Assembly (NCBI GenBank): GCA_947449135.1
Contig: CANFQO010000007.1
Coordinates: 1 to 64,000 of the forward strand
DNA length: 64,000 bases
Direction of reading: 5' to 3'
Source of the DNA: Planctomycetaceae bacterium
GTDB taxonomy: Bacteria; Planctomycetota; Planctomycetia; Pirellulales; UBA1268
Part shown: positions 1-64,000 of the stretch, in pieces
Layout of the letters: each line of letters opens with the position of its first letter
Numbering within the stretch: position 1 is the first letter of the stretch
Notes under the pieces: model-generated
What the model was told of the DNA's origin: nothing
The model's input: only the letters and a program-made list of their open reading frames with translations
Databases searched by the model: none
Position numbers and translations under genes: made by a program

Positions 1-668
1 GATTGTCCTCCGAGCGTGATGACATCGCCGCCTATGTTGGCGTTCGACCGCTCGATCGCGTCTTCGACCTGCCGGAGTGTCACGCCATAGCGGCGAAGCT
101 GCCTGGGGTCGATGAGTATCTGATATTGCTTCACGGTGCCACCAAAGCCCGTGACGTCGATCACCCCAGGAACCTGCTTGAGAATTCGGTTCAGCACCCA
201 GTCCTGCACGGCCTTGAGCTGATTGGTGGTGTAGCCCGGTCCTTCGAGCACGTACCGGACGATTTCTCCGGTTGGGCTCCAGGGGGAAAGGCGGGGCGCG
301 ACCCCCGGTGGAAGCGTGACGGTGCCGATACGGTTCAGCACCTCCTGCCGCGCGGCCGGATAGTCGGTGCCGTAGGCGAAACGACACTTGATGTCGTTGA
401 GCCCCGCAATTGATGTGCTGCGGAGATCGACCAACCCGGGCATGCCGTTGAGCGCGGTTTCCAGCGGGATGCCGACCAGCCGTTCCATCTCCTCTGGGCT
501 CGCTCCCGGGCTCTGGGAGATCACTTCGACGAGCGGCGGCGTTGGGTCGGGATAGGCCTCGACATTGAGTTCGGATGCCGAGTGCAGGCCAATGCCGACC
601 AACGCCAAGGCACCCAGAATCACGATGAGCCTATTGTGAAGGCTCCAGGAAACGATTGACTGGATCAA
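1..668 (-). CDS. Heavy-metal efflux RND transporter (CusA/CzcA-type), N-terminal part only
   Basis: The minus strand is open from the left window edge to about 668 and reads as the N-terminus of an inner-membrane RND pump of the heavy-metal family (proton-driven efflux through a tripartite complex). The first membrane segment reads SIVSWSLHNRLIVILGALAL, followed by the family-typical stretches YPDPTPPLVEV, SPEEMERLVGIPLE, GLNDIKCRF and PRLSPWSPTGEI. No ATG is available; a TTG at 668 fits the usual family N-terminus (about two residues before the first amphipathic helix), but a TTG at 704 is also in frame. About 220 of the usual 1,000 or more residues are visible. The metal specificity cannot be read from this part. 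Family assignment is strong; the start codon is uncertain. Confidence 0.85.
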   Translation of the reverse strand, partial: MIQSIVSWSLHNRLIVILGALALVGIGLHSASELNVEAYPDPTPPLVEVISQSPGASPEEMERLVGIPLETALNGMPGLVDLRSTSIAGLNDIKCRFAYGTDYPAARQEVLNRIGTVTLPPGVAPRLSPWSPTGEIVRYVLEGPGYTTNQLKAVQDWVLNRILKQVPGVIDVTGFGGTVKQYQILIDPRQLRRYGVTLRQVEDAIERSNANIGGDVITLGGQ

Positions 669-817
669 GACGGCACCGATGGGTGATCGCGGTGGAACAC
701 CCAAGTATCCCTGCTGGGCATCGCCGAAGGTATGCTGAATAAGGAGTTAGGTCACCGAACTTTACTGAATTGATCGCAAGCATCTGACAGACTGCGGTCG
801 GCGAGTGACGTCCACCG

Positions 818-2305
818 TCACCCCTTGATCACGCCCAGTGGCCGGAGCCGGGCCACCTTCAACGAGAGACCGGCGCGGTGGACGATGTCGACCACGATGT
901 CGACGTCCTTGTAGGCCAGTGGCTGCTCCTCGGCGAGTCCCTCGCGGCTACGGCAGCGGGCGACGACACCACTCCGCAGGAGCTCGTCCTGAATGTTCCG
1001 ACCCCGGGACATCTTCGTGGCGGCCGTGCGGCTCAGGCAGCGGCCGGCGCCGTGGCAGGTAGTACCGAAAGAGCGTTCCATCGACCGAGGACCACCGCGG
1101 AGCACCCAACTCGCCCGCCCCATGTCGCCTGGAATGATCACGGGCTGGCCCATGTCACGATAGCGATCCGGGATGTCGTGATGGCCGGCGGGAAAGGCCC
1201 GCGTCGCCCCCTTACGGTGCACGCAAACGGTCTTTTGGATGTCGTTGACGGTGTGTGTTTCGAGCTTCGCCATGTTGTGGGCGACGTCATAGAGCAATTC
1301 CATGCCGAGAGCGTGCCAGGGCTTGCCGAGCACCCTGGCAAACACTTCGCGGACCTGCCACATCAGCAGTTGCCGATTACAGAAGGCGTAGTTCGCGGCA
1401 GCACGCATGGCGCCAAGATAGTGCCGCCCTTCCGGGCTCTCGACGGGTGCACAGACCAGCTGCCGATCGGGAAGATCCAGGCCGTATTTCGCCGGGGCGT
1501 CGCGAAGGGCCCGCAACGAGTCGTCGCAGACCTGATAGCCCAGGCCGCGGGAGCCTGAGTGGATCAGCACGCAGATCTGTCCGGCATGAAGGCCAAAGGC
1601 CGCGGCGGCTGTGGCGTCTTCCACTCGGTCGACCACCTGCACCTCAATAAAATGATTGCCGGCGCCCACGGTGCCGCACTGGTCGCTGCCGCGGGCCAGT
1701 GCCCGATCGCTCACGAATTCCGGTTGGGCGTCGGGGATGCAGCCCTCGGCCTCCGTCAGGGCGACGTCAGCGGCCGTGGCCATCCCGCGGCGTTCGAGAA
1801 ACGGCACGCCCTCCTGCATGAGCATGCGGAGTTCGGCAGGGGAAAAGACATGTCTGCCCCCCTGCCCCACCCCGACGGGCACGTCCCGCAGCAACTGGTT
1901 GACGAGTTGCACGAGCACCGGCTGGATGTCGGCAAGCGTGAGGTTCGTCCGCATCAGCCGGACGCCGCAGTTGATGTCATAGCCCACACCGCCGGGCGAG
2001 ACGACGCCGCCGCTCGCAGGATCGGTGGCGCAGACGCCGCCGATGCAGAAGCCGTAGCCCCAGTGGATGTCGGGCATGGCAAGACTGGCCGTCTGAATGC
2101 CGGGGAGGAAGGCGACGTTGGCCACCTGCTCCGGTGCCCGGTCGCTCCGCAACTGCGGGATCAGTCGTTCGTCGGCAAAGATCAGACCGTCGACGAGCAT
2201 CCCCGATTTGTAGGACTTGGGGATCCGCCAGGTGCATTCGTCCACCCGCTCCAGTGGGCCTGCGAAGCCACGGTCGGACGAAGTGTCGCGGGTTGCATCG
2301 GCCAT
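818..2305 (-). CDS. rtcB: RNA-splicing ligase RtcB
   Basis: Joins RNA ends carrying 2',3'-cyclic phosphate or 3'-phosphate to 5'-OH, using GTP and Mn2+, through a guanylylated histidine. Visible family motifs in order: MPDIHWGYGFCIGG, SPGGVGYDINCGVR (metal-binding Asp and Cys), VGAGNHFIEV, IHSGSRGLG, VAHNMAKLE, VHRKGATRAFPAG, IPGDMGRASWVL, and near the C-terminus TCHGAGRCLSR, which holds the expected nucleotidylated His. The length, 495 residues, is normal for bacterial RtcB. The ATG is followed by a short variable leader. It lies 72 bp downstream of an archease gene in the same direction, the usual partner that increases RtcB turnover, so a two-gene RNA repair operon is likely. No rtcA or rtcR is seen nearby. 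Confidence 0.97.
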   Translation of the reverse strand: MADATRDTSSDRGFAGPLERVDECTWRIPKSYKSGMLVDGLIFADERLIPQLRSDRAPEQVANVAFLPGIQTASLAMPDIHWGYGFCIGGVCATDPASGGVVSPGGVGYDINCGVRLMRTNLTLADIQPVLVQLVNQLLRDVPVGVGQGGRHVFSPAELRMLMQEGVPFLERRGMATAADVALTEAEGCIPDAQPEFVSDRALARGSDQCGTVGAGNHFIEVQVVDRVEDATAAAAFGLHAGQICVLIHSGSRGLGYQVCDDSLRALRDAPAKYGLDLPDRQLVCAPVESPEGRHYLGAMRAAANYAFCNRQLLMWQVREVFARVLGKPWHALGMELLYDVAHNMAKLETHTVNDIQKTVCVHRKGATRAFPAGHHDIPDRYRDMGQPVIIPGDMGRASWVLRGGPRSMERSFGTTCHGAGRCLSRTAATKMSRGRNIQDELLRSGVVARCRSREGLAEEQPLAYKDVDIVVDIVHRAGLSLKVARLRPLGVIKG

Positions 2306-2377
2306 GTGTGCAGCTTTTTCGGGGAGACTGTCAGACCATCAGACGGCAGCCGTCTAGGGAACAAGCAGACTGCGGGG

Positions 2378-2794
2378 CTATATGTCCACGATCAGCGTGG
2401 CATTCCATCCGGCGGCCGTTTCAACGACGGAGAGTTCGTGCTGGGTAATCGCCTTGATCTCGTGGGCGAGCGAGTGCCGGACCGGGTCATACCGCTCGCC
2501 GTGGGCGGTGGCGTGGAGCCCGGTGGCGTCGATCGTCACATTGAACGAGCGAAACAGCATCCGCCGCAGTTCAAAAGCGGCGTGCAGTTCACTGATCCAG
2601 TCGAGGAGCAGCCAGGTGGGGTCGGTGCCAGAGACGTGAAACCGCTCGTCGCTGTCGGGCTGGATCCGGATCTGAGCGAGGTCGCCGGCGATGATCTCGA
2701 AGAGGCCGCGGGCGGCGTCTGTCATCAGCCCTTCCAGCGTTGGCGAGGTCAGCCGTAGTCCAAGGTCGGCGGTGTGTTCGAAGATCTCGTGCAT
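2378..2794 (-). CDS. Archease
   Basis: Small acidic protein that helps RtcB guanylylation and turnover. The 138-residue product from the ATG at 2794 starts with MHEIFEHTADLGLRL, the classical archease opening with its metal-binding EHTAD, and ends with the equally typical NATLIVDI (the metal-ligand Asp near the C-terminus). An in-frame extension to 2932 exists, but its residues look non-coding and the family length is about 140, so the internal ATG is preferred. It precedes rtcB in the direction of transcription and probably shares its promoter, which would lie in the divergent gap before 2954. Confidence 0.93.
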   Translation of the reverse strand: MHEIFEHTADLGLRLTSPTLEGLMTDAARGLFEIIAGDLAQIRIQPDSDERFHVSGTDPTWLLLDWISELHAAFELRRMLFRSFNVTIDATGLHATAHGERYDPVRHSLAHEIKAITQHELSVVETAAGWNATLIVDI

Positions 2795-2953
2795 GGGGGC
2801 TGGCCGGGTGCGGGTGCCGAGCGCCAATTTCCAAGGGAGGACGCCGCGAATCATACGAGTCGGCTTCGGTTCGTGTCCGGCAGCGTCAAACCCCCCCGGG
2901 ATTGCTATACTTCCCCCGGACACGTTTTTCACCGCACCCCCGGGGAGCTCGTG

Positions 2954-3472
2954 ATGCGAAGCGAACTGCGATTGCGATCAAGACTCGTGCTTTGTGCCTG
3001 CATGCTGGCGGGACTCACGGTGGGCCAGACGGTCGCCGCGGAGCCCACACCGCCTCGGGCGGGCATCACGCAGCCCCGCTCCGGCACGACGAACACATTC
3101 GGCTCCGGCACCATCACACATCGGTCCGACGGCACCAGCAGCCAGACGAGGCCTTTTGGCTCTGGTTCAATCACGACCGAGCGGGGACGGGATGGGAAAA
3201 CGGTGACTGGCCACACCCAGAAGTTCGGTTCCGGCACGGTCACCCGCTGGTCGGACGGCACGACGAGCGAAACAAGGCCGTTCGGTTCCGGCACGATCAC
3301 GACGGAGCGCGGCCGCAATGGCCAGACGGTGACCGGCCACACGCAGAAGTTCGGGAGTGGCACGATCACGACCAGGTCGGATGGCTCGAGCAGCCGGAAC
3401 CAGCCGTTCGGGAGCGGCACGCTCCAGCGGGATCAACCGGGAAGAAGCCAGAGCAGCGGCGCCAAGAAATAG
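2954..3472 (+). CDS. Secreted protein made of alternating FGSG repeats
   Basis: Not recognised as a known family. From the ATG at 2954 the product is 172 residues with a cleavable signal peptide (about residues 1-30: basic start, hydrophobic LVLCACMLAGLTVG, then VAAEP). The mature part consists almost only of two alternating modules that each begin with FGSG: a 19-residue form (FGSGTITHRSDGTSSQTRP) and a 23-residue form (FGSGSITTERGRDG, then KTVTGHTQK). Five full modules and a partial sixth are present. The pattern is rich in Gly, Ser, Thr and charged residues, with no Cys, and suggests an extended or beta-structured extracellular protein. The longer reading frame starting at 2774 overlaps archease on the opposite strand and is rejected as the start. 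Expression is likely from the divergent region shared with archease. Confidence 0.7.
   Translation: MRSELRLRSRLVLCACMLAGLTVGQTVAAEPTPPRAGITQPRSGTTNTFGSGTITHRSDGTSSQTRPFGSGSITTERGRDGKTVTGHTQKFGSGTVTRWSDGTTSETRPFGSGTITTERGRNGQTVTGHTQKFGSGTITTRSDGSSSRNQPFGSGTLQRDQPGRSQSSGAKK
3098..3418 (+). repeat. Tandem 126-bp (42-residue) repeat inside the FGSG protein gene
   Basis: Six FGSG starts fall at intervals of 19, 23, 19, 23 and 19 codons, giving a higher-order unit of 42 codons (126 bp). The repeat copies differ at synonymous and conservative positions (for instance TTERGRDGKTV versus TTERGRNGQTV), so the array is not a fresh duplication. Confidence 0.85.
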
Positions 3473-3548
3473 CGTCGCTAGGCGCTGATTCCGCCGGGAA
3501 ATGACTCCCAAATCCGGCTTGCCTGCCTCCTGCCTGCGTGAGACTCTT

Positions 3549-3576
3549 CGTGCCCCGAGAAAATCGTCTCGGCACG
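3549..3576 (+). terminator. Hairpin after the FGSG gene
   Basis: An inverted repeat with outer arms CGTGCC and GGCACG (six pairs), then four inner pairs (GAGA with TCTC) after a 2-nt bulge, and a 6-nt loop. It lies between the FGSG gene and the next plus-strand gene. There is no T-run, so it is only a candidate terminator or mRNA-stabilising structure. Confidence 0.4.
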
Positions 3577-3598
3577 ATCAGGGCCGCCGCGAGCGTAC

Positions 3599-4573
3599 AT
3601 GATGCCGAAGCATCCGACGAACACCGGGGCGCGGACCAAGGAATCGCGAAACCCGCAGCCACCTCATAGCGGCACACTGCTGCATGCCGCGTCGCGTCGA
3701 CTGCTGACGGGCCTCGTCGTCTGCCTGGCAATTGGCACGGAAGCGGCGTGCGGTGCCGAAACCGTGGATGCCGCCCTCCAGTCACCGCGGCCATGGACTC
3801 GGTTCCTCGCCGAGGCCTTTCCGGAGGACCTCGACACCAGCCGGTCGCTCGAGCCGCCCAACGTCCGTGAACCCGGCCCCGACACGGCCAACTATCCCAA
3901 CAGCCCCTACACGCTCCCACGCGGCGGCATCTATCTCGAATGGAGCCCCGTCTTTTTCAACGGGGCCATCAGCACCGTCCAGCCGCAGTCCTACAACGCC
4001 GAGTTTCTCCTTCGGCTGGGGCTCACCGACCAGTTCGAGTTTCGCCTCTACTCCAGCGGCTTCGTCTGGCAGGCCGCGGGCCTCGGCATGGGGGAGACGA
4101 CGGGATTTGCGCCGCTGGTCTTCGATGCGAAGATCAATCTCTGGGAGGAGAACGAGGAGTATTTCATTCCGGCGGCGGGCATCGAGACCTTCGTGCAGAC
4201 CCCGTGGGGCTCGCCCGCCTTCAGCAGCAGCACACTACCCGGCATCTCGATGCTCTTCCGCAGCACGCTCTTCTGGGGACTCGTCGCCGAATACAACGTC
4301 GGTGTCGCGGATGACTCGACGCAAGACGGCTTCACACCAATCGACGTTGAGCAGTGGGCGATCACGAAGGAAATCACCGACGATTTCCAGGTCTTCGTGC
4401 ACGGCTTTCAGAACCAGTCGGCCCTGCCGCGTCTGGTGGCCCAAACGGTCGTCGGAGGCGGATTCGTCTGGTTCCCGAGTGACCGACTCTCTGTGTTTGG
4501 CAACTGGGGGGCCGGCACCGACAAGAGCGGGCCCGCGACCACGTTCCAAGTGGGGCTCGCCAACGCGTTCTGA
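3599..4573 (+). CDS. Outer-membrane beta-barrel protein, phenol-degradation MetA/transporter-like
   Basis: A 324-residue exported protein. A basic N-terminus and a hydrophobic segment (LLTGLVVCLAIGTEAACG) act as signal peptide. The mature part resembles the family annotated as putative MetA-pathway of phenol degradation: many alternating hydrophobic and polar strands such as QFEFRLYSSGF, LFWGLVAEYNVGV and DDFQVFVHGFQN, a conserved GGGFVWFPSDRLSVFGNWG near the end, and a terminal strand TTFQVGLANAF that closes on aromatic F as in outer-membrane barrels. The transported substrate is unknown. The gene stands alone between an FGSG-repeat gene and convergent minus-strand genes. The barrel assignment is good; the family name is by resemblance only. 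Confidence 0.65.
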   Translation: MMPKHPTNTGARTKESRNPQPPHSGTLLHAASRRLLTGLVVCLAIGTEAACGAETVDAALQSPRPWTRFLAEAFPEDLDTSRSLEPPNVREPGPDTANYPNSPYTLPRGGIYLEWSPVFFNGAISTVQPQSYNAEFLLRLGLTDQFEFRLYSSGFVWQAAGLGMGETTGFAPLVFDAKINLWEENEEYFIPAAGIETFVQTPWGSPAFSSSTLPGISMLFRSTLFWGLVAEYNVGVADDSTQDGFTPIDVEQWAITKEITDDFQVFVHGFQNQSALPRLVAQTVVGGGFVWFPSDRLSVFGNWGAGTDKSGPATTFQVGLANAF

Positions 4574-4657
4574 CCGGCGTGAGGCTGAGCGGGCCTCGTG
4601 GCCGGGGTTTCGCCTCTCTAGACAATTGTTCCGCGCGGCGTTCCAGTCGCTCGTCCG

Positions 4658-5485
4658 TCAGAACCGGGACGTCGTTCCGCCAGGCTGACGAGCGATGGAT
4701 TCGTTGGCGGTCACCTCCTCAGCAAGCACGACCAAATCGGCCGGTTTGACGCGGAACTGACCGATGTAGGGCCGGGTGTAGGCAAGCAGGATCACGAAGC
4801 AGCAGGAGATTCCGACTGCGACCATGCCCAAAGCGATGCGACGAGCCCGGTAGGATTCGGTATGGATGAGTCCGACACCCAGAAGCGTCAGGATCGCCAG
4901 CACACCGACAATCGTCCACCTGGCCGGGGGCGGCCGCGTGGCAGCGATGCGGAGTCGTGTGTCGCGGGCCTCAGAGGCCTGGTGGAACAGGTCGCTGAGT
5001 TCTCCGCGGAGCGGACTCTCCGGCAGCGATCTGATCGCCGTGCGCAGCGTGCGGATCGGCTGGGCGGCTAACCGCGGCGATCGCAGACGGGCCATCTGCG
5101 GCCACTCGTCGTACGCGAGATAGTGGATGGCCCCTTGCACCGCCGGACCGATCACCGCCTGCGTGCTCTCGTCGCTGCCGTCGAGGCTCAACAGCATCTC
5201 ACGATACGCGGCCGACTCGGCCCGAGACGCGTCCTCGGCACGGCTGTGCTGGTCCCAGACCGGAATGGCGATGAACGAGATCAGCAGGCCAAACGCCAAA
5301 CCAATCTGGGCCGGCACTTCTGCCTCCAAATGGCCAAGCTTCTGCCCGTCACGTCCCGTGATCCAGGGCACGAGCACCTTGTGGACGAAGACGGCAAACA
5401 GCGACCAGAACGACAGAACGAATGCGATCAGCAGCGGCATCGGCAGGGCGAGAATGTGTTCAAAGACCGGCGGCACTTCGTTCAT
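4658..5485 (-). CDS. DUF4239 (bestrophin-like) membrane protein
   Basis: 275 residues, integral membrane. Two N-terminal hydrophobic segments (PLLIAFVLSFWSLFAVFVHKV; IGLAFGLLISFIAIPVWDQ) flank a short polar loop. A long soluble helical middle follows (about residues 80-190), which contains the repeated Glu/Arg/Ala helices usual in DUF4239. Two C-terminal membrane segments (TIVGVLAILTLLGVGLIH; ALGMVAVGISCCFVILLAY) end in RPYIGQFRVKP, a pattern typical of this family. DUF4239 proteins are called bestrophin-like, but their role is not established. It is followed in the same direction, 48 bp upstream, by a secreted hypothetical protein, so the two may be co-transcribed. Confidence 0.75.
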   Translation of the reverse strand: MNEVPPVFEHILALPMPLLIAFVLSFWSLFAVFVHKVLVPWITGRDGQKLGHLEAEVPAQIGLAFGLLISFIAIPVWDQHSRAEDASRAESAAYREMLLSLDGSDESTQAVIGPAVQGAIHYLAYDEWPQMARLRSPRLAAQPIRTLRTAIRSLPESPLRGELSDLFHQASEARDTRLRIAATRPPPARWTIVGVLAILTLLGVGLIHTESYRARRIALGMVAVGISCCFVILLAYTRPYIGQFRVKPADLVVLAEEVTANESIARQPGGTTSRF

Positions 5486-5533
5486 GACTGGGTTGCTCCC
5501 GAGGGAATCGACCGAAACATCAAATTCGACGCC

Positions 5534-6082
5534 CTACTTCTTTGCTGCATCCTCCAGGGCCGCTTTCGACTCGCCCTCCGTAGACACCTTTGAATCGTTC
5601 TCGGGCGTTCCCTTCGGCTCGTCTTCTGACGCTGCCGTCGCCTCGCCCTCCGAAGATGCGTCGGAGGCTTTCAATTCGCCTTCCGGCAGCACGTGGCCGA
5701 AAACAGACCAGACCACACCGTCACCGAGCACGGACAGGCTCATGCGTCCCTCCGCGTTGATGACCAGATTCAAGCTACGGCCGTGCTCAATCCCGGAAAA
5801 CACCCGTAGGCCTTCAGACTCGTGGACCATTTCGATCTTCGTAACCTCGCCACGACGCGACGCCGGTGCCAGCAGCGTCAATTCCTTTTTGGCGGAGTCC
5901 ACGCGAAAAAACGTGGGGCGTTCCCGGTCGCCCAGATCGGGCGGGCCCACCGTGCCGTCTTCATCCACGGCGACAGCCGAAGACACCGCACAAAGCCACG
6001 ACTGCTCAGCCCGTGCGCCACCAGACAACGCCAGATTGGCTACCAGAGTCAACAGCACGATCCTGATCGTTTGATTCATCAT
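5534..6082 (-). CDS. Secreted hypothetical protein with acidic repetitive tail
   Basis: 182 residues; function not recognised. A standard signal peptide (TIRIVLLTLVANLALSGGARA) ends before EQSWLC. Residues 25-130 form a globular-looking domain with beta-strand character. The last 45 residues form a low-complexity acidic tail in which the pattern E-G-E/D-S/P-K recurs (for example ASSEGEATAASEDEPKG and STEGESKAALEDAAKK). It sits just upstream of the DUF4239 gene in the same orientation. The ATG at 6082 is immediately followed by a second ATG, and either could serve as the start. Confidence 0.6.
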   Translation of the reverse strand: MMNQTIRIVLLTLVANLALSGGARAEQSWLCAVSSAVAVDEDGTVGPPDLGDRERPTFFRVDSAKKELTLLAPASRRGEVTKIEMVHESEGLRVFSGIEHGRSLNLVINAEGRMSLSVLGDGVVWSVFGHVLPEGELKASDASSEGEATAASEDEPKGTPENDSKVSTEGESKAALEDAAKK

Positions 6083-6164
6083 TCATCCACTCCCTTGAAT
6101 ACGGATTACGTTCATGAGCACGAAAATGTGGCTACCACACTGAAGACAGATCGCTTGCTCGGCC

Positions 6165-6707
6165 TTACCTCACCGAGTAACCCATCCCCTCCATGGCCGC
6201 CACGAAGTTCCTGTCCCAGAGCGAGAACTGCTGCTGGTAGGCTGCCACCGCGGCATTGGCCGAGCCCCCTGCCTCCTTCACGGCCCGCCGCGACCGCATG
6301 CCGCCGGTCATCCCACCGGCCGTGGCACCGATAGCTGCGCCCTTGCCTGCGTCACCAGCAATCGCGCCGATGGCAACGCCCATGATGGCGCCGCCCGCTC
6401 CACCTTTCACGGCACCACCCATGGCGGCACCGGATGACGCAGCAGCGGAGTGGCTCTGTTGATCCAACTGCGCTTTGGCCTGATAGGGATCCCAGCTGGT
6501 TTGCCGGCTGGCCCAGTCGTAGGCAGCGGCTTGGTCCGCGGTCTGTTGTTCGGGACTCTGCCCCTTCGCCGGGAAGATCGCGTGGTTTCCCGGATTAGTG
6601 CTGAGCGTGGGCGGGCCTGCATGCGCCAGGGTCCCAACCACCACGACCGATACGATGGTGATCACAGACGGAAACCGACCGGTCCTTCGCTGGAATCTCT
6701 TGATCAT
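6165..6707 (-). CDS. Secreted glycine-zipper protein
   Basis: About 180 residues. The N-terminal signal sequence (SVITIVSVVVVGTLAHA) is followed by a Gln/Ala-rich stretch and then a glycine-zipper block of about 55 residues (GAAMGGAVKGGAGGAIMG, GAIAGDAGKGAAIGATAGG), the kind that inserts into or packs against membranes in YMGG-like envelope proteins. The C-terminal part ends with LWDRNFVAAMEGMGYSVR, a motif found after the zipper in related bacterial proteins, where the region is predicted to bind. Its exact function is unknown. The start is taken at the ATG at 6707; an in-frame GTG is directly upstream. Confidence 0.7.
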   Translation of the reverse strand: MIKRFQRRTGRFPSVITIVSVVVVGTLAHAGPPTLSTNPGNHAIFPAKGQSPEQQTADQAAAYDWASRQTSWDPYQAKAQLDQQSHSAAASSGAAMGGAVKGGAGGAIMGVAIGAIAGDAGKGAAIGATAGGMTGGMRSRRAVKEAGGSANAAVAAYQQQFSLWDRNFVAAMEGMGYSVR

Positions 6708-6849
6708 CACGATATCTCCTGTATGAACCCGCTGATGAGGGCGGGAGGAAATACGCTATTTTGCCTCCGGTGGAAACACGACTTTTCGTCGTCGAGGGCA
6801 GCACTGCGGCCTGCAGCACGGCAAGATTCGACGAACGGGGCCCGGTTCT

Positions 6850-8202
6850 CTAGATCAATTCCCTGATCGGCTCATACGTTTCCGCAAGAAACTGTGGCCG
6901 ACCATTCAGATCGGGGATCGTGGTGCTGGCGACATCGATGCCCAGGTTGTGATAGAGCGTCGCAAAGACATCGGAATAGCGGATCGGCCGCAGGATGACT
7001 TCCTCACCCAGACGATTGGTTTCGCCGATCACCTGGCCGGTCCGCATGCCGCCGCCGGCCAGCATCGCGAAATTGACGCGGGGCCAGTGATCGCGACCGG
7101 CATCTTTGTTGATCTTTGGCGAGCGGCTGAATTCGCCCCACACGATCACCGAAACGTCGCGATCCAGTCCAAGTTCGTGGAGATCCGAGACCAGGGCTGC
7201 CAACCCCTGATCGAGCAGCGGAATCACTTTCCGCCCATGCACGAAGTTGTTTCCGTGCCAGTCGAAGTCGGCGAAGGCAACCGTGACGCACCGTGCACCG
7301 GCCTCGACCAGTCGGCGGGCCGTCAAAAACTTCGACATGAGAGCCTGGTACCCCTTGGAAGAATACGGCAGGACATTCGGATCGTCCTGGCCGTAGCGCT
7401 CACGCACACGCGGCTCTTCACGCGACAGATCGAGCGCCTCGACGAGCCGGCTGGAACTCAGAATGCCGAGGGACCGTTGCACAAACACGTCGTCGGTCGC
7501 AACCGCCTGTTGATCCACCTTGCGTCTGAATCGATCAAGGCTTGCCAGCAAGGCTCCGCGATCCGCCAGGCGACCTGGCTCGACCCCCTTCAGCACCATA
7601 TCGTTCAACGCGTCGCCGGACGGCTTGAACGGCGAGTGTGCTGTGCCAAGGAAACCGGCCCCCGGCAGATTGTACGGCAGGTGCTCCATCTTCATCGACA
7701 GGTCGACCGCGGGCGGCACGGCTGGATCCACCGGTCCATGCAGACGAGACAGAATCGAGCCGATTTCTGGCCAGCCCCCCAAAGGCTGCTGGCGAGATAC
7801 GTGTCCTGTGGCGCATTGAAACGAGGCGTGCTGATCTTCCGCTCCGACCAGTGAACGAATGATGGCAAACTTGTCCATCATCGCTGCCGTGCGGGGCATC
7901 AACTCAGAGACCTGGATTCCCGGAATGTTGGTGGAGATCGGCTGAAACTCGCCGCGTATTTCTGAGGGCGCATCTGGCTTGGGGTCCACCATATCCAGAT
8001 GGGGCGGACCTCCGGTCAGATAAATCATGATCACCGACTTGTGGGATCCCCGGATGCCCACCCGATCTTCTGCCCGTAGCAGTTGAGGCAGCGAGAGGCC
8101 CCCACACGCCACACCACCAAGCCCCAGCCCTCCGATCGTCAGAAAATGACGCCGCGGCACCCGGTCGCACAGCCGCATCTGTTTCCCGAACATGGTGAGC
8201 AT
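6850..8202 (-). CDS. DUF1501 family Tat-exported protein
   Basis: 450 residues from the ATG at 8202. Twin arginines in VPRRHFLTIGGLGLGG form a Tat signal. The sequence follows the DUF1501 pattern of planctomycetes: KSVIMIYLTGGPPHLDMVDPK, SELMPRTAAMMDKFAIIRS, then FADFDWHGNNF, VIVWGEFSRSPKIN and AGRDHWPRVNFAMLAGGG, which contain the His and Asp residues of an alkaline-phosphatase/sulfatase-like fold. DUF1501 proteins normally pair with DUF1549/DUF1553 cytochrome-like (PSCyt) genes; no such partner is adjacent here. It begins 11 bp after the preceding membrane-protein gene, so the two are probably one transcript. An in-frame extension to 8343 would run into that gene and is not used. Confidence 0.9.
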   Translation of the reverse strand: MLTMFGKQMRLCDRVPRRHFLTIGGLGLGGVACGGLSLPQLLRAEDRVGIRGSHKSVIMIYLTGGPPHLDMVDPKPDAPSEIRGEFQPISTNIPGIQVSELMPRTAAMMDKFAIIRSLVGAEDQHASFQCATGHVSRQQPLGGWPEIGSILSRLHGPVDPAVPPAVDLSMKMEHLPYNLPGAGFLGTAHSPFKPSGDALNDMVLKGVEPGRLADRGALLASLDRFRRKVDQQAVATDDVFVQRSLGILSSSRLVEALDLSREEPRVRERYGQDDPNVLPYSSKGYQALMSKFLTARRLVEAGARCVTVAFADFDWHGNNFVHGRKVIPLLDQGLAALVSDLHELGLDRDVSVIVWGEFSRSPKINKDAGRDHWPRVNFAMLAGGGMRTGQVIGETNRLGEEVILRPIRYSDVFATLYHNLGIDVASTTIPDLNGRPQFLAETYEPIRELI

Positions 8203-8213
8203 GCTTGGTTCAC

Positions 8214-9689
8214 TCAGGGTAATTTTCCGAGCCACATCCCATTGCCCGCCTCGTACCACATCAGCCCCGAAATCGCAGGGGCGGGGCTTCCCGGCATCTG
8301 CCTGACGAGCAATCGATCGATGGGCCGCAACTTGGCGACCCAATCCGCATACGCGGCACTGGAGGGGCCTTCGAAAAGAATGCGCCTGTAGATGGCCAGG
8401 TCGCTCTCTGGCATGAGCGTGGGCTCGAAGCCGACGAGATATCGCCAGTCGGCGTCGGGAAAGCGAAAGAAGGTGTCGTAGAAGACTGCCATGCTTGGGG
8501 AGTAAAGGATCCCGCCCTTGGCTGGCAGCCAGGGACCGATCTCGGGCTTGGACAGATCCAGATACGGCCTTCGTGAGCTCTCAGTCCATCGACCTTCCAG
8601 ATCCGAACCGGTGATGAGCACGCAGGAAAGACCGATCAGAAAGGCCACGCCCAACCGCTGGATCGGATGCGCTTTTCCGAATGTCAGAAAGCCGGGCTCC
8701 AGCGTCGTTGCCAGCCACAGGATGGCACACGGGAATCCCCAATCATCCCAAAACCGCGTGACCTTGAGCCCGAGAACCCACCCGACAACCGCGAGAATGA
8801 ACACCGGGTTTTTCAGGAGGCCGCTCGGATCGTGGTGACGAGACAGCCACAGGGCGATGGCCCCTAAAAACACCAGCATGGCAAGGCCGCCGCCACCAGA
8901 GGGCAGGAATTCCGTTGCCAGAATGTGGTAGGCGGCCGAGGTATCTCCGAATGCATGGCTGAGATGGAGCACCTGCCCTGCGAGGAAATTCCAAGGGTGC
9001 CCGGTCAGAATTCCGGCCAGGAGGCTCCCCAGCAGCCAGCATTGGGTCAGTTCGATCGCCTCCCTCCACCTGCCTGCAACCGCAAAAGCGAATGGGATGA
9101 GGCAGAGGAGATACCAACTCCCATGCAGCCATGCTGCGAGTGCGAACAAGACCAAGGTAACGCCCCGCTGGAAGTAGCTCGGTCGGGTTCCAGCCCGGCA
9201 ACTCCACCATGGCATCACGATCAGGAGGACCGACATCGTGACCAGCAAGGGTCGGCCATTCGTTATCCGTAACCCTTTGAGTGGATTGGCCATCCAGACC
9301 ATCAGCCATGCCGCCAGCCAGGCTTCGGGAGCCTTGAACCAGGGAAGAGGGGCGGCCAAGACCGCAATACAAAGACCCGCAACCGTGCACACGAGAAGCG
9401 ATTCCGCGTTCAACCCAAAGGCGAGATGGAAACACCTCAGGAGGCCATGCCAGGCTGCGTGCGGGTCTTCAAGAACGCCGGGCCGAAGGACCAGAATCTG
9501 TGACCAGGGTCGCCCGTCAACTGCCTTCGCGGCGTGACGCAGCGCATCGTCAGTGGGAAGAAAGCCCTGGGCGAGAATGAAGAGTGGGATGGCGATGATG
9601 GCCAGCGCAACCATCGTCCACACGAGAACTCTGGACCGGCTTTCCAGCCATTGGGAAAAGACACGCTCAACTGTGCTCAATGCTTCCAT
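8214..9689 (-). CDS. Polytopic membrane protein, possibly glycosyltransferase-like
   Basis: 491 residues from the ATG at 9689. About ten membrane-spanning segments are visible (for example VLVWTMVALAIIAIPLFILA and LLVTMSVLLIVMPWW). The first periplasmic loop carries FLPTDDALRHAAKAV, an acidic patch in the place where GT-C (PMT-like) glycosyltransferases hold a catalytic Asp. The last 130 residues form a soluble domain containing LPAKGGILYSPSMAVFYDTF. No family could be named from the sequence. It lies immediately upstream of the DUF1501 gene (11 bp) and 228 bp downstream of the NHL-repeat gene. Confidence 0.65.
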   Translation of the reverse strand: MEALSTVERVFSQWLESRSRVLVWTMVALAIIAIPLFILAQGFLPTDDALRHAAKAVDGRPWSQILVLRPGVLEDPHAAWHGLLRCFHLAFGLNAESLLVCTVAGLCIAVLAAPLPWFKAPEAWLAAWLMVWMANPLKGLRITNGRPLLVTMSVLLIVMPWWSCRAGTRPSYFQRGVTLVLFALAAWLHGSWYLLCLIPFAFAVAGRWREAIELTQCWLLGSLLAGILTGHPWNFLAGQVLHLSHAFGDTSAAYHILATEFLPSGGGGLAMLVFLGAIALWLSRHHDPSGLLKNPVFILAVVGWVLGLKVTRFWDDWGFPCAILWLATTLEPGFLTFGKAHPIQRLGVAFLIGLSCVLITGSDLEGRWTESSRRPYLDLSKPEIGPWLPAKGGILYSPSMAVFYDTFFRFPDADWRYLVGFEPTLMPESDLAIYRRILFEGPSSAAYADWVAKLRPIDRLLVRQMPGSPAPAISGLMWYEAGNGMWLGKLP

Positions 9690-9917
9690 ACTTTGCACTC
9701 TGGCGTCGACGAGACGGCATGCGGGCGGGGCCAATGACGCTGCCCCCGACTTTAATCCCCGTCATTGATCCATGTGGGACGTTGATCGGCGTCCGCCTGC
9801 CACGGATGCCAACGCGGACAGCCCGGATTGTAGCCAGAGGCCGCCCCCGACCGTCACGCAGCCCCCATCAAAAACAGAAAACGGCCAAATCTCCCGCCCA
9901 TGCAGGTGATCAAGACG

Positions 9918-10925
9918 TCATTGACTCGCAACGATTCTTCGATATCGCTGCACCCGTCGCCCTGTCAGCGTGAAACCGACATAGACGTCGTCACCATCTT
10001 TGCTCACCGCCAACCCATGCGGCCATTCGAAGTCGTCGGTCGTCCCTGCGGGCTTCGTGTGAAACGACTCGATGATCTTTCCGTCCAGCGAGAGTCGCCG
10101 CACGATGCCCTTGTCAGCCTCGAGGTTCGAGAGCACGAACAGCGACCCAGCGGCATATCGGATCGTGATTGGGCGGTCGACGTTCGTCCACGCGGCCAGA
10201 TACTCCCCCTGCTGGCTCAAGACCTGAATACGATTATTTTCCCGATCCGCGACATAGATTCGATCATGATCGTCAATCGCCACGCTGTGCGGAGTTTGGA
10301 ATTGCAATGCCTCAGTGCCCTTCGTGCCCCAAGCGGCCACGGGATGACCGTCGACATCGAACTTTACGACACGACTGTTGACGTAGCCATCTGACACCAC
10401 GAGCGCTCCGTCGCTCAGGAATGCAATGTCGGTCGGCATGTTCAGCCGCACCTTGGGGCCACCAATGACCAAGAGCCGCTTGCCACTGGAGTCGAACTTC
10501 ATGACTTGATGAAGTCCCGCATCCACCACCCACACCCGGTCGTTGGCATCAACAACGATCTGATGGGGCAGAATGAAAACGCCGCGGCCCCAAGACACCG
10601 TTGCCGTCCCGGCGTCGGAACTGAAGATTTCAACGGCGGCTTGTTTGATCTTCTGTCGCCTGAACCCTGTCTGCGGCATCCAATGGTTCTCGCCCCGGCC
10701 GAGCACGAAAGCGTTGCCGGAGTTGTCCAATGCAACGCCGCTGATTTGGCAGCGACCAGCGTTCCCTGTCGGGGCTGGCAGAGGCCAATTCAGATCGATG
10801 GCGTGACTTTCGGCAACAACCTGGGCACTCGTTGCCCCGCCTGTCAACAAAAGGCCTACGACGATGACGGCGGCGGGCACGAAAGACAGTCGAGTCGATA
10901 GCCGGGCGATCAGCATTGAAACCAT
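9918..10925 (-). CDS. Secreted NHL-repeat beta-propeller protein
   Basis: 335 residues from the ATG at 10925 (another ATG at 10916). After a signal peptide (LSFVPAAVIVVGLLLTGGATSAQ) the protein consists of NHL-type blades. Each blade has the pattern of a small-residue turn plus V-A/D-N-x-x-V; examples are VDANDRVWVVDAGLHQVMKF, LSDGALVVSDGYVNSRVVKF and IDDHDRIYVADRENNRIQVL. Five or six blades fit the length. NHL propellers usually bind proteins or ligands; a specific role cannot be given. It ends 228 bp before a membrane protein gene and lies directly downstream of tRNA-Glu. Confidence 0.85.
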   Translation of the reverse strand: MVSMLIARLSTRLSFVPAAVIVVGLLLTGGATSAQVVAESHAIDLNWPLPAPTGNAGRCQISGVALDNSGNAFVLGRGENHWMPQTGFRRQKIKQAAVEIFSSDAGTATVSWGRGVFILPHQIVVDANDRVWVVDAGLHQVMKFDSSGKRLLVIGGPKVRLNMPTDIAFLSDGALVVSDGYVNSRVVKFDVDGHPVAAWGTKGTEALQFQTPHSVAIDDHDRIYVADRENNRIQVLSQQGEYLAAWTNVDRPITIRYAAGSLFVLSNLEADKGIVRRLSLDGKIIESFHTKPAGTTDDFEWPHGLAVSKDGDDVYVGFTLTGRRVQRYRRIVASQ

Positions 10926-11075
10926 TGAACCACCGGCAGGCGACCGAGGAGCACTTCCAGAGAGCGACGTCGAATCCGACGCATGCAGATGAATGCTAAC
11001 GGCTCCAGGAGGAAAAAGAATCAGCCGTATCCCCCGCATTTGCGAGAGATACGGCTGTGCTGTCTGGCCTAAAAG

Positions 11076-11148
11076 TACCCCCACGGGGAGTCGAACCCCG
11101 GTTTTCGGACTGAGAACCCGACGTCCTGGGCCACTAGACGATGGGGGC
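11076..11148 (-). tRNA. tRNA-Glu (anticodon CTC)
   Basis: Read on the minus strand the gene starts GCCCCCATCGTCTAGTGG. A 7-bp acceptor stem (GCCCCCA with TGGGGGT, ending in a G-U pair), the D-arm with GTCTAG and CCCAGGAC, an anticodon loop TTCTCAG with anticodon CTC at positions 34-36, and the T-arm CCGGGG-TTCGACT-CCCCG are all present. The anticodon reads GAG. The 3' CCA is not encoded (CTT follows the discriminator A), so CCA must be added after transcription. It lies between the protein kinase gene and the NHL gene. Confidence 0.95.
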
Positions 11149-11258
11149 GTGTACTTAACTCTCTTCCAGCTGTCGTTCTAGCAGTGTCGGATGGGGTGTC
11201 AAGCAGACTTGAGCCACCGCTTTTTTGCCGGAATTCCCAGCATTTGCCGGGACGTATT

Positions 11259-12452
11259 TCACGTCCGCGGCCGAAACAGCTCCGACCTCTGCGGCCGCCG
11301 CCGACCGATCGCAAACCCAATCGCCAGAGCCACCGCCGCCGCTCCCGCCACCAGCCACGCCCGCCGCGACCGCTCCCGCAGATCAGCCTCCAATTCCAGC
11401 CGCTCACGATCCGCGGCTGCCTGCAGGTGCTGCGTCGCTTCTCGTAGCCTTGCCGTCTGAGTCTGAGTCTGCGCCCGGCCCGCCAGCGTCGCCGCCACAA
11501 TGCGGGAAACGCCAGGCGAGGTGCTCGCCGGCTGCCAGTCGGCAGCCTCCCCCTCCCATGCCAGCGGCAGTCGCCCATGCCGCGAGCCGGTGGACAGCGC
11601 CATCTCCACCGCCTCGACAGCCTGCAACAGCTCCGTCGGCGATGCACAGCGATCCTCCGGCTGCTTTGCGAGCAGCTGCTCCACGATCCGCCCCAGCCCC
11701 GCCGGCAGCTCAGGCCGAAACGCAGCCAAGGGCACGAACTGCTCGTTCCGATGCGCCAGTGCCACTGCGAGCGATGTGGGACCGGTAAATGGCGGCTGGC
11801 CGGTGAGCAGATGGTAGACCGTCGCCCCGAGCGAATAGAGATCACTCCGCACGTCGACCGGCTTGCCTACGGCCTGCTCCGGGCTCATGTAGAGCGGCGT
11901 GCCGAGCGCCATGCCCTCCTGCGTCAGCTCGAGATCGTCCTCGAGCACCCGTGCCAGACCGAAGTCGGCAACCTTCACCTCGCCGGCTGGCGTCACCAAC
12001 AGATTCTCCGGCTTGATGTCGCGATGGACGATCCCAGCCTGTGCGGATTTCGCAAGCGCCGAGCCGACCTGCGACAGCACGCTCAAGGCCTGCAGCGGAT
12101 CAAGCGGGCCACGGGCCAAGAGCCAGGCCTTCAGCGACGGACCAGCGACATACTCTGCGGCGATGAAGTAAATCCCTTCGACGCACGCCACCTCGTGGAT
12201 CTGCACGATGTTGCCATGCACGAGCGCCGCCGCGGCGCGAGCCTCCTGCGAGAATCGCTCGACGGCGGCCGGATGCCGCATCGTCTCGCGGCGGAGCACC
12301 TTCACCGCTACCTGCCGCCCCAAAGACTGCTGCTCGGCCAGATAGACGTCGGCCATCGCGCCGCTTCCCTGACGACGCAGGAGCCGATACCCCCCGAGGC
12401 TTCGCCCGGAGAGGTCGTCTGGATGGATCGCGGCTGGCTCAGACTCTGACAT
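11259..12452 (-). CDS. Membrane-anchored Ser/Thr protein kinase (Hanks type)
   Basis: 397 residues from the ATG at 12452. The kinase domain shows the glycine loop (RRQGSGAMADVYLAE), the ATP lysine in VAVKVLRRE, the catalytic loop IVHRDIKPENLLV, the DFGLAR magnesium motif and the activation-segment GTPLYMSPEQA, so it should be catalytically active. A helical linker follows, then a single membrane segment near the C-terminus (AWLVAGAAAVALAIGFAIG) and a basic tail, so the kinase domain is cytoplasmic with a short extracytoplasmic end. Such kinases are numerous in planctomycetes and their substrates are unknown. The longer reading frame to 12578 has no family similarity before MSESEP. Confidence 0.92.
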   Translation of the reverse strand: MSESEPAAIHPDDLSGRSLGGYRLLRRQGSGAMADVYLAEQQSLGRQVAVKVLRRETMRHPAAVERFSQEARAAAALVHGNIVQIHEVACVEGIYFIAAEYVAGPSLKAWLLARGPLDPLQALSVLSQVGSALAKSAQAGIVHRDIKPENLLVTPAGEVKVADFGLARVLEDDLELTQEGMALGTPLYMSPEQAVGKPVDVRSDLYSLGATVYHLLTGQPPFTGPTSLAVALAHRNEQFVPLAAFRPELPAGLGRIVEQLLAKQPEDRCASPTELLQAVEAVEMALSTGSRHGRLPLAWEGEAADWQPASTSPGVSRIVAATLAGRAQTQTQTARLREATQHLQAAADRERLELEADLRERSRRAWLVAGAAAVALAIGFAIGRRRPQRSELFRPRT

Positions 12453-12620
12453 GCCCCTGAGTATCGACGCCGCCCGGCCAACCGGCAAACCCCGTTCCCT
12501 TACAACAGGCCAAAGCCCCCCACCGATGCCCAAGCCTTTCGGCGGAGACGACCAGCCGGTCGAGCCTGTCACGAACACGACGGCGACGGTCGCCAGGAAC
12601 GCGAAGGAACACAGCCACCG

Positions 12621-13820
12621 TCAGTCGTCGTATCTCTCCCGGGCCGCAGCAGCACGGCGGCGGCCACCGAAGAGTATTCGCACTCCGAGGACTGCCAGCG
12701 CCAGGCCACCGGCGGCCGACAGCATGGCCCGACCATTGGTGGAGACATCGAAGATGGCGGCAAGTTCGGCGGTCGTGGGCAGGCTGATGGCGGGTGCCGC
12801 CGAGGCTGGTTGTTGGCGAGGCGGCGCGACTCCACCTCCAGGCTGATTCGCATCCGCAGGCATGGCTCGATACGGTCCATTGTGCGGCGGAGCTCGCAGC
12901 GCCGCAGTGCCGGCCTCCGACTGTGAATTTGGCCCGGCGGCCGACTGCTGTCCATCCCCATCGATGGTCGCAGCCGCCATCCTGAACCGCGCAGACTGAT
13001 CTGCCTCGCCCTGCTCGTGTGCCTGCCCCTGTTCGATCGCTCGGGCTGCGGCGAGGGCTGCGGCCGCCTCGGGGGTGAAACCGCTGGAGCCCACGCTTGC
13101 CAGAAACGTGCGGAGCCGCGTCGAGCAGCTACCGATCGTGCGACCACTGTTCTGCCCGAAGAGCACGCCGGCCAGCTCGCCGCGTTCGTTGAGGATCGGC
13201 CCGCCCGAGTCTCCCTGTCTGGCCCCTGCAGAGAGTTCCACAAACTCCTTCGGATAACCCGCAGCTGGGGAGAGATATTCGGTGCAGCGGCCGGTCTGGG
13301 CCCGGTAGGGGCCGCGGCCGTAGCCGGCGATCGTGAGCAGATCGCCCGGGGCTGGAGGAGTGGCTGCCAAGGGAACCGGGGTCGCCGGTGGCCTCCAGAT
13401 CACGACCGCCGCCAGATCCCAGGCCTCGTCCATGCGCACGACGGTGCCGGCGGTCTGGAAGCCGTCGGGGAACTGGACGAGCACCGCCGATCGGCTGTCG
13501 CGGACGACATGCCAGTTGGTGAGCACAATCGCCTGCTCACGGTTGGCATCGACGAGCACGCCCGACCCGAGCGATGCGCTGCCCTGCTCCGCCGCCACGA
13601 TCCGCACCACCGCTGGGTGCGGCGTCTGCCCGCTGAGCAGGTAGTCGGCAAAGGCGTCCGGCTGCCAACTTCCGTCAGCCTGTGCCGCAGCTGACTGGCA
13701 CGCAATCCCGACCGCCCAGACGATCAGCACACACCGGAACAGCTGTCTGGCTGCACCGAGCAAGGAGCCCGGAGCGGAAGCGACGGAACAACGGCTCGTT
13801 GAGCGATCCCGGATCTGCAT
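12621..13820 (-). CDS. Trypsin-like serine protease with C-terminal membrane anchor
   Basis: 399 residues from the ATG at 13820. Signal peptide or anchor: FRCVLIVWAVGIACQSAAAQ. The S1 family catalytic triad is visible in order: His in IVLTNWHVV, Asp in DEAWDLAAVVIW, and Ser in GARQGDSGGPILNE, as in HtrA-like and other chymotrypsin-fold proteases. A proline/alanine/glutamine-rich linker of about 120 residues leads to a membrane segment near the C-terminus (LSAAGGLALAVLGVRILFGG) and a basic end. No PDZ domain is present, unlike HtrA. The codons 10-19 overlap a copy of a dispersed repeat (see 13761-13876), which may have supplied part of the N-terminus. The in-frame stretch upstream to 14003 looks non-coding. 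Confidence 0.85.
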   Translation of the reverse strand: MQIRDRSTSRCSVASAPGSLLGAARQLFRCVLIVWAVGIACQSAAAQADGSWQPDAFADYLLSGQTPHPAVVRIVAAEQGSASLGSGVLVDANREQAIVLTNWHVVRDSRSAVLVQFPDGFQTAGTVVRMDEAWDLAAVVIWRPPATPVPLAATPPAPGDLLTIAGYGRGPYRAQTGRCTEYLSPAAGYPKEFVELSAGARQGDSGGPILNERGELAGVLFGQNSGRTIGSCSTRLRTFLASVGSSGFTPEAAAALAAARAIEQGQAHEQGEADQSARFRMAAATIDGDGQQSAAGPNSQSEAGTAALRAPPHNGPYRAMPADANQPGGGVAPPRQQPASAAPAISLPTTAELAAIFDVSTNGRAMLSAAGGLALAVLGVRILFGGRRRAAAARERYDD

Positions 13821-13876
13821 GGCAGACGTGATGATATGCCTCCATGGAGTCACCCGGCTTCCGCCGGGGGCTTTTT
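13761..13876 (-). repeat. Dispersed two-part repeat, copy 1
   Basis: Two short elements occur here and again at about 25583-25668. On the plus strand, element B reads GCCCGGAGCGGAAGCGA (about 13765-13790) and element A reads CCCGGCTTCCGCC followed by a G-run and TTTTT (13853-13876). Element A can form a hairpin (CCCGGC/GCCGGG, loop TTCC) followed by a T-run, that is, a rho-independent-terminator shape for plus-strand transcription, although no plus-strand gene ends here. A and B are similar to each other in inverse orientation. Confidence 0.6.
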
Positions 13877-13935
13877 GTCGTTGGCGCATGCCGTGCCCAA
13901 CGCCCTGCATGGATGACGCGTTTCGTAAACGGCTC

Positions 13936-14205
13936 TTATCGGGACGTGCCGCGTGCGGACTGGCGACGCGTTTCCCGGTTGACGATCCGCTTGAGGAGTT
14001 CACGCCGAAGACGCTCTCGCTCGCGAAGGGCTTCCGCCTCGGAAGGAACCGCGTTCGCCGGGGTGGAAAGAAGGCCGTTTTGATGGCTGATCATCGGCAA
14101 TACTCCAACGTGCTGGGCGGCGACCGGCCTTCGCCGCATCGCTTGATATCGCCGGAGGAGCGCGTCGCACTGCAGGAACAATTCTTGGTATGCCGCGGAC
14201 GGCAC
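13936..14205 (-). CDS. Small hypothetical helical protein
   Basis: An 89-residue reading frame in the gap between the threonine ammonia-lyase gene (30 bp upstream) and the protease gene. The predicted product is helical and charged, with a second half (SEAEALRERERLRRELLKRI) that looks like a real protein rather than a chance frame; the first half is Arg/Gln rich. No recognisable family. Longer competing frames on the other strand have less protein-like composition. The gene call is tentative. Confidence 0.4.
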   Translation of the reverse strand: MPSAAYQELFLQCDALLRRYQAMRRRPVAAQHVGVLPMISHQNGLLSTPANAVPSEAEALRERERLRRELLKRIVNRETRRQSARGTSR

Positions 14206-14234
14206 AACCGGCAGGATTTACCAGGCATGCCCGC

Positions 14235-15515
14235 TCAGTGCCGCTGGGGCACGATGCCGGGGGCGGTCGAGGGCACCACGGAAAAGCCGGCGGCGCGGAG
14301 GCTCTCGTAGAGGGCAACCACATGGTCGCGATCGGAGGTTTCGACGGTCACCTCCACGCTCGTCACGAACACATCAGGTCCGGAAAAGGCCCGGTCGTGC
14401 ACGATCTCCTGCACGCTTGCCCCCGCGGCCGCGATCGCCGCGGTGAGTTTGGAGATGCCGCCGGGCCGATCGGTCACCTGCGTCGTAAACCGCCAGAGCC
14501 GACCGTCGGCCGCCAGCCCATGCTTGATCACGCGATCGAGAATCGTGAGATCGATGTTGCCGCCACAGAGCAGGAGCACGACCCTGCGGCCGGCCAGTTC
14601 CTTGCCAACGTCGCCCATCACCGCAGCGAGTGCCGATGCCCCGGCCCCCTCCACAACGGTTTTTTCGAGTTCCAGGAGGCGGAGCACGGCCAGTGACAGA
14701 GCCTCCTCGCCCACAGTCACCACGCGATCGATCAGCGGCGCCGCAATCGCAAACGGGAGGGCACCCACCTTCCCCACGGCCAGGCCATCGGCGAGCGTCG
14801 GCCGCGTTGGCACCTGCGTTGGCCGGCCGGCGACGAGCGACGCGCTCAGGCTGCCAGCCGCGGCGGGCTCGACCGCGATGATCCTGATATCAGGCCGCAG
14901 GCTCTTGGCTACGGTCGCCACGCCAGCGAGCAGGCCCGCGCCCCCCGTGGGCACGACGATCACCTCGACATCGGGGACGTCTTCGAGGATTTCGAGGGCC
15001 ATCGTGCCCTGCCCCGCGATCACGCGGGCGTCATCAAAACCATGCACGAGGTTCAGCCCGTCGCGAGTGGCCATCTCCAGAGCCAGACGGCGGGCATCGT
15101 CGAACGATTCGCCCTCGAGCACGACGCGGGCTCCGAGCTTGCGGCAGGTGGCCACTTTCACCAACGGCGCAAACCGCGGCATCACGACGGTGACGGGAAT
15201 CCCCAGCAGCTTGCCGTGGTAGGCAAGACCGAGCGCATGGTTGCCGGCCGATGCGGCCACCACACCGCGGGCCCGCTGGGTGGCATCGAGCAGGAGCAGG
15301 GCGTTGCGGGCGCCGCGTTCTTTGAAGCTGCCGGTCCGTTGGAGCAGGTCGAGCTTGCACCAGATCCGGCAGCCGGTCAGGTCGGAGAGCGGGATGCTCT
15401 GCGGGCAGGGAGAGCGGTAGATTCCGGAGCGGATGCGGTCGTGGGCCTGCCGAATGTCGGCAAGCGTGACCGTGACGGGGGCCGGTGAAGCAGCTGACGT
15501 GGCAGGGGTGGTCAT
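14235..15515 (-). CDS. ilvA: Threonine ammonia-lyase
   Basis: PLP-dependent deamination of threonine to 2-oxobutanoate, the first step of isoleucine synthesis (or threonine catabolism). The 426-residue protein has the PLP lysine in TGSFKERGA, the substrate-binding SAGNHALG loop, the phosphate-binding VVPTGGAGLLAG and the C-terminal LLCGGNIDLT. The last 85 residues form one ACT-like regulatory domain (RFTTQVTDRPGGISKLTAAI), which is the architecture of the short ACT-containing IlvA/TdcB type, usually allosteric. It overlaps the following HAD gene by 4 bp (ATGA), so both are probably co-translated. Confidence 0.93.
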   Translation of the reverse strand: MTTPATSAASPAPVTVTLADIRQAHDRIRSGIYRSPCPQSIPLSDLTGCRIWCKLDLLQRTGSFKERGARNALLLLDATQRARGVVAASAGNHALGLAYHGKLLGIPVTVVMPRFAPLVKVATCRKLGARVVLEGESFDDARRLALEMATRDGLNLVHGFDDARVIAGQGTMALEILEDVPDVEVIVVPTGGAGLLAGVATVAKSLRPDIRIIAVEPAAAGSLSASLVAGRPTQVPTRPTLADGLAVGKVGALPFAIAAPLIDRVVTVGEEALSLAVLRLLELEKTVVEGAGASALAAVMGDVGKELAGRRVVLLLCGGNIDLTILDRVIKHGLAADGRLWRFTTQVTDRPGGISKLTAAIAAAGASVQEIVHDRAFSGPDVFVTSVEVTVETSDRDHVVALYESLRAAGFSVVPSTAPGIVPQRH

Positions 15516-16108
15516 GAGGTGAGCCGCTCAGGCGTGTGAAACGAGCGGACGTCGATCCATTCCATGCCGGCCCGGCGGGCCGCCTCGATGCCCAGGTCGC
15601 TGTCTTCCCAGACGACGCAGCGTTCCGGCCGGGCGCCGAGCCGACGGGCGGCCTCCAGAAACGGGTCGGGGTCGGGCTTGTGCCGAGAGGTGTCTTCGCT
15701 CGCCACGATCGTGTCGAAGGCGGCGGTGATGCCGACGTGGTCGAGGATCTGCCGACAGACCCGCTGGAAGCCGCCGGTGACGACGGCCATCGGAATCCGG
15801 CCGCGGGACCGGAGCACCACCTCCACGACCGGATCGATGGCTTTCACGTGGGCGAGCTGGGCGAGGAAGACCTGCTCCTTCGTGTGGGCGGCGTGTTCGA
15901 TATCGATCGTGATGCCCTTCTCGGCGGCGAGTGTCGCCACGATGTCCCGCGTCGGCCGGCCACCCAGCGCATAGAAACGGTCTTCATCAAAGTGGATGCC
16001 GTGGGCTTCGGTAACGGCCAGCCAGCCGCGGTAGTGGGCCGGCATCGTGTCGGCCAGCGTGCCGTCGCAGTCAAAGAGGAGGGCGTCGTGGTTTTGAAAC
16101 TGCCACAT
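15512..16108 (-). CDS. HAD-superfamily phosphatase, beta-phosphoglucomutase/phosphatase type
   Basis: 198 residues. HAD motif I is LLFDCDGTLADTMPAH with both catalytic Asp residues; motif II is VVTGGF; motif III Lys lies in DTSRHKPDPDPFL; and motif IV is VVWEDSDLGIEAARRAGM. The alpha-helical cap following motif I (residues 20-85) places it in the subfamily containing beta-phosphoglucomutase, phosphoglycolate phosphatase and sugar phosphatases; the exact substrate cannot be told. It is the first gene of a two-gene unit with threonine ammonia-lyase (ATGA overlap at its 3' end). The upstream 316 bp form the divergent promoter region with the plus-strand beta-helix gene. Confidence 0.88.
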   Translation of the reverse strand: MWQFQNHDALLFDCDGTLADTMPAHYRGWLAVTEAHGIHFDEDRFYALGGRPTRDIVATLAAEKGITIDIEHAAHTKEQVFLAQLAHVKAIDPVVEVVLRSRGRIPMAVVTGGFQRVCRQILDHVGITAAFDTIVASEDTSRHKPDPDPFLEAARRLGARPERCVVWEDSDLGIEAARRAGMEWIDVRSFHTPERLTS

Positions 16109-16424
16109 GGAAAAGCTGAGGGGCTGGGGTGGTTGGGTCGCAGGTGAACGGTCGCAAGCATCGCTTCACCGCTGTTTATAAGCCTCCGGCCATCGCCGGC
16201 CTATCCCACGCCCTCGTCTGGGCTTTGGCAGTCACTTCGAACACCGCCGCATGCGACCCGGAGGCCTGGGGGCGATGGGGGGTTTCTCGTGTCGTTAGCG
16301 ATCCCGGGCTTCCTACCGGAAATGCTCATGGATCGGGTGGCGGTGGGTCGATCACATCCAACGATCATGCCGGTTTTTCCGCGCAGGGACTCCCCTGCCC
16401 GGTGCTCTGGCGACCGCGACGGAT
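16109..16424. other. Divergent intergenic region without recognisable gene
   Basis: 316 bp between the HAD phosphatase gene (minus) and the beta-helix protein gene (plus), so it must hold both promoters. A short frame of about 99 codons runs through on the plus strand but overlaps the next gene start and has no protein-like features. No perfect -35/-10 pair or clear operator could be picked out. Confidence 0.5.
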
Positions 16425-18965
16425 ATGACAGCGATGGAAAAAGCCGCCAATCGTTCCGGGAAACGTGCTGCCGCTCGCAGGAGAGCGATTCGACGCAAGG
16501 CTGCGGCCTGGCAACGGCGTGTCCGCCGTGCCATCGCCATGGCCTTGATCGCCGCATCAATCGCGGAGGTGCCGACACGGGTCGCGCATGCCCAGATTGG
16601 GCAGTTGGGCGGTGCGGGCGGAGCTGCTGGCGTCGGCCAAGGCGCAATGGGCTCGGTCGGCGGTCTCGTCAACGGCGCGGCGGCGCGGCTTGGAGACCTC
16701 GAGGAAAATGGTCCGGGCTGGATGTATTACGGCGTCAACGCGGCCGACCGCGGGCTCGGCTATCGCGGCAGCTACTACACGGTGGGCGGCTTCATCCCTT
16801 ATGCCGAAGACGATCTCGGCGGCGTCTGGAATGCCGACCTTCGCACACACTTAAGCAACTACGGCGGCTTCTTCTCAAACGTGGGTGCTGTGCGGAAGCA
16901 GTTCTGGGGCGGCACTCTCTTCGGCCTCGGCATCTACTGGGACTTCGACGGCGACCAGAATCAATACTCACCCACGTCGATTTCCGACGCCAGCGGTACG
17001 TATACCTTTGCCGGTGGCCAGACTTACCAGCAGGTGGGCGTGTCAGCCGAGTGGCTCACCGACTACGGCAACCTCCGCAGCAATGGTTACATCCCCTGCG
17101 GTACTACAGCCCAAACGATGGGGCCATTCGTGGGCAACTCGCTGCTCTGCCAGACCGGCATTAACGCAGGGCTTGCCGGAGCCGACCTCGAAGTGGGTGC
17201 CTACATCCCGGGCCTCGCCGACTGGGCCGGCATGGTGAGCGTGGGCGGCTATGCGTTTGGCAACGCCCGCTACAACAACGTCAACGGCACCGATCTGGTC
17301 CCGTACTTTGGCGGTGTGTACACCCGCATGGATCTGACGCTGATTCGCAACTGGGATTTCTCGCTCCAGGCCAACAACGACAGCTTCTTCGACTGGACCG
17401 GCTTCGCGCGGCTCACCTACCGCATGGGTGGATCACGGCGTCGCAACGTGCCCGATCAGATGGAGCAGCCGATGATGCGAAACGAACACATCGTGCGGGC
17501 GCATCAGGCGCCGGTGCAGGCAACCTTCTACAATCAGGTCACGGGGACGGTCCAGCCCTACGAGGTCTTCCACGTCGATAACACGACGACCACCAAGCCG
17601 GCTGGCACCGGCACCTGGGAGAACCCCTTCACCACACTCCAGCAGGCCCAGGCCGCAGCCGTCGCAGATTACGACATCGTCTTTGTCCACATCGGCCAGA
17701 GCGCGACGTGTCCCTACGAAACGCCGATGGACGGCTACCAGTTCGAGGGGAACCACCAATACCTTCTGGGCGAAGGCACCTCGCTGCAACTGTGCACCGC
17801 AAACTGCGGCCTGATCGATGTCTGGTCCAACACAAAGTCCACGCAATACCCGGTGATCACCAACCCCGTCGGTCCTGCGGTCGTGCTAACCAACGCCGCC
17901 GGCACCACGAGTGGCGCCACGGTTGACCACATTCAGATCACCGGATCCCCGGTCGGCATCTCCGACGGTCCTGGGCTCCCTGCGGTCGACCCCATCACAG
18001 GCGGCCCCGGAACCGCGACCGTCAACGACGTCCGAATCTACGGCAATGGCCCAGGTCAGCGTGGCGTGCAGATCAACGACCTCGCCGGCAACAGTGGCAC
18101 GTTGAATTTCACGAAGATGAACCTGCAGAATCTCACCAACGATGGATTCGTCGTCGATGCCTCCAGCGGCGGCAATCCGAACGTGAACATCTCGAACTCC
18201 ACGATCAACAACACGAACGGCTCGGGCGTGGTCGTCGCGAACCTCAACGACACCGGACGGGTTCGGATCGTGGACACCACCATCACCAAGTCGACACAGG
18301 CGGGTGTGTACGTCGGCAACGGCAACGCCTATATCGGCACGAGTTCTTTCAGCAAGAATGTGCTGGCCGGCGTCTACGTCCAGGACAACGACCCGATCGT
18401 TTCCGGCACGACCCCTGGCGTGTCAACCGTGCAGGTGACGAACTCCCGATTTGGGGATAACCCAGTCGGCATCTGGGGCATCGCCAACTCGGGAACAACG
18501 AACGTGACGCTCACCAACAACATCATGACCACCAATTCGTCCCCCATCGGTGCCAACGGCATCATCCTGGCAGTCGGGAGCGTGTCGGGGAGTGGCACCA
18601 CGGGTGTTATCAATGCCGCGGTGGTCGGCAACGTGATCACGCCAACGATCACCACATCGAGCACCAGCACCACCACGAGTGGCAGCACCAGCAGCACCAC
18701 CACCGTCGCGAGTTCGATCGGCAACATCCTGCTCAACACCGCCGGGACGCCGATTTACGATCCCACGTCAGGTGCTGTGATCGGCTTCAACTCATACGGC
18801 ACACTGAACGTCAAGGCGGCCGATCAGGCTCAATTGCAGAGCATGAACAACAACGCGGGCGTCGCCCAGTTGCCGCTCCCAATCACCGGTACGAGTGGAT
18901 ACACTGTCGTTCCACCGCCGCCCACCTACGACGGGTCGCTGACGGTGCCGCTGCCGAATCCTTGA
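16425..18965 (+). CDS. Large secreted protein: N-terminal beta-barrel-like domain plus right-handed beta-helix
   Basis: 846 residues. A long basic leader (residues 1-35, many Arg/Lys) precedes a hydrophobic segment (AIAMALIAASIAEV) and a signal-peptidase-like site (AHAQ). Residues 95-350 are aromatic- and glycine-rich with alternating strands (YYGVNAADRGLGYRGSYYTV, FGLGIYWDFDGDQNQY, WDFSLQANNDSFFDWTGFARLTYRMGG) and resemble the outer-membrane barrel domain of inverse autotransporters. Residues 390-780 are Asn/Thr/Gly/Val repeats of about 22 residues per coil (for example VNISNSTINNTNGSGVVVA, VRIVDTTITKSTQAGVYVG), typical of right-handed parallel beta-helix proteins. A Ser/Thr/Pro-rich end follows. 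Surface display or adhesion is the likely role, inferred only from architecture. A hairpin terminator candidate follows at 18993. Alternative start: the ATG at 16434. Confidence 0.75.
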   Translation: MTAMEKAANRSGKRAAARRRAIRRKAAAWQRRVRRAIAMALIAASIAEVPTRVAHAQIGQLGGAGGAAGVGQGAMGSVGGLVNGAAARLGDLEENGPGWMYYGVNAADRGLGYRGSYYTVGGFIPYAEDDLGGVWNADLRTHLSNYGGFFSNVGAVRKQFWGGTLFGLGIYWDFDGDQNQYSPTSISDASGTYTFAGGQTYQQVGVSAEWLTDYGNLRSNGYIPCGTTAQTMGPFVGNSLLCQTGINAGLAGADLEVGAYIPGLADWAGMVSVGGYAFGNARYNNVNGTDLVPYFGGVYTRMDLTLIRNWDFSLQANNDSFFDWTGFARLTYRMGGSRRRNVPDQMEQPMMRNEHIVRAHQAPVQATFYNQVTGTVQPYEVFHVDNTTTTKPAGTGTWENPFTTLQQAQAAAVADYDIVFVHIGQSATCPYETPMDGYQFEGNHQYLLGEGTSLQLCTANCGLIDVWSNTKSTQYPVITNPVGPAVVLTNAAGTTSGATVDHIQITGSPVGISDGPGLPAVDPITGGPGTATVNDVRIYGNGPGQRGVQINDLAGNSGTLNFTKMNLQNLTNDGFVVDASSGGNPNVNISNSTINNTNGSGVVVANLNDTGRVRIVDTTITKSTQAGVYVGNGNAYIGTSSFSKNVLAGVYVQDNDPIVSGTTPGVSTVQVTNSRFGDNPVGIWGIANSGTTNVTLTNNIMTTNSSPIGANGIILAVGSVSGSGTTGVINAAVVGNVITPTITTSSTSTTTSGSTSSTTTVASSIGNILLNTAGTPIYDPTSGAVIGFNSYGTLNVKAADQAQLQSMNNNAGVAQLPLPITGTSGYTVVPPPPTYDGSLTVPLPNP

Positions 18966-18992
18966 TCGGCAGCATCGACTACGAACGCAAAC

Positions 18993-19021
18993 GGCCCCCC
19001 GTCGCCAGGCGACGGGGGGCC
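18993..19021 (+). terminator. Strong hairpin downstream of the beta-helix gene
   Basis: A perfect inverted repeat: GGCCCCCCGTCGCC on one side and GGCGACGGGGGGCC on the other, with a single A at the centre (up to 14 pairs). It starts 28 bp after the stop codon. No T-run follows, but such strong stems often mark transcript ends in GC-rich genomes. Confidence 0.65.
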
Positions 19022-19262
19022 TTGCTCATGAAGCGTCAACGCCGAGGTCCTTTGGCCCAGCATTACGCTCCCCGTGACCCCAGGCCTGAGCGAGTCGTCA
19101 ACCAGCCACGCACGCCCTCGGCTCTGGCAAAGGCGTGCTACCTTGACCGCCCGGGCCCTCCCACGCCATCCGCCCACGCCGGATTCTGGCGTTGGACCAC
19201 CCGAGTGGTTACAGTCTGAAATTAAGGGTCAGATGTCTGTTGATTCCCGCGGGAGGTTCACG

Positions 19263-21203
19263 ATGAAACGTATTTCAAAGCACTTCGGTCGGTTGACTCG
19301 TTTGGACACGCGGGCAACCCGGGGATCGCAAAGCATTGCTGTCGGCTGCCTGACGGTCGAGACCCTCGAAGTCCGGCTTTGTATGGATGCTTCCGGCCTG
19401 ACGGACGATCTCCAGCCTTTCGCCCCGCAGATGGTCGTCCCCCCGTCTTCCTTGGTGGCCTCGCCACGAGCGACTGCTGAAGTGCCGCGAGCAGCTGTTT
19501 CCGGGCCATCCAAACCCGTCGGCCGCGGTGCCGATGCGGCCTTCACCGTGTCACTCTCGGCGGCTCCGGGCGAGGGCCGCAGCGTGTCGGTGCGTTACAG
19601 CACGGTCGATGGCCTGGCCCGGGCGGGCAGACAATACGTTGCCACCAAGGGGATATTGGAGTTCACCGATTCCGAGACGACAAAAACCATCTACGTCTCC
19701 ACGATCCCGGGAGCACAGAGCCTCAATCCCAAGGCTGACCGGTTTGGGCTGAAACTGTCGGCTCCTGCCGGCGTCAAAATCACCAACTCATCGGCGATCG
19801 CCACGATCGCTCCGTCCGTCCCGGGGCTCGGCATCTCCAGCACAACCGTTTTGGAAGGCGATGCAGGAACCAAAACCGCCACGTTCGTGGTCTCGCTGGG
19901 TAGGCCCGTTTCCAAGCCGGTGACGGTCGACTATGCCACTGCGGATGGCACAGCAACGGCCGACGACAACGACTACGCCCCTGTCAGCGGCTCCCTGACA
20001 TTCGCCCCAGGGGAGACCCGCAAGACCATCAGCGTCGATATCCTCGGCGACACCACTCCGGAGATCGACGAGACATTCAAACTCGTGTTATCGAACGCCA
20101 CAAACGTCGCCCTGCAACTGCCTATGGGCATTGCCACGATCCGTACCGATGACGGCGTTCCGGAGATCATCCATGCCTTTCAGATCACATTGGACTATGC
20201 AACGACCCTCAATGGTCCCGTGCCCAAGGCGGTCCGCGATGCCAGCGAGTGGGCGGCGGCCCGGTGGTCTCAAGTCATCATCGGTGACCTGCCTGACGTA
20301 AACGATCCTGATCTGGGCTTTGTGGATGATTTTCGCATGACGGTGAGCATGGGATTGCTCGGCGTACTGCCCAGTGACAACCAGCCGGGAGGAGCGCTTG
20401 CGAACGCGGCCCCCGTCCGTTTTCGAACGGACGCAGGCAAACTGCCCTGGCTCGGTATCGCCGGCATCGATCCTGCGGACGCCCACAATCCTCAACTCCG
20501 CAACATCCTGCTCCACGAGTTTGGCCACGCACTGGGCTTCGGTGGAATGTGGCTTGGAAAAGCTCTCTCGCTCGATGCCGGGCCAACGGACGCCAGCACA
20601 AACCCGATCTATGTCGGTGCCAATGCGGTACGGGAGTTTAACACCGTCTTTCAGACGTCGTTGACGGCGATTCCAATCGAAAACATGACCGCCGGAGTGG
20701 CTGGCGTGTATGGGGACGGCTCTTACGGCGCACACTGGCGTGAGTCTGTGATGGGTCCGGAATTGATGACCTCAAGGAGCGAGGCTGACGGTGTGCCGAT
20801 GCCGCTGAGCCGCATCACGGTCGCCGCCATGGAGGACCTCGGCTACATGGTCGACTACGCGGCTGCCGACAGGTTCTCACCACCGCCCGTTGTCCCGCCG
20901 GCAGCCACGCGGTCGGCTGTCTTCACGGCAGGTGCGTCAGCGGCACAGATCCTATCCAGCAAGAGCGTTGGAGCAGCGGCATTCAGCAGCCCGGGTCGCC
21001 CGGCGGCTATCGTCATCGAGCAACCACCGGCGGCCAAGATCAACGCATATGCCGCTGCGATAGCCGACACCCAGTCAGTCACAGTCCACTCGTCACCGAG
21101 GCGGCCCGGATCGGCATCTCCCGTCGCATCGCAATCTTCGGCCAGCGTTCAGGCTGTGTTTGCTGCGTGGCACAGCGTTGGAATTACGGCCGGCTCGCGG
21201 TAA
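19263..21203 (+). CDS. Secreted Calx-beta protein with zinc-metalloprotease (leishmanolysin-like) domain
   Basis: 646 residues from the ATG at 19263, which has a strong ribosome site (GGGAGG, 6 bp before). The N-terminus has the phylum-typical surface-protein signature TVETLEVRLCMDASGL. Two Calx-beta domains follow, with paired strands such as FTVSLSAAPGEGRSVSVRYS, TTVLEGDAGTKTATFVVSL and TVDYATADGTATADDNDY. Next comes a domain with HEFGHALGFG (HExxH with a downstream Gly) and the characteristic later segment ELMTSRSEADGVPMPLSRIT and MEDLGYMVDY, typical of leishmanolysin-like (M8-related) secreted proteases. The C-terminal 110 residues are low complexity. The 3' end overlaps the convergent MOSC gene by 20 bp. 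The start at 19074 is ruled out by composition. Confidence 0.8.
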   Translation: MKRISKHFGRLTRLDTRATRGSQSIAVGCLTVETLEVRLCMDASGLTDDLQPFAPQMVVPPSSLVASPRATAEVPRAAVSGPSKPVGRGADAAFTVSLSAAPGEGRSVSVRYSTVDGLARAGRQYVATKGILEFTDSETTKTIYVSTIPGAQSLNPKADRFGLKLSAPAGVKITNSSAIATIAPSVPGLGISSTTVLEGDAGTKTATFVVSLGRPVSKPVTVDYATADGTATADDNDYAPVSGSLTFAPGETRKTISVDILGDTTPEIDETFKLVLSNATNVALQLPMGIATIRTDDGVPEIIHAFQITLDYATTLNGPVPKAVRDASEWAAARWSQVIIGDLPDVNDPDLGFVDDFRMTVSMGLLGVLPSDNQPGGALANAAPVRFRTDAGKLPWLGIAGIDPADAHNPQLRNILLHEFGHALGFGGMWLGKALSLDAGPTDASTNPIYVGANAVREFNTVFQTSLTAIPIENMTAGVAGVYGDGSYGAHWRESVMGPELMTSRSEADGVPMPLSRITVAAMEDLGYMVDYAAADRFSPPPVVPPAATRSAVFTAGASAAQILSSKSVGAAAFSSPGRPAAIVIEQPPAAKINAYAAAIADTQSVTVHSSPRRPGSASPVASQSSASVQAVFAAWHSVGITAGSR

Positions 21204-22113
21204 GCCAGTCGTCCGTCGAAAGGTGACCGGTAGGGGCGGCGATCGTCACCGTGTTCACGCCCAGGCGGTAGAGCTTGCCCCAGTCTGCGGCGTCCACGTC
21301 TGCCCGCATGCCACGGCTCCGCCGCGCTTCGAATGCCTCGCGGAAATACTCGGTCACGGCCCCCGTGCGACTGTCCCGCGTCGGCACCACGCATCGGCGG
21401 CAGACGTTGGTCGCGATGAAAATCGCGTCACCGATCGAAAACTCCCGCGTTTCCGGCGGTGGTAGATCGGCGTAGGGATTGACCGTCAGATCCGCCGGCA
21501 GATCGGCTAGCGACGACTGCAGCCCCGGCCGCACCGGGCTCGCCAGCGTGTCTTCCCAGAAGGCGTCGCAGCCACCAATCTCGAGGTTGGCCCGAAACCG
21601 GCGTCGCGACTCCGCGAGATCAAAGCCAAACCAGCGAGCCACTTCCATGAGCGTCGCCGTCGAGATGAGCGTCGGCCCTGGGGCATCGCGGTCGTCTGGA
21701 AATCCGCCATCAGCCCTTTCTTGCAACAGCACGCGGCCACCAAAAACTTCCGACAGCCACTCGCACGGCCCCCCCTGCCCCGGCACCAGATGAAACGAGT
21801 CGCGAACCAGTGGGCCACCGGGATACCCAGCCAGCCGCCGGAGCCTGTCGAGATCGGTCGCGGGCAACGCCGCTGCTGCGACCGCAGCCGGATCGACCCA
21901 GAGCGTGACCAGCCGTTCGTCGAGTTCAAACTCCGCCCGAATCGCTGAGAACAGCGGCGACCGCTTGGCGTTGATCACGCGGCCGTCCATGTCGACGAGC
22001 CGCCAGCGACGGTCATTTTCCAAGCCTCCCGAAGGCAGCACGCCGCCTTCGACGATCTCAAGCCCGTCGAGGCTCTTCACGGGATAGATCGTGATCCGAT
22101 CGAGCGTGGGCAT
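21184..22113 (-). CDS. MOSC domain protein (YcbX-like)
   Basis: 309 residues from the ATG at 22113. The N-terminal beta-barrel domain opens with RITIYPVKSLDGLEI and contains LENDRRWRLVDMDGRVINAKR, both hallmarks of the MOSC N-terminal domain; the C-terminal MOSC domain has DAFWEDTLAS and NVCRRCVVPTRDSRTGAV, which carries the conserved Cys that in characterised members handles molybdenum cofactor or N-hydroxylated compounds. Members act in molybdoenzyme reduction or sulfur carriage; the substrate is unknown here. The 3' end overlaps the protein on the opposite strand by 20 bp (convergent). The 60 bp upstream is followed by the M50-HlyD gene in the same direction. Confidence 0.85.
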   Translation of the reverse strand: MPTLDRITIYPVKSLDGLEIVEGGVLPSGGLENDRRWRLVDMDGRVINAKRSPLFSAIRAEFELDERLVTLWVDPAAVAAAALPATDLDRLRRLAGYPGGPLVRDSFHLVPGQGGPCEWLSEVFGGRVLLQERADGGFPDDRDAPGPTLISTATLMEVARWFGFDLAESRRRFRANLEIGGCDAFWEDTLASPVRPGLQSSLADLPADLTVNPYADLPPPETREFSIGDAIFIATNVCRRCVVPTRDSRTGAVTEYFREAFEARRSRGMRADVDAADWGKLYRLGVNTVTIAAPTGHLSTDDWLTASRP

Positions 22114-22173
22114 GTAAATGAGTTTACCGCCGACACCAGAGATCGGTCGCGTTCCGGTGCGGACCACACTCGC

Positions 22174-24411
22174 CTACATCTTGAAATTAAACGTCTGCCA
22201 GAGGAGCCGCAGGAGCCACTGGCCCACCGTGCGGCTGCCCACCTTGATCCGGGCCGTGCCCCGCATTCCCGGCGTCAGCAGGCCGTCGGGGTCGGCGAGC
22301 GATGTCATCGCCTCGTAGCTCGTCGAGATCGGCAGTTCACGGCCCGACTCGTCGGTCTTGGTCGGCACCTGGCCACCCGCCTTCACCGACAGCCGCTCCG
22401 AACCGGTCTCGATGTGCGTCTCCGCCAGTTCGTCCACGGTGCCGGCGAACGTCCGCCACGGGAAGGCGTCGAGCTTCAGGTCGACCGGCTGGCCACGCAC
22501 GACGAACTCCACCTCCGACTGATCCACCACCATCACCCCCTCGAGCTTCTCCGCATCCCCCACCATGCAGAGGACCGTGCCTTCGGTGTAGGTCGCCCCC
22601 AGGTTCTTCTCGTCGAGGGTATTGCCTGACCAGGCCGGCAGCTTGCCGGTTGCCTGAGCCTCCTTCGAGGGCGGCACGCTCGTCGGCGGCAGCACCATGC
22701 CGTCCCGGGGGGATACGAGCACGAGCTCTTCCCGATCCTTCCGCTTCTTTGCCAGCTGATCCTCGACGCTCTTGAGCGACTCCTCCACCGTGCCGATCTC
22801 CAGGCCGGCGGCCGGATCGGTGAACCGCTCCCGCTCCAGACTGTTGAGCCGAGCCCGCGACTGCGAGGCCTTCCCCTCCAGATCCGCGATCGCCAGGTCG
22901 AGATCGATGCTCGAAAGTCGGGCCAATTCCTGCCCCTTCGTGACGATGTTCCCCGGCTTCACCGCCAAGCTCTCGAGCCGGCCGGCCACCGTCACGTAGA
23001 CCATTTCTTCGCCCCGCGGCCGCAGCTCGGCGGCACACCAAACCCGCTGCGGCAGCGGAATCAGCGCGATCGCGGCCAGCACCACGGCCGCCACGATCCC
23101 CGACACGGTCACATTGAGAGCCTTCACTTCGTCACGCCTCCCGGGAACGTTGAGAAACTTGAATATCGATTGGAGCGGCCGGATCACCAAGCCCCAGAGA
23201 GCACCAGCGGCCAGGATCTGCCCCAGCACCTCAAGCCGGTAGGGTTTGAAGACGTTCCACATGAAGAGAAAGATCGACGCCGACACCATCCACATGTAGA
23301 GGCTCGATGCCACCGCATAGAGGGCGAAGAGCCCTCGTTTCCGCTGTGGCAGAAAAGGGTCCTCCGGCTGCTTGATGCCCAGGCACCACCGGGAGGTAGC
23401 CCGGCCCAGGATCGAGGTCGCCTTCTGCCGCAGGTTGGGGATCTCGAGAATGTCGGAGAGGATGTAGTAGCCGTCGTACCGCATCAGCGGATTGGCGTTG
23501 AACAGGATCGTCGACACGCTCGAAACAAACATCACGTCGAGACAGAGCTGGTTGAAGATGCCCGCGTGGGAATTCCACCAGAGATAGGTGGCGATCGAGG
23601 CGATGATCACCTCGACATACATTCCCGCCGCACCGATCGCCGCCCGCTTCCACTTGCTCGGCAGCATCCAGCTGTCGGAGACGTCGCAATAGAGGCAGGG
23701 CGTGAAGACCAGCAGCATCATGCCCATCTCGTGGCACTCGCCGCCGTAGTGCTTGCAGGAGAGGCCGTGACCGAATTCGTGGAGCACCTTCGTGACACCC
23801 AGCGCGATCGCCAGATAGAGCCAGTTGCCCGAGGCGAAGAACTGATGAAAATCAGGCAGTTTCGAGCGAAAAACGTCGAAATTGACGAGCACGAGCAGCA
23901 CCGCAGACGAAACAAAAGCCATCATCGCCACGATGGCCGGTGGCGAGAAGAGCCAGCCAAACCAGGGATCGAGCTTCGTCAGCATCCAATCGGGATCGAT
24001 GCCGCGGAAGCGGAGCGACATGATGTTTGCCAGCCACGCCATCCACTGCTTCCAGATTCGCTGCTTCCGCCGTTCGTAGAGCTGCGGCCCCTGCCCCGGC
24101 CGGTCGCCCATGACAAGCCCGCTGCGGTGGAGGGTGGCGACAAACCGGGCCAGCTCCTCGACCGTGATCCGCCGCGGCGGAAACCGGGCCTCGAACTGCT
24201 CCTTGAGCTGCTCCAGGCTGACCTGGCCGTCGAGCATGTCGAGAAGCGCGTATTCCTCGGGGCGGAACCGGAAATACGAGAGCGAGATCGGATCTTTCAC
24301 CACCCACCAGGCCTGCCCCTGATGCACCTGCCGATTGGTGACGAGATCGCCGCGGCGACGCAGGCCGACCGACCGTGTCGTGCTCGAACGAAAGGCGTCA
24401 GCGGTGGCCAT
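22174..24411 (-). CDS. PqqD-like + site-2 protease (M50) + HlyD fusion membrane protein
   Basis: 745 residues with three parts. Residues 1-105 are PqqD-like winged helix (VTNRQVHQGQAWWVVKDP, PEEYALLDMLDGQVSLEQL). Residues 150-460 are polytopic with the M50 metalloprotease motif HEFGHGLSCKHYGGECHEMG (HExxH at 211-215) and the partner motif NANPLMRYDGYY (Asp at 313), plus several membrane segments. Residues 465-745 are a periplasmic HlyD-type adaptor: lipoyl-like strands (GRLESLAVKPGNIVTKGQEL), a coiled-coil with LEGKASQSRARLNSL, and the barrel region ending in GLLTPGMRGTARIKVG. The protease catalytic residues are intact. Precedes the MOSC gene (60 bp) and follows the HlyD gene by 221 bp, same direction. 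Probably part of an export system; see findings. Confidence 0.85.
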   Translation of the reverse strand: MATADAFRSSTTRSVGLRRRGDLVTNRQVHQGQAWWVVKDPISLSYFRFRPEEYALLDMLDGQVSLEQLKEQFEARFPPRRITVEELARFVATLHRSGLVMGDRPGQGPQLYERRKQRIWKQWMAWLANIMSLRFRGIDPDWMLTKLDPWFGWLFSPPAIVAMMAFVSSAVLLVLVNFDVFRSKLPDFHQFFASGNWLYLAIALGVTKVLHEFGHGLSCKHYGGECHEMGMMLLVFTPCLYCDVSDSWMLPSKWKRAAIGAAGMYVEVIIASIATYLWWNSHAGIFNQLCLDVMFVSSVSTILFNANPLMRYDGYYILSDILEIPNLRQKATSILGRATSRWCLGIKQPEDPFLPQRKRGLFALYAVASSLYMWMVSASIFLFMWNVFKPYRLEVLGQILAAGALWGLVIRPLQSIFKFLNVPGRRDEVKALNVTVSGIVAAVVLAAIALIPLPQRVWCAAELRPRGEEMVYVTVAGRLESLAVKPGNIVTKGQELARLSSIDLDLAIADLEGKASQSRARLNSLERERFTDPAAGLEIGTVEESLKSVEDQLAKKRKDREELVLVSPRDGMVLPPTSVPPSKEAQATGKLPAWSGNTLDEKNLGATYTEGTVLCMVGDAEKLEGVMVVDQSEVEFVVRGQPVDLKLDAFPWRTFAGTVDELAETHIETGSERLSVKAGGQVPTKTDESGRELPISTSYEAMTSLADPDGLLTPGMRGTARIKVGSRTVGQWLLRLLWQTFNFKM

Positions 24412-24594
24412 AACTCACATCGGCAGTCGTGTTGTTGAGCGAAGTCATCCGCTGAAATTGCGAGGTTGCCCGGAATGGTTCGCCGGTCTGCGGCATGCTC
24501 GTCGCCGGCGGATTCTGCTACGGGAGGCTCTTGGACGAATCTCGAATCGCTCGTGAGTCGCAGAATTCACCGGCTCCTGCGCGTGCCTCCGACC

Positions 24595-24626
24595 GGCTCC
24601 TCAGCATCTGGCTCCTCAGCATCTGG
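24595..24626 (-). repeat. Tandem 15-bp repeat after an HlyD gene
   Basis: Two exact copies of GGCTCCTCAGCATCT (plus-strand sense) side by side at 24595-24609 and 24610-24624, followed by GG. The block begins a few bases after the stop codon of the HlyD gene (TAG at 24635-24633). It resembles a 14-bp repeat at 55767. Confidence 0.8.
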
Positions 24627-24632
24627 AGATTC

Positions 24633-25580
24633 CTACTTACGAACCGCTGGGAGCGGCGGTTCCTTGGAATGGATGGTGAGGGTAGCGGTCTGGCCGGCCC
24701 GCAGGAGCCATTGTTGCGTGCCCTCGATCTGCCGGTTTTCCACCTCGGCAAACACCCGGTAATCACCGCCGCTCTCCACGATCGGGCTCGTGAACACGAT
24801 CCGCCCCTTGAACTGTTCCCGGCGGTTGTCGGCGAGCACCACTTCCGCCGTCACCGGCCGATCGCGGACCTGCTCCGGGTTCCACCGGGTGGAATCGACG
24901 TAGGCCTCCACCCGCAGCTTGTCGGCGCGGACCACGCGAGCCAGCGGATCGCCCGGCTGCATCCATTCCCCCTGATGCGGAAACACCTGCACCACCACGC
25001 CGTCGAGCGGTGATTTGATGAGGCGACGCTCGATGGAGTTTTCAGCGGCATCAACCTCGACAGCCTTCGAATTCGCCGCCAGCCCCGAGACCTTCTGCTC
25101 CAGCTGCGCCTGCTCGATCTGGAGTTCGCTCTTCTGCTCGTTGAGCTGCAGCCGATTGAGCTCGACCCGGGTCACGCTGCCTGGCACCTTGCGGTCCGAC
25201 TCAGCCGCCTTCTCGAACTCGATTTGGGCTACCTTCTCGGCGGCCAAGGCATACCGCACGTCCACGTCGCTGTCTGCCTTGGCGACCGCCTGATCATGCT
25301 CTGCCTTCGCCTTGCGACGCTCCATCTGCGGCTGGTTGTCGTCGATCTTGGCGATCACATCGCCCCGCTTCACGACATCCCCCTCACGGGCCAGCAGTTC
25401 CTCGAGCACGCCCGCCTCGCGGGCCGGCACCTTCGCCTCCTCCATCAGCGAGACAAGACACCGTTCGAGCAATGGCTCGCCATCCGCGGCGTGGGCAGTG
25501 GACGGCAAGACGACCAGGGCAATGGCCAGCAGTGGCAGCAACACCCAGCGGGCGGTATGGGAAACGGTCTCTGATTCCAC
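24633..25580 (-). CDS. HlyD-family periplasmic adaptor (membrane-fusion) protein
   Basis: 315 residues from the GTG at 25580, chosen because it directly gives a signal peptide (SHTARWVLLPLLAIALVV and then STAHA) with GGGGGA a few bases upstream. The reading frame continues to 25739 without a stop, so a longer form cannot be excluded, but that part overlaps a dispersed repeat. Adaptor features: a lipoyl-like half (AREAGVLEELLAREGDVVKRGDVIAKID), a long coiled-coil hairpin (residues 70-160 with AEHDQAVAKADSDVDVRYALA and LQLNEQKSELQIEQAQLEQK), the second lipoyl half (RLIKSPLDGVVVQVFPHQGEW), and a beta-barrel end. Connects inner-membrane exporters to an outer-membrane channel. Directly downstream of the GAF-HlyD gene in the same direction. 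Confidence 0.88.
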   Translation of the reverse strand: MESETVSHTARWVLLPLLAIALVVLPSTAHAADGEPLLERCLVSLMEEAKVPAREAGVLEELLAREGDVVKRGDVIAKIDDNQPQMERRKAKAEHDQAVAKADSDVDVRYALAAEKVAQIEFEKAAESDRKVPGSVTRVELNRLQLNEQKSELQIEQAQLEQKVSGLAANSKAVEVDAAENSIERRLIKSPLDGVVVQVFPHQGEWMQPGDPLARVVRADKLRVEAYVDSTRWNPEQVRDRPVTAEVVLADNRREQFKGRIVFTSPIVESGGDYRVFAEVENRQIEGTQQWLLRAGQTATLTIHSKEPPLPAVRK

Positions 25581-25582
25581 CC

Positions 25583-25668
25583 GGAGTCCCCCGGCTTCCG
25601 CCAGGGGCTTTTTATCAACCAGGATGCCCGGCCCTCCAAGAAGCCCGGAGCGGAAGCGATGGGACACC
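25583..25668 (-). repeat. Dispersed two-part repeat, copy 2
   Basis: Element A (plus strand: CCCCCGGCTTCCGCC then AGGGGCTTTTT at 25588-25613) and element B (GCCCGGAGCGGAAGCGA at 25643-25659, continuing as TGGGACA) repeat the sequences at 13761-13876, but in swapped order and closer together. The A hairpin here has one C-A mismatch. The copy lies around the start of the HlyD gene and the end of the GAF-HlyD gene. Confidence 0.6.
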
Positions 25669-25748
25669 GTGAGCATGCCGCGAGCCAGGCCACCACGTGG
25701 GGCTCGGGCATCCACACCAATCGAGCAAAGGCTTGTCATACGGTCTCC

Positions 25749-27842
25749 CTACCAGAGTCGGAACAGAATCTGCGACTGAATGAACGCCAGCACGTCATGG
25801 AACCAGACATAGCCCAGCGGGCGCTTGCCGCAGGCGATTCGAGCGGTGACCGTCGCGCCGGCGCCCAGTTCCTCCTTGTCGTGCCGTTCCGGGTCGATCG
25901 TCACCCGCACGAGCACGGTGTTGCCCGCCTCGCCGCGGACCTCCGCCTGCTCATGGATCTCCTTGACGGTGCCGTAGTGCCGGGTGCCGGGATCCGTGGC
26001 CAGGATGTAGTCGACGGTCAATTCGCGGCCGGCCTGCTTCGCGGCCAGAGCTGCCCGGTTGATGTGGCCCAGCCGGTCGTCGGGCATGTGCACCTCGAGC
26101 TCCCACGGGCCGGTCTTGTCGGCGATGCTCATCAGCGACTGCCCCTTCTCCACAGGGCGGAGCGTGAGCCGGTCGCGAACCTGCCAGGTGACGATCACGC
26201 CATCGATCGGGCTGCGAACCTCGAGATCGAGCTTTTTCGTCTCGTAGAGCTTCCGCTGCTGTTCCAGGCTCTCGATCTCCCGCTGCAGCTGGGCCGCGCG
26301 ACCGGCGAGGCGGGTCTTCTCATCGGCCGAGATCTTCTTGTCTTCCAGGAGCCCCCGGCGTGTGGCCACAAGCTGCTCCTCGCTCGACGCCTTGCGGCCA
26401 AGCACGTCGGTGAGCGCCACCTCCAGGTCGGTGTTGCGAAGCGTTGCCAGCAGCTGCCCCTGCTTCACGCCGGCACCGTGTTCCAGACCCGACTCCAGCT
26501 TCTCCACCACGCCTTCGATGCCCGCGAATACGTCACGGCGATGGACCGGCTCGAGCGTTCCCTTCCCTTCCAGCCGCAGCTCAGCCGGAATGAGGATGAG
26601 GGCCGCCAATGCCGCGAGTGCCGACAGCGCCGCCAACACCGTCCGCGGGAGGTTGCGGGCCGTCGTCAGGACCCGCGACTTTCCCATCAGTTCGATGAGC
26701 CCGTAGAGCGGCAGGCTGGTGTGCGTCAGCGCGTTGGAAATCGCAACTTTGCCATGCTCGGCCACGAGATCGACGCGGGCCCGCTTGCCATCGTCGAAAC
26801 TACTCGACGAGAACCATTCCGCGACGAGCGCCCCGATCGGCTCCGGAGCGACACGCGGCGCAGCCTCTGCCTTTGCCACCGCCACCGCATCGACGCCGCC
26901 CGCCTTCACCACAGGCGTGGGCCGTGGCTTCTCCAGCGGGATGATCGCGAGCGCCGTGGCGTGGGATTCGTCGATGTAATGTTCCAGTTCCTCCTCGATC
27001 TGCGGCGGCAGTTCGGCCGCAGAATCCGGGTGCCAGAGGGGGTCACCGGCCGTGGCCACCACGCGCACGAGCGCCTCGATCGCCTGGACGGCCGAGGCCC
27101 GTCGTTCCACCGATTCCTGACCGCTCACCGCTTCCAGTCGCAGCTTCCGCCGTCGCCGCACGAGCACGCTCACCCGGTCGCAGCCGATGATCCGCCGCGC
27201 CTCGTTGGCCAGCACGAACGCCGTCGCCACTGGATCGAGCGATTCATGGACAACCCTGCTGAAACGCTCCACCTGCGTCAGCGACGACTGCTGGGTGTCG
27301 AGTGTCTTCAACTGACGCCTGCCGAGGTAGTCGCCGGCCACAGCCGACACCTGCTCCAGAAACGTCAGATACCCTCGCTCCACATCGGGCAGATTCTGCT
27401 GGTGAAACACCTCGATCAGGCCGGCGCGAACGCCACCCCGATCGATCGGGGCCGCGATCACGAGCAGCGCAGAGTCATTGGCCGCGACGGTGCCGCCGGC
27501 GGCTCCCCCAGCACCGAGTTCCGAATGCGGGGGCACGAGCAGGCCTGTGGGGCTCTGCACGAGCGCCTGCACGAGCGCGCCGTGGGCGGCCTGCGTCTCG
27601 GGGGTGGCAGCGATGCCGGTGTGCTCCACGCCGGCATGACAGAGCGGTTCGACGCGGCCCCCCTCGCCCACAATCCAGACGAGCCCGGCCACTGCCTCCA
27701 TCGCCACCAGCACCCGCTCGAGCAGCCCGCGGAAAAACTCGGCCTCGGCCAAGTCACTTCGCGCGAGCTGCTCGATCTCGGCGACAAGCGCCCGAATCTG
27801 GCTGCGTGCCCGCTCGATCTCCACCGACTCGTCAATGCTCAT
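25749..27842 (-). CDS. GAF-domain and HlyD adaptor fusion protein
   Basis: 697 residues. The N-terminal ~330 residues read as two GAF-like sensor domains: one with AEFFRGLLERVLVAMEAVAGLVW and one starting near FSRVVHESLDPVATAFVLAN and ending with ATALAIIPLE. Residues ~405-425 (VLAALSALAALAALILIPAEL) form the only membrane segment. The remainder is a HlyD-type adaptor: EGKGTLEPVHRRDVFAGIEG, GVKQGQLLATLRNTDLEVAL, a coiled-coil with KKISADEKTRLAGRAAQLQR, then DLEVRSPIDGVIVTWQV and LGAGATVTARI. So a cytoplasmic sensor is fused to a periplasmic membrane-fusion protein. The two downstream genes (HlyD, M50-HlyD) share direction and probably function. Ligand and transported substrate unknown. Confidence 0.85.
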   Translation of the reverse strand: MSIDESVEIERARSQIRALVAEIEQLARSDLAEAEFFRGLLERVLVAMEAVAGLVWIVGEGGRVEPLCHAGVEHTGIAATPETQAAHGALVQALVQSPTGLLVPPHSELGAGGAAGGTVAANDSALLVIAAPIDRGGVRAGLIEVFHQQNLPDVERGYLTFLEQVSAVAGDYLGRRQLKTLDTQQSSLTQVERFSRVVHESLDPVATAFVLANEARRIIGCDRVSVLVRRRRKLRLEAVSGQESVERRASAVQAIEALVRVVATAGDPLWHPDSAAELPPQIEEELEHYIDESHATALAIIPLEKPRPTPVVKAGGVDAVAVAKAEAAPRVAPEPIGALVAEWFSSSSFDDGKRARVDLVAEHGKVAISNALTHTSLPLYGLIELMGKSRVLTTARNLPRTVLAALSALAALAALILIPAELRLEGKGTLEPVHRRDVFAGIEGVVEKLESGLEHGAGVKQGQLLATLRNTDLEVALTDVLGRKASSEEQLVATRRGLLEDKKISADEKTRLAGRAAQLQREIESLEQQRKLYETKKLDLEVRSPIDGVIVTWQVRDRLTLRPVEKGQSLMSIADKTGPWELEVHMPDDRLGHINRAALAAKQAGRELTVDYILATDPGTRHYGTVKEIHEQAEVRGEAGNTVLVRVTIDPERHDKEELGAGATVTARIACGKRPLGYVWFHDVLAFIQSQILFRLW

Positions 27843-27860
27843 CTGGATTCAGCTCGGTCC

Positions 27861-27926
27861 CATTCGCATGCGTGCGATATCCATACATGCATAGACGTGA
27901 TCGGACACGAAGCGGTTCGCATGCAT
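27861..27926. promoter_or_regulatory. Repeated TTCGCATGC boxes upstream of the GAF-HlyD gene
   Basis: The 127-bp spacer upstream of the GAF-HlyD gene contains two copies of TTCGCATGC (27863-27871 and 27916-27924) and two ATGCAT palindromes (27887-27892 and 27921-27926). The spacing and palindromic nature suggest transcription-factor sites, but no family can be assigned. Confidence 0.35.
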
Positions 27927-27969
27927 AACCGCCACCTTCCTCGATCATAGCCGCTCGGGCTCAAGCCCT

Positions 27970-28287
27970 TCAGGCCCGGGACGTCGGCTGTTGCACGATT
28001 CGCCGCTGGACATCGGTCTCCAGCACGCCGAAGGCCTGCTCGTGGCGGGCGACCGCCATTGCGAGTGCCGCCGCCAGACGCTTCGCCGTGAAGAAGTTGA
28101 CGATGATCCGCTGCGTGACATGGATCGTGTCGGGCGAGGTGCCGGCGACCTGCTTGTTGAGGCCGAAGTCGACGATCAGCTCCTCGGGCGTGCCGGTGAC
28201 CCGGCAGAAGTTGGAGTAGGTAGCCACGATGTGCGACTCATCGACGGGCACGGGCATCGGTTCGGCGGGACGGGATTCATCAGCCAT
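27970..28287 (-). CDS. DUF3467 protein
   Basis: 105 residues from the ATG at 28287. Matches the DUF3467 pattern: HIVATYSNFCRVTGTPEELIVDFGLN, then DTIHVTQRIIVNFFTAKRLAAAL and ARHEQAFGVLE at the end. The family is small, widespread in bacteria and of unknown function; in planctomycetes it is often found near secretion or ABC genes. It starts the run that continues with the GAF-HlyD gene 127 bp downstream. The spacer between them carries two TTCGCATGC boxes and two ATGCAT palindromes, possible regulatory sites. Confidence 0.85.
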   Translation of the reverse strand: MADESRPAEPMPVPVDESHIVATYSNFCRVTGTPEELIVDFGLNKQVAGTSPDTIHVTQRIIVNFFTAKRLAAALAMAVARHEQAFGVLETDVQRRIVQQPTSRA

Positions 28288-28439
28288 GAAACGCTCCATG
28301 AAAAGAGAGGAAAGATACTGCAAACGAACGTGCCGGCGACCGAGGCCGCGAAACGCGTCGAGCGGGAAAGTTTACCTCCCTCCACCCGTGGGGACTATGC
28401 TCGACGCATGGACACGCTGGTTTTTCGACGGGACACCCG

Positions 28440-29561
28440 TCATACCCACCGAAAAATCCGCAGCGCCACCGCAAACGTCACTGCCCCCCAGACGACCAAC
28501 GTGGCCACCTCAGGCCAGCAGGCGGCGAGGGTTGCACCCTCCAGCATCACTCCCCGCAGCGCATCGACCAGCGCCGTCAGTGGCATGACCCGCAACAGGG
28601 GCTGGACTGCCTCGGGATAGCGTTCCCGCGGAAAGAAGACCCCCGAGGCCATCCACATCGGCAGCATGATGAGATTCAGGATGCCATTGACGGCCTCGAG
28701 CGTCCTGGTGCGGGACGCCACCAGCAGGCCGATGCCCGCAAAACAGACCGAACCGAGCAGCACGAGCGTCGTCACCGCCCATGGGCTCCCGAAGATCCGC
28801 ACGCCGAACGCCCATCGGGAAAAGCAGACCAAGAGCAGCATTTCCGGAATCATGAAGAGCATGCGGCTCACCATGATCGACAGGAGAAACTGCCAACGCC
28901 GCATCGGCGTGGCAAGAAACCGTTTGAGGAGTTTGCGGACCCGCATCTCCACCGCCACGAATCCCACCCCCCAGAGCCCTCCGCCCATCAGCGAGAGGCC
29001 CATCAATCCGGGGATCAGGAAATCGATGTAGCGACCGCCGGGAGCCGTCTGCGGCACGTCTTCGGCGGCGAGCAGATCGCGTCGCCCCGCCGCCCGCTCC
29101 AGGACATCGCGGGCCCGATCCCGGGCCAGCACGCTCTCAGGTCGTGAGGGATCAAAGTGGTAGCGGATTGCCGCGCCCCCTGCTTCGTTCCGTTCGAGAA
29201 CCGGTTCGTCTCGTTCAATGACCAGATCGGCCCGGCCGGTCCGCAGTCGTTCCAGGGCCACCTCGCGCTGACTCACCGCAGCCGTCACGCCGCTGCCTGA
29301 CTGGGCCAAGGCCACCGCGTCAGCCGCCGTGGCAGGGCCGGCGATCACCTCCACGCGGGGCTCCGGCACCGCCCGCTCGCGATAGGCGATTCCGAGCGAC
29401 ACCACCATCAGCACCGGAAAACCGTACACCCAGAAGACCACCTCCGGCTCGCGGAAAAACTCGAGGAACCGGCTGCGGACGAGTTCCCAGAACGGGGAGT
29501 AGCCGCCACGTTGCACGGCGGGCGGCGCGACGTGCACCGCAGGCTTTCGCGCTGCGTTCAT
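28440..29561 (-). CDS. ABC-2 type transporter permease
   Basis: 373 residues. One N-terminal membrane segment (VVFWVYGFPVLMVVSLGIAYRER) is followed by an extracytoplasmic domain of about 130 residues and five more segments (for example DFLIPGLMGLSLMGGGLWGVG, FLLSIMVSRMLFMIPEMLLLV, VLLGSVCFAGIGLLVASR). The signature of the ABC-2 family, NLIMLPMWMASGVFFPRERYPE followed by PLLRVMPLTALVDALRGV, is present. Its gene overlaps the ATPase gene by 4 bp (ATGA), so the two form an export ABC transporter. Substrate unknown (drug, lipid or polysaccharide are possibilities). Confidence 0.92.
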   Translation of the reverse strand: MNAARKPAVHVAPPAVQRGGYSPFWELVRSRFLEFFREPEVVFWVYGFPVLMVVSLGIAYRERAVPEPRVEVIAGPATAADAVALAQSGSGVTAAVSQREVALERLRTGRADLVIERDEPVLERNEAGGAAIRYHFDPSRPESVLARDRARDVLERAAGRRDLLAAEDVPQTAPGGRYIDFLIPGLMGLSLMGGGLWGVGFVAVEMRVRKLLKRFLATPMRRWQFLLSIMVSRMLFMIPEMLLLVCFSRWAFGVRIFGSPWAVTTLVLLGSVCFAGIGLLVASRTRTLEAVNGILNLIMLPMWMASGVFFPRERYPEAVQPLLRVMPLTALVDALRGVMLEGATLAACWPEVATLVVWGAVTFAVALRIFRWV

Positions 29562-30367
29562 GACGATTCTCCGGCGATTGGTGGGCTGGGCGATACCGGA
29601 TCGGCCAACACGGTTTCGGCCCAGCCCGACTCGGTCAGCCGCCGGCCCGCAAGCTTCAGGAAGAGATCGTCGAGCGTCGCCACTTCGAACGACGCGACCA
29701 GTTCGGCCGGCGTGCCCTGGGCGATGATTTTCCCAGCGTCAATGATGGCCAACCGGTCGCAGAGTCGCTCCGCCTCGTCCATGAAGTGCGTCGTGAGCAG
29801 CACGGTGTGGCCGCAGGACCGGCACCGCTCGACGAGGTCCCAGATCTGTCGGCGAGACTGCGGGTCGAGGCCGGTGGTTGGCTCGTCGAGAAACAGGAGT
29901 TCGGGCCAGCCCACGATGGCCGTCGCCACCGCAAGCCGCTGCCGTTCACCTCCCGAGATGGCATCGACTCGGGCCCGCGACTTCGACTCCAAGCCCACCA
30001 ATGCCAGCGCCTCGTCCGGATCGAGACCCACGGCGTAAAAGGAGCGAAACAGCCGAATCGTTTCACCGACGGTGAGCCTGTCGGAGAGCCGCGTCTCCTG
30101 CAGTGAGACGCCGATCTGTTCCCGGAGCCGACGTTCATCAGTGGCCCAACGGAGCCCCAGCACCTCGACGCTGCCGCTCGTGGGAGCCAGCAGCCCCTCC
30201 AGGATCTCGATGGTGGTCGTCTTGCCGGCGCCATTGGGGCCGAGCAGCCCGAAGCATTCGCCACGCTGCACCTCCAGCGAAAGGCCGCGGACAGCCTCCA
30301 CCGGCGGTCGGCCGGGATATCGCTTGACGAGGTCGTTCACGCGGATGGCAGGATGCAATGCGGTCAT
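29558..30367 (-). CDS. ABC transporter ATP-binding protein
   Basis: 269 residues from the ATG at 30367. Walker A is GLLGPNGAGKTTTIE; the Q-loop Gln lies near IGVSLQETRLSDRL; the ABC signature is ISGGERQRLAVATA; Walker B is LLFLDEPTTGLDPQSRRQIW; and the switch His is in VLLTTHFMDEAERLCDRL. The length and order are those of ABC-2 (CcmA/DrrA-type) ATPases. It is flanked by ATGA overlaps on both sides, with a membrane protein before it and the permease after, so it is the centre of a three-gene operon. The longer frame to 30490 has no family similarity at its N-terminus. Confidence 0.95.
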   Translation of the reverse strand: MTALHPAIRVNDLVKRYPGRPPVEAVRGLSLEVQRGECFGLLGPNGAGKTTTIEILEGLLAPTSGSVEVLGLRWATDERRLREQIGVSLQETRLSDRLTVGETIRLFRSFYAVGLDPDEALALVGLESKSRARVDAISGGERQRLAVATAIVGWPELLFLDEPTTGLDPQSRRQIWDLVERCRSCGHTVLLTTHFMDEAERLCDRLAIIDAGKIIAQGTPAELVASFEVATLDDLFLKLAGRRLTESGWAETVLADPVSPSPPIAGESS

Positions 30368-31344
30368 GCCTGTGGCTCCGCGTGCTGCCCGTCGACCACC
30401 GCTTTGGGCCAGCCGTGGCGGGCAAGCCAGGCGTCGGAGACAAACCGTCGCATCAGCGCGCGGAAGGCCCGCAACGCGTCGCGGTGCCACAAGGGATCAG
30501 AGTGGGGGTCGAGCGGATCACGAACAGTCTCCAGTCCGCCAAACCGGAGGCGGCAGGGCCAGCCATGGGCTGCGGCCTCCGTGTCAAATCGTTCTGCGAT
30601 TCGAAGGGTCCAGGCGGCTCCGAGCGTCTCTCTCAAGGCGAGAAACGGCGGATCGATGATGGCCGCCACGGAGACACCCGGATCGTTGGCGGCATCACCA
30701 CCGTTGGCCCGCCCGGGCCGGTTCAGGAGGGCTTGCACCGCCGCCAGGAGCGTGCCGCCGAGGAGGAGCCCGGCAGCCGCGGCGTCGATCGTTGCTGCAG
30801 ACGCGGCCGTCGCGACCCCGTCCAGCGACGCTCCAGGCAGAAATCCACGCATCAGCAGCAGCTCTGCCGCAGCCACAGCGGTCACCGCGGCCGCCCGCCG
30901 TGTGCCGGCAAAATTCATCCAACCGACAAGCACAAGCAGCGGCATGAAACACCGTTCAAGCAGGTGCACAGTAGGCAGGCTGCCGGGCCGCATCAGGAGA
31001 GCGGAGGCTGCCGGCATGGCGAGCACGACAGCCAGCGTGCCTACGATCAGCTGCCAAACCCCGTGCTGGGGACGTTTTGCCCCAAGCAGCGACAACGCCG
31101 GACAGAGCGAGAGCGACACCACCGCGAGGCGGGCGGCCGCAGCAGCAGCCGGATCGCCAAGGCCCCCGGCCGCCCTGGCCCCCATCTCGGCGGCCAGGGC
31201 AAGGCAGGCCGCCGCGGACCAGAGAGCTGCCGGAACAGCCGTAGAACCGCGGACGCAAAATGCCCCCCACGCCGCCACAATCGCGCTCAGGCAGGCGGCC
31301 ACACAGGCAACGCCAGACAGGTGAGTGGGGTGCAGTGGGAGCAT
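30364..31344 (-). CDS. Membrane protein of the ABC exporter operon
   Basis: 326 residues from the ATG at 31344. Seven or eight membrane segments in the first ~220 residues (HLSGVACVAACLSAIVAAWG, LAVVSLSLCPALSLLG, QLIVGTLAVVLAMPAASALL and others) are followed by a soluble C-terminal domain of about 110 residues, including DPPFLALRETLGAAWTLR, CRLRFGGLETVRDPLDPH and DALRAFRALMRRFVSDAWL. No family could be named. Its 3' end overlaps the ATPase gene by 4 bp, so it is translationally coupled to the ABC transporter and is a good candidate for a partner or regulator of it. Confidence 0.7.
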   Translation of the reverse strand: MLPLHPTHLSGVACVAACLSAIVAAWGAFCVRGSTAVPAALWSAAACLALAAEMGARAAGGLGDPAAAAAARLAVVSLSLCPALSLLGAKRPQHGVWQLIVGTLAVVLAMPAASALLMRPGSLPTVHLLERCFMPLLVLVGWMNFAGTRRAAAVTAVAAAELLLMRGFLPGASLDGVATAASAATIDAAAAGLLLGGTLLAAVQALLNRPGRANGGDAANDPGVSVAAIIDPPFLALRETLGAAWTLRIAERFDTEAAAHGWPCRLRFGGLETVRDPLDPHSDPLWHRDALRAFRALMRRFVSDAWLARHGWPKAVVDGQHAEPQA

Positions 31345-31488
31345 CTTTCCAAGCCTAGCAGGCCGCGTCGCACGGGTCGTGACGGTCGCTCGGGGAGCGG
31401 AGGAATTCAGCAACTGCCGCGGGGGCTGCCGCCGAAGATAGCGATGAGGTGTCGCCTTGGCCGGCCGGACCTCATTCTGGACACCTCC

Positions 31489-31839
31489 ATGAACTCCACG
31501 TTTTCAGGTAGGGCGCTGCAGTGCCTGCGCCTGCCGGTCCTGTTCTCGATCCTGTGTCTGGCGGCCGCGACCCTTCCCTCCGCTGCGTCCGGCATCGAGA
31601 TGTTCACCTACTACGGCGACGGCAGCCGCATCGGCCTGCCCAACCTGGAGGTGCCAGTGGAAGCCTATCCAGGGATTCCACTCCGAAGTGATCGGCTGCG
31701 GGCGCGGCGGCGGGCCCAGCGGACGGGATCCGCTGTGCGGCTCGGCCCCCCTGGCCTGCCCACCCAGCCGGGAGGCATCGTCATCCGACCGATGCCACAG
31801 CAGCCGGTGACGGCGCCACTGCCCGAAGCAGCGCGGTAG
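31489..31839 (+). CDS. Small secreted hypothetical protein
   Basis: 116 residues from the ATG at 31489. Signal peptide: LRLPVLFSILCLAAATLPSAAS. The mature part starts GIEMFTYYGDGSRIGLPNLEVPVEAYPG and becomes rich in Arg and Pro (RLRARRRAQRTG). No family recognised. The reading frame is open much further upstream (from 30358) but that part lies on the opposite strand of the ABC genes and is not protein-like. It ends 15 bp from the convergent TPR gene. Confidence 0.55.
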   Translation: MNSTFSGRALQCLRLPVLFSILCLAAATLPSAASGIEMFTYYGDGSRIGLPNLEVPVEAYPGIPLRSDRLRARRRAQRTGSAVRLGPPGLPTQPGGIVIRPMPQQPVTAPLPEAAR

Positions 31840-31854
31840 CGGCGTGACGGCCGC

Positions 31855-33246
31855 TCAGCCGCCCCCTGCCTTCTTCAAGGTGGCGAGCAGGTCGGTGGCG
31901 TCGGCACGGGTGGCGAACATCGCCTCGTTGGCAAGCACCTCCTCGAGGATCTTGCGGGCGCGGTCCTTCTCGCCACGGTCGGCCAAGAGCTTGGCCACGT
32001 AATAGGCGCCGTCGGTCGTCAGCTGATTATTCTGCGTGATCTGCGAGAGAATCTTCTCCGCGTCCTCACGCCGTCCCAGCTTGTAGTAGACCCACGCCAG
32101 CGTCGTGAGCGCATTGGCCTGATTCGGCGATCCCTCGCGGTGCATGGAAACGTTGGCCTCAGCCATTTCGAGGGCCCGCTGCCGCGACTCCGCAGACTCG
32201 TCCTCGATCAGCACGAGAGCCAGCGAGTTGCTCGCCGGGAAATTGCCTGGAGACTGCAGATGGGCGTCGTTGAAAAACTTTTCCGCGGTTTTGTAGTCGC
32301 GGGAGACGCGGGCAATCGCGCCTCGGACCACCTTTCCCTCCAGACTCTTGGGATCGATCTTGAGGGCGTTGTCAGCATTGATGGTCGCCGCCGGGAGATC
32401 GTTTTGCCCCACATACCACTGCGCTGAGGCGAGCAATACGGCCGGGTCCTGCGGCGACGATTTGACGGCCTGCTCGATCAGCTTCTTGGCCGTGTCGCGT
32501 TGCTTGGCATCATCGTAGAGCCGGGCCATGGCCAGCTCCGGTTGCACAGCCTTGTCGTCGAGTTTCTTTGCCTCGCGAAACTGCTCGAGGGCCTCCTTCG
32601 ACTTGTCGAGCTGAAACAGCACGATCCCCAGCCGCTGGTGGGCACTGGCATTGTCCGGATCGAGTTCAAGCCAGCCCGTGAGGTGCTGCTGCGCCTTATC
32701 CCACTGCTTCCTCGCCTCCGCCACGGCGCCGCTGCCGGCGTGGCAGCGGATCTCGAAGTCCCGCTTCCGCTTCGGGTTCTCGGTGTACGCGGTGGTGAGT
32801 TCCGTCGCCTTGGAAAACAGCACGTCGGCGTCGGTGATGCGGCGGTCCTGAAATGCCAGATCACCCAACATGAGGTAGGGCTCTGGGTCGCCGGGATATT
32901 TGACCGCCGTGTCCTCCAACTCGGCCCGCGCCGGCTGCAACTGGTTCACACCCAGCCAGAGCACCGCCATCATCATGCCCGGCGGGGGGAGCTTGGGATT
33001 GTTGGACCGTGCCCGCTCCATCAGCGCCCGACAGCCGTCGATATCACGATCGCGAAAGCGGGCGATGGCATTGTTGATGTCGCCGTACTGCGCGTCATCC
33101 GAGACGGCTTTCCCCACAAGTCCTTGGGCAGTCATCTGCCCATGGGCGAGGTTTCCAGCGGCCAAACCGGGCAGCACGACGGCCAGGGCGAGGAGCCCTG
33201 CACTCGAGGGCCGGAAACGGGAAGAGAGGACGGGTCGGCTGATCAT
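31855..33246 (-). CDS. Secreted TPR-repeat protein
   Basis: 463 residues from the ATG at 33246. After a signal peptide (GLLALAVVLPGLAAGNLAHGQ) the sequence is an array of TPR-like helix pairs throughout, for example LMLGDLAFQDRRITDADVLFSKA, HQRLGIVLFQLDKSKEALEQFREAK and ALTTLAWVYYKLGRREDAEKIL. Eight or nine repeats fit the length. Such proteins act as protein-interaction scaffolds in the envelope. It is divergent from the ABC-permease gene at 33380; the intergenic 133 bp should contain both promoters. Confidence 0.85.
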   Translation of the reverse strand: MISRPVLSSRFRPSSAGLLALAVVLPGLAAGNLAHGQMTAQGLVGKAVSDDAQYGDINNAIARFRDRDIDGCRALMERARSNNPKLPPPGMMMAVLWLGVNQLQPARAELEDTAVKYPGDPEPYLMLGDLAFQDRRITDADVLFSKATELTTAYTENPKRKRDFEIRCHAGSGAVAEARKQWDKAQQHLTGWLELDPDNASAHQRLGIVLFQLDKSKEALEQFREAKKLDDKAVQPELAMARLYDDAKQRDTAKKLIEQAVKSSPQDPAVLLASAQWYVGQNDLPAATINADNALKIDPKSLEGKVVRGAIARVSRDYKTAEKFFNDAHLQSPGNFPASNSLALVLIEDESAESRQRALEMAEANVSMHREGSPNQANALTTLAWVYYKLGRREDAEKILSQITQNNQLTTDGAYYVAKLLADRGEKDRARKILEEVLANEAMFATRADATDLLATLKKAGGG

Positions 33247-33379
33247 GACAGTCAAACTCCAGTGGGGGGCACCAGCACGATCCATCGCGTCCGTGCGGGA
33301 TTGGGATCGGGTCTGTTATCGTAACGGGGATTACCGAATTTTTCCAAGCGGCCACTCGGCCGGGGACCGGAGGGAACAG

Positions 33380-35056
33380 ATGCTGGGCGCTGTCTTCGAA
33401 CGCGAGCTGCAAGCGGTGCCGCGGGCCCGCGGACTGTTTGTTGCCCGGGCCGTCTATTGCGGCGCCCTGCTGGGCATCGTTGCCACCTGTTGGCTGGTGG
33501 TCACCGGCACCCAGGCTGTTACTACGGCCGGCGATACCGCTCGGTTCGGTGCCACGCTGCTACGAATCCTGGCGCCGCTGCAACTCTCGCTGGCAATGCT
33601 CGCCGCCGCCATGACCAGTACCGTGGCCGTCAGCTCCGAGAAGGATCGTCGCACGCTCGAACTCCTGCTCATCAGCCGACTCACCGATGGCCAACTCGTT
33701 CTGGGCAAACTGGCCGGCAGCCTGCTCCGCGTTCTCTTGCTCCTCATCGCGGCGGTGCCTGTGTTTGTGATCGCTTCGCTATTCGGCGGCGTCACCATGC
33801 CACAGCTGGCCCGCCTCTTCGCGGTGACCGCCGCGGCGGCGCTCGCAGCGGCGAGCGTGGCCACATGTGTTGCCTTCTGGAAAGACACCACGTTTCAGGC
33901 GTTGGCCATCACCACCTTCGTGCTCGTGGCGTGGGTGGCGGCCGGTGAGGTCGTGGCCGGGCGATTCGGACCGGTGGCCGGCGCGCAGGTGTCGCCAGCA
34001 CGGGCGGTGTTCGCGGCGATCGAGCCAGCGGGCGGCACCATGCTCCTGCCATTTCTCGCCGTCTCGACGGGCTTGATCGTGCTGACGAACATTCTCGCAG
34101 TCTGCCGTGTGCGGGCCTGGAACACCGTGCAGGAGACACGCCGGCGGCCGGAGACGACAGATGCCGCCCGAACAGTGTCCGTGCGGCCCTCGCGGGTCGT
34201 CTGGAACAACCCCGTGCTCTGGCGGGAGATCTGCACGCGGGCCCACGGCAAGGCGATGCTGCTCGTGCGTCTCGCCTGGCTCGTGCTCTTTGCCGCGGCA
34301 GTGGCGGGAATCGTGGCCGAGGCCAGGCAAGCCCGGCCTGACGGCCTCACGGTCGCAATCGCCGTGGTGCCGATGGCCCTGGCCAGCCTGCTGGCAGTGG
34401 CGGCGATGGCCGTCACGAGCATCACCACCGAACGCGATCGGGGAGCACTCGACGTCCTCCTCGTCACCGACCTGGAGCCTTCCGAATTCGTCTGGGGCAA
34501 ATTGCTGGGAGTGTTGACGGCAGCCCGCGAGATCGTGCTCCTCCCACTTGTGCTCTGCGGAGCCCTGGCAGCGGCGCGGATTACGACCATCGAGAACGCG
34601 ATCTACATGTCGCTGGGTCTTGCCACGCTGATCTGCTTTGCGGCGGTGCTCGGCCTGTACGCAGGCCTTTCGCATCCTGCCTCACGGCGGGCGATCGCGG
34701 TCGCCCTCGGCACCGTGGCATTCCTGTTCGTGGGCGTGGCCACGGCCATGCGAATCATGGTCGCCTTCGGCTCCAGCTTCGAGCTGCAGCTCGCACCGTT
34801 TTTGGCCGTGATCGTCGGCGGTGCGATCGGTCTCTACGCCGCCCTGTCGGCCCGCAATCCGTCACCAGCGATCGGCTGGGCCTCGGCGCTCCTGCCGGCC
34901 CTGACGTTCGTGGCCATCACTGCCTTCCTGCAGGGCAACGCGTTGCAGGTATTTCTAGTGGCCGCAGCAGCCTATGGCTTTGCCACGCTGGCAATGCTCG
35001 TGCCGGCGATCGGCGCCTTCGATCTCCTCACCGGACGGACCACCACCGGCGAATAG
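33380..35056 (+). CDS. ABC transporter permease with duplicated halves
   Basis: 558 residues from the ATG at 33380, with a strong ribosome site (GGAGGGA, 4 bp before). About 12 membrane segments. Each half contains the same signature before a membrane segment: VSSEKDRRTLELLLISRLTD in the first half and ITTERDRGALDVLLVTDLEP in the second, each followed by a G-K-L helix, so the protein is a tandem duplication of an ABC-2 permease module (the kind found in gliding/copper ABC systems). No ATPase is adjacent on the same strand; the nearest one in the window is the unrelated operon at 29.6 kb. The ATPase may be encoded elsewhere. Confidence 0.85.
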   Translation: MLGAVFERELQAVPRARGLFVARAVYCGALLGIVATCWLVVTGTQAVTTAGDTARFGATLLRILAPLQLSLAMLAAAMTSTVAVSSEKDRRTLELLLISRLTDGQLVLGKLAGSLLRVLLLLIAAVPVFVIASLFGGVTMPQLARLFAVTAAAALAAASVATCVAFWKDTTFQALAITTFVLVAWVAAGEVVAGRFGPVAGAQVSPARAVFAAIEPAGGTMLLPFLAVSTGLIVLTNILAVCRVRAWNTVQETRRRPETTDAARTVSVRPSRVVWNNPVLWREICTRAHGKAMLLVRLAWLVLFAAAVAGIVAEARQARPDGLTVAIAVVPMALASLLAVAAMAVTSITTERDRGALDVLLVTDLEPSEFVWGKLLGVLTAAREIVLLPLVLCGALAAARITTIENAIYMSLGLATLICFAAVLGLYAGLSHPASRRAIAVALGTVAFLFVGVATAMRIMVAFGSSFELQLAPFLAVIVGGAIGLYAALSARNPSPAIGWASALLPALTFVAITAFLQGNALQVFLVAAAAYGFATLAMLVPAIGAFDLLTGRTTTGE

Positions 35057-35068
35057 GATCGCGGTCAG

Positions 35069-35911
35069 CTACTGCCTGCTGATGTCCGTGGGTGACTTGG
35101 CGATGGCCTGTGGTGTCCGACCGTCTGCCGCCGCCTGCTCCAGCTCGGCCAGACGGGTCGTGATATCCGGCGACTGCAATCCCCGCGCGACCGCCTGGCG
35201 GTAGCTCTCGATCGCATCGTCCGGACGATCGAGAGCCTCTTGTGCCATGCCTTCAAGCGCCAGCACCTGCGGCGGCGTCTGGTTCGGCGAGTAGCTTTCG
35301 CCCAGAATGGCCAGGGTGGCCAGAGCCCGTTTCGGACGGCCCAAACGCCTGTAGATCTCCGCCGTGTCGAGAATGAGGTCACGGTCGTCCGGCGCGATCG
35401 CCAGGGCCCGATGAAAATCGGCCAGTGCCTCCTCGGGCTTTCCCCGGGCCAGCGCGACCTGGCCGTGGAGACGCCAGGACTTATCGGAACGGGGAGCCAC
35501 CCGCACCGCCTCACGGGCCAACCGGTCGGCGTCGTCAAGCAGGCCAAGCTCCATGTACATCCGACCGCCGTCGATGCAGAGGGACGTGTCGCCGGGTGAG
35601 AGCCGCAACGCCTCGGCGATCTGAGTCACCGCCGCCATTCGTTCGCCTCGTTGCCACAACACGTCGGCATAGTGGCGTCGCGCATCGACATCGGTGGGAC
35701 AGTTTTTCACGGCCTGTTCGAGGAGTCCCTCGGCCCGCATCAAATCCTTGCGATCTGCCGCAGACAGCCCCTCGTTGCAGAGCCGGCGGGCGTCAGCGAC
35801 CTCCTGGGGCACGGGCCCCGATCGGGGAATCAGCCGGCAGCCTGAGCCAGCCACCAGTATCAGGAGGGCGACGGCGATGCCACACGTAGCGTTGGGAGCG
35901 ACTCTGACCAT
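35069..35911 (-). CDS. TPR-repeat protein, possible lipoprotein
   Basis: 280 residues from the ATG at 35911. The N-terminus is a signal sequence ending in AVALLILVAGSGC, where the final Cys may be lipidated, although the residue three before it (G) deviates from the usual lipobox. Six TPR-like helix pairs follow (for example ARRLCNEGLSAADRKDLMRAEGLLEQAV, ALADFHRALAIAPDDRDLILD). It is convergent with the ABC permease gene (12 bp between stops) and divergent from the thioredoxin-like gene at 36204, with 292 bp in between. Confidence 0.8.
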   Translation of the reverse strand: MVRVAPNATCGIAVALLILVAGSGCRLIPRSGPVPQEVADARRLCNEGLSAADRKDLMRAEGLLEQAVKNCPTDVDARRHYADVLWQRGERMAAVTQIAEALRLSPGDTSLCIDGGRMYMELGLLDDADRLAREAVRVAPRSDKSWRLHGQVALARGKPEEALADFHRALAIAPDDRDLILDTAEIYRRLGRPKRALATLAILGESYSPNQTPPQVLALEGMAQEALDRPDDAIESYRQAVARGLQSPDITTRLAELEQAAADGRTPQAIAKSPTDISRQ

Positions 35912-36203
35912 GGAACTGGCGTCGTTGGCTGCCCGTGGATGCAATGGGGGATGCGTCAGAAATGGAGTCGGGACACTATGGTTTTCACCTCGCAGACACA
36001 ACGCTTCTCGACCGGAGCACGGCTGCCCTGCCCTGCCACGCATGCCCGGCTCTCGTGAATTACCCCGCCCCCCGCGACCCCCCCGGCGTGGGCAGAGCCG
36101 ACCGGCCTTGCCGTCCCCATACCAGCCGCCCTACTAGTGCTGCCTGAGAAACGTTCCCAAACCTGGCCGCCGCACCTACACGCTGCCACGCAACGCCCAT
36201 ACG

Positions 36204-36752
36204 ATGCCAGATTCCACTCTCTTCAACCTGATCAGCCGCTGGGTGGCGGGTACGGCGGGGCTGCTGATCGTGCTGGTCGTCTGGGCCGGCTTCGAAATCC
36301 GTGACGAGGCAGTCGAATCGCCCCCGCCACGACCGGTGCGGCTCTCCGCTACGACGCAGGAACAGGGTACCGGGATTGAATACGTCGAGGGCTACGAGGC
36401 CGGGCTCCGGCGGGCAGCCGTAGAAGGCCGGCCGATCCTCGTCATCTTCCGCGCCGCGTGGTGCCACTGGTGCGCGGAGTTTGCGCACGGCGCGCTCGTC
36501 GACCGCCGGCTCGTTGGGCTCTCCAGGGAGTTTATCTGCGTCATGGTCGATGCCGATCGGCACGCTACCGACTGCCGCAGATTTGGCGTGAAGGAATTTC
36601 CGACGGTCATCATGCTCACGACCGAAGGGAGCGAATGCCGTCGCTGGACAGGCTGCCCATCCGCCGATGAACTCGTTTCGGCCATGACCGAAACGCTGCC
36701 GACAGCACGCGTGGCCACAGCTGTCGAAGACGACGCAGCCACGACGCGTTAA
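36204..36752 (+). CDS. Membrane-anchored thioredoxin-like protein
   Basis: 182 residues. One N-terminal membrane segment (WVAGTAGLLIVLVVWAGF) anchors a thioredoxin-fold domain. The active-site motif is WCHWC (CxxC preceded by W) in LVIFRAAWCHWCAEFAHGAL, followed by the usual cis-Pro region KEFPTVIMLTTEG. The domain resembles thioredoxin_7/DUF255-type proteins that act in disulfide handling of the envelope. A possible partner for cytochrome or copper protein maturation, but it is 20 kb from the oxidase genes and its exact role cannot be given. A weak hairpin (ACACGC/GCGTGT) follows at 36761. Confidence 0.82.
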   Translation: MPDSTLFNLISRWVAGTAGLLIVLVVWAGFEIRDEAVESPPPRPVRLSATTQEQGTGIEYVEGYEAGLRRAAVEGRPILVIFRAAWCHWCAEFAHGALVDRRLVGLSREFICVMVDADRHATDCRRFGVKEFPTVIMLTTEGSECRRWTGCPSADELVSAMTETLPTARVATAVEDDAATTR

Positions 36753-36932
36753 CGCTGTCTACACGCGTCTGCGTGTGCCCGACGGTGCACCGGCTTCGGG
36801 GGCGGCAAAAGTCTCGTCGCGGGGGCCGCGGCGGCCCAACGCTCCTCGAGCTTCCGCCGACCCCCTTCGCCTACGTCCATCGGTCTACCAACTCATCGTT
36901 GCAACCATCCGAGATGCGCTCGAACAGGCGTC

Positions 36933-37682
36933 CTAGCGGGATGACGCCCGGCCGTGCTGCCGCATCAGCCGGACCTGCGGGTTGGCCTGCATGCTGCGGG
37001 ACTCGTCGGCATATTCCTGTGGGGTCATGCGGATCCGCCGCTCAAACCGCAGCCGCGCGACCAACCACGAACAGGCCGCCACGACAGCGGCGGCGGCCAC
37101 GAGGGGCAGGATCGCACTCTGCGCGGCGAAGAACATTCTCACCGGGTCGTGCGCCACCTCGCCCGAGCCGAGGAGCATGACCAGCGGTCGTGCCGAGAGA
37201 CCGGCGACCGTCACGAGCAAGGCCAGTCCGCACGCATGGCCCGCGATCGAGGTGAGCGTCGACAACGAACAGATGCGGGCCAGTCCCGCCAGCAGGCTGA
37301 TGCGGCCGAGCGCGGGCGCAACCCGTCCCGGCTGCCAGGTGGGCCCATCGAGCAGCATTCTCACCATCACTCCAACGACGGCCGCGGCACCCACCACCGC
37401 CAGCGTCGGCAGCACAAGTTGTGCCGGGAGCAGGATATCGAGCCGGGGAGCTGCCACGGCGCCACGCAAGTCGGTGTGGTTCCCGGCCGAAGAGAGTGCC
37501 TGCTCCATCATCGTCGTGGCGGCCGCGAAGGTGGCATCGGCCCATGCCGGCAGGAGCAGGAGCGTGGTCGCCACGGTGGCAACCCACGCCGGCATGCTGG
37601 CCAACGGCATGAAGCCCTGCCGACGCGCCAATTCACGGCGTCGAGGTGTGGCAGGGATGGTGCGATCGGCAGCGTCGCTCAT
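36933..37682 (-). CDS. flhB: FlhB-like export component, truncated before the autocleavage domain
   Basis: 249 residues from the ATG at 37682 (ribosome site GGGAG 8 bp before); a TTG at 37700 is an alternative. Four membrane segments match FlhB/YscU (for example WVATVATTLLLLPAWA, VLPTLAVVGAAAVVGVMVRMLL, CGLALLVTVAGLSARPL, AILPLVAAAAVVAACSWLVA). The protein begins with the family's ATPRRRELARRQG and continues into the cytoplasmic linker (ARLRFERRIRMTPQEYADESR), but stops at QANPQVRLMRQHGRASSR, just before where FlhB normally has its NPTH autocleavage site. Typical FlhB is about 350-380 residues. No NPTH sequence is found in any frame directly downstream. It is last in the fli-type operon, 4 bp after FliR. 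Confidence 0.85.
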   Translation of the reverse strand: MSDAADRTIPATPRRRELARRQGFMPLASMPAWVATVATTLLLLPAWADATFAAATTMMEQALSSAGNHTDLRGAVAAPRLDILLPAQLVLPTLAVVGAAAVVGVMVRMLLDGPTWQPGRVAPALGRISLLAGLARICSLSTLTSIAGHACGLALLVTVAGLSARPLVMLLGSGEVAHDPVRMFFAAQSAILPLVAAAAVVAACSWLVARLRFERRIRMTPQEYADESRSMQANPQVRLMRQHGRASSR

Positions 37683-37686
37683 CGAT

Positions 37687-38475
37687 TCATCTCCCGCCAA
37701 AGCAGGCGTCGATCGAACGCATCATCATGATGGCACTGCCACCGGCCCAGGCCTCGGCCCCCAGCCAGAGGCTGGTGAGGAGCACGAGCGAGCCGAGTCC
37801 CTGCAGGAGGCCGTGGCCCGGCGAGAAGGGAATCGATCGCAGGCAGATGGCACTGGCAAGGTGAAACGCCATGACCGCCACGAGCGCCGGCATGGCGAGC
37901 ATGGCGGCCAGCGAGATCGCCACCCCGGGTGTGGTGACGGCAAGCGTCACCAGCCACTCCTGCGGGGACGCCCCAAATGCTGTGCCCACCGGAATGTGTC
38001 GCACGCTGTCGATCAGCCCACCCACAACGGCCAACTGACCGCCCGCGGTGAAAAAGGCGGCGAGTCCCACCCACCAGGCCAGCCGTGCGATCCCCGCCGA
38101 CTCGCCAGCGGCGGCTGGATCGAAGTCATCAGACCACGAGAGACCCGATACGCTGCCGAGGATGCCGCCGGCCCACGCCGTCGCCGCCAGCACCGCCGCC
38201 GCCGCGGTCCCCATCAGCAGGCCGACGAGCAGTTCACCCGCCAACACGGGGAGCAGAGGTCCGATCGGCCTCGCTGTGGGGGTGCTCTGCACGGCCAAGG
38301 CCATTGGCACCGCCACGACCGCCAGCGCGAAGGCCAACGTCAACCGGATCCGAAATGAACCGCCCGGCAAGATCGGGAGCGTGCCCGTGGCCACGGCCGC
38401 TGCGATGCGGCCGCAGACCCCCGCCGCGACGACGGCCTCCGGCGACAGTGCTCCCGTGATCAGGAAAGCCTCCAC
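37687..38475 (-). CDS. fliR: FliR, flagellar-type export apparatus protein
   Basis: 262 residues, start GTG at 38475 with AGGAAGAGG upstream. Integral membrane protein with about seven segments (MEAFLITGALSPEAVVAAGVCGRIAAAV; LTLAFALAVVAVPMALAVQS; GPLLPVLAGELLVGLLMGTAAAAVLAA; FTAGGQLAVVGGLIDSVRHI; and two near the C-terminus). The GELLVGLLMG pattern and a Gly-rich third segment are typical of FliR, which with FliP and FliQ forms the export gate of the type III machinery. It lies between FliQ (13 bp) and FlhB, as in classical flagellar operons. Confidence 0.9.
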   Translation of the reverse strand: MEAFLITGALSPEAVVAAGVCGRIAAAVATGTLPILPGGSFRIRLTLAFALAVVAVPMALAVQSTPTARPIGPLLPVLAGELLVGLLMGTAAAAVLAATAWAGGILGSVSGLSWSDDFDPAAAGESAGIARLAWWVGLAAFFTAGGQLAVVGGLIDSVRHIPVGTAFGASPQEWLVTLAVTTPGVAISLAAMLAMPALVAVMAFHLASAICLRSIPFSPGHGLLQGLGSLVLLTSLWLGAEAWAGGSAIMMMRSIDACFGGR

Positions 38476-38488
38476 GACAAGCCTCTTC

Positions 38489-38740
38489 CTACGGCGACGC
38501 AGCCGTCCGAAACATCTCGACGAATTGCTCGACCATCCACGGCATCACGAGAACCAGCATCGCCGCCATCGCCACGAGTCGCGGGGCAAGGCCCACCAGG
38601 GGTTCGTGGATGCCGGTGGCAGCCTGCACGAGGCCCGTGAGAAGTGCCACCACGAAACCGGCAAGCAGCACCGGCGCGATGACGAGCAATCCAGAGAGGA
38701 TCGCCTGCCGCACCAACTCCACGAGGTCGCCGTCGGTCAT
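38489..38740 (-). CDS. fliQ: FliQ, flagellar-type export apparatus protein
   Basis: 83 residues with the classical two-helix FliQ architecture: VELVRQAILSGLLVIAPVLLAGFVVALLTGLVQ, then the short loop containing ATGIHEPLVGLAPRL, and MAAMLVLVMPWMVEQFVEMF. FliQ subunits help form the gate with FliP and FliR. The length matches the family. Starts 11 bp after FliP with AGGCGGCAGG as ribosome site. Confidence 0.95.
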   Translation of the reverse strand: MTDGDLVELVRQAILSGLLVIAPVLLAGFVVALLTGLVQAATGIHEPLVGLAPRLVAMAAMLVLVMPWMVEQFVEMFRTAASP

Positions 38741-38751
38741 CCTGCCGCCTC

Positions 38752-39741
38752 CTAAGAAGCTGTCTGTCGAACGCCATCGAGCAACGACCTGACGACCAGC
38801 GACCAGCCGTCGGCGGCCACGAACACCATCAGCTTGAGCGGCAAGGACACGAGCGTGGGCGGCAACATCACGAGGCCCGTCGAGACCACCAGCGTCGCCA
38901 CGAGGACGTCGAGCACGAGAAAGGGCAGTAGCAGGCGGAAACCGATCGCGAAGGCCGTCTTCAGTTCGCTGACGAGGAATGCCGGCAGCAGCGTCTCCAC
39001 CGGCACGTCGTCGTACGTGGCCACGCGTTTGGGTGCGGACGGATGCCGCGAGAGAAAATAGAGCATCGTGTCACGGTTACCCGACTGTTCGATCTGCGTG
39101 GCCATCCACCGGCGAACCGGCAGCGTGCCTTGTTCATAGGCCGTGGCCAGTTCGATCCGTCCCTGCTGGTAAGGCTCGACTCCATCGCGGTAGGCGGCGG
39201 TCCAGACCGGCCACATCACGAGCGCCGACAGAAAAAGGGCGAGCGATGTGAGGATCTGATTGGAGGGAAGTTGCGGTGTGCCAAGTCCCTGACGCACGAG
39301 GGTCAGCACGATCGACATTCGCACAAAACACGTGGTCATCAGGAGCACCGCCGGAGCGAGGCTGGCAATGCCAAACATGATCGCGGCGGAGAGCGTGGCA
39401 TCGAGCGAACGGCCGCCGACCAACCTGGAGAGCAGGCCGGAGACTGCCGAGACCTCTCCATTCTCGGCTCGTGAGCCGCGTTGCTGCGCCGAGACCGGCG
39501 ATGGCTCAGTCACGGGGGCTTGTGGGAGCGAGGGCAGAAGGGACGGTTCGGCGGACGCTGGCGGAGTCGCAGCTGCAGGCGGGAGGGTGGCTGGCTCGAA
39601 GGCGACGCTCGCTGGCTGCACCCGCTGGGCCGGCTCTTCTCCAGCGTTCGCCTGGCCTGCAAGCGTGGCCAACACCGCTCCCGTGAGGACCAGCAGGCGA
39701 AGAAGACACGCCAGCCTTCCGACAGGCATGCAGAAGATCAT
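38752..39741 (-). CDS. fliP: FliP, flagellar-type export apparatus protein with long leader
   Basis: 329 residues. Signal peptide (GRLACLLRLLVLTGAVLATLAGQANA), then a Pro/Ala/Glu-rich extension of about 80 residues that normal FliP (245 residues) lacks. The FliP core follows: TLSAAIMFGIASLAPAVLLM, CFVRMSIVLTLVRQGLGTPQLPSNQILTSLALFLSALVMWPVW, and FAIGFRLLLPFLVLDVLVATL. These contain the expected PxNQIL element. FliP forms the five-membered ring of the type III export gate. Starts with a 4-bp overlap (TGATG) on the fused FliF-FliO gene. Confidence 0.92.
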   Translation of the reverse strand: MIFCMPVGRLACLLRLLVLTGAVLATLAGQANAGEEPAQRVQPASVAFEPATLPPAAATPPASAEPSLLPSLPQAPVTEPSPVSAQQRGSRAENGEVSAVSGLLSRLVGGRSLDATLSAAIMFGIASLAPAVLLMTTCFVRMSIVLTLVRQGLGTPQLPSNQILTSLALFLSALVMWPVWTAAYRDGVEPYQQGRIELATAYEQGTLPVRRWMATQIEQSGNRDTMLYFLSRHPSAPKRVATYDDVPVETLLPAFLVSELKTAFAIGFRLLLPFLVLDVLVATLVVSTGLVMLPPTLVSLPLKLMVFVAADGWSLVVRSLLDGVRQTAS

Positions 39742-42050
39742 GCCGCCTCCCTCTCCGCGTGTGCTGGAGCCGATGGCCGATTCGGCGGCGCAAGGCTTCG
39801 CGTGGGCAGCGGCGGACGCAGCGGCGGATGCACGCCACGGCAGGCGGCGGCAATGCAGGCGGTGGCCTGCGGATCGGAGAGTTCGGCGAGCGTCTGGCAG
39901 CCCGCCGCCGACACGCCGACAAGCAACGTTTTGGGGCCGAAGCGCACGATCCGCACGGCATGCTGTCCGCCCAGCGAACCTTCACCCAGCACTTCGAACA
40001 CATCGGGGGGCAAAAGCGTCGACCGCCGCTTCGTGTATGTCGTCGCCAGCGCAGCCACCGCGAGAGTGGCAGCGATTGCAGCCAGCAGCTTCCAGTCGGT
40101 GAGCTGACCGGGTCTGCCAGCAGCCACGCTTGGATCGGTCGACAGATCAATCGGCGTGGAGGAACCGCGGGCTGTCAGTGGCAGAGCGGGCAGAACCTGC
40201 GGAACACTTCCCCCCGCGGCCCGCACAGCGCGTTCTGCCAGTGGCGACGAAGCGGTCTCCAGAGAGGCTGACTGAGCAGGTGCCGCGGCAGGCGGCGCAG
40301 CGGACAGGAGCGTGTCTGGAAGCGGAGCCATGGCGGCCGTCGACTCAGGTTCGGCAGCCCCGACCGGGGCCGCGCAGGCGCAGAGAGCAAAGAGCACCGC
40401 CGCAGCTCGGCCGAGCCCGAGGCCATTGCCGGACTGCCTGGAGCCGCCGGGGGTCTGTGTCTGATCGGTGTCGTGCTCGTCGCCGCCGCCAGCCCAGTCA
40501 ATCCGTGGCTGGTGCCTGCCGGCTGCAGCCCGCCGGCCAGCAGGGTAAGGATCGCGGCGGCTCCCTGCCCACCAGAGAAATCCCGCGAGCAGTCCGACAC
40601 AGATGCTCGTCGCCGCCAGCCAGACCTGCCGCGGCACCTCGCTGAAGCGTCCGGCAGAAATCAGGGTGACAAGGGTGGTGAGGCTTTCATTTCCAGAAGC
40701 CTGATCCGCCGGCTGACCGACTGACGACAGAGCCGTGGAAGTGGAGGAGGTCTGCTTCACCACCGTCCCGCGAACGGCCTGTTCGCGACGGGCTTGCGAC
40801 GGTGAGTATGCGGGAAAGGTGGTGACGACAACTCGCCGCAGGGCCGGGTTGTTGGTTGCCGGCAGCAGGCTCTGCACATGACGACGGATGCGTTCTGTCT
40901 CCTGGGCCTCGACGGCGACCGGCTGCAGCACCGGTTGGCCCGCCCGCTCCGCCGCAGCCCGACACGCGGCCTGGAAGTAGCTCTCGGGCACTGCGATCGA
41001 AACGAGAATCGACTCTGGCGTATCAGCCGTGGCCGCAGGGGCAGGCGGCGGGGCGGCGGGCGGAGCCGCAGCAACAATGATGGCCGAACGCGTCCGGATC
41101 TCAGCGGGGGCGTTGGCAGCGGCGAGCTTTTGTCCGGGAGCCGACGGGCCGGTCTCCTGGGCTGTGGCTGGATCGGCCTGCGGCTCGTCCGGGCCGGGTG
41201 GCAGTGGCAGTGTTGCCGGCGAGGCAAACTCCACCGTCACGTCCACCGTCGCTCCCTTGAGAAAGGCCAGTGACTGACGCACTTTTGTCGCCAGGTGGTG
41301 CTCGTGCGCAATCTTTCGCGCCAGCGCCGGATCGGCGGCGGCCAGTGCCGTGGCATCACGGTCTGTTTCAGCCTCGAGCGGACCGACGTACACGCGGCCG
41401 CTCCGCAGGTCGGTGACCGCCACGCGCTCCGGCGACAGCCCGGCGATCGACGCACTGACGAGCACGCGGATGGCTTGCACACGGGCTGGGTCGAGCTCCA
41501 TGTCGGGCTGGGTGCTGACGTTCACGCTGGCGGTCTTGGCAGGACCGCTGCCCTCGAGACTGTGATGGCTTTCGGTGTCGTAGAGCACCGCGGCTCGCTC
41601 GATGCCAGGCATCGAGCAGATGACGAGCGAAAGCTCCTCCTGCGTGGCCACCCGCAGGAGTTCCCCCTGCGCGGCCCTGCTCTGCCACGGGCTATTCTTC
41701 TCGAGTGCACGACGGAGGCTGCCGCCAAACTCCCGCGGCAGGGCCTCGGCATCGACAAGCGCCCGCATGTAGGCGCTCTGCCGGCTGCGCGGCACCCAGA
41801 CACGGCCACCGTCGGTACGGTGGTCGGTGAGTTGCGCCCGGTCGAAGGCCGCTTCCATGATGGCCATTTCAGACGACGGGAGCGTCATGCCGGCAAGCAG
41901 TTCGACCTCCTCGCTCGTCGGCCGATCGCGGAGCAGCCAGACCGCCCAACCGATCGACACGGCAACGAGGCCCAGGGCGATCACCTGTGCCGGCGTGACG
42001 ACCAGCGGCAGGCGGTCGCGAGGCGATGTCGACGGATGCTGTGCGTCCAT
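39738..42050 (-). CDS. FliF-FliO fusion protein
   Basis: 770 residues from the ATG at 42050. N-terminal part: one membrane segment (PAQVIALGLVAVSIGWAVWLLRD), then a FliF/YscJ-like ring-building region (residues ~45-230) recognisable by LALSDLRSGR-like motifs and the segment VQAIRVLVSASIAGLSPERVAVTDLRSGRVY; a proline/alanine-rich region follows; then a second membrane segment (VWLAATSICVGLLAGFLWW, ~477-495). The C-terminal part is FliO-like: a hydrophobic stretch (RAAAVLFALCACAAPVGA), then DWKLLAAIAATLAVAALATTY and the FliO core (PPDVFEVLGEGSLGGQHAVRIVRFGPKTLLVGV). The reading frame is continuous with no stop between them. FliF normally ends with a FliG-binding tail, which is absent here. Followed by FliP with a TGATG overlap. 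Confidence 0.8.
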   Translation of the reverse strand: MDAQHPSTSPRDRLPLVVTPAQVIALGLVAVSIGWAVWLLRDRPTSEEVELLAGMTLPSSEMAIMEAAFDRAQLTDHRTDGGRVWVPRSRQSAYMRALVDAEALPREFGGSLRRALEKNSPWQSRAAQGELLRVATQEELSLVICSMPGIERAAVLYDTESHHSLEGSGPAKTASVNVSTQPDMELDPARVQAIRVLVSASIAGLSPERVAVTDLRSGRVYVGPLEAETDRDATALAAADPALARKIAHEHHLATKVRQSLAFLKGATVDVTVEFASPATLPLPPGPDEPQADPATAQETGPSAPGQKLAAANAPAEIRTRSAIIVAAAPPAAPPPAPAATADTPESILVSIAVPESYFQAACRAAAERAGQPVLQPVAVEAQETERIRRHVQSLLPATNNPALRRVVVTTFPAYSPSQARREQAVRGTVVKQTSSTSTALSSVGQPADQASGNESLTTLVTLISAGRFSEVPRQVWLAATSICVGLLAGFLWWAGSRRDPYPAGRRAAAGRHQPRIDWAGGGDEHDTDQTQTPGGSRQSGNGLGLGRAAAVLFALCACAAPVGAAEPESTAAMAPLPDTLLSAAPPAAAPAQSASLETASSPLAERAVRAAGGSVPQVLPALPLTARGSSTPIDLSTDPSVAAGRPGQLTDWKLLAAIAATLAVAALATTYTKRRSTLLPPDVFEVLGEGSLGGQHAVRIVRFGPKTLLVGVSAAGCQTLAELSDPQATACIAAACRGVHPPLRPPLPTRSLAPPNRPSAPAHAEREAA

Positions 42051-42162
42051 GCACTGCCCTTCGTGACGGTTGGTTGAACGGATGGTGAGAAACGTGGTGA
42101 ATGAGCGGGAGGACAACGCGACGGTCGTGTCGGCGCAGAGATCGGTGAGGGCAACGGCTCCG

Positions 42163-42735
42163 TCAGGCAGCCAGTCGCTGGGACTGCAGGCGAGGCAAAC
42201 TCAGCGTGATCGCCACGCCCCCTTCTGGGCAATTTGCGGCGTGGAGCGTGCCGTTGATCCGAGCTACGGCCGCCCTAATGGCAGCCAGAGCCAGACCGGC
42301 GCCTTCCGGCGCGAACCCCACTTCGGCCGAGGACTGCATGGCCTGATTCAGCCATCTCCGCACGCCCTCGGAAAGTGACGGCCCGGAATCAGCGACTTCG
42401 ATCTCGATCGCAGACCCCACGTCGACGCTGGTAACGATCACCTCGCGAACCACCGGCGACTCACAACCGGCAACGGACTCTGTAGCCGACTCAAACGCCC
42501 GGCGGATGAGCGGTTCGAGTGCCCGGCGGAGGAGCGCTGGATCGGCGAGAAGCGACTGCTCGTGGTGCCGCGCAACATCGAGCGTAGCTGTCAGCGGCGG
42601 TCGGCCCTGTTCGCGGCGAACACGGGCACAATCCGCGAGAATGGCCGCGAGCAGACTCTGCTGGGGCAGTGCGATCTGGGACGGCAGACCGCGGCCTGAA
42701 GCATCAGTACGACGGTGGCGGTATGAAGGCGTCAT
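42163..42735 (-). CDS. Degenerate GHKL ATPase (histidine-kinase-like) domain protein
   Basis: 190 residues from the ATG at 42735. The fold of an HATPase_c domain can be followed: LLADPALLRRALEPLIRRAFESA for the N-box helix, EIEVADSGPSLSEG for the D-box, and GAGLALAAIRAAVARINGTL for the glycine-rich G-box. No phospho-acceptor His domain and no sensor part are present. The N-box Asn, normally essential, is not found; Arg occupies the equivalent place. It lies between an alpha/beta-hydrolase gene (13 bp) and the fliF-fliO gene in the same direction, suggesting a regulatory role in the export operon. Could be an anti-sigma-factor-like or scaffold protein. Low certainty for ATP binding. Confidence 0.6.
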   Translation of the reverse strand: MTPSYRHRRTDASGRGLPSQIALPQQSLLAAILADCARVRREQGRPPLTATLDVARHHEQSLLADPALLRRALEPLIRRAFESATESVAGCESPVVREVIVTSVDVGSAIEIEVADSGPSLSEGVRRWLNQAMQSSAEVGFAPEGAGLALAAIRAAVARINGTLHAANCPEGGVAITLSLPRLQSQRLAA

Positions 42736-42748
42736 GAAGGGCCGATCG

Positions 42749-43489
42749 TTACGACGCGGAGAGTGAGTGGACGGCGGCGGGCGTTCCGCAGACCTCATCC
42801 ATGATCCAGCGGTTGACATCGGCGAGTACCGATTTGGACAGGTCGTTGCTGCCGGGGTAAATCCGCATGGCGAGCGCCGCCCCGGCGGCATGAAAGAGAC
42901 GGAGCGTACGATCCGTGTGGGATGCCTGCTCCAGCACGCTCGACCGCTGACAGCAGAAGAGCATGGGAAGGCGACGCACGGCGGCGAGCTGCGAAAACAG
43001 CGACTCATTCAATGGAAACTGCCCGCCGAGCGAGATGACGCCGGCGAATTCCCGCGGATGACGGCAGGCGATGCGAAACGCTTCGGAGCCGCCCCGCCCC
43101 TGGCCCACCAGAAAAATGCGTTGCGAATGGATCGCGATGCGGTCACGAACCCGTTCGATCGACCGCCAGACAGCATCATCAAGCCCCATGGCCGGCGACT
43201 CAGACGCAGCGATCACCGGCTCCACAGCAACGAAGTTACGGAGGCTGACCCGCTTCATCACCCGCCCAAGATCGAAGGCTTTTTTGCGAGCGGAGGCCGG
43301 GGTGGGATCGGAAAGCCACACAAGCAACGGATAGTCGTAGCCTGGTTCGTGTCCCAGCGGCGTGAACAGCTGGTCGTCGCCAAGCCATGCGGAGGCCGTG
43401 GAGAACAGGCGGGAACCCGCCGCAACGCCAGTCGCTTTACGGCACTCGGAGCCACTCCGGACGGATCGTTTCGGAAGGCGACTGCTCAT
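42749..43489 (-). CDS. Alpha/beta hydrolase-fold protein of the fli operon, nucleophile lost
   Basis: 246 residues from the ATG at 43489. Alpha/beta-hydrolase core: YDYPLLVWLSDPTPAS as first strand, RIFLVGQGRGGSEAFRIACRHP at the nucleophile elbow, GVISLGGQFPL after it, and RRLPMLFCCQRSSV and the closing HAAGAALAMRIYPGSNDLS. In ordinary members of this fold the elbow is GxSxG; here the residue is Gly (GQGRGG), so hydrolytic activity is doubtful. It is first in the operon that continues with the HATPase-like gene and the fliFO-fliP-fliQ-fliR-flhB series. In-frame open sequence runs upstream to 43795 but has no protein-like character. Confidence 0.65.
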   Translation of the reverse strand: MSSRLPKRSVRSGSECRKATGVAAGSRLFSTASAWLGDDQLFTPLGHEPGYDYPLLVWLSDPTPASARKKAFDLGRVMKRVSLRNFVAVEPVIAASESPAMGLDDAVWRSIERVRDRIAIHSQRIFLVGQGRGGSEAFRIACRHPREFAGVISLGGQFPLNESLFSQLAAVRRLPMLFCCQRSSVLEQASHTDRTLRLFHAAGAALAMRIYPGSNDLSKSVLADVNRWIMDEVCGTPAAVHSLSAS

Positions 43490-43800
43490 CGGGCACCTCG
43501 GTGGCTCGTGATCGGGCTCGTGCCAGCGGAGCGAAAAAGGCTTGCTGACCCGCTGGTTTCTCCAGACCAGCGGTTTGTAGCCGAAGGCTGATACCCCAGC
43601 AACGTCAGGATCGGCCCGCACCGCGGTTGGCGCAGACGGGGCAAGGCAGGCAAGCAAGGGTGGCCGTGTTCCCGAAAAACAAAGCCTCCCGTGGAGCTTG
43701 CACGGGCAACGTCCGCCGGCGACGAGCATGCCGCAGATTGCCAACCGTTGCGGCATGCCAGCAACGGCGCCATCCCCTCGGGCACGTAATCGCACGGTGA
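43490..43800. other. Intergenic region with overlapping hairpins
   Basis: 311 bp between malate dehydrogenase (stop at 43801, minus) and the hydrolase gene that starts the fli-type operon. Two mutually exclusive stems: hairpin 1 pairs GCATGCCGCA (43726-43735) with TGCGGCATGC (43749-43758), loop 13 nt; hairpin 2 pairs CCGTTGC (43745-43751) with GCAACGG (43761-43767), loop 9 nt. They share 43749-43751. No T-run. The region should contain the operon promoter; an attenuator-like role is possible. Confidence 0.45.
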
Positions 43801-44760
<960 letters not shown>

Positions 44761-44875
44761 TCAGGATTCCTGGGGCACAAGGAAGCAGAACACTGGAAAA
44801 AGGGCTGTCATTTGTCCCCACGTTGTCGCGACCGGCTCCCGCCGCGGCAAGGCCTGCCCAAAAACTGCGGAGGAG

Positions 44876-46321
44876 TCAGGGCAGCTCGATCCTCTCCGGC
44901 AGCGCGCTGCGGGTCTGCGTGGCGCGGCGGCGGGAGTCGCGGGCAGACGACCAGGCCGCCAGCGCGATCGCCAGACCGATCACCGCGGCGATCGACAGGA
45001 ACACCCAGCCCATGGCGTTGACTTCTCTGGTCGGGCTTGGCGCCGGCTGCCAGGCTGCCTCTTTTCCAATCAGTAAGGCAGTCTCCTGACGGTATCCCCT
45101 CTGCTCCTTGTCTCCCTGCGAGGCGGAGATGTTCACTTCCGGCAACGGATAGCCGTAGCGTTTGAACGCAAAACCGGACACCCGCACGCGTTCGCCGATC
45201 TGTTGGCCCGTCGGCATCCCCTCAGGCAGCGTGACGACACAGCAAACGACCGGATAATTCTCCTGCAGTCGTCCGTGCACCTTGAGCAGCGCGGTCGGCA
45301 CGAAGACGAACAGCTCCCAATAATGGTCGACACCGAGTTGTCGCCGCCGCAATGGATCGTCGATTTCGATGCGGGTCGCCCGACGGGCCACGCCGTCCAC
45401 CGTGAAAGGCTCACCCCTGTGGGTCGCAAACCAGCCGCTCTCGGGATTGATGAGCGGCACAATGTCGCCCGGTGGACCAGCGGCTGACACAATGCCCGCA
45501 GATGTCGCCCGGCCCATGGCGGCCAGCATCGCGTAGAACGCCTCCGTGTCGCCGGCCCCAAGCTTCTGTCCGTCACTCACCGAATCAAAGAGACCATAGT
45601 CCATGCCGAGGCTGCCCAGCGGCGTCGGCGGAAACCAGCCCACGCTCGCGGCTGCCACGAGCAGCGCTGGGGCCGCGGACGACTCACCATCACCGGCGGA
45701 TGGCACCACGGGGCCCGGCGACTCCGAGAGCGGCAGTCCGACGACCGCAGCAGGCTCGTCGATTCTGACGGCCCGCTGCCAGGCCTTTGGCACATGGCTG
45801 GCAAGAACATCAACGAACGTCCCGTTGTCCGTCACGATCCGGACAAGTTCCAGTGGCCGGCGGCCAGCCACCTCGGCCTGCTCCGCAGTGAGCGGCAGCG
45901 CCGCGACGAACGTGGCCCGCCCAACGACACGCACGAGCAGATCCTGAACCCGCTGCGTGGCGGGGAGGGAGCGGATATCGATCGCGTCGGCATTCCACTG
46001 GGAGGCAAGGTTTGCCGGCACCCTCGTCAGCCGGGCGAGCACCCGCAGGGCCGTCTCCTGCTTCGCCGGACTCCACTCGGAGGGCTCCTCGAGCACAGCG
46101 CGAGAGCCCCGGTCAATGTTCCAAGTCGCAAGATAGTCGACGAACGACGCGGCCACCGGCGTGCCCCCTGACTTGGCCGGGGTCTCTGTCTCCACGGCGG
46201 CCGATGGCCCTGCCACCGCGAGGAGGCAGGCCACGGCCCACAGGCAGCGTTGGGCGCCGCGCGGCCTTGCGAGGAGCACGCCGTCGCACCGATCTTCCCT
46301 GGAGCCGGAGACGTGCTTCAT
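44876..46321 (-). CDS. Secreted membrane-anchored hypothetical protein
   Basis: 481 residues; family not recognised. Signal peptide (LWAVACLLAVAGPSAAVETE) and a C-terminal membrane segment (GWVFLSIAAVIGLAIALAAW) enclose a large extracytoplasmic part. The middle contains a motif TLPEGMPTGQQIGERVRVSGFAFKR that recurs in the adjacent gene product (LPDGMPQGMAINEPVDVVGYFFKR), so the two are distant paralogs. The start overlaps that gene by 4 bp (ATGA), so they form one transcript with the small membrane protein, DUF420 and SCO1 genes. A role in oxidase assembly or redox is inferred from that neighbourhood only. Confidence 0.7.
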   Translation of the reverse strand: MKHVSGSREDRCDGVLLARPRGAQRCLWAVACLLAVAGPSAAVETETPAKSGGTPVAASFVDYLATWNIDRGSRAVLEEPSEWSPAKQETALRVLARLTRVPANLASQWNADAIDIRSLPATQRVQDLLVRVVGRATFVAALPLTAEQAEVAGRRPLELVRIVTDNGTFVDVLASHVPKAWQRAVRIDEPAAVVGLPLSESPGPVVPSAGDGESSAAPALLVAAASVGWFPPTPLGSLGMDYGLFDSVSDGQKLGAGDTEAFYAMLAAMGRATSAGIVSAAGPPGDIVPLINPESGWFATHRGEPFTVDGVARRATRIEIDDPLRRRQLGVDHYWELFVFVPTALLKVHGRLQENYPVVCCVVTLPEGMPTGQQIGERVRVSGFAFKRYGYPLPEVNISASQGDKEQRGYRQETALLIGKEAAWQPAPSPTREVNAMGWVFLSIAAVIGLAIALAAWSSARDSRRRATQTRSALPERIELP

Positions 46322-47367
46322 GGCAGGGATTCCTCTGTGAAACGTGGAGATGAAACGCGTGCCGCGTCCTCCAGCCGTTGCAGGGCCTCTTGAGTGGAAA
46401 CGACGTCGGTGGCGGCCAATGAGGCGGTGAGATCGTTAGGAGCCGGCGGCGTCCGGCGGCCTGAGCCATGGCCGGCCGCACGGATGCCAAGCGCGGTGAG
46501 CAGAACAACCGCGGCCATGGTGAGCAGGGCGGCGGTGCCGATTGAGTCTCTTGCCCGGGAGCCTGTTGGACGGCGCTTCCAGATCGGCTCGCGTGCGAGC
46601 ACCAGAGGGGCGAGCCGCACGGTATCGGTGGCGGCATATGCCCAGCGCTTGAAAAAGTAGCCAACCACATCGACTGGCTCGTTGATCGCCATGCCCTGCG
46701 GCATGCCATCCGGCAGCTGGAGGAAGTAGACGACGATCGGCGACACCGGCCCACCCTCCGGTTCCAGCCAGCCCTGCCAATACTCCTCGACGCCATGCTC
46801 GTTGGCCGGAGCCGTTAACTTTTCGAGCCGATGCAGCGTGCCGCGGAACCGCACCAGCCGCCCGCGATAGCTTCGCGGCTGGCCAAACAGTTCGGTGAAA
46901 CTCACCCGTCGGGCAGCCGCATGCGTGAGGGAGTGCATGTCGGCCGACCGGAGCGTCAGCCAGATTTGAAACCACGCGTCTGTCTCGGCCCCTCGAAACA
47001 CAGTGTCGTCGCGAACGCGGGCCAACGACTCCACGGAAGCACCATACGCATCGTCTCCGGCCGCAGGCAGATCGGTGTCTGCCTCGATGACAACGGCGTC
47101 TGTCACGGTGGGGTCGGCGGGGATCTCAGGCATCTTCGTGTCGATCTGGGGCCGGTCAGCCGCCGACGGACGACCAAACCAACTCCGCTCCACCCACCCC
47201 AGCAGGAGCATGATGATCAGAGCCGGGGGCATGAACAGCCAGAAGACCCGCCGCTGTTCGGTCCGTGCCAGATAGTTGCGGGCGGCATGGCGATTCAGTG
47301 GTTTCCCCTGATCCGGCACGGCTGCTGGAACAGGCCACCGCTCTGCGGCAGGACGGGGCTCGCTCAC
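46318..47367 (-). CDS. Membrane protein related to its downstream neighbour
   Basis: 349 residues, GTG start at 47367. Membrane segments near residues 40-60 (FWLFMPPALIIMLLLGW) and 285-305 (TAALLTMAAVVLLTALGIRA) bound a soluble part. The C-terminal half of that part carries PIVVYFLQLPDGMPQGMAIN followed by VVGYFFKRWAY, the paralogous motif with the downstream protein. A VRFRGTLHRLEKL segment suggests an OB-like strand set. Function unknown. Sits between two genes with 4-bp overlaps (GTGA and ATGA). Confidence 0.7.
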   Translation of the reverse strand: MSEPRPAAERWPVPAAVPDQGKPLNRHAARNYLARTEQRRVFWLFMPPALIIMLLLGWVERSWFGRPSAADRPQIDTKMPEIPADPTVTDAVVIEADTDLPAAGDDAYGASVESLARVRDDTVFRGAETDAWFQIWLTLRSADMHSLTHAAARRVSFTELFGQPRSYRGRLVRFRGTLHRLEKLTAPANEHGVEEYWQGWLEPEGGPVSPIVVYFLQLPDGMPQGMAINEPVDVVGYFFKRWAYAATDTVRLAPLVLAREPIWKRRPTGSRARDSIGTAALLTMAAVVLLTALGIRAAGHGSGRRTPPAPNDLTASLAATDVVSTQEALQRLEDAARVSSPRFTEESLP

Positions 47368-47738
47368 GCGTGTGGCGGGGTGATGGACTCAGGGGAGAGT
47401 CGTCCCTCGAACGGCACGATGGCCTGATCCGTGGACGACAGGCCGGCCCGTTTCTGCCGCTGCATCTCCCGCCAGACATAAATACCGAACGAACTGATCA
47501 GCGTGCAGGGCATCGCCAGCATGATGAGGATGCTGTAGAAGTAGCCCCTCGCCACATTCATTCCTTCAGGGTCGGACGTATTCACCGCGTCCTTGCAGTT
47601 CGGGCAGCCGAATGCATCGCTGGCGACGAGCGTAAAGACCAAGAGCACGGGGATGAACACCGGGGTCACCGCGACCAGTCGGGCCACCGCGCGGGTCCAA
47701 CCGCGATGCTCAACGGTAGGGGCTGAGATGCGGGCCAT
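47364..47738 (-). CDS. Small membrane protein with CxxC motif
   Basis: 124 residues with two membrane segments (VTPVFIPVLLVFTLVASDAFG; FYSILIMLAMPCTLISSFGIYVW). Between them, the loop contains DAFGCPNCKDAV, a CxxC that could bind metal or act as a thiol. Located between DUF420/SCO1 and two membrane proteins, all in the same direction, so participation in oxidase copper handling is plausible but not shown. The gene overlaps its downstream neighbour by 4 bp. Confidence 0.7.
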   Translation of the reverse strand: MARISAPTVEHRGWTRAVARLVAVTPVFIPVLLVFTLVASDAFGCPNCKDAVNTSDPEGMNVARGYFYSILIMLAMPCTLISSFGIYVWREMQRQKRAGLSSTDQAIVPFEGRLSPESITPPHA

Positions 47739-47778
47739 GGCACAAACTCCCGGGCAATCCCGTGTAGCAGGGTGGGGC

Positions 47779-48276
47779 TCAACCAGGAACGACTGCTCCA
47801 GGAACGGCAGCTCCCGCCTTCTCCATGATAGGCTCCCGCGAACCGCCTGGGTAGAAGCGATAGAGCATGAGATAGATCACCACCCCCGTGATCGAGACGT
47901 AGAGCCAGATCGGCATCGTGATTCTTCCCAGCCGCCGGTGGGCCTCCCAGCGGCCTTTGACGGCCAGCACGAACATAGCGATCGCCAAAACCGGCACGGT
48001 CACCGCCAGCAGGATGTGGGTGATGAGGATCGTGAAGTAGACCGTGCGGACCGCCCCCTGCCCCGTGAACGGCACGTGGCCGACCAGCCAGTGGTAGGTC
48101 AGGTAGCAGATCAAAAAGAGCGTCGAGACCGCGAAGGCTGAGATCATGGCGGCTCGGTGGGCCCGCCACTGACCACGGCGGATGAATATCCAGCCGGCGG
48201 CCAGCAGAACCGTCGCCAATGAATTGAGGGCGGCGTTGATCGTGGGCAGCCAATGGGCCGCAGCGTCGAGATTCAT
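47779..48276 (-). CDS. DUF420 membrane protein (CtaM/YozB-like)
   Basis: 165 residues with four membrane segments (LPTINAALNSLATVLLAAGWIFI, AAMISAFAVSTLFLICYLTYHWLVG, TVYFTILITHILLAVTVPVLAIAMF, IWLYVSITGVVIYLMLYRFYP) and the DUF420 pattern (RRGQWRAHRAAM, RTVYFTILITHILLA, HRRLGRITMPIWLYVS). In Gram-positive bacteria the homologue CtaM is required for haem aa3 oxidase maturation. It is directly coupled to SCO1 (ATGA overlap), supporting the same role here. Confidence 0.9.
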   Translation of the reverse strand: MNLDAAAHWLPTINAALNSLATVLLAAGWIFIRRGQWRAHRAAMISAFAVSTLFLICYLTYHWLVGHVPFTGQGAVRTVYFTILITHILLAVTVPVLAIAMFVLAVKGRWEAHRRLGRITMPIWLYVSITGVVIYLMLYRFYPGGSREPIMEKAGAAVPGAVVPG

Positions 48277-48977
48277 TCTGAGGGGGCTCCCACGGGGGCT
48301 GACTCCGGCGATGATCCGGCAGGTTCGGCCAGCACATCGAGGATCAGTTTCTCGAGCAGCTTCACCCGGTCAGGCTGGAGCAGGTGGTAGCTGCCCCGCA
48401 GCCTCCCCTCGCGATCGAAGACCACGCCCCGCTCCGAATGCACACCCACCTCGGCTGGCAGCAGGAACGTGCCGTTGGCGATCTGCTTGATCGTCGCCAT
48501 GTCGCCGGTGAGGAATTTCCAACGGACCGGATCAGCCTCGAAGCGGTCGGCGTATCTCCGCAGCGATTCGGGGGTGTCGTTGTCGGGGTCGCAGGTGACG
48601 CTCACAACCATGAAGTCGGGGTCGGGAATCTTCCGGAGGATGTCGGCGAGCGCCTGGTTCTCACGGAAACAAGGGCCAGGGCAGTTGGCGAAGAACACGC
48701 TCGCCAGCCAGACCTTGCCACGCAACGATGCCGAATCGAAGTCCTTGCCGCTGCGTTCCGTGAGCGTGAACGGCGCGGCGACAGCGCCGGGCGGCATCCG
48801 CTCAGGGGCCGGTAGCGGCGACTCGTCGCGGGCCACCGGCGCCATCGTGGCAGATGGCACGACGGGTCCGCCCTTGTCCACCTTTCCGCAGCCAAGAGCG
48901 GCCAGCAGGAGGGGCACGACCAACACCCAGCCACACGTGACGTTACTGGGCAGGCTAAACAATGGTGTTGAACTCAT
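48273..48977 (-). CDS. SCO1/SenC-like copper chaperone lipoprotein
   Basis: 234 residues from the ATG at 48977. A lipobox-like site (PLLLAALGC) at residue 30 indicates a lipoprotein. The thioredoxin-fold core has the copper-binding motif CPGPC (C99, C103) in LASVFFANCPGPC, and a downstream His in VGVHSERGVVFDREG (H180), together forming the SCO1 copper site. SCO1 delivers copper to the CuA centre of cytochrome c oxidase subunit II, encoded about 6 kb upstream in this locus. 4-bp overlap with DUF420. Confidence 0.92.
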   Translation of the reverse strand: MSSTPLFSLPSNVTCGWVLVVPLLLAALGCGKVDKGGPVVPSATMAPVARDESPLPAPERMPPGAVAAPFTLTERSGKDFDSASLRGKVWLASVFFANCPGPCFRENQALADILRKIPDPDFMVVSVTCDPDNDTPESLRRYADRFEADPVRWKFLTGDMATIKQIANGTFLLPAEVGVHSERGVVFDREGRLRGSYHLLQPDRVKLLEKLILDVLAEPAGSSPESAPVGAPSE

Positions 48978-49275
48978 CTGGTTCACAGGCGGCATCCTTC
49001 GTGACTGTTAGAGGAGCCGGGGGTCGGGGGAAGCCGAATACACGCGAACCCTGGCCATCCAGGCCAGATTCGCTTGGCCGGCCGCCGCCGGCTGGTAGTA
49101 CCCATGGCATCCTGCCATGCAGAGTCAGTGTAGCATTCGATGAGCCGGGGACGGTGGAAGCCGAAGCGAGTCGGGCTATCCTGCCCTCGAGTCGGAGCCC
49201 ATCCGCCGCCGGGGCGGCGGACGCAGTCGTGTCACCGCCCCCGGCGGTTTGGGCCGTCCGACTGTCGGATGCTCG
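48978..49275. other. Repeat-rich intergenic region at the end of the oxidase operon
   Basis: 298 bp between subunit IV and SCO1. A hairpin TCCGCCGCC/GGCGGCGGA (49202-49221, loop GG) and CATGGCA/TGCCATG (49103-49119) are present. Two imperfect copies of GAGCCGGGG-x-CGG-x-GGAAGCCGAA lie at about 49014-49041 and 49142-49168. The GGAAGCCG core resembles the dispersed repeats at 13.8 and 25.6 kb. No coding frame is credible. Confidence 0.5.
49202..49221 (-). terminator. GC hairpin after the oxidase operon
   Basis: Palindrome TCCGCCGCC GG GGCGGCGGA, 55 bp after the subunit IV stop codon on the minus strand. No T-run, so a candidate transcript end only. Confidence 0.45.
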
Positions 49276-49782
49276 CTAGTGTGCCGGTTCGGCGAGAACC
49301 TTCGCTTCACCGGCCTGTTCCAAGAGTCGCACGTCGGAGCCTCGGGCCATGTACAGGGCCCGCTCCTGCGACACCATGCGGTTTCGCATGCCGATGTCGG
49401 GCACCAGCATCAGGGCAAGAAAGATCGCCATCATGGCGGCTGGGATCGTGAGCACATACTTCCAGTTGGCCTCCCAGAAGACGTGCATGAAGAACAGCAC
49501 GACGAGCATTGCCTTGGTGCACGACACTGCCATCATGAAGGCCCAGCCAACATGCGGCTCGTTTCGCCACGGCCAATAGGGGGAATAGGTGAGAAACGAC
49601 ATCGTCGTCAGGCCGCAAAGCGCGACAAACACCAGCAGATACTTGCCGATGCCACCATGCCCGGCATGGTTGTCATGACCGGAGCCGTGGCCGGCATCGT
49701 CATGGTCATCATGCGCTGGGATGTCTCCGACCCTGGTGATGGGGCCGTGTGCATGGGCGGAATGGGTGTCGTGATCGCTCAT
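49276..49782 (-). CDS. Cytochrome c oxidase subunit IV family protein
   Basis: 168 residues from the ATG at 49782. The N-terminal 45 residues are extremely His/Asp/Gly-rich (DHDTHSAHAHG, HDDHDDAGHGSGHDNHAGHG), a possible metal-binding tail. Three membrane segments follow: YLLVFVALCGLTTMSFLTYS, WAFMMAVSCTKAMLVVLFFMHVF and VLTIPAAMMAIFLALMLVPD, with the CTKAMLVVLFFMH pattern of the prokaryotic subunit IV (COX4) family. Last gene of the oxidase series. Confidence 0.88.
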   Translation of the reverse strand: MSDHDTHSAHAHGPITRVGDIPAHDDHDDAGHGSGHDNHAGHGGIGKYLLVFVALCGLTTMSFLTYSPYWPWRNEPHVGWAFMMAVSCTKAMLVVLFFMHVFWEANWKYVLTIPAAMMAIFLALMLVPDIGMRNRMVSQERALYMARGSDVRLLEQAGEAKVLAEPAH

Positions 49783-49795
49783 AGAAAACCTCAAA

Positions 49796-49844
49796 ACAGC
49801 AAAAACGTAGGACAGCAAAACCTTAGAACAGAACTTTAGAACAG
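49796..49844. repeat. Short direct repeats between oxidase subunit III and IV genes
   Basis: ACAGCAAAA occurs at 49796-49804 and 49812-49820, and TTAGAACAG at 49823-49831 and 49836-49844. The second TTAGAACAG contains the stop codon (TTA on the plus strand) of the subunit III gene, so the repeat duplicates the sequence around a stop codon, as at 55767. Confidence 0.7.
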
Positions 49845-50825
49845 ATAGAGCAGCGGAAACAGGAAGATCCAGACCAGGTCGACGAAGTGCCAGTAGAGAC
49901 CGGCATTTTCAATCTTGCCGGCCTGCTTGGGGCCAAGTTTGTAGAACAGCAAGATCGTGAAGACGATCAGGCCCACCAGCACGTGGACGGCGTGGAAGCC
50001 GGTGAGCAAGAAATACGTGCTCGCCCACATGTTGCCGCCGGGGATGACGGCGGGAAGCCTGAGCCACGGGAAGATGTCATTGAGACCGCTCGCGTGGCCA
50101 CCGTGGCCGCCGTCGTGCGAGCCGCCGGGTCCTTCAGTCGGCAGCGGCATCACCTGGTCCGCTACAACGGCCAGATCGAACGCCTGCTGCTCGGGGCTGG
50201 CCACCATCTTGCGGATCTGCTGGAGCCGTCCTCGGGCTGCCACCTGTTCGGCCGAAAGCTGGTCGGCCGGCGTGTCGTCGAGCTCCTTGAGCTTGTCGAT
50301 GATGGCAGGCTCTCCGAGCCGGGCCCGAACGGCGGAGCCGTAGTAGAGGTCGGGCTTCTCGTAGATGAGGCCGCGCGGGGCCTGCGGGTAGATGCCGTGG
50401 GAGAACTTGGCCTGGTATTCGTAGCCTTTGACTCCAAGAAAGAGCATGCCGAGCAGGAGCGTGAGGAGCATCCAGAACTTCGCGATGCCGGCCTTGTTGG
50501 CGCGGGCGAACTCCAGCGCCAGCACGATCGTCACGCTGGAGCAGATCAGCACGAACGTGTTGAAAGCGCCGATCGGCTCGCTGAGATGGACATGGTGCGG
50601 CTTGGGCCACACGGGTGCACCGAAGCGAAGCACGACGTAGCTGCCCAACAGCGCCGCGAAAAACATGATCTCGGTGGAAAGAAAGAGCCACATGATCAGT
50701 TTGCCACGCGTGAGGGGCAGTCCGGGCTGGTACTGCAGCACCGGGCCGTGGTGGCCGTGGCCGTCATCGTGACCGCCGGAGTGCCCATCGTGGCCGTGCG
50801 GAATGGAGATCGCGGAAGCGTTCAT
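49836..50825 (-). CDS. coxC: Cytochrome c oxidase subunit III
   Basis: 329 residues, longer than the usual 200 or so of bacterial caa3-type subunit III. It starts with a His-rich tail ([18 protein letters not shown]). The first segments show [45 protein letters not shown] and [22 protein letters not shown], typical of subunit III. Then an insertion of about 110 residues (from [14 protein letters not shown] to [11 protein letters not shown]) containing acidic helices and HDGGHGGH. The last two segments follow ([45 protein letters not shown]), including the family's GFHAxHV and WHFVDxVW. Same operon as subunits I, II, IV. Confidence 0.93.
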
Positions 50826-50873
50826 GGTCGGAGCGTTCTCGAAAGACTTCTGGAAATGGAAATGGTTGCTGTA

Positions 50874-51896
50874 TCAGGTTGGCAGGCCAAAGACGACCGA
50901 GGCCGTCAGCAGTGCCAGCAGGGATCCGAGGGACGTAAAGAGCAACGTGCGGGCTGAGGCGTCGTCGCGCCGAACAGCGAATGCTACCGTGGCCACAGCA
51001 TAAACGAGCGAGGCGATCGCTGCTGCCAGAAACAGCCGAATGCTGCCGGATGGTACGGCCAGCACGAGGCTCACTGGGACCATCGCCAGACTCGCGGAGA
51101 GGGCCTGTCCGGCCGCCCGCAGGCCGCTGGGATCGTCGACGGTCAGCATCCGCATGCCTGCCGCCGCATACTGGCCACGATAGAGCCAGGCGATCGCCAT
51201 GAAGTGCGGAAATTGCCAGAGATACAGCACGGTGGCCAGTGCCGCCACGGCCAGCGCGCCGGCAGCATCTCCGCCAGCCAGTCGCTGCGGGCCTTCAGCT
51301 GCCAGCCAGCCAATGGCCACCGGCATCGCCCCTGAGATGGCACCGACGGCGGTATTGAGCGGCGACCACATCTTCATCGGCGTATAGATGACGACATAGA
51401 GAAGCCACGTCGCGAGCGCCGCTGCAGCCGGCTGCCAGCCTGACGCCAGCGTCATGATCAGACCTCCGGCGGCCACCAGAAGCGTCGCCAGCATGACTGC
51501 GGCGGGAACGCTCAAGCGGCCTGCTGCGATGGGTCGGCGGGCCGTGCGGGGCATGAGCCGGTCGGCGTCACGTTCCAGGATCTGGTTGGCGACGCTCGAA
51601 CTGGCGGCGACCAGGGTCGTTCCGACCAAGAGCCAAAAGAGTTCCGGGCCGGCGAAGCCGCGACCGGCGGTCAGCCACCCGGAGGTCACGACCGTGGCCA
51701 GCACCATCAACGCAATCCGTGGTCGTGTGAGTCGCGAGATGTCGGCCGACAGGGCGGCTGCCTTGCCTGCGAAATCACTTTCTGCGTCGCGAGACTGCGG
51801 CGGCGCGGAAGGATGCATGGGCGCGACCGCCGAGGCGGACGACGGCGCGAATGCCGACGCTGTGAAGTCGGCCGAGCAATCTGGCGGCGGCGTCAT
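50874..51896 (-). CDS. ctaB: Haem O synthase (protohaem IX farnesyltransferase)
   Basis: Converts haem B to haem O using farnesyl diphosphate. 340 residues with a polar leader of ~50 residues. The UbiA motifs are present: NQILERDADRLMPRTARRPIA (substrate-binding Asp-rich motif) and the second YTPMKMWSPLNTAVGAISGAMP. Seven to nine membrane segments. Gene overlaps ctaA by 4 bp (ATGA) and lies immediately before subunit III, giving the full haem A pathway for the oxidase. Confidence 0.93.
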   Translation of the reverse strand: MTPPPDCSADFTASAFAPSSASAVAPMHPSAPPQSRDAESDFAGKAAALSADISRLTRPRIALMVLATVVTSGWLTAGRGFAGPELFWLLVGTTLVAASSSVANQILERDADRLMPRTARRPIAAGRLSVPAAVMLATLLVAAGGLIMTLASGWQPAAAALATWLLYVVIYTPMKMWSPLNTAVGAISGAMPVAIGWLAAEGPQRLAGGDAAGALAVAALATVLYLWQFPHFMAIAWLYRGQYAAAGMRMLTVDDPSGLRAAGQALSASLAMVPVSLVLAVPSGSIRLFLAAAIASLVYAVATVAFAVRRDDASARTLLFTSLGSLLALLTASVVFGLPT

Positions 51897-52927
51897 GCGA
51901 ATGCCCTTTCCCGGAGATGGTCCGCTCGCGGGGGCGTGGCTGGACCCACTCTCGGAGAGGCGAGCACGCCTGACACGATCGCCAGCACCACCCCTGCACC
52001 GAGAATCATCATGCCGAGCACGACATGGCCGGTGACCACCGCCGCGCCCCAGAGGCTGCGGGCTACGAGGGGATCAGAAAACATCCACGACGCGGGGAGC
52101 CAACCCGACGGCAGCCCCCAGTTGACGATCCAAGCACCGAAGCCAAGAGCCAACTGGAGACCCACGAGGAGCAGGATCGCCAACGACCATCGGCGGGCAG
52201 CGGGCCGCTCTCCCATTCGAGCAGAGATCGCAGCGGCGATGGCGAGCGTTAGCACGACCACGGCTCCGACCAGATGAAACGCCACGAGCCAGCGGAATGT
52301 GGTCGGATCGACAGAAGCGTCGAGATGCCGCAACTGGGCACCGGCCACGAGTTGAACATAACTCGCGAGGGCCAGGCCAGCGGCCGTTCTTCCTGCCGAC
52401 AACGAAGTGAGCGACGACGCCTCCGAGGGGCCGGAAGTGGCCTGACTCCTGACGGAGCTTCCGGAGGGCTTTCGGGTGAGCGTGGCGATCGCAACAGCCA
52501 CGGCGAAAAACAGTGGGCCGGTGCAGGCATGCACCTTGGCCACCGTCTTATCGTCGAGCAGCACGCGGGCGCCGCCGAGCACTCCCTGCACCACCACCAG
52601 CAGCACCGCCGCAGCGGCCAGTGCCCGGACCGCAGGGCTCAGGCGACTCCTCCAGACGATCGCCGCCAGCGTCAGCGAAATCATGCCGACGAGGGCTCCC
52701 AGCAGACGGTGACCGTGCTCCAGGAACAAATCCCACGGGCCGTAGAACCACTCCGACCACGGGAACAGAAACATGTTGTGGCCGTAGGTGGCAGGCCAGT
52801 CGGGAACCGCCATGGCGGCGTCGAACGTCGTGACCAGCGCTCCGAAGCAGAGCAGCAGAGCCGTCACCGCGACGAGGACGCACGCGATCGCGTGCGACCA
52901 ATTGGAGGGCCTGATGGTTCTGATCAT
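51893..52927 (-). CDS. ctaA: Haem A synthase (CtaA/Cox15)
   Basis: Oxidises the methyl group of haem O to form haem A. 344 residues with eight membrane segments in two four-helix halves. Histidines expected for haem are in LEHGHRLLGALVG, KVHACTGPLFF, VAFHLVGAVVV and VTGHVVLGMMI. Motif GGARVLLDDKTVAKVHA and AVPDWPATYG near the N-terminus are typical of Cox15. Adjacent to subunit I (49 bp gap) and coupled to ctaB. Confidence 0.92.
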   Translation of the reverse strand: MIRTIRPSNWSHAIACVLVAVTALLLCFGALVTTFDAAMAVPDWPATYGHNMFLFPWSEWFYGPWDLFLEHGHRLLGALVGMISLTLAAIVWRSRLSPAVRALAAAAVLLVVVQGVLGGARVLLDDKTVAKVHACTGPLFFAVAVAIATLTRKPSGSSVRSQATSGPSEASSLTSLSAGRTAAGLALASYVQLVAGAQLRHLDASVDPTTFRWLVAFHLVGAVVVLTLAIAAAISARMGERPAARRWSLAILLLVGLQLALGFGAWIVNWGLPSGWLPASWMFSDPLVARSLWGAAVVTGHVVLGMMILGAGVVLAIVSGVLASPRVGPATPPRADHLRERAFA

Positions 52928-52976
52928 CGGTGCTTTTACGAATGCTTACCCTAGGCCGCGGGGACGGCTGTTTTAT

Positions 52977-54794
52977 TCAATGCGCTGCCGCGGCGGCAGC
53001 GGTTGCCAGGGCGTTCGGGGGGTCCGTTTGCATGAGGTGATCCTTGTCCGCTCCGGGCACGGAGTATTCATAAGGGCCACGATGCACCACAGGCTGGAAG
53101 TCGAAGTTGCCGTGGCCGGGGGGGCTCGGCGCCGTCCACTCAAGGGTGTTGCTATTCCAGGGATTGCGACCAGCGATAGGACCGAAAAACATGCTCCAAA
53201 AGAAATTGGCCGCGAAGATCGCCTGCGACGCCACCATGCCGATCGCACACCAGGTCATGAAGGCGTTGAGCGGTTGCAGGTGATGGAACGTCTCGTAGTG
53301 GTAGGCGTCGGCAAGGCGACGAGGAAAGCCGACCGCGCCGAGGATGTGCATCGTGAAGAACGTGCCGTTCAGGAAGATGAACGTCAGAAAGAAGTGGACC
53401 TTGCCCCAGAACTCGTTCATCGTTCTGCCGAACATCTTCGGGAACCAAAAGTAGATTGCCGCCCAGACACCCATCGCTGTGCCGGCGAAGAGCACGTAGT
53501 GGAAGTGAGCCACGATGAAGTAGGTGTCGTGGATGAAGATGTCGACAGGCGTGGCCGCCATGAAGATGCCCGACAGTCCGCCGATGATGAACATCGAGAC
53601 GAATGAAAGAGCAAAAAGCATGGAGGTCGTGAACTGGATCCGACCGCCCCACACGGTGCCCAGCCAGTTGAAGGTTTTCACGGCGCTCGGCAGGGCGATC
53701 ATCATCGTGGAAACCATGAACGTCACGCCAAGGGCGGGGTTCATGCCCGACATGAACATGTGGTGGCCCCAGACGATGAAACCCAGGCCCGCGATGCCGG
53801 CGATCGAGTACACCATCGGCCGGTAGCCAAAGAGGGGCTTCCGTGCGAACGTCGTGAGGATGTCGGACACCATTCCCATCGCCGGCAGGATCATGATGTA
53901 AACGGCGGGGTGGCTGTAGAACCAGAAGAGATGCTGCCAGAGGAGCGGCTGTCCACCGCCGGCACCCGCGATTGCGTTGTTGACGACGTTGCCCTCCGGC
54001 GAGAAGAAGCCGGTGCCGATCGTGCGGTCGGAGAGTTGCATGAAGCCGGCAGCCGTCAGCACCGGCAGGGCGAATGCCTGCAGGATGGCGGTGATGAACA
54101 TGGCCCAGATGGTCATCGGCAGGCGAAACATCGTCATGCCGGGAGCCCGCATCAGGATGATCGTCGTCATGTAATTGACGCTGCCGAGCATGCTGGAGAC
54201 GCCCACCATCGTCAGTCCGATAAGCCAGAGCGTCTGGCCCCAGCCGCTTCCCGGCGCCGACGCGACGTTGGTCGAGAGCGGCGGGTAGCTCGTCCAGCCG
54301 CTGGAGGCAGCACCACCCTCCACGAAGAAGCTGGCCCCGAAGGCGAAGAACGCCGGCCACATGAACCAGTAGGAGAGCATGTTCAGCGTCGGGAATGCCA
54401 TGTCGTCGGCGCCAATCATCAGCGGAATCAGGAAGTTGCCGAAGGCGCCGGCGAGAATCGGGATGATCACGAGGAAGATCATCACCGTGGCGTGCATCGT
54501 AAACAGCATCGTGTAGAACTCGGGCGCCATTTGCCCGCCCTGCTGAGCAAACAATTTGCCCAGCACCGGCACATCGGACCACGGCCACGCGATCTGCCAG
54601 CGAACCGCCAGCGCCAGCAGGCCACCAATCAGGAACCACAACAGCGTGGAGAAGAGAAATTGCAGGCCGATCACCTTGTGATCTTTTGAAAAAACGTAGG
54701 TGGAGAGAAATTCCGCCAGCGGCCGAGGCTTACGGGCAGGCGGTAGGGTGGTGGCGGTGCCATGCGAGAGCGTGGACGCGGTGGCTGTGCTCAT
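52977..54794 (-). CDS. coxA: Cytochrome c oxidase subunit I (A2-type)
   Basis: 605 residues from the ATG at 54794 (a TTG lies at 54806). Twelve or more membrane segments. The haem/copper ligands lie in TMHATVMIFLVIIPILAGAFGNF, QHLFWFYSHPAVYIMILPAMG, FIVWGHHMFMSG, and FIVAHFHYVLFAGT. The segment reads YSHPAVY where the D-channel glutamate family has HPEV, so it belongs to the A2 group of haem-copper oxidases with the conserved YS motif. K-channel region present (TMMIALPSAVKTFNWLGT). Operon neighbours are subunit II upstream and ctaA downstream. Confidence 0.97.
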   Translation of the reverse strand: MSTATASTLSHGTATTLPPARKPRPLAEFLSTYVFSKDHKVIGLQFLFSTLLWFLIGGLLALAVRWQIAWPWSDVPVLGKLFAQQGGQMAPEFYTMLFTMHATVMIFLVIIPILAGAFGNFLIPLMIGADDMAFPTLNMLSYWFMWPAFFAFGASFFVEGGAASSGWTSYPPLSTNVASAPGSGWGQTLWLIGLTMVGVSSMLGSVNYMTTIILMRAPGMTMFRLPMTIWAMFITAILQAFALPVLTAAGFMQLSDRTIGTGFFSPEGNVVNNAIAGAGGGQPLLWQHLFWFYSHPAVYIMILPAMGMVSDILTTFARKPLFGYRPMVYSIAGIAGLGFIVWGHHMFMSGMNPALGVTFMVSTMMIALPSAVKTFNWLGTVWGGRIQFTTSMLFALSFVSMFIIGGLSGIFMAATPVDIFIHDTYFIVAHFHYVLFAGTAMGVWAAIYFWFPKMFGRTMNEFWGKVHFFLTFIFLNGTFFTMHILGAVGFPRRLADAYHYETFHHLQPLNAFMTWCAIGMVASQAIFAANFFWSMFFGPIAGRNPWNSNTLEWTAPSPPGHGNFDFQPVVHRGPYEYSVPGADKDHLMQTDPPNALATAAAAAAH

Positions 54795-54846
54795 GGATCT
54801 CTCCAAAAACGGACGGGACTATAGATCGTTGATAGATGTGGACGAT

Positions 54847-55647
54847 TCAGTCGGCAGCGGGGGCGACGACATCTTCTGGGGCCGGTTGCGTAGCTTCCTG
54901 ACGGGCGTAGGTTTCCTCGAGCCACCGATCAAAATCGGCGCGCGACTCGATCGTTACCCGGCCCTTCATCTTGTAGTGGCCCCAGCCGCAGAGTTCGGCG
55001 CAGACGATGTCGAACTGCCCTGTCTCCTTGGCCTTGAACCAGACGGGAATCTTCATGCCGGGAACGGCGTCCTGCTTGATCCGGAGATTTGGCAGGAAAA
55101 AGCTGTGCAGCACGTCCATGCTCTTGAGCTGGACGAGGATGTCCTCATCGACGGGCAGGTGCAGGTCATTGGTCAGAAACAGATCGTCCCGAGTGCCAAG
55201 CATGCCGTCGCGGCCCGGATAGCGCAGCCGCCATTCAAACTGCCTGGCGACCACTTCCACCGTCGGTGCCATGGCCGGACGACGCATCTTGACGTCAGCC
55301 CATGTGTTCATCTGGTAGATCGCGAGAAATAGCAGCGTGGCCGCCGGAATGATCGTCCAGACCACTTCAAGGGTGTGGCTGCCGTGGATGTAGGTCGCAG
55401 GCCCCTTGGCCTTCGCGGCATCGTATTTCCAGAGAAACCAGAAGAGCAGGCCCTCTGTGGCGATGAACACCACGCCCGTCAGCGCCAGAATGAACATGAA
55501 CAGGCTGTCGATCGACGAACCATGTTCCGAAACATCCTTCGGAAGCCAGATGTTGTAGGAAGGAGCAACAGCGAACGTTGCCACGCCAAGCACCGGCACG
55601 GCCAAGAAAATCAGGCTCCAGAAGATCCCACCAAGTCGGCTGCCCAT
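54847..55647 (-). CDS. coxB: Cytochrome c oxidase subunit II
   Basis: 266 residues. Two N-terminal membrane hairpins plus a cupredoxin domain. CuA ligands: H181 (VLHSFFLPNL), C216, E218, C220, H224 and M227 in CAELCGWGHYKMKG, a full CuA set. No cytochrome c domain is fused to the C-terminus, unlike caa3 oxidases; the tail ends with a short Ala/Pro-rich sequence. Electron donors are therefore likely separate cytochromes, and the dihaem cytochrome and cupredoxin-like proteins are encoded directly upstream. Confidence 0.96.
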   Translation of the reverse strand: MGSRLGGIFWSLIFLAVPVLGVATFAVAPSYNIWLPKDVSEHGSSIDSLFMFILALTGVVFIATEGLLFWFLWKYDAAKAKGPATYIHGSHTLEVVWTIIPAATLLFLAIYQMNTWADVKMRRPAMAPTVEVVARQFEWRLRYPGRDGMLGTRDDLFLTNDLHLPVDEDILVQLKSMDVLHSFFLPNLRIKQDAVPGMKIPVWFKAKETGQFDIVCAELCGWGHYKMKGRVTIESRADFDRWLEETYARQEATQPAPEDVVAPAAD

Positions 55648-55766
55648 TTCTCCTCGATCCTCTCTGATGTTTTCCGTATCGGTGTTTGCCGAATCGTCGT
55701 TTGTGTTGTGGGTCCGCCGACGGCTGCGCGAATCTTGGTAACTGATGCCGGCACTTTTTGTGAGTG

Positions 55767-55798
55767 CCTGATGCTGAGAACCTGATGCTTAGAACCTG
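55767..55798 (-). repeat. Tandem 14-bp repeat spanning a stop codon
   Basis: CCTGATGCTGAGAA (55767-55780) followed directly by CCTGATGCTTAGAA (55781-55794) and CCTG. The second unit contains the stop codon of the dihaem cytochrome gene (TTA at 55789 on the plus strand); the first has TGA in place of TTA. The sense resembles the 15-bp repeat at 24595 read on the other strand. Confidence 0.8.
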
Positions 55799-57039
55799 TC
55801 CCTGGCGACCATCGGTCTGTCTGCCCCAAGCTCCCCGTCGAATTCGTAGGGCAGCGAGAGAACGTAGTTGACGATGTGCCAGATGTCTTCCGGAGCAACG
55901 GTGCCCTTGGCAGCCGGCATCGGCGCTCCGTTGATACCTGCGTGAATGCGGTAGTAGAGGTCGAGCGGCCGACGGCCGCCGCGGTAGACGCCGCGCCGCA
56001 GATTGCGGGGAGGAATGGTTCTGGGCGTCAGTGCGTCGCCGTCGAGCACGTGCGAGAACTTGCCGAGCCACGCCACCTGCTGACGGTGTTCTGCCGCTTC
56101 TTCAGCAGACATGCCGGACGTCGAGGTTTCGCCCGTCTTGATCAGACCTCCCTTAACCTCTTTATTGATCTCGACGATCGCCTTGTTCCAGTCGTCGTAG
56201 TCGTTGGCCTGACCATCGCCCAGACCGGTGACACCGTGGCACTTCACGCAGTTGGCCTTGTCACCATAGAAGAGCTCCCTGCCCTTGGCGATCGATGCCG
56301 TCAGATCGATGTCGGCGGACATGTCGGGAACGACGATCTGGGCAGCAGTCGCCGACTTCCATTTTTCAGCAACTGGAGTGAGCATTTCGTCGACGAGGAA
56401 CTCCCGGGTCTCGGGCAGTATCCCCTTCGCGTCGTCGTCGAGTTCGAAATAGGCACGCATCAACGCGAGTTCGGTCTCGCCGCGGATGCTCAGGTATTTG
56501 ACATATTCCGCCAGCGCGTCGATCTGTGGCTCACTGAGCAACGCGAACGACGGCATCGACGTGCCGGCGATGCCGTTCCGGAGAATCCGCAGCAGATCCG
56601 CATGCGTCGGCTTGTCGGCGCGTTCCGTGCTTTTGAACTTGAAGACCCCGGGACGGTAGTCACGAGGGTATGGGTTGAGGAATGCTGCCGTTGGCCCCAT
56701 GCCGTCGCCGGTCACGCCATGGCAGTGGGCGCAGTGCTCGCGGTAGAGCCCGTTCTTTCTGCCGACGATGTCGCTGCGAACCGGACCACTGGCAAGCCTG
56801 AGCTTTGCTTCATCGAGGCCGGTTTCGGGAAGTGCGACGGGATCGTCGGGCGTGCCAAACATGGCCAACAGCACCGTCGCCACCTGTCGCTCTTGATCCG
56901 AGGTGAGCCGCTGCTTCGTCGCCTCGACCATGTTGAGGCGGTAGGAGGCGGACGACGTTTTACCGCACCCGGCAGACAGCAGGCATGCGGCAGCGAGAAC
57001 GGCGATGGGGAGGAACGCGACGTGCGAAAACCTTTTCAT
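55789..57039 (-). CDS. Dihaem c-type cytochrome lipoprotein
   Basis: 416 residues from the ATG at 57039. Lipobox LLSAGC at residue 25, so a membrane-anchored lipoprotein. Two haem-binding motifs: CAHCH (103-107, in REHCAHCHGVTGDG) and CVKCH (264-268, in ANCVKCHGVTGLGDG). Axial Met candidates lie in the segments following (for instance GTSMPSF and GAPMPAAKG). It probably passes electrons from the quinol side to the oxidase and lies directly upstream of subunit II. Length and layout resemble periplasmic cytochrome c lipoproteins of planctomycete oxidase operons. Confidence 0.9.
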   Translation of the reverse strand: MKRFSHVAFLPIAVLAAACLLSAGCGKTSSASYRLNMVEATKQRLTSDQERQVATVLLAMFGTPDDPVALPETGLDEAKLRLASGPVRSDIVGRKNGLYREHCAHCHGVTGDGMGPTAAFLNPYPRDYRPGVFKFKSTERADKPTHADLLRILRNGIAGTSMPSFALLSEPQIDALAEYVKYLSIRGETELALMRAYFELDDDAKGILPETREFLVDEMLTPVAEKWKSATAAQIVVPDMSADIDLTASIAKGRELFYGDKANCVKCHGVTGLGDGQANDYDDWNKAIVEINKEVKGGLIKTGETSTSGMSAEEAAEHRQQVAWLGKFSHVLDGDALTPRTIPPRNLRRGVYRGGRRPLDLYYRIHAGINGAPMPAAKGTVAPEDIWHIVNYVLSLPYEFDGELGADRPMVARDRF

Positions 57040-57116
57040 CGAAGCTGCCTGTTGATCGATATGGTGGGATGGAGCGTGAGGATCAAGCGAAGTCCGGGAA
57101 CTGCTGGGCGTGAGCA

Positions 57117-57998
57117 TTACGTGCCGATGGCGGAGGCGGGGATTTCGAGCGTGCCAAGATCTTTGACCTCGTCGGCCTCCAGTTTGATCTGAAAGCGACC
57201 CTTTGGAGTCCATTTCAACTCTGGCTTCTCCAGGCCGACGGCACCGTTGGGGCCGCCGGAACGTTCGTGCCAGACCTGGAATTCAATGGTTTCACCTGCC
57301 GGAAGATCAGCGATGGAGAACGAACCATCCACGCCACTCACAGCCACATAGCCGTCCTTCCGAAACACTGCGTAGGCTTTCATCCAAGGGTGGATGTTGC
57401 AGGTGACCATCGTGGGCATGCCGGTTTCGGCATCTGGCTTGTAGGCAGTCCCCTGCCCCGCTGGAATCAACTGGTTGAAACTCGACCCGGCGATGTTGGT
57501 GTTGTGGCCAATCGGATCACTGTTGTGAACGTCGACCTGTTGACCAACGCGGGCGGCGAACACGGGAGCAAGGAACTCGCAGTTCTTCTGGTCAAACACG
57601 AGCGGCGCCTCGGCGGCAGCGGTCTTGACGCGGCTCGTTTTTCGAGCGAACACGACGACATTTGCCAGCCCCTTGCTCGATGAATCAACGAGCACGGATC
57701 GGTCGAGCAGTTTCATGCCCCCCATCGAACAGACCTCGGTGTCTTTGTCGACGACCAAGGGCTTTGGCTGAGGCGGGGCTCCGGCGAACGTGAACCGGCC
57801 CCGGAGTGTTCCCCATCCGGTGCCTGTGGACACCGAGCCTGCCGCTGAATCACCGGAAACGCTGGACGCGGAGACAAGCGTTGCCCTAATTTTGCCGGCA
57901 GCTTCAGCGTCGGCCCCGGGTGCAGTCACCCGCCCCGGCCCACACCCCACGGTGACCACGACACAGCCAACGACAATCGCTGCAAGAATCCGCTTCAT
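57117..57998 (-). CDS. Cupredoxin-like copper protein, lipoprotein
   Basis: 293 residues. Lipobox VVVTVGC at residue 19. Cupredoxin-type strand order with a likely copper site: H165 (DPIGHNTN), C200, H203 and M206 in MVTCNIHPWMKAY, the spacing of a type-1 centre. A further C-terminal beta-sandwich region (SGVDGSFSIADLPAGETIEFQVWHE) resembles a carboxypeptidase-regulatory-like domain. It is a paralog of the next gene and probably an electron carrier or copper chaperone in the oxidase locus. Confidence 0.78.
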   Translation of the reverse strand: MKRILAAIVVGCVVVTVGCGPGRVTAPGADAEAAGKIRATLVSASSVSGDSAAGSVSTGTGWGTLRGRFTFAGAPPQPKPLVVDKDTEVCSMGGMKLLDRSVLVDSSSKGLANVVVFARKTSRVKTAAAEAPLVFDQKNCEFLAPVFAARVGQQVDVHNSDPIGHNTNIAGSSFNQLIPAGQGTAYKPDAETGMPTMVTCNIHPWMKAYAVFRKDGYVAVSGVDGSFSIADLPAGETIEFQVWHERSGGPNGAVGLEKPELKWTPKGRFQIKLEADEVKDLGTLEIPASAIGT

Positions 57999-58004
57999 GT
58001 TGGA

Positions 58005-58814
58005 TCACTTCTGAAAGATGCTTGGAGCCAGAACCATCTCACCGAGATTCGTTCCAGCAGCCTCAACTTTGACCTTCCGCCGGCCCTTGGCGATCTTTTC
58101 GCTCTTACCGCCGACACTGATCTCGCCGATGTAGCCGGCCTTCTCGTGCCAGAGTTGGAGTTCCACCTCGCCGGCCGGCACATTCTTGATTTCAAAAGAA
58201 CCATCGGCCGCGGAGACTGTGGCGTAGGGATTCGGCCGCACCACCACCCAGGCCTTCATCCAAGGGTGGATGTTGCAGGTGACCTGCGCCGGGATGGCCT
58301 CTTCATTGGCGAACGGAATGCTCGATTCGCCGCCAGCCGGGATCAGGCTGTTCGACGGTGGATTCTTGATGGTCGCCACATTGCTGTTGTGGCCGACCGT
58401 GTCGGAGTTCTTGATGATCAGCGGCTGACCCGTGTGCACCACGAGAACGTGAGGACTGAAGACGCAACCCTTGTTGTCAAGGACGACCTTCGTAGCCTTG
58501 GCTTCGGCTGCGGCATCAGGATGCACCTTCACGTCCTTATCGCGAACGAAAACGACGACATTCGCAACACCCTTGTCGGCACCGACAACCAACTCCTCTT
58601 GCAGAAGCTTGTGCTTGCCGCAGACCTCGACGTCCTTGTCGGCCTTGATCTCGGCCGGTGTCGGTGCGTCGCCGCCGTAGAGGAAGCGGCCCTTGATCGT
58701 GCCCCACTCCTCGGCAGCGGCGATCCCGGAGGCCAGGACGCACGAGGCGACAAACCCCGACACGGCAGTGGCGAGAACGCGGCGAGCATCAACATTGAAT
58801 TTCGTGGACGTCAT
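58005..58814 (-). CDS. Cupredoxin-like copper protein, soluble paralog
   Basis: 269 residues with a Sec or similar signal (LATAVSGFVASCVLASGIAAAEE) and no lipobox. The candidate copper site matches its neighbour: H142 (DTVGHNSN), C180, H183 and M186 (VTCNIHPWMKAW). Same C-terminal domain (SAADGSFEIKNVPAGEVELQLWHEK). Six bp from the previous gene. The tandem duplication suggests a lipid-anchored and a soluble version of the same carrier. Confidence 0.78.
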   Translation of the reverse strand: MTSTKFNVDARRVLATAVSGFVASCVLASGIAAAEEWGTIKGRFLYGGDAPTPAEIKADKDVEVCGKHKLLQEELVVGADKGVANVVVFVRDKDVKVHPDAAAEAKATKVVLDNKGCVFSPHVLVVHTGQPLIIKNSDTVGHNSNVATIKNPPSNSLIPAGGESSIPFANEEAIPAQVTCNIHPWMKAWVVVRPNPYATVSAADGSFEIKNVPAGEVELQLWHEKAGYIGEISVGGKSEKIAKGRRKVKVEAAGTNLGEMVLAPSIFQK

Positions 58815-58920
58815 GGCTCTCTCCAGAATGGCAACGAGTGAAGAAAATGAGGCGGTGCGGCTTGAACGATCGGGGGCTTGGACACCGGAACACGACGAGC
58901 GGGCCCGTCGACTTCTCCAG

Positions 58921-61900
58921 TTAGTTTAGCGCTCCTCCTGTGAGCCGGGAGGTGATTTTTTCAGGCTCGGCACTTTTACCACTGGCTGACTTGGGATTCT
59001 CGGCCGCGGGCGGGATGGCAGCAGGCTCCAATTTGGCGGCCGGCTGGCCCGCTGGGGCAGCCGCCGGCTGGCCCGCTGGCTGGACGGCCTGTGGCCCCAG
59101 GTAGGCCTCCAAGGAGAAATTCTTCTTGGCAAACGTATCGAAGTGCATCAACAGATCGGTCAGGGCGTCCACCTGCTGTTCGCTGTCGCCGGCATACAGG
59201 TCCTGGCTGACAGGCTTGTCGAAGGGAATATTGACCGGCATGCCCGTGTAGGGCAGATAGCGTTTCGGATTCGCAATCCAGTTGTGCACGTAGTCGGGCC
59301 GCAGTCGCTCGTGAACGCGTTCCAACTGCGGTGCAAGCGCCTTCGGATTACCAGGCGGGGCGTAGCTCCCCACCAGATGACACTTCACGCAATAGTTGTT
59401 GTTCGTGACGATCTTCATCGCCCCCTCAAGGTGCCCCGGATGGACCTGCTCGATGGCGGCGAGTGAACTCTCGTCGAGCCGCGAGTCGTAGACATATGGG
59501 TAGTCGGCGCCGTCGACGGACGCGAAGTAGTTCACGAGCGCTGCCGCCTCTGACGAGTTGAAGTTGAACTTCGGCATGCGGAGCACTGCTGAAGGGCGAA
59601 TCGTCTGCGGGTTGAGTAGGAATTTGTGCAACCAGCCTGACTGCACCTTCTTGCCCTCGCCGACGAGCGGCGGCGGCAGCCAGCCCCAGGCATCATCAGG
59701 CTTGACGTTGGGGTTGATCTGCTTCTCGTCGGCGATGACGACGGGAAACAGCAGGCGGGCAAGGTCACCGCCGCGGGCGGGATAATGTTTTCCAGCCGCG
59801 ACCGCATCGGCCGGCACGCTGACATTCTGGCCGCCGACGATTCGCGGCTCGCCGTCGATCAACGCGTCGTGCCAGAGCATGATCGGCTGATAGGGCGATG
59901 CCTCGGCGTCACCCTCTTCGATCGGGACACCGTCCTCGTCGACCATCTGAGGCTTGCCGGTGATCGGATCCAGCGTCGGCATTCCATGCAGCGTGGCCTG
60001 TCGACGTCCCTGGCGATCCGTCACCAGCGACTTCGCAACGTCTTGCTCGGTGAAGTGCGGCGACAGGAACGGATAGTCGGCAACAACGGAGGCGTCTCCC
60101 AACGATCCCGGCTTGTAGCGAATGTCCCAGCGGTCCATCTGAAGGCTGTGGCAGCCGCCGCAATTATATTGCTCGGCCACCTTGAGCCCGGCGATGCGAG
60201 CCTCCTCGCGTGGCGTCGGATGGTGGATGAACTGCGGCGCGGGCGGCTCTGCCACGAGGCCCAGGACGAACGTCATCACCGCCTCCCGCTGCTCGTCGTT
60301 GAACGGGAACTTCGGCATGCGATAGCGTTCGTTGTAGCTCTTGTTTTCCGCCTTCTTGTAGTCGTAGCTCCGGGGTGCGCGGAGCTTCTGCCACAGGAAT
60401 CCCTCTCGCTCATGGGCGAGGAGTTTTTCCAGGAAGAAGCCCGTCGACGGATCGACCGACTCGGGGGTGAGGTGGCTCGTGGCGGTAGACGTGTAGGCGA
60501 GATCCGGCGCCAGCGGCTCATCCTGCGGAGCGGGATGTGCCGCCGATTCATTATGGCCGGCCTCAGCGTTCCCGTGATCACCGGGAGCATGCGCCATGCC
60601 GTGATGACCATGGTCGCCTTGGCCGTGCTTGGCGGCGAGTTGATGCATCACGAAATGCGAGACCTGTTCGAAGGCGATCTTCGAAGAGTCCTTGCGGCCC
60701 CAATCGGCGAGTGCCGCACCGGCCGCCTTGGCATCCTCGAAGCCAGGGATGTCGTGGCACGACGCGCACGCCAGTTTGGCGATCGTCTTCTTGCCGACGT
60801 AATGAAGCAGCGTGGCGTCTCGGTCTGCGGCCGACATGCCCAGCAGCATCTGTTCGTCACCCTGGATCTTTGCCTGGTCGGCAGCGAGACCCTTGGCAAG
60901 CACTTCTTCAGCACGCGCGGTGGGAAAGCGGTCCTTCAGATACATCAGCGCCAGATCGTCGAGCGACTTCCGTTCTTCCGCCGTGAGGGAGTCGGCTGCG
61001 GGGATCTCCGTTGGCTTCCAGTCTTCGGTCGACCGGAGCAGATAGGCCGTGGCGTCCGAGGCCGGATCGCTGATCCTGCCGTCCGGGAGTGTGACCGGTT
61101 CGAGCAGCACGTTCGGCATCAGCGTTCGCGGATGATAACGGGCCGGTTCGCGAAGCCAACTGTAGAGCCAGGCTGCGCCGCGTGGACTCGAGGCCACCTT
61201 GGCGCCGATCCGGGACAGATTCGGGCCATGCGTGCTCGTCGCCTCTGGGAAGTCGGCATGCTGATGGCAAGCCAGGCAGCCTCGGACCTGCACCACCTTC
61301 TTCCCGCGTTCGATATCGGGCGCTGCAGTGATGCCCGCATAGGGCGTGACGTATTCAAACGGCTGGCTCGATCGCTGCAGGTAGGAGATCATGGAACGGA
61401 TCTCGAGCGGTTCGTACCGCATCGACTCCTCGAGGCCCTTGCCCTCGAGATGCTCCCAGAGGCCGAAGAATCTCGGCATCTTGGTGGAGGGGCGGAAATC
61501 CTGCGGGTTCCTCAGCCATGAATAGAGCCAGTCGAAGCCCACCTTGCTGGCGACGTGTCGCAGCGAGGGCCCAACCTTCGGCAGCGTGCCCGGGGTTTCG
61601 GGATCCTTGAGCAGCGACGCGAGCTGATGGCTGCGCGACGACAGCTTCGCGTCGTCCCCCGCAGACGCATCTCGCTCGATCAGTTCGCGCAGCCGCTCCC
61701 GAGACTGCCGGCCATCCGGACTGGACCGGACATCTTCCACCCAGCGGCTCGCGGTGGCGCCAAGCGCAGCGAGACCGGCATCAGAGGAAAGTGCCTCGGC
61801 GACTTCGTGATAGTTCGGGGCCAGCCGCATGTCGGGTCCGATCCGCTTTTCTGGGCCGGACCAGCCGTTGATCTCATGGCAGCCGTAACAGCCATATTGA

Positions 61901-63507
61901 CGGATGAGGTGATAGCCCTCGACGAGTTTGGGAGCAGGCGGCTCAGGGAACCGCTCACTCGGCTCGAGGTCGACGACCTGATGGTGGCATTTCAGGCAGC
62001 TCGACTCCTCGAAACGCTGCGGCAGCATCGGGTAGATCCAATGATGGTTGTTGAACCAGCCGTGTTCGACATGCCATTCATGCCCCTGCTTGGGAGTGTT
62101 GGGAGAGTGGGATGACCACTTGAAGCTCGTGGCGCTCCCCTGCCCTTGATGGCAGGAGGTGCATCCAAACGTCTGCATCGGGTGCGGGCTGGTGGAACCA
62201 ACAAAGAGATCCAGCCGGGGATGCGTGGAATACGGCTGAGGCACTCCACGATTCACGGTGACCTCGAGCGGCTTTCCCCACTGGGGGGTTTCCAGCAGAT
62301 TCGTCTCAGCCACCTTCCGAGCGAGCGTCTTGCCGCCGTTGATGTCGACGATCACGTCGCCGACCATCAGACCTGCGGAGGCGGCCGGGGATTCCGGCAG
62401 GACGACGCTCACCATTGGGTCGTCAGCATGGAAGAGACCCTGCGGCGCGAGATGAAAACCGTAGAGCGACTCCAACTGCTGATTGCCGTCGCCGCCCACG
62501 GCGTCGTCCGCTGGCTTCGACGGGGTCGCGAGCGAGAGCGTGATGGTCTCCATCTGCCGATAAGCCGGATCGGTGGGCGCACCAGGAACAGACTTGTCCA
62601 TGCCCTTGTGGCAGGTGACGCAGCGATCGAAGCGGGCGACATCTCGGAAATTATTGTTGATCGTGAGCTGTGGCAGCCAGATCTGGTCGATCCGAAGCGG
62701 TCCGTTGAATGCGTCGAGCACGGGCAGTTCGAGCAGGCTCTTGCCGGCGTTGGGAGCACGGTCCTTGAACGCCTTGGACAGCTGATTCAGCTTGGAGCGA
62801 TGGTCAGCGAGCGCCTTTGCGGCGGCGTCTTCAGAGGCCGTCAGCTTCTTGAGCGTAGCCTCCAGAGACTTGCGGTAGGTGTTGGCTGTCTGAAAGTCGA
62901 GGATGGCGGTGGCGACCTCCGCCCGCTTGGTATCAGCGAGCGACAACAGCGACGCCAACTTTTCTTCCGATGCCTCTTCCGCCACACCCAATTCATAGTC
63001 TGCCCGGTTCTTGTCGAGCTCAGCCTTGCGGAGCTTGAGTTGGCCCGCCAGCAGATCTTCACGAAACTTGGCTCGACTGGCGATATCGCGCATCCGCTCG
63101 AGGACGTCTCCGCGGAGCACGATTCGCTCCGACGCATCCGACTGAGACTTCAGTTGATCAATGTCGACCTGCGCGCGATCGGCGGCCTCGGCATCGGCCG
63201 GCACGGTGCGGACCTGTGCGAGGAAGGCTGCAGTCAGGGCAGGATCGAGATCTGCCCGTCGTGCCTCGGCAAGGGCGGCATCAAGTTGCACCGACTGCGC
63301 TTCGAAGGCCTTCGAGTCCTGCTCGTCGACGCGGGCCGCAGCCGTCCAGGTCTCCAGCGCCCGGAACTCTCGCTGGTACTTCTTCCAGGGCCGATTGTGG
63401 TCGGAGACCAGCATCAGGACCGTGGCCAACAGGAGGAGTATCGCCACCACGCCGAAGACGACGTGCAGCACTTTGAGGTTCCGCCAAGTTTGTTCTGTTG
63501 CCGGCAT
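58921..63507 (-). CDS. Octahaem cytochrome c with coiled coil and PDZ-like domain
   Basis: 1,528 residues. One N-terminal membrane segment (LHVVFGVVAILLLLATVLMLV), then a long coiled-coil region (~40-265). Eight CxxCH motifs: C296 (CVTCH), C449 (CTSCH), C504 (CLKCH), C540 (CYGCH), C744 (CLACH), C914 (CASCH), C1116 (CGGCH) and C1373 (CVKCH). Between the first and second, residues ~350-420 form a PDZ-like domain (GLFHADDPMVSVVLPESPAASAGLMVGDVIVDING). A His-rich stretch lies at 956-990. The protein sits directly after the cytochrome b-type gene and before the oxidase genes, so it is probably the multihaem cytochrome of a quinol-cytochrome oxidoreductase complex. Confidence 0.9.
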   Translation of the reverse strand: MPATEQTWRNLKVLHVVFGVVAILLLLATVLMLVSDHNRPWKKYQREFRALETWTAAARVDEQDSKAFEAQSVQLDAALAEARRADLDPALTAAFLAQVRTVPADAEAADRAQVDIDQLKSQSDASERIVLRGDVLERMRDIASRAKFREDLLAGQLKLRKAELDKNRADYELGVAEEASEEKLASLLSLADTKRAEVATAILDFQTANTYRKSLEATLKKLTASEDAAAKALADHRSKLNQLSKAFKDRAPNAGKSLLELPVLDAFNGPLRIDQIWLPQLTINNNFRDVARFDRCVTCHKGMDKSVPGAPTDPAYRQMETITLSLATPSKPADDAVGGDGNQQLESLYGFHLAPQGLFHADDPMVSVVLPESPAASAGLMVGDVIVDINGGKTLARKVAETNLLETPQWGKPLEVTVNRGVPQPYSTHPRLDLFVGSTSPHPMQTFGCTSCHQGQGSATSFKWSSHSPNTPKQGHEWHVEHGWFNNHHWIYPMLPQRFEESSCLKCHHQVVDLEPSERFPEPPAPKLVEGYHLIRQYGCYGCHEINGWSGPEKRIGPDMRLAPNYHEVAEALSSDAGLAALGATASRWVEDVRSSPDGRQSRERLRELIERDASAGDDAKLSSRSHQLASLLKDPETPGTLPKVGPSLRHVASKVGFDWLYSWLRNPQDFRPSTKMPRFFGLWEHLEGKGLEESMRYEPLEIRSMISYLQRSSQPFEYVTPYAGITAAPDIERGKKVVQVRGCLACHQHADFPEATSTHGPNLSRIGAKVASSPRGAAWLYSWLREPARYHPRTLMPNVLLEPVTLPDGRISDPASDATAYLLRSTEDWKPTEIPAADSLTAEERKSLDDLALMYLKDRFPTARAEEVLAKGLAADQAKIQGDEQMLLGMSAADRDATLLHYVGKKTIAKLACASCHDIPGFEDAKAAGAALADWGRKDSSKIAFEQVSHFVMHQLAAKHGQGDHGHHGMAHAPGDHGNAEAGHNESAAHPAPQDEPLAPDLAYTSTATSHLTPESVDPSTGFFLEKLLAHEREGFLWQKLRAPRSYDYKKAENKSYNERYRMPKFPFNDEQREAVMTFVLGLVAEPPAPQFIHHPTPREEARIAGLKVAEQYNCGGCHSLQMDRWDIRYKPGSLGDASVVADYPFLSPHFTEQDVAKSLVTDRQGRRQATLHGMPTLDPITGKPQMVDEDGVPIEEGDAEASPYQPIMLWHDALIDGEPRIVGGQNVSVPADAVAAGKHYPARGGDLARLLFPVVIADEKQINPNVKPDDAWGWLPPPLVGEGKKVQSGWLHKFLLNPQTIRPSAVLRMPKFNFNSSEAAALVNYFASVDGADYPYVYDSRLDESSLAAIEQVHPGHLEGAMKIVTNNNYCVKCHLVGSYAPPGNPKALAPQLERVHERLRPDYVHNWIANPKRYLPYTGMPVNIPFDKPVSQDLYAGDSEQQVDALTDLLMHFDTFAKKNFSLEAYLGPQAVQPAGQPAAAPAGQPAAKLEPAAIPPAAENPKSASGKSAEPEKITSRLTGGALN

Positions 63508-63548
63508 GGTGTTGACTGCCTTGCGGCAGTGGTGAAAGAAGGCCGTCG

Positions 63549-64000
63549 CTAAAAGTTCAGCGAGAGTTCAGGAATACTTACGATGTACTTCAGGTTCAGC
63601 GTCCAACGCAGAATCATCTTCAGCGGCAGCGTGAGCATCAGCAGCATCAGGTTGGCCATGATCATGTAGCGGATGAAACCCATCTGGGCGAAGAACTTCC
63701 GGAAGACGGTCACCGCCAGAAGCGGCGGCAGGAGTACCAGGTAGGCTCCCAGGAGAACGAGGCCGGGGGCCTCGCGCAGCAGGATCGTTCCCACCTGCGT
63801 GAGTACACCGGCGCCCTGCGGGACACGCGGCAGCGGACGATCGAGCAGGTTCACCCAGAACATCTGCGGCAGATCGACGTTGTTGAGCACTTCGACCTTG
63901 TACGGCGTCCAATATTCGAACGGGCCGAAGAAGTTCCAGTTGGGGCCACGGAGAAACGTGCCGAGGATGATGAGCGTGATCCAGAGTTCGAAAAACCCGA
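63549..64000 (-). CDS. Cytochrome b-type subunit, C-terminal part
   Basis: The minus strand is open from the right edge to the stop at 63549, giving about 150 residues. It reads ELWITLIILGTFLRGPNWNFFGPFEYW near the edge, then VNLLDRPLPRVPQGAGVLTQVG, and two membrane segments (PGLVLLGAYLVLLPPLLAVTVF, IMANLMLLMLTLPLKMILRWTLNL). The RGPNWNFFGP element is typical of the C-terminal half of cytochrome b subunits in menaquinol oxidoreductase complexes. The N-terminal part with haem ligands lies outside the window. Confidence 0.75.
   Translation of the reverse strand, partial: GFFELWITLIILGTFLRGPNWNFFGPFEYWTPYKVEVLNNVDLPQMFWVNLLDRPLPRVPQGAGVLTQVGTILLREAPGLVLLGAYLVLLPPLLAVTVFRKFFAQMGFIRYMIMANLMLLMLTLPLKMILRWTLNLKYIVSIPELSLNF

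Follow-up and report, generated by a model that had tools for sequence, protein, structure and literature searches.

Introduction

In flagellated bacteria the type III export gate is built from FliP, FliQ, FliR, FlhB, and FlhA, which are seated in a ring of FliF. Work on Salmonella strains that lack Flk and the rod/hook genes has shown that export of FlgM, but not of early substrates, proceeds with an FlhB missing residues 270 to 383 or stopped at residue 258, and that such a gate worked only with overexpression and loss of Flk (PMC13344023). FliA acts as the chaperone of FlgM (PMC8527033), and the ATPase is dispensable given enough proton motive force (PMF) (PMC7911332). Among nonflagellar relatives, Chlamydia carries the flagellar homologues FliI, FlhA, and FliF, whose function is unknown (PMC2830194), and the reduced "Myxo" type III secretion system (T3SS) of the Myxococcales was taken at first for a degrading relic, until its conservation was used to argue that it functions (PMC3459982).

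Here, we describe a planctomycete locus in the window, that is, the whole 64,000-nucleotide stretch of DNA that was analyzed. All of its gate proteins, together with FliO and FliF, are homologous to those of the flagellar export gate, but rod, hook, filament, switch, ATPase complex, and FlhB autocleavage domain are absent, FliO is fused to FliF, and two apparent pseudo-enzymes share the operon. The likeness to the Salmonella mutants is close, in that the same parts are absent, FlgM and FliA are present, and the short FlhB ends near the selected stop at residue 258; whereas those laboratory strains needed overexpression, however, the planctomycete state is natural, fixed family-wide, and also without FliI. 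Chlamydia, a PVC relative that has no flagella, likewise keeps flagellar-type components, but it has retained the ATPase and has a full injectisome, whereas here the entire FliOPQR-FlhB-FlhA set persists and the ATPase has disappeared. The Myxococcales system is likewise reduced, and there, too, conservation turned a relic reading into one of function, although that system sits in another phylum and in another lineage, one that branches at the base of the injectisome tree. We found no earlier description of such a planctomycete gate in the open-access literature searched, where mentions of planctomycete FlhA, FlhB, or type III secretion are incidental only.

Results

The initial annotation placed seven minus-strand genes in tight succession at positions 36933 to 43489, and profile searches found all seven open reading frames (ORFs) there, each matching the named family (Table 1). 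The FliF-FliO and FliP genes overlap by 4 nt and those of FliR and FlhB by 14 nt, and the remaining gaps between gate genes measure 11 to 13 nt, so that we read them as an operon. The arrangement is not a product of chance, since the identical order, whose conservation had been put forward for checking, is constant in the family loci fetched. An alignment of 14 family members shows about 100 invariant positions in FliP. Flagellar models outscore injectisome (Sct-type) models for FlhB (65 versus 45 bits), FliP (216 versus 149), FliR (67 versus 47), and FlhA (597 versus 460), and likewise for FliQ and FliF; by these sequence scores, the gate proteins are of the flagellar type and not of the Sct-type injectisome. 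In the locus neighborhood, no secretin of the outer membrane, needle, or translocon gene is adjacent to the operon, and, as the initial annotation stated, no FlhA, FliI, hook, rod, filament, or switch gene adjoins it.

Table 1. Features of the export gate operon and of the distant FlhA gene
Feature	Position	Strand	Match
FlhB, transmembrane domain only	36933..37700	-	PF01312, E=1.1e-24
FliR, export gate	37687..38475	-	PF01311, E=2.2e-24
FliQ, export gate	38489..38740	-	PF01313, E=1e-17
FliP, export gate, with N-terminal extension	38752..39741	-	PF00813, E=3.4e-63
FliF-FliO fusion, one ORF	39738..42116	-	PF01514 (YscJ_FliF), E=2e-16; PF04347 (FliO), E=3e-5
FliO part of the fusion	about 39861-40082		
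HATPase_c-only protein	42163..42735 (ORF up to 43008; likely start near 42735)	-	PF02518, E=4.5e-8
Alpha/beta-hydrolase-fold protein, apparent pseudo-hydrolase	42749..43489	-	PF02230 (Abhydrolase_2), E=6e-5
FlhA, on another contig	G000:C20:32459-34432		E=1.6e-186

FlhB is 255 amino acids long from a TTG, or about 249 from the likely ATG. It matches only positions 2 to 232 or, at most, 2 to 236 of the 335 in PF01312, continues for 5 residues beyond the profile match, and ends about 20 residues ahead of the autocleavage site; no NPTH-like or NPxx site was found in it, in line with the reported loss of the autocleavage domain. The family profile aligns with residues 3 to 248 of the solved FlhB 8z5s. 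An assembly or frameshift artifact was rejected, since about 60 genomes share this end point, and no separate FlhX-like protein with the FlhB C terminus was detected elsewhere in the genome. A protein of this kind does occur in family f17, beside a full FlhB.

The ring protein has the architecture TM-RBM1-RBM2-RBM3-TM with a short tail, and in the AlphaFold model FliF ends about 11 residues past its second TM, which upholds the claim that FliF lacks a FliG-binding end. This model matches MS-ring chains, with RBM2-length domains at a TM score of up to 0.9 of the target; the modeled structure thus marks the ring protein of the gate as FliF of the MS-ring type, predicted to assemble into a ring. 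Other family members have FliF and FliO as separate genes, or a FliO-FliP fusion.

For the two genes at the operon head, the identities first assigned were right, but both now look like pseudo-enzymes. The hydrolase fold matches the LC-Est1 esterase and carboxylesterases in structure comparison; its GxSxG motif is replaced by GxGxG and the nucleophile Ser is lost in all aligned members, for which reason we rejected an active esterase. The HATPase has lost the N-box Asn here and in most relatives. In the flanks examined, no conserved unknown genes other than these two travel with the gate.

FlhA, absent from the surroundings of the operon, is not missing from the genome: it lies on contig C20, where the genes for FliA (sigma-28) and an anti-sigma factor resembling FlgM follow downstream, so that the transmembrane gate is complete and accompanied by a sigma-28 circuit. 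It covers profile positions 2 to 655 of 657 and retains the motifs FPTxLL, MAID, MDGA, and LTIGDGL. FliA scores 263 bits, above its cut-off; FlgM scores 34.0 bits, under the NCBIfam cut-off of 40.75, with a conserved N terminus and a gene conserved family-wide. A conserved sigma-28-type promoter-like element, TNAAGTTT-N12/13-GYCGATGA, precedes flgM. In the 0.88 Mb scanned (24% of the genome), this element, itself part of the training set, is the top-scoring site, only flgM has a strong site, and weaker hits (118 versus 46 expected) outline no clear regulon. A known RNA in the flgM leader was dismissed, with no Rfam match above the gathering threshold and weak covariation. The components of a sigma switch, namely, FliA, a putative FlgM scoring below cut-off, and a FliA-type promoter on flgM, appear to be in place.

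The genome-wide search for flagellar genes that the initial annotation recommended recovered flhA. Rod/hook domains (PF00460) number 0 in this genome and 0 in 35 of 35 family genomes, whereas all 12 genomes of this class that carry a full FlhB have between 1 and 7. Flagellin (PF00669) and the switch protein FliG (PF01706) gave 0 matches in this genome, and none of the 72 family genomes has a FliI match (TIGR01026) above the cut-off; as that model covers FliI and YscN, an SctN ATPase over cut-off is likewise absent, and its hits in the family are adjacent pairs, read as F1 alpha/beta, and weaker ones, read as Rho. Neither half of the suggested alternative, a complete flagellar set elsewhere with a full-length flhB, was found in this genome, whose single FlhB is the short one.

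Within the family, short FlhB occurs in 60 of 72 genomes (31 of the 34 of high quality) and FlhA in 65 of 72 (all 34 of high quality), and the gate is kept across 12 genera with frames and order intact. Values of dN/dS, a check originally proposed for fliP/Q/R, are 0.07 for FliP, 0.07 for FliQ, 0.12 for FliR, 0.25 for FlhB, 0.17 for FlhA, and 0.01 to 0.04 for FliA. The gate range of 0.07 to 0.27 denotes purifying selection, with FlhB and FliF evolving faster than FliP; together with the family matches it substantiates the good conservation of the gate proteins, and relatives show no pseudogene signal in FliP/Q/R.

Across the FlhB alignment, the NPxx site is present in 26 of 26 flagellar rows and absent from 44 of 44 others, with at least four changes between presence and absence on the FlhB tree. 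In the tested planctomycetes beyond the family, every genome whose only FlhB lacks NPxx is devoid of rods, and all rod-bearing ones have a full FlhB, nine of them carrying a short FlhB as well. Rod-less genomes outside the family number 17. Trees, in which early branching is weakly supported, nest the short gates inside the native planctomycete flagellar lineage, and we therefore dropped the idea that short FlhB marks an old paralogous system that had existed alongside the flagellum. The full FlhB of double-system genomes falls, in the same trees, into a second, probably acquired, flagellar lineage.

Discussion

Judged by sequence comparison, the operon and the distant FlhA-FliA-FlgM locus very probably form a conserved, selected, nonflagellar export gate, a leftover of the flagellum native to planctomycetes, whose rod, hook, filament, switch, and ATPase complex disappeared in the family ancestor together with the specificity-switch domain of FlhB. 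Between the two fates first proposed for it, remnant or repurposed gate, the selection and the lack of pseudogene signal favor repurposing. Because the gate is kept under strong selection, and apparently repeatedly so after flagellum loss, the export gate of this lake-dwelling planctomycete family probably has a second, undescribed job.

What that job might be we can propose only tentatively, and our leading candidate falls a little short of an even chance: a gate that runs on the PMF without an ATPase, stays in late-substrate mode, and frees FliA by exporting FlgM. FliP/Q/R and the FlhB membrane domain would form the pore within the FliF ring, and the FlhA ring, its membrane-domain motifs intact, would power export by proton motive force. 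The gate would be locked in late-substrate mode because FlhB lacks the C-terminal dock for early substrates. FlgM, carried by FliA, would be exported into the periplasm, releasing FliA for its own regulon, with flgM itself expressed from the sigma-28-type promoter; the net result would be a secretion-coupled sigma switch minus the flagellum. The pseudo-hydrolase and degenerate HATPase may, as a guess, serve as scaffold or regulatory subunits.

Alternatively, the gate could secrete other, unrecognized substrates, be they surface proteins, effectors, or material for attachment, by way of axial or outer-membrane components that have diverged beyond detection, with FliA and FlgM controlling its expression. 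This we consider unlikely, if the strongest competitor: it accords with selection on the gate, with wider versions such as L170, which has a short FlhB and no rods, yet keeps FliG, FliH, FliI, FliJ, and FliN, with the natural FliF-FliG fusions persisting in rod-less G169 and G301, and with genomes that carry the short gate alongside a true flagellum, but the flanks offer it no conserved gene beyond the two pseudo-enzymes, and the known early-substrate dock is gone with the FlhB C-terminal domain. A complex that no longer exports protein, acting as an ion or solute conduit, mechanosensor, or membrane organizer held by the FliF ring, is improbable; loss of the ATPase and of the FlhB dock and the pseudo-enzyme companions would suit it, whereas the full-length C-terminal ring of FlhA and the retention of FliA and FlgM with it would not. 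That the genes are a decaying remnant, kept by chance while flagellar genes are being lost, is very improbable, since extensive component loss, the faster evolution of FlhB and FliF, and the missing catalytic residues of the HATPase and hydrolase are outweighed by intact frames and order in 12 genera, dN/dS far below 1 (lowest in FliA), and the same core in other rod-less lineages.

Under the preferred reading of a selected nonflagellar gate, this naturally maintained type III export gate looks unusually small, having no ATPase, FlhB cytoplasmic domain, or rod, and it makes both the minimal export gate and the question of what a gate is selected for after flagellum loss testable outside engineered strains. 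The tight co-loss of FlhB cleavage site and rod adds support from natural variation to the recent claim that this domain enforces early-substrate mode. Since the gate is kept without a flagellum, "flagellar" genes in planctomycete genomes are no proof of swimming. Loss of the flagellum with retention of the gate seems to have occurred independently in several further planctomycete lineages. It is conceivable, though more doubtful than FlgM export in this family, that planctomycetes have repeatedly turned the flagellar gate into a stand-alone, permanently late-mode device with no flagellum, export ATPase, or specificity switch, whose main job would be pumping out the anti-sigma factor FlgM. In these other rod-less lineages, FlgM was seen in G292 only (32 bits), the flanks there being short, and the rod-less genomes G093, G186, G222, G319, and G169 retain FlhA with FliA, sometimes with FlhF between them.

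Results

All seven genes lie where the initial annotation placed them, each family assignment was upheld, and the FlhB does lack its autocleavage domain, since the family model matches positions 2-232 of 335 and no NPTH-like site follows. FliF and FliO form a single open reading frame in this genus; in other members of the family, FliO has its own gene or is fused to FliP. Searches of the source assembly (3.69 Mb, 169 contigs, 96% complete; the window is C7:1-64000) gave one FlhB and no match to rod/hook, flagellin, or FliG families, whereas the same searches were positive in flagellated control genomes. No flhA adjoins the operon, as had been noted, but the genome does carry one on another contig, directly followed by FliA and an FlgM-like gene. 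Upstream of the operon, in the same direction, runs a gene set that is largely syntenic across the family.

Locations of the features discussed
Feature	Location	Strand	Content
Reduced export operon	window 36933-43489	-	pseudo-hydrolase, HATPase, FliF-FliO, FliP, FliQ, FliR, short FlhB
Upstream run	window 43801-51998	-	malate dehydrogenase, DUF420, SCO1, COX4, COX3, UbiA
Related proteins in the run	window 44876, 46318	-	two, without Pfam match
FlhA, source genome	C20:32459-34432
flgM leader	L002:8968-9354	-	conserved block, also in relatives
Rod-less system	L170:152-11254		twelve genes
Natural FliF-FliG fusions, reduced systems	L243:4864-6762, L248:10578-12620, L239:2078-3793

Across the family, FlhB is present in 60 of 72 genomes, ending nearly always at about position 220-245, and FlhA in 65 of 72, including all 34 of high quality; FliI exceeds the cut-off in none of the 72. 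The only full-length FlhB/FlhA pair, on a 4.5-kb contig that also carries full-length FliR (G062:C272, L111; low-quality bin, 73% complete), is probably contamination. Gene order was checked among relatives and is invariant in complete loci (pseudo-hydrolase, HATPase, FliF, FliO, FliP, FliQ, FliR, FlhB), as is that of a second locus, FlhA-FliA-FlgM. Named loci come from uncultured Planctomycetaceae or Pirellulales bins, largely freshwater.

The initial annotation allowed for either a flagellar remnant or a repurposed gate. Pairwise Nei-Gojobori dN/dS against congeners is 0.07-0.13 for the three genes it singled out (FliP, 0.07-0.08; FliQ, 0.07-0.10; FliR, 0.11-0.13), 0.23-0.27 for FlhB, 0.17-0.22 for FliF-FliO, 0.17-0.18 for FlhA, and 0.01-0.04 for FliA. 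About 100 FliP positions are invariant among 14 members, and FlhA retains FPTxLL, MAID, MDGA, and LTIGDGL. On these sequence criteria the gate genes are not in decay, which argues against a remnant.

Alignment of the hydrolase-fold protein with LC-Est1C and PHB depolymerases shows the GxSxG nucleophile changed from Ser to Gly in nearly all members, and most HATPases lack the N-box Asn (kept in G032 and G018); judged by these residues, both look like pseudo-enzymes retained for binding. The AlphaFold model of FliF, whose domain arrangement is uncertain (mean pLDDT 73.5, pTM 0.36), begins with a transmembrane segment and a pair of RBM-like domains; the third such domain contains a disordered insert at the collar site and is followed by a second transmembrane segment and an 11-residue tail. 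The PDB structures that the model matches best are MS rings of FliF.

FliA of the source genome scores well over its cut-off; FlgM falls below (34.0 against 40.75 bits) and is conserved family-wide, including its N terminus. Most members carry upstream of flgM a conserved element, TNAAGTTT-N12/13-GYCGATGA, which closely resembles the known sigma-28 consensus. A first-pass scan with the exact enterobacterial consensus was not significant against shuffled controls; we retain the sigma-28-type element because it is aligned across members, and in 0.88 Mb of the source genome it leads the next-ranked site by 7 bits, though it was itself in the training set. FlhA and FliA are also adjacent, or separated by FlhF alone, in rod-less G093, G186, G222, G319, and G169. 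Between this promoter-like element and the flgM start lies a strongly conserved block, GACTGGTGTCGCCGG...GCGCGGCAAnAAT ... GAACC ... CGTA, with weak covariation and no Rfam family over threshold, which may be a new cis-regulatory RNA.

In the class, 210 of 258 genomes have FlhB; by table count, about 64 have a short or divergent FlhB as their sole copy, and nine combine short and full forms (G088, G135, G209, G224, G231, G256, G286, G303, G318), eight of them with two FlhA and G303 with one. Rod/hook domains occur in 12 of 12 tested genomes with full FlhB and in none of 52 with site-less FlhB and no intact FlhB of their own (35 from the family, 17 others). On the FlhB+FliR+FliQ tree, the NPxx site is present in 26/26 flagellar rows versus 0/44 others, of which 35 are truncated and 9, mostly family f15 and genus g82, lost the site within a retained or altered C-terminal region. 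At least four changes of state are required; as the deep branches of the tree have weak support, independent reductions can be counted only as a minimum.

Discussion

Early substrates dock on the C-terminal domain of FlhB, which has to be removed before late export can occur (PMC13344023). Salmonella without rod/hook genes is locked in late mode by deletion of this domain plus loss of Flk, exporting FlgM and not hook protein (PMC13344023); the FlgM export chaperone is FliA (PMC8527033), and the ATPase is dispensable if PMF suffices (PMC7911332). By analogy, the planctomycete set would be the remainder expected if only late, FlhA-docked export were required. Because it fits such export and FlgM-FliA is its sole recognised late substrate with a chaperone, we propose a secretion-coupled sigma switch in which the gate would export FlgM via FliA; gene content, conservation, selection, and the promoter-like element are observed here, and export, substrate, direction, and regulon are predictions of this model.

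A MAG from Lake Fargette/Pavin, without rods, carries a likely evolutionary intermediate (L170; HATPase-FliF-FliG-FliH-FliI-FliJ-FliN-FliO-FliP-FliQ-FliR-FlhB, FlhB of 257 aa), and G169, from another family, has the window's operon, Ser-to-Gly change included, with FliF naturally fused to FliG. Their gene content suggests that rods and the FlhB dock would have been lost first, then platform and ATPase. The planctomycete FliF-FliG fusions resemble the fusion chain of PDB 8z4d.

In the 5.4 million open-access papers that our search covered, planctomycetes appear with FlhA, FlhB, or type III only incidentally; Andrei et al. 2019 limit their report of a flagellar apparatus to the freshwater Nemodlikiaceae, of the Phycisphaerae, plus three diverse MAGs (PMC6461901).

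In our trees, short gates fall inside the native planctomycete flagellar lineage, and the full FlhB of double-system genomes belongs to a separate lineage near Phycisphaerae; the second flagellum was probably acquired, the reduced gate being native. Several planctomycetes have two flagellar-type systems, as seen at loci L203, L204, L251, and L252, whose genomes each also encode a short gate. Native full-length FlhB has the cleavage motif NPTE, not NPTH (full-length Pirellulales systems L187, L190, L192, L194, L195, L197; also L188, L189). Family f17 (G080, G074, G085, G308) encodes a separate small FlhX-like C-terminal-domain protein besides full-length FlhB, and in G214 only such a domain was seen.
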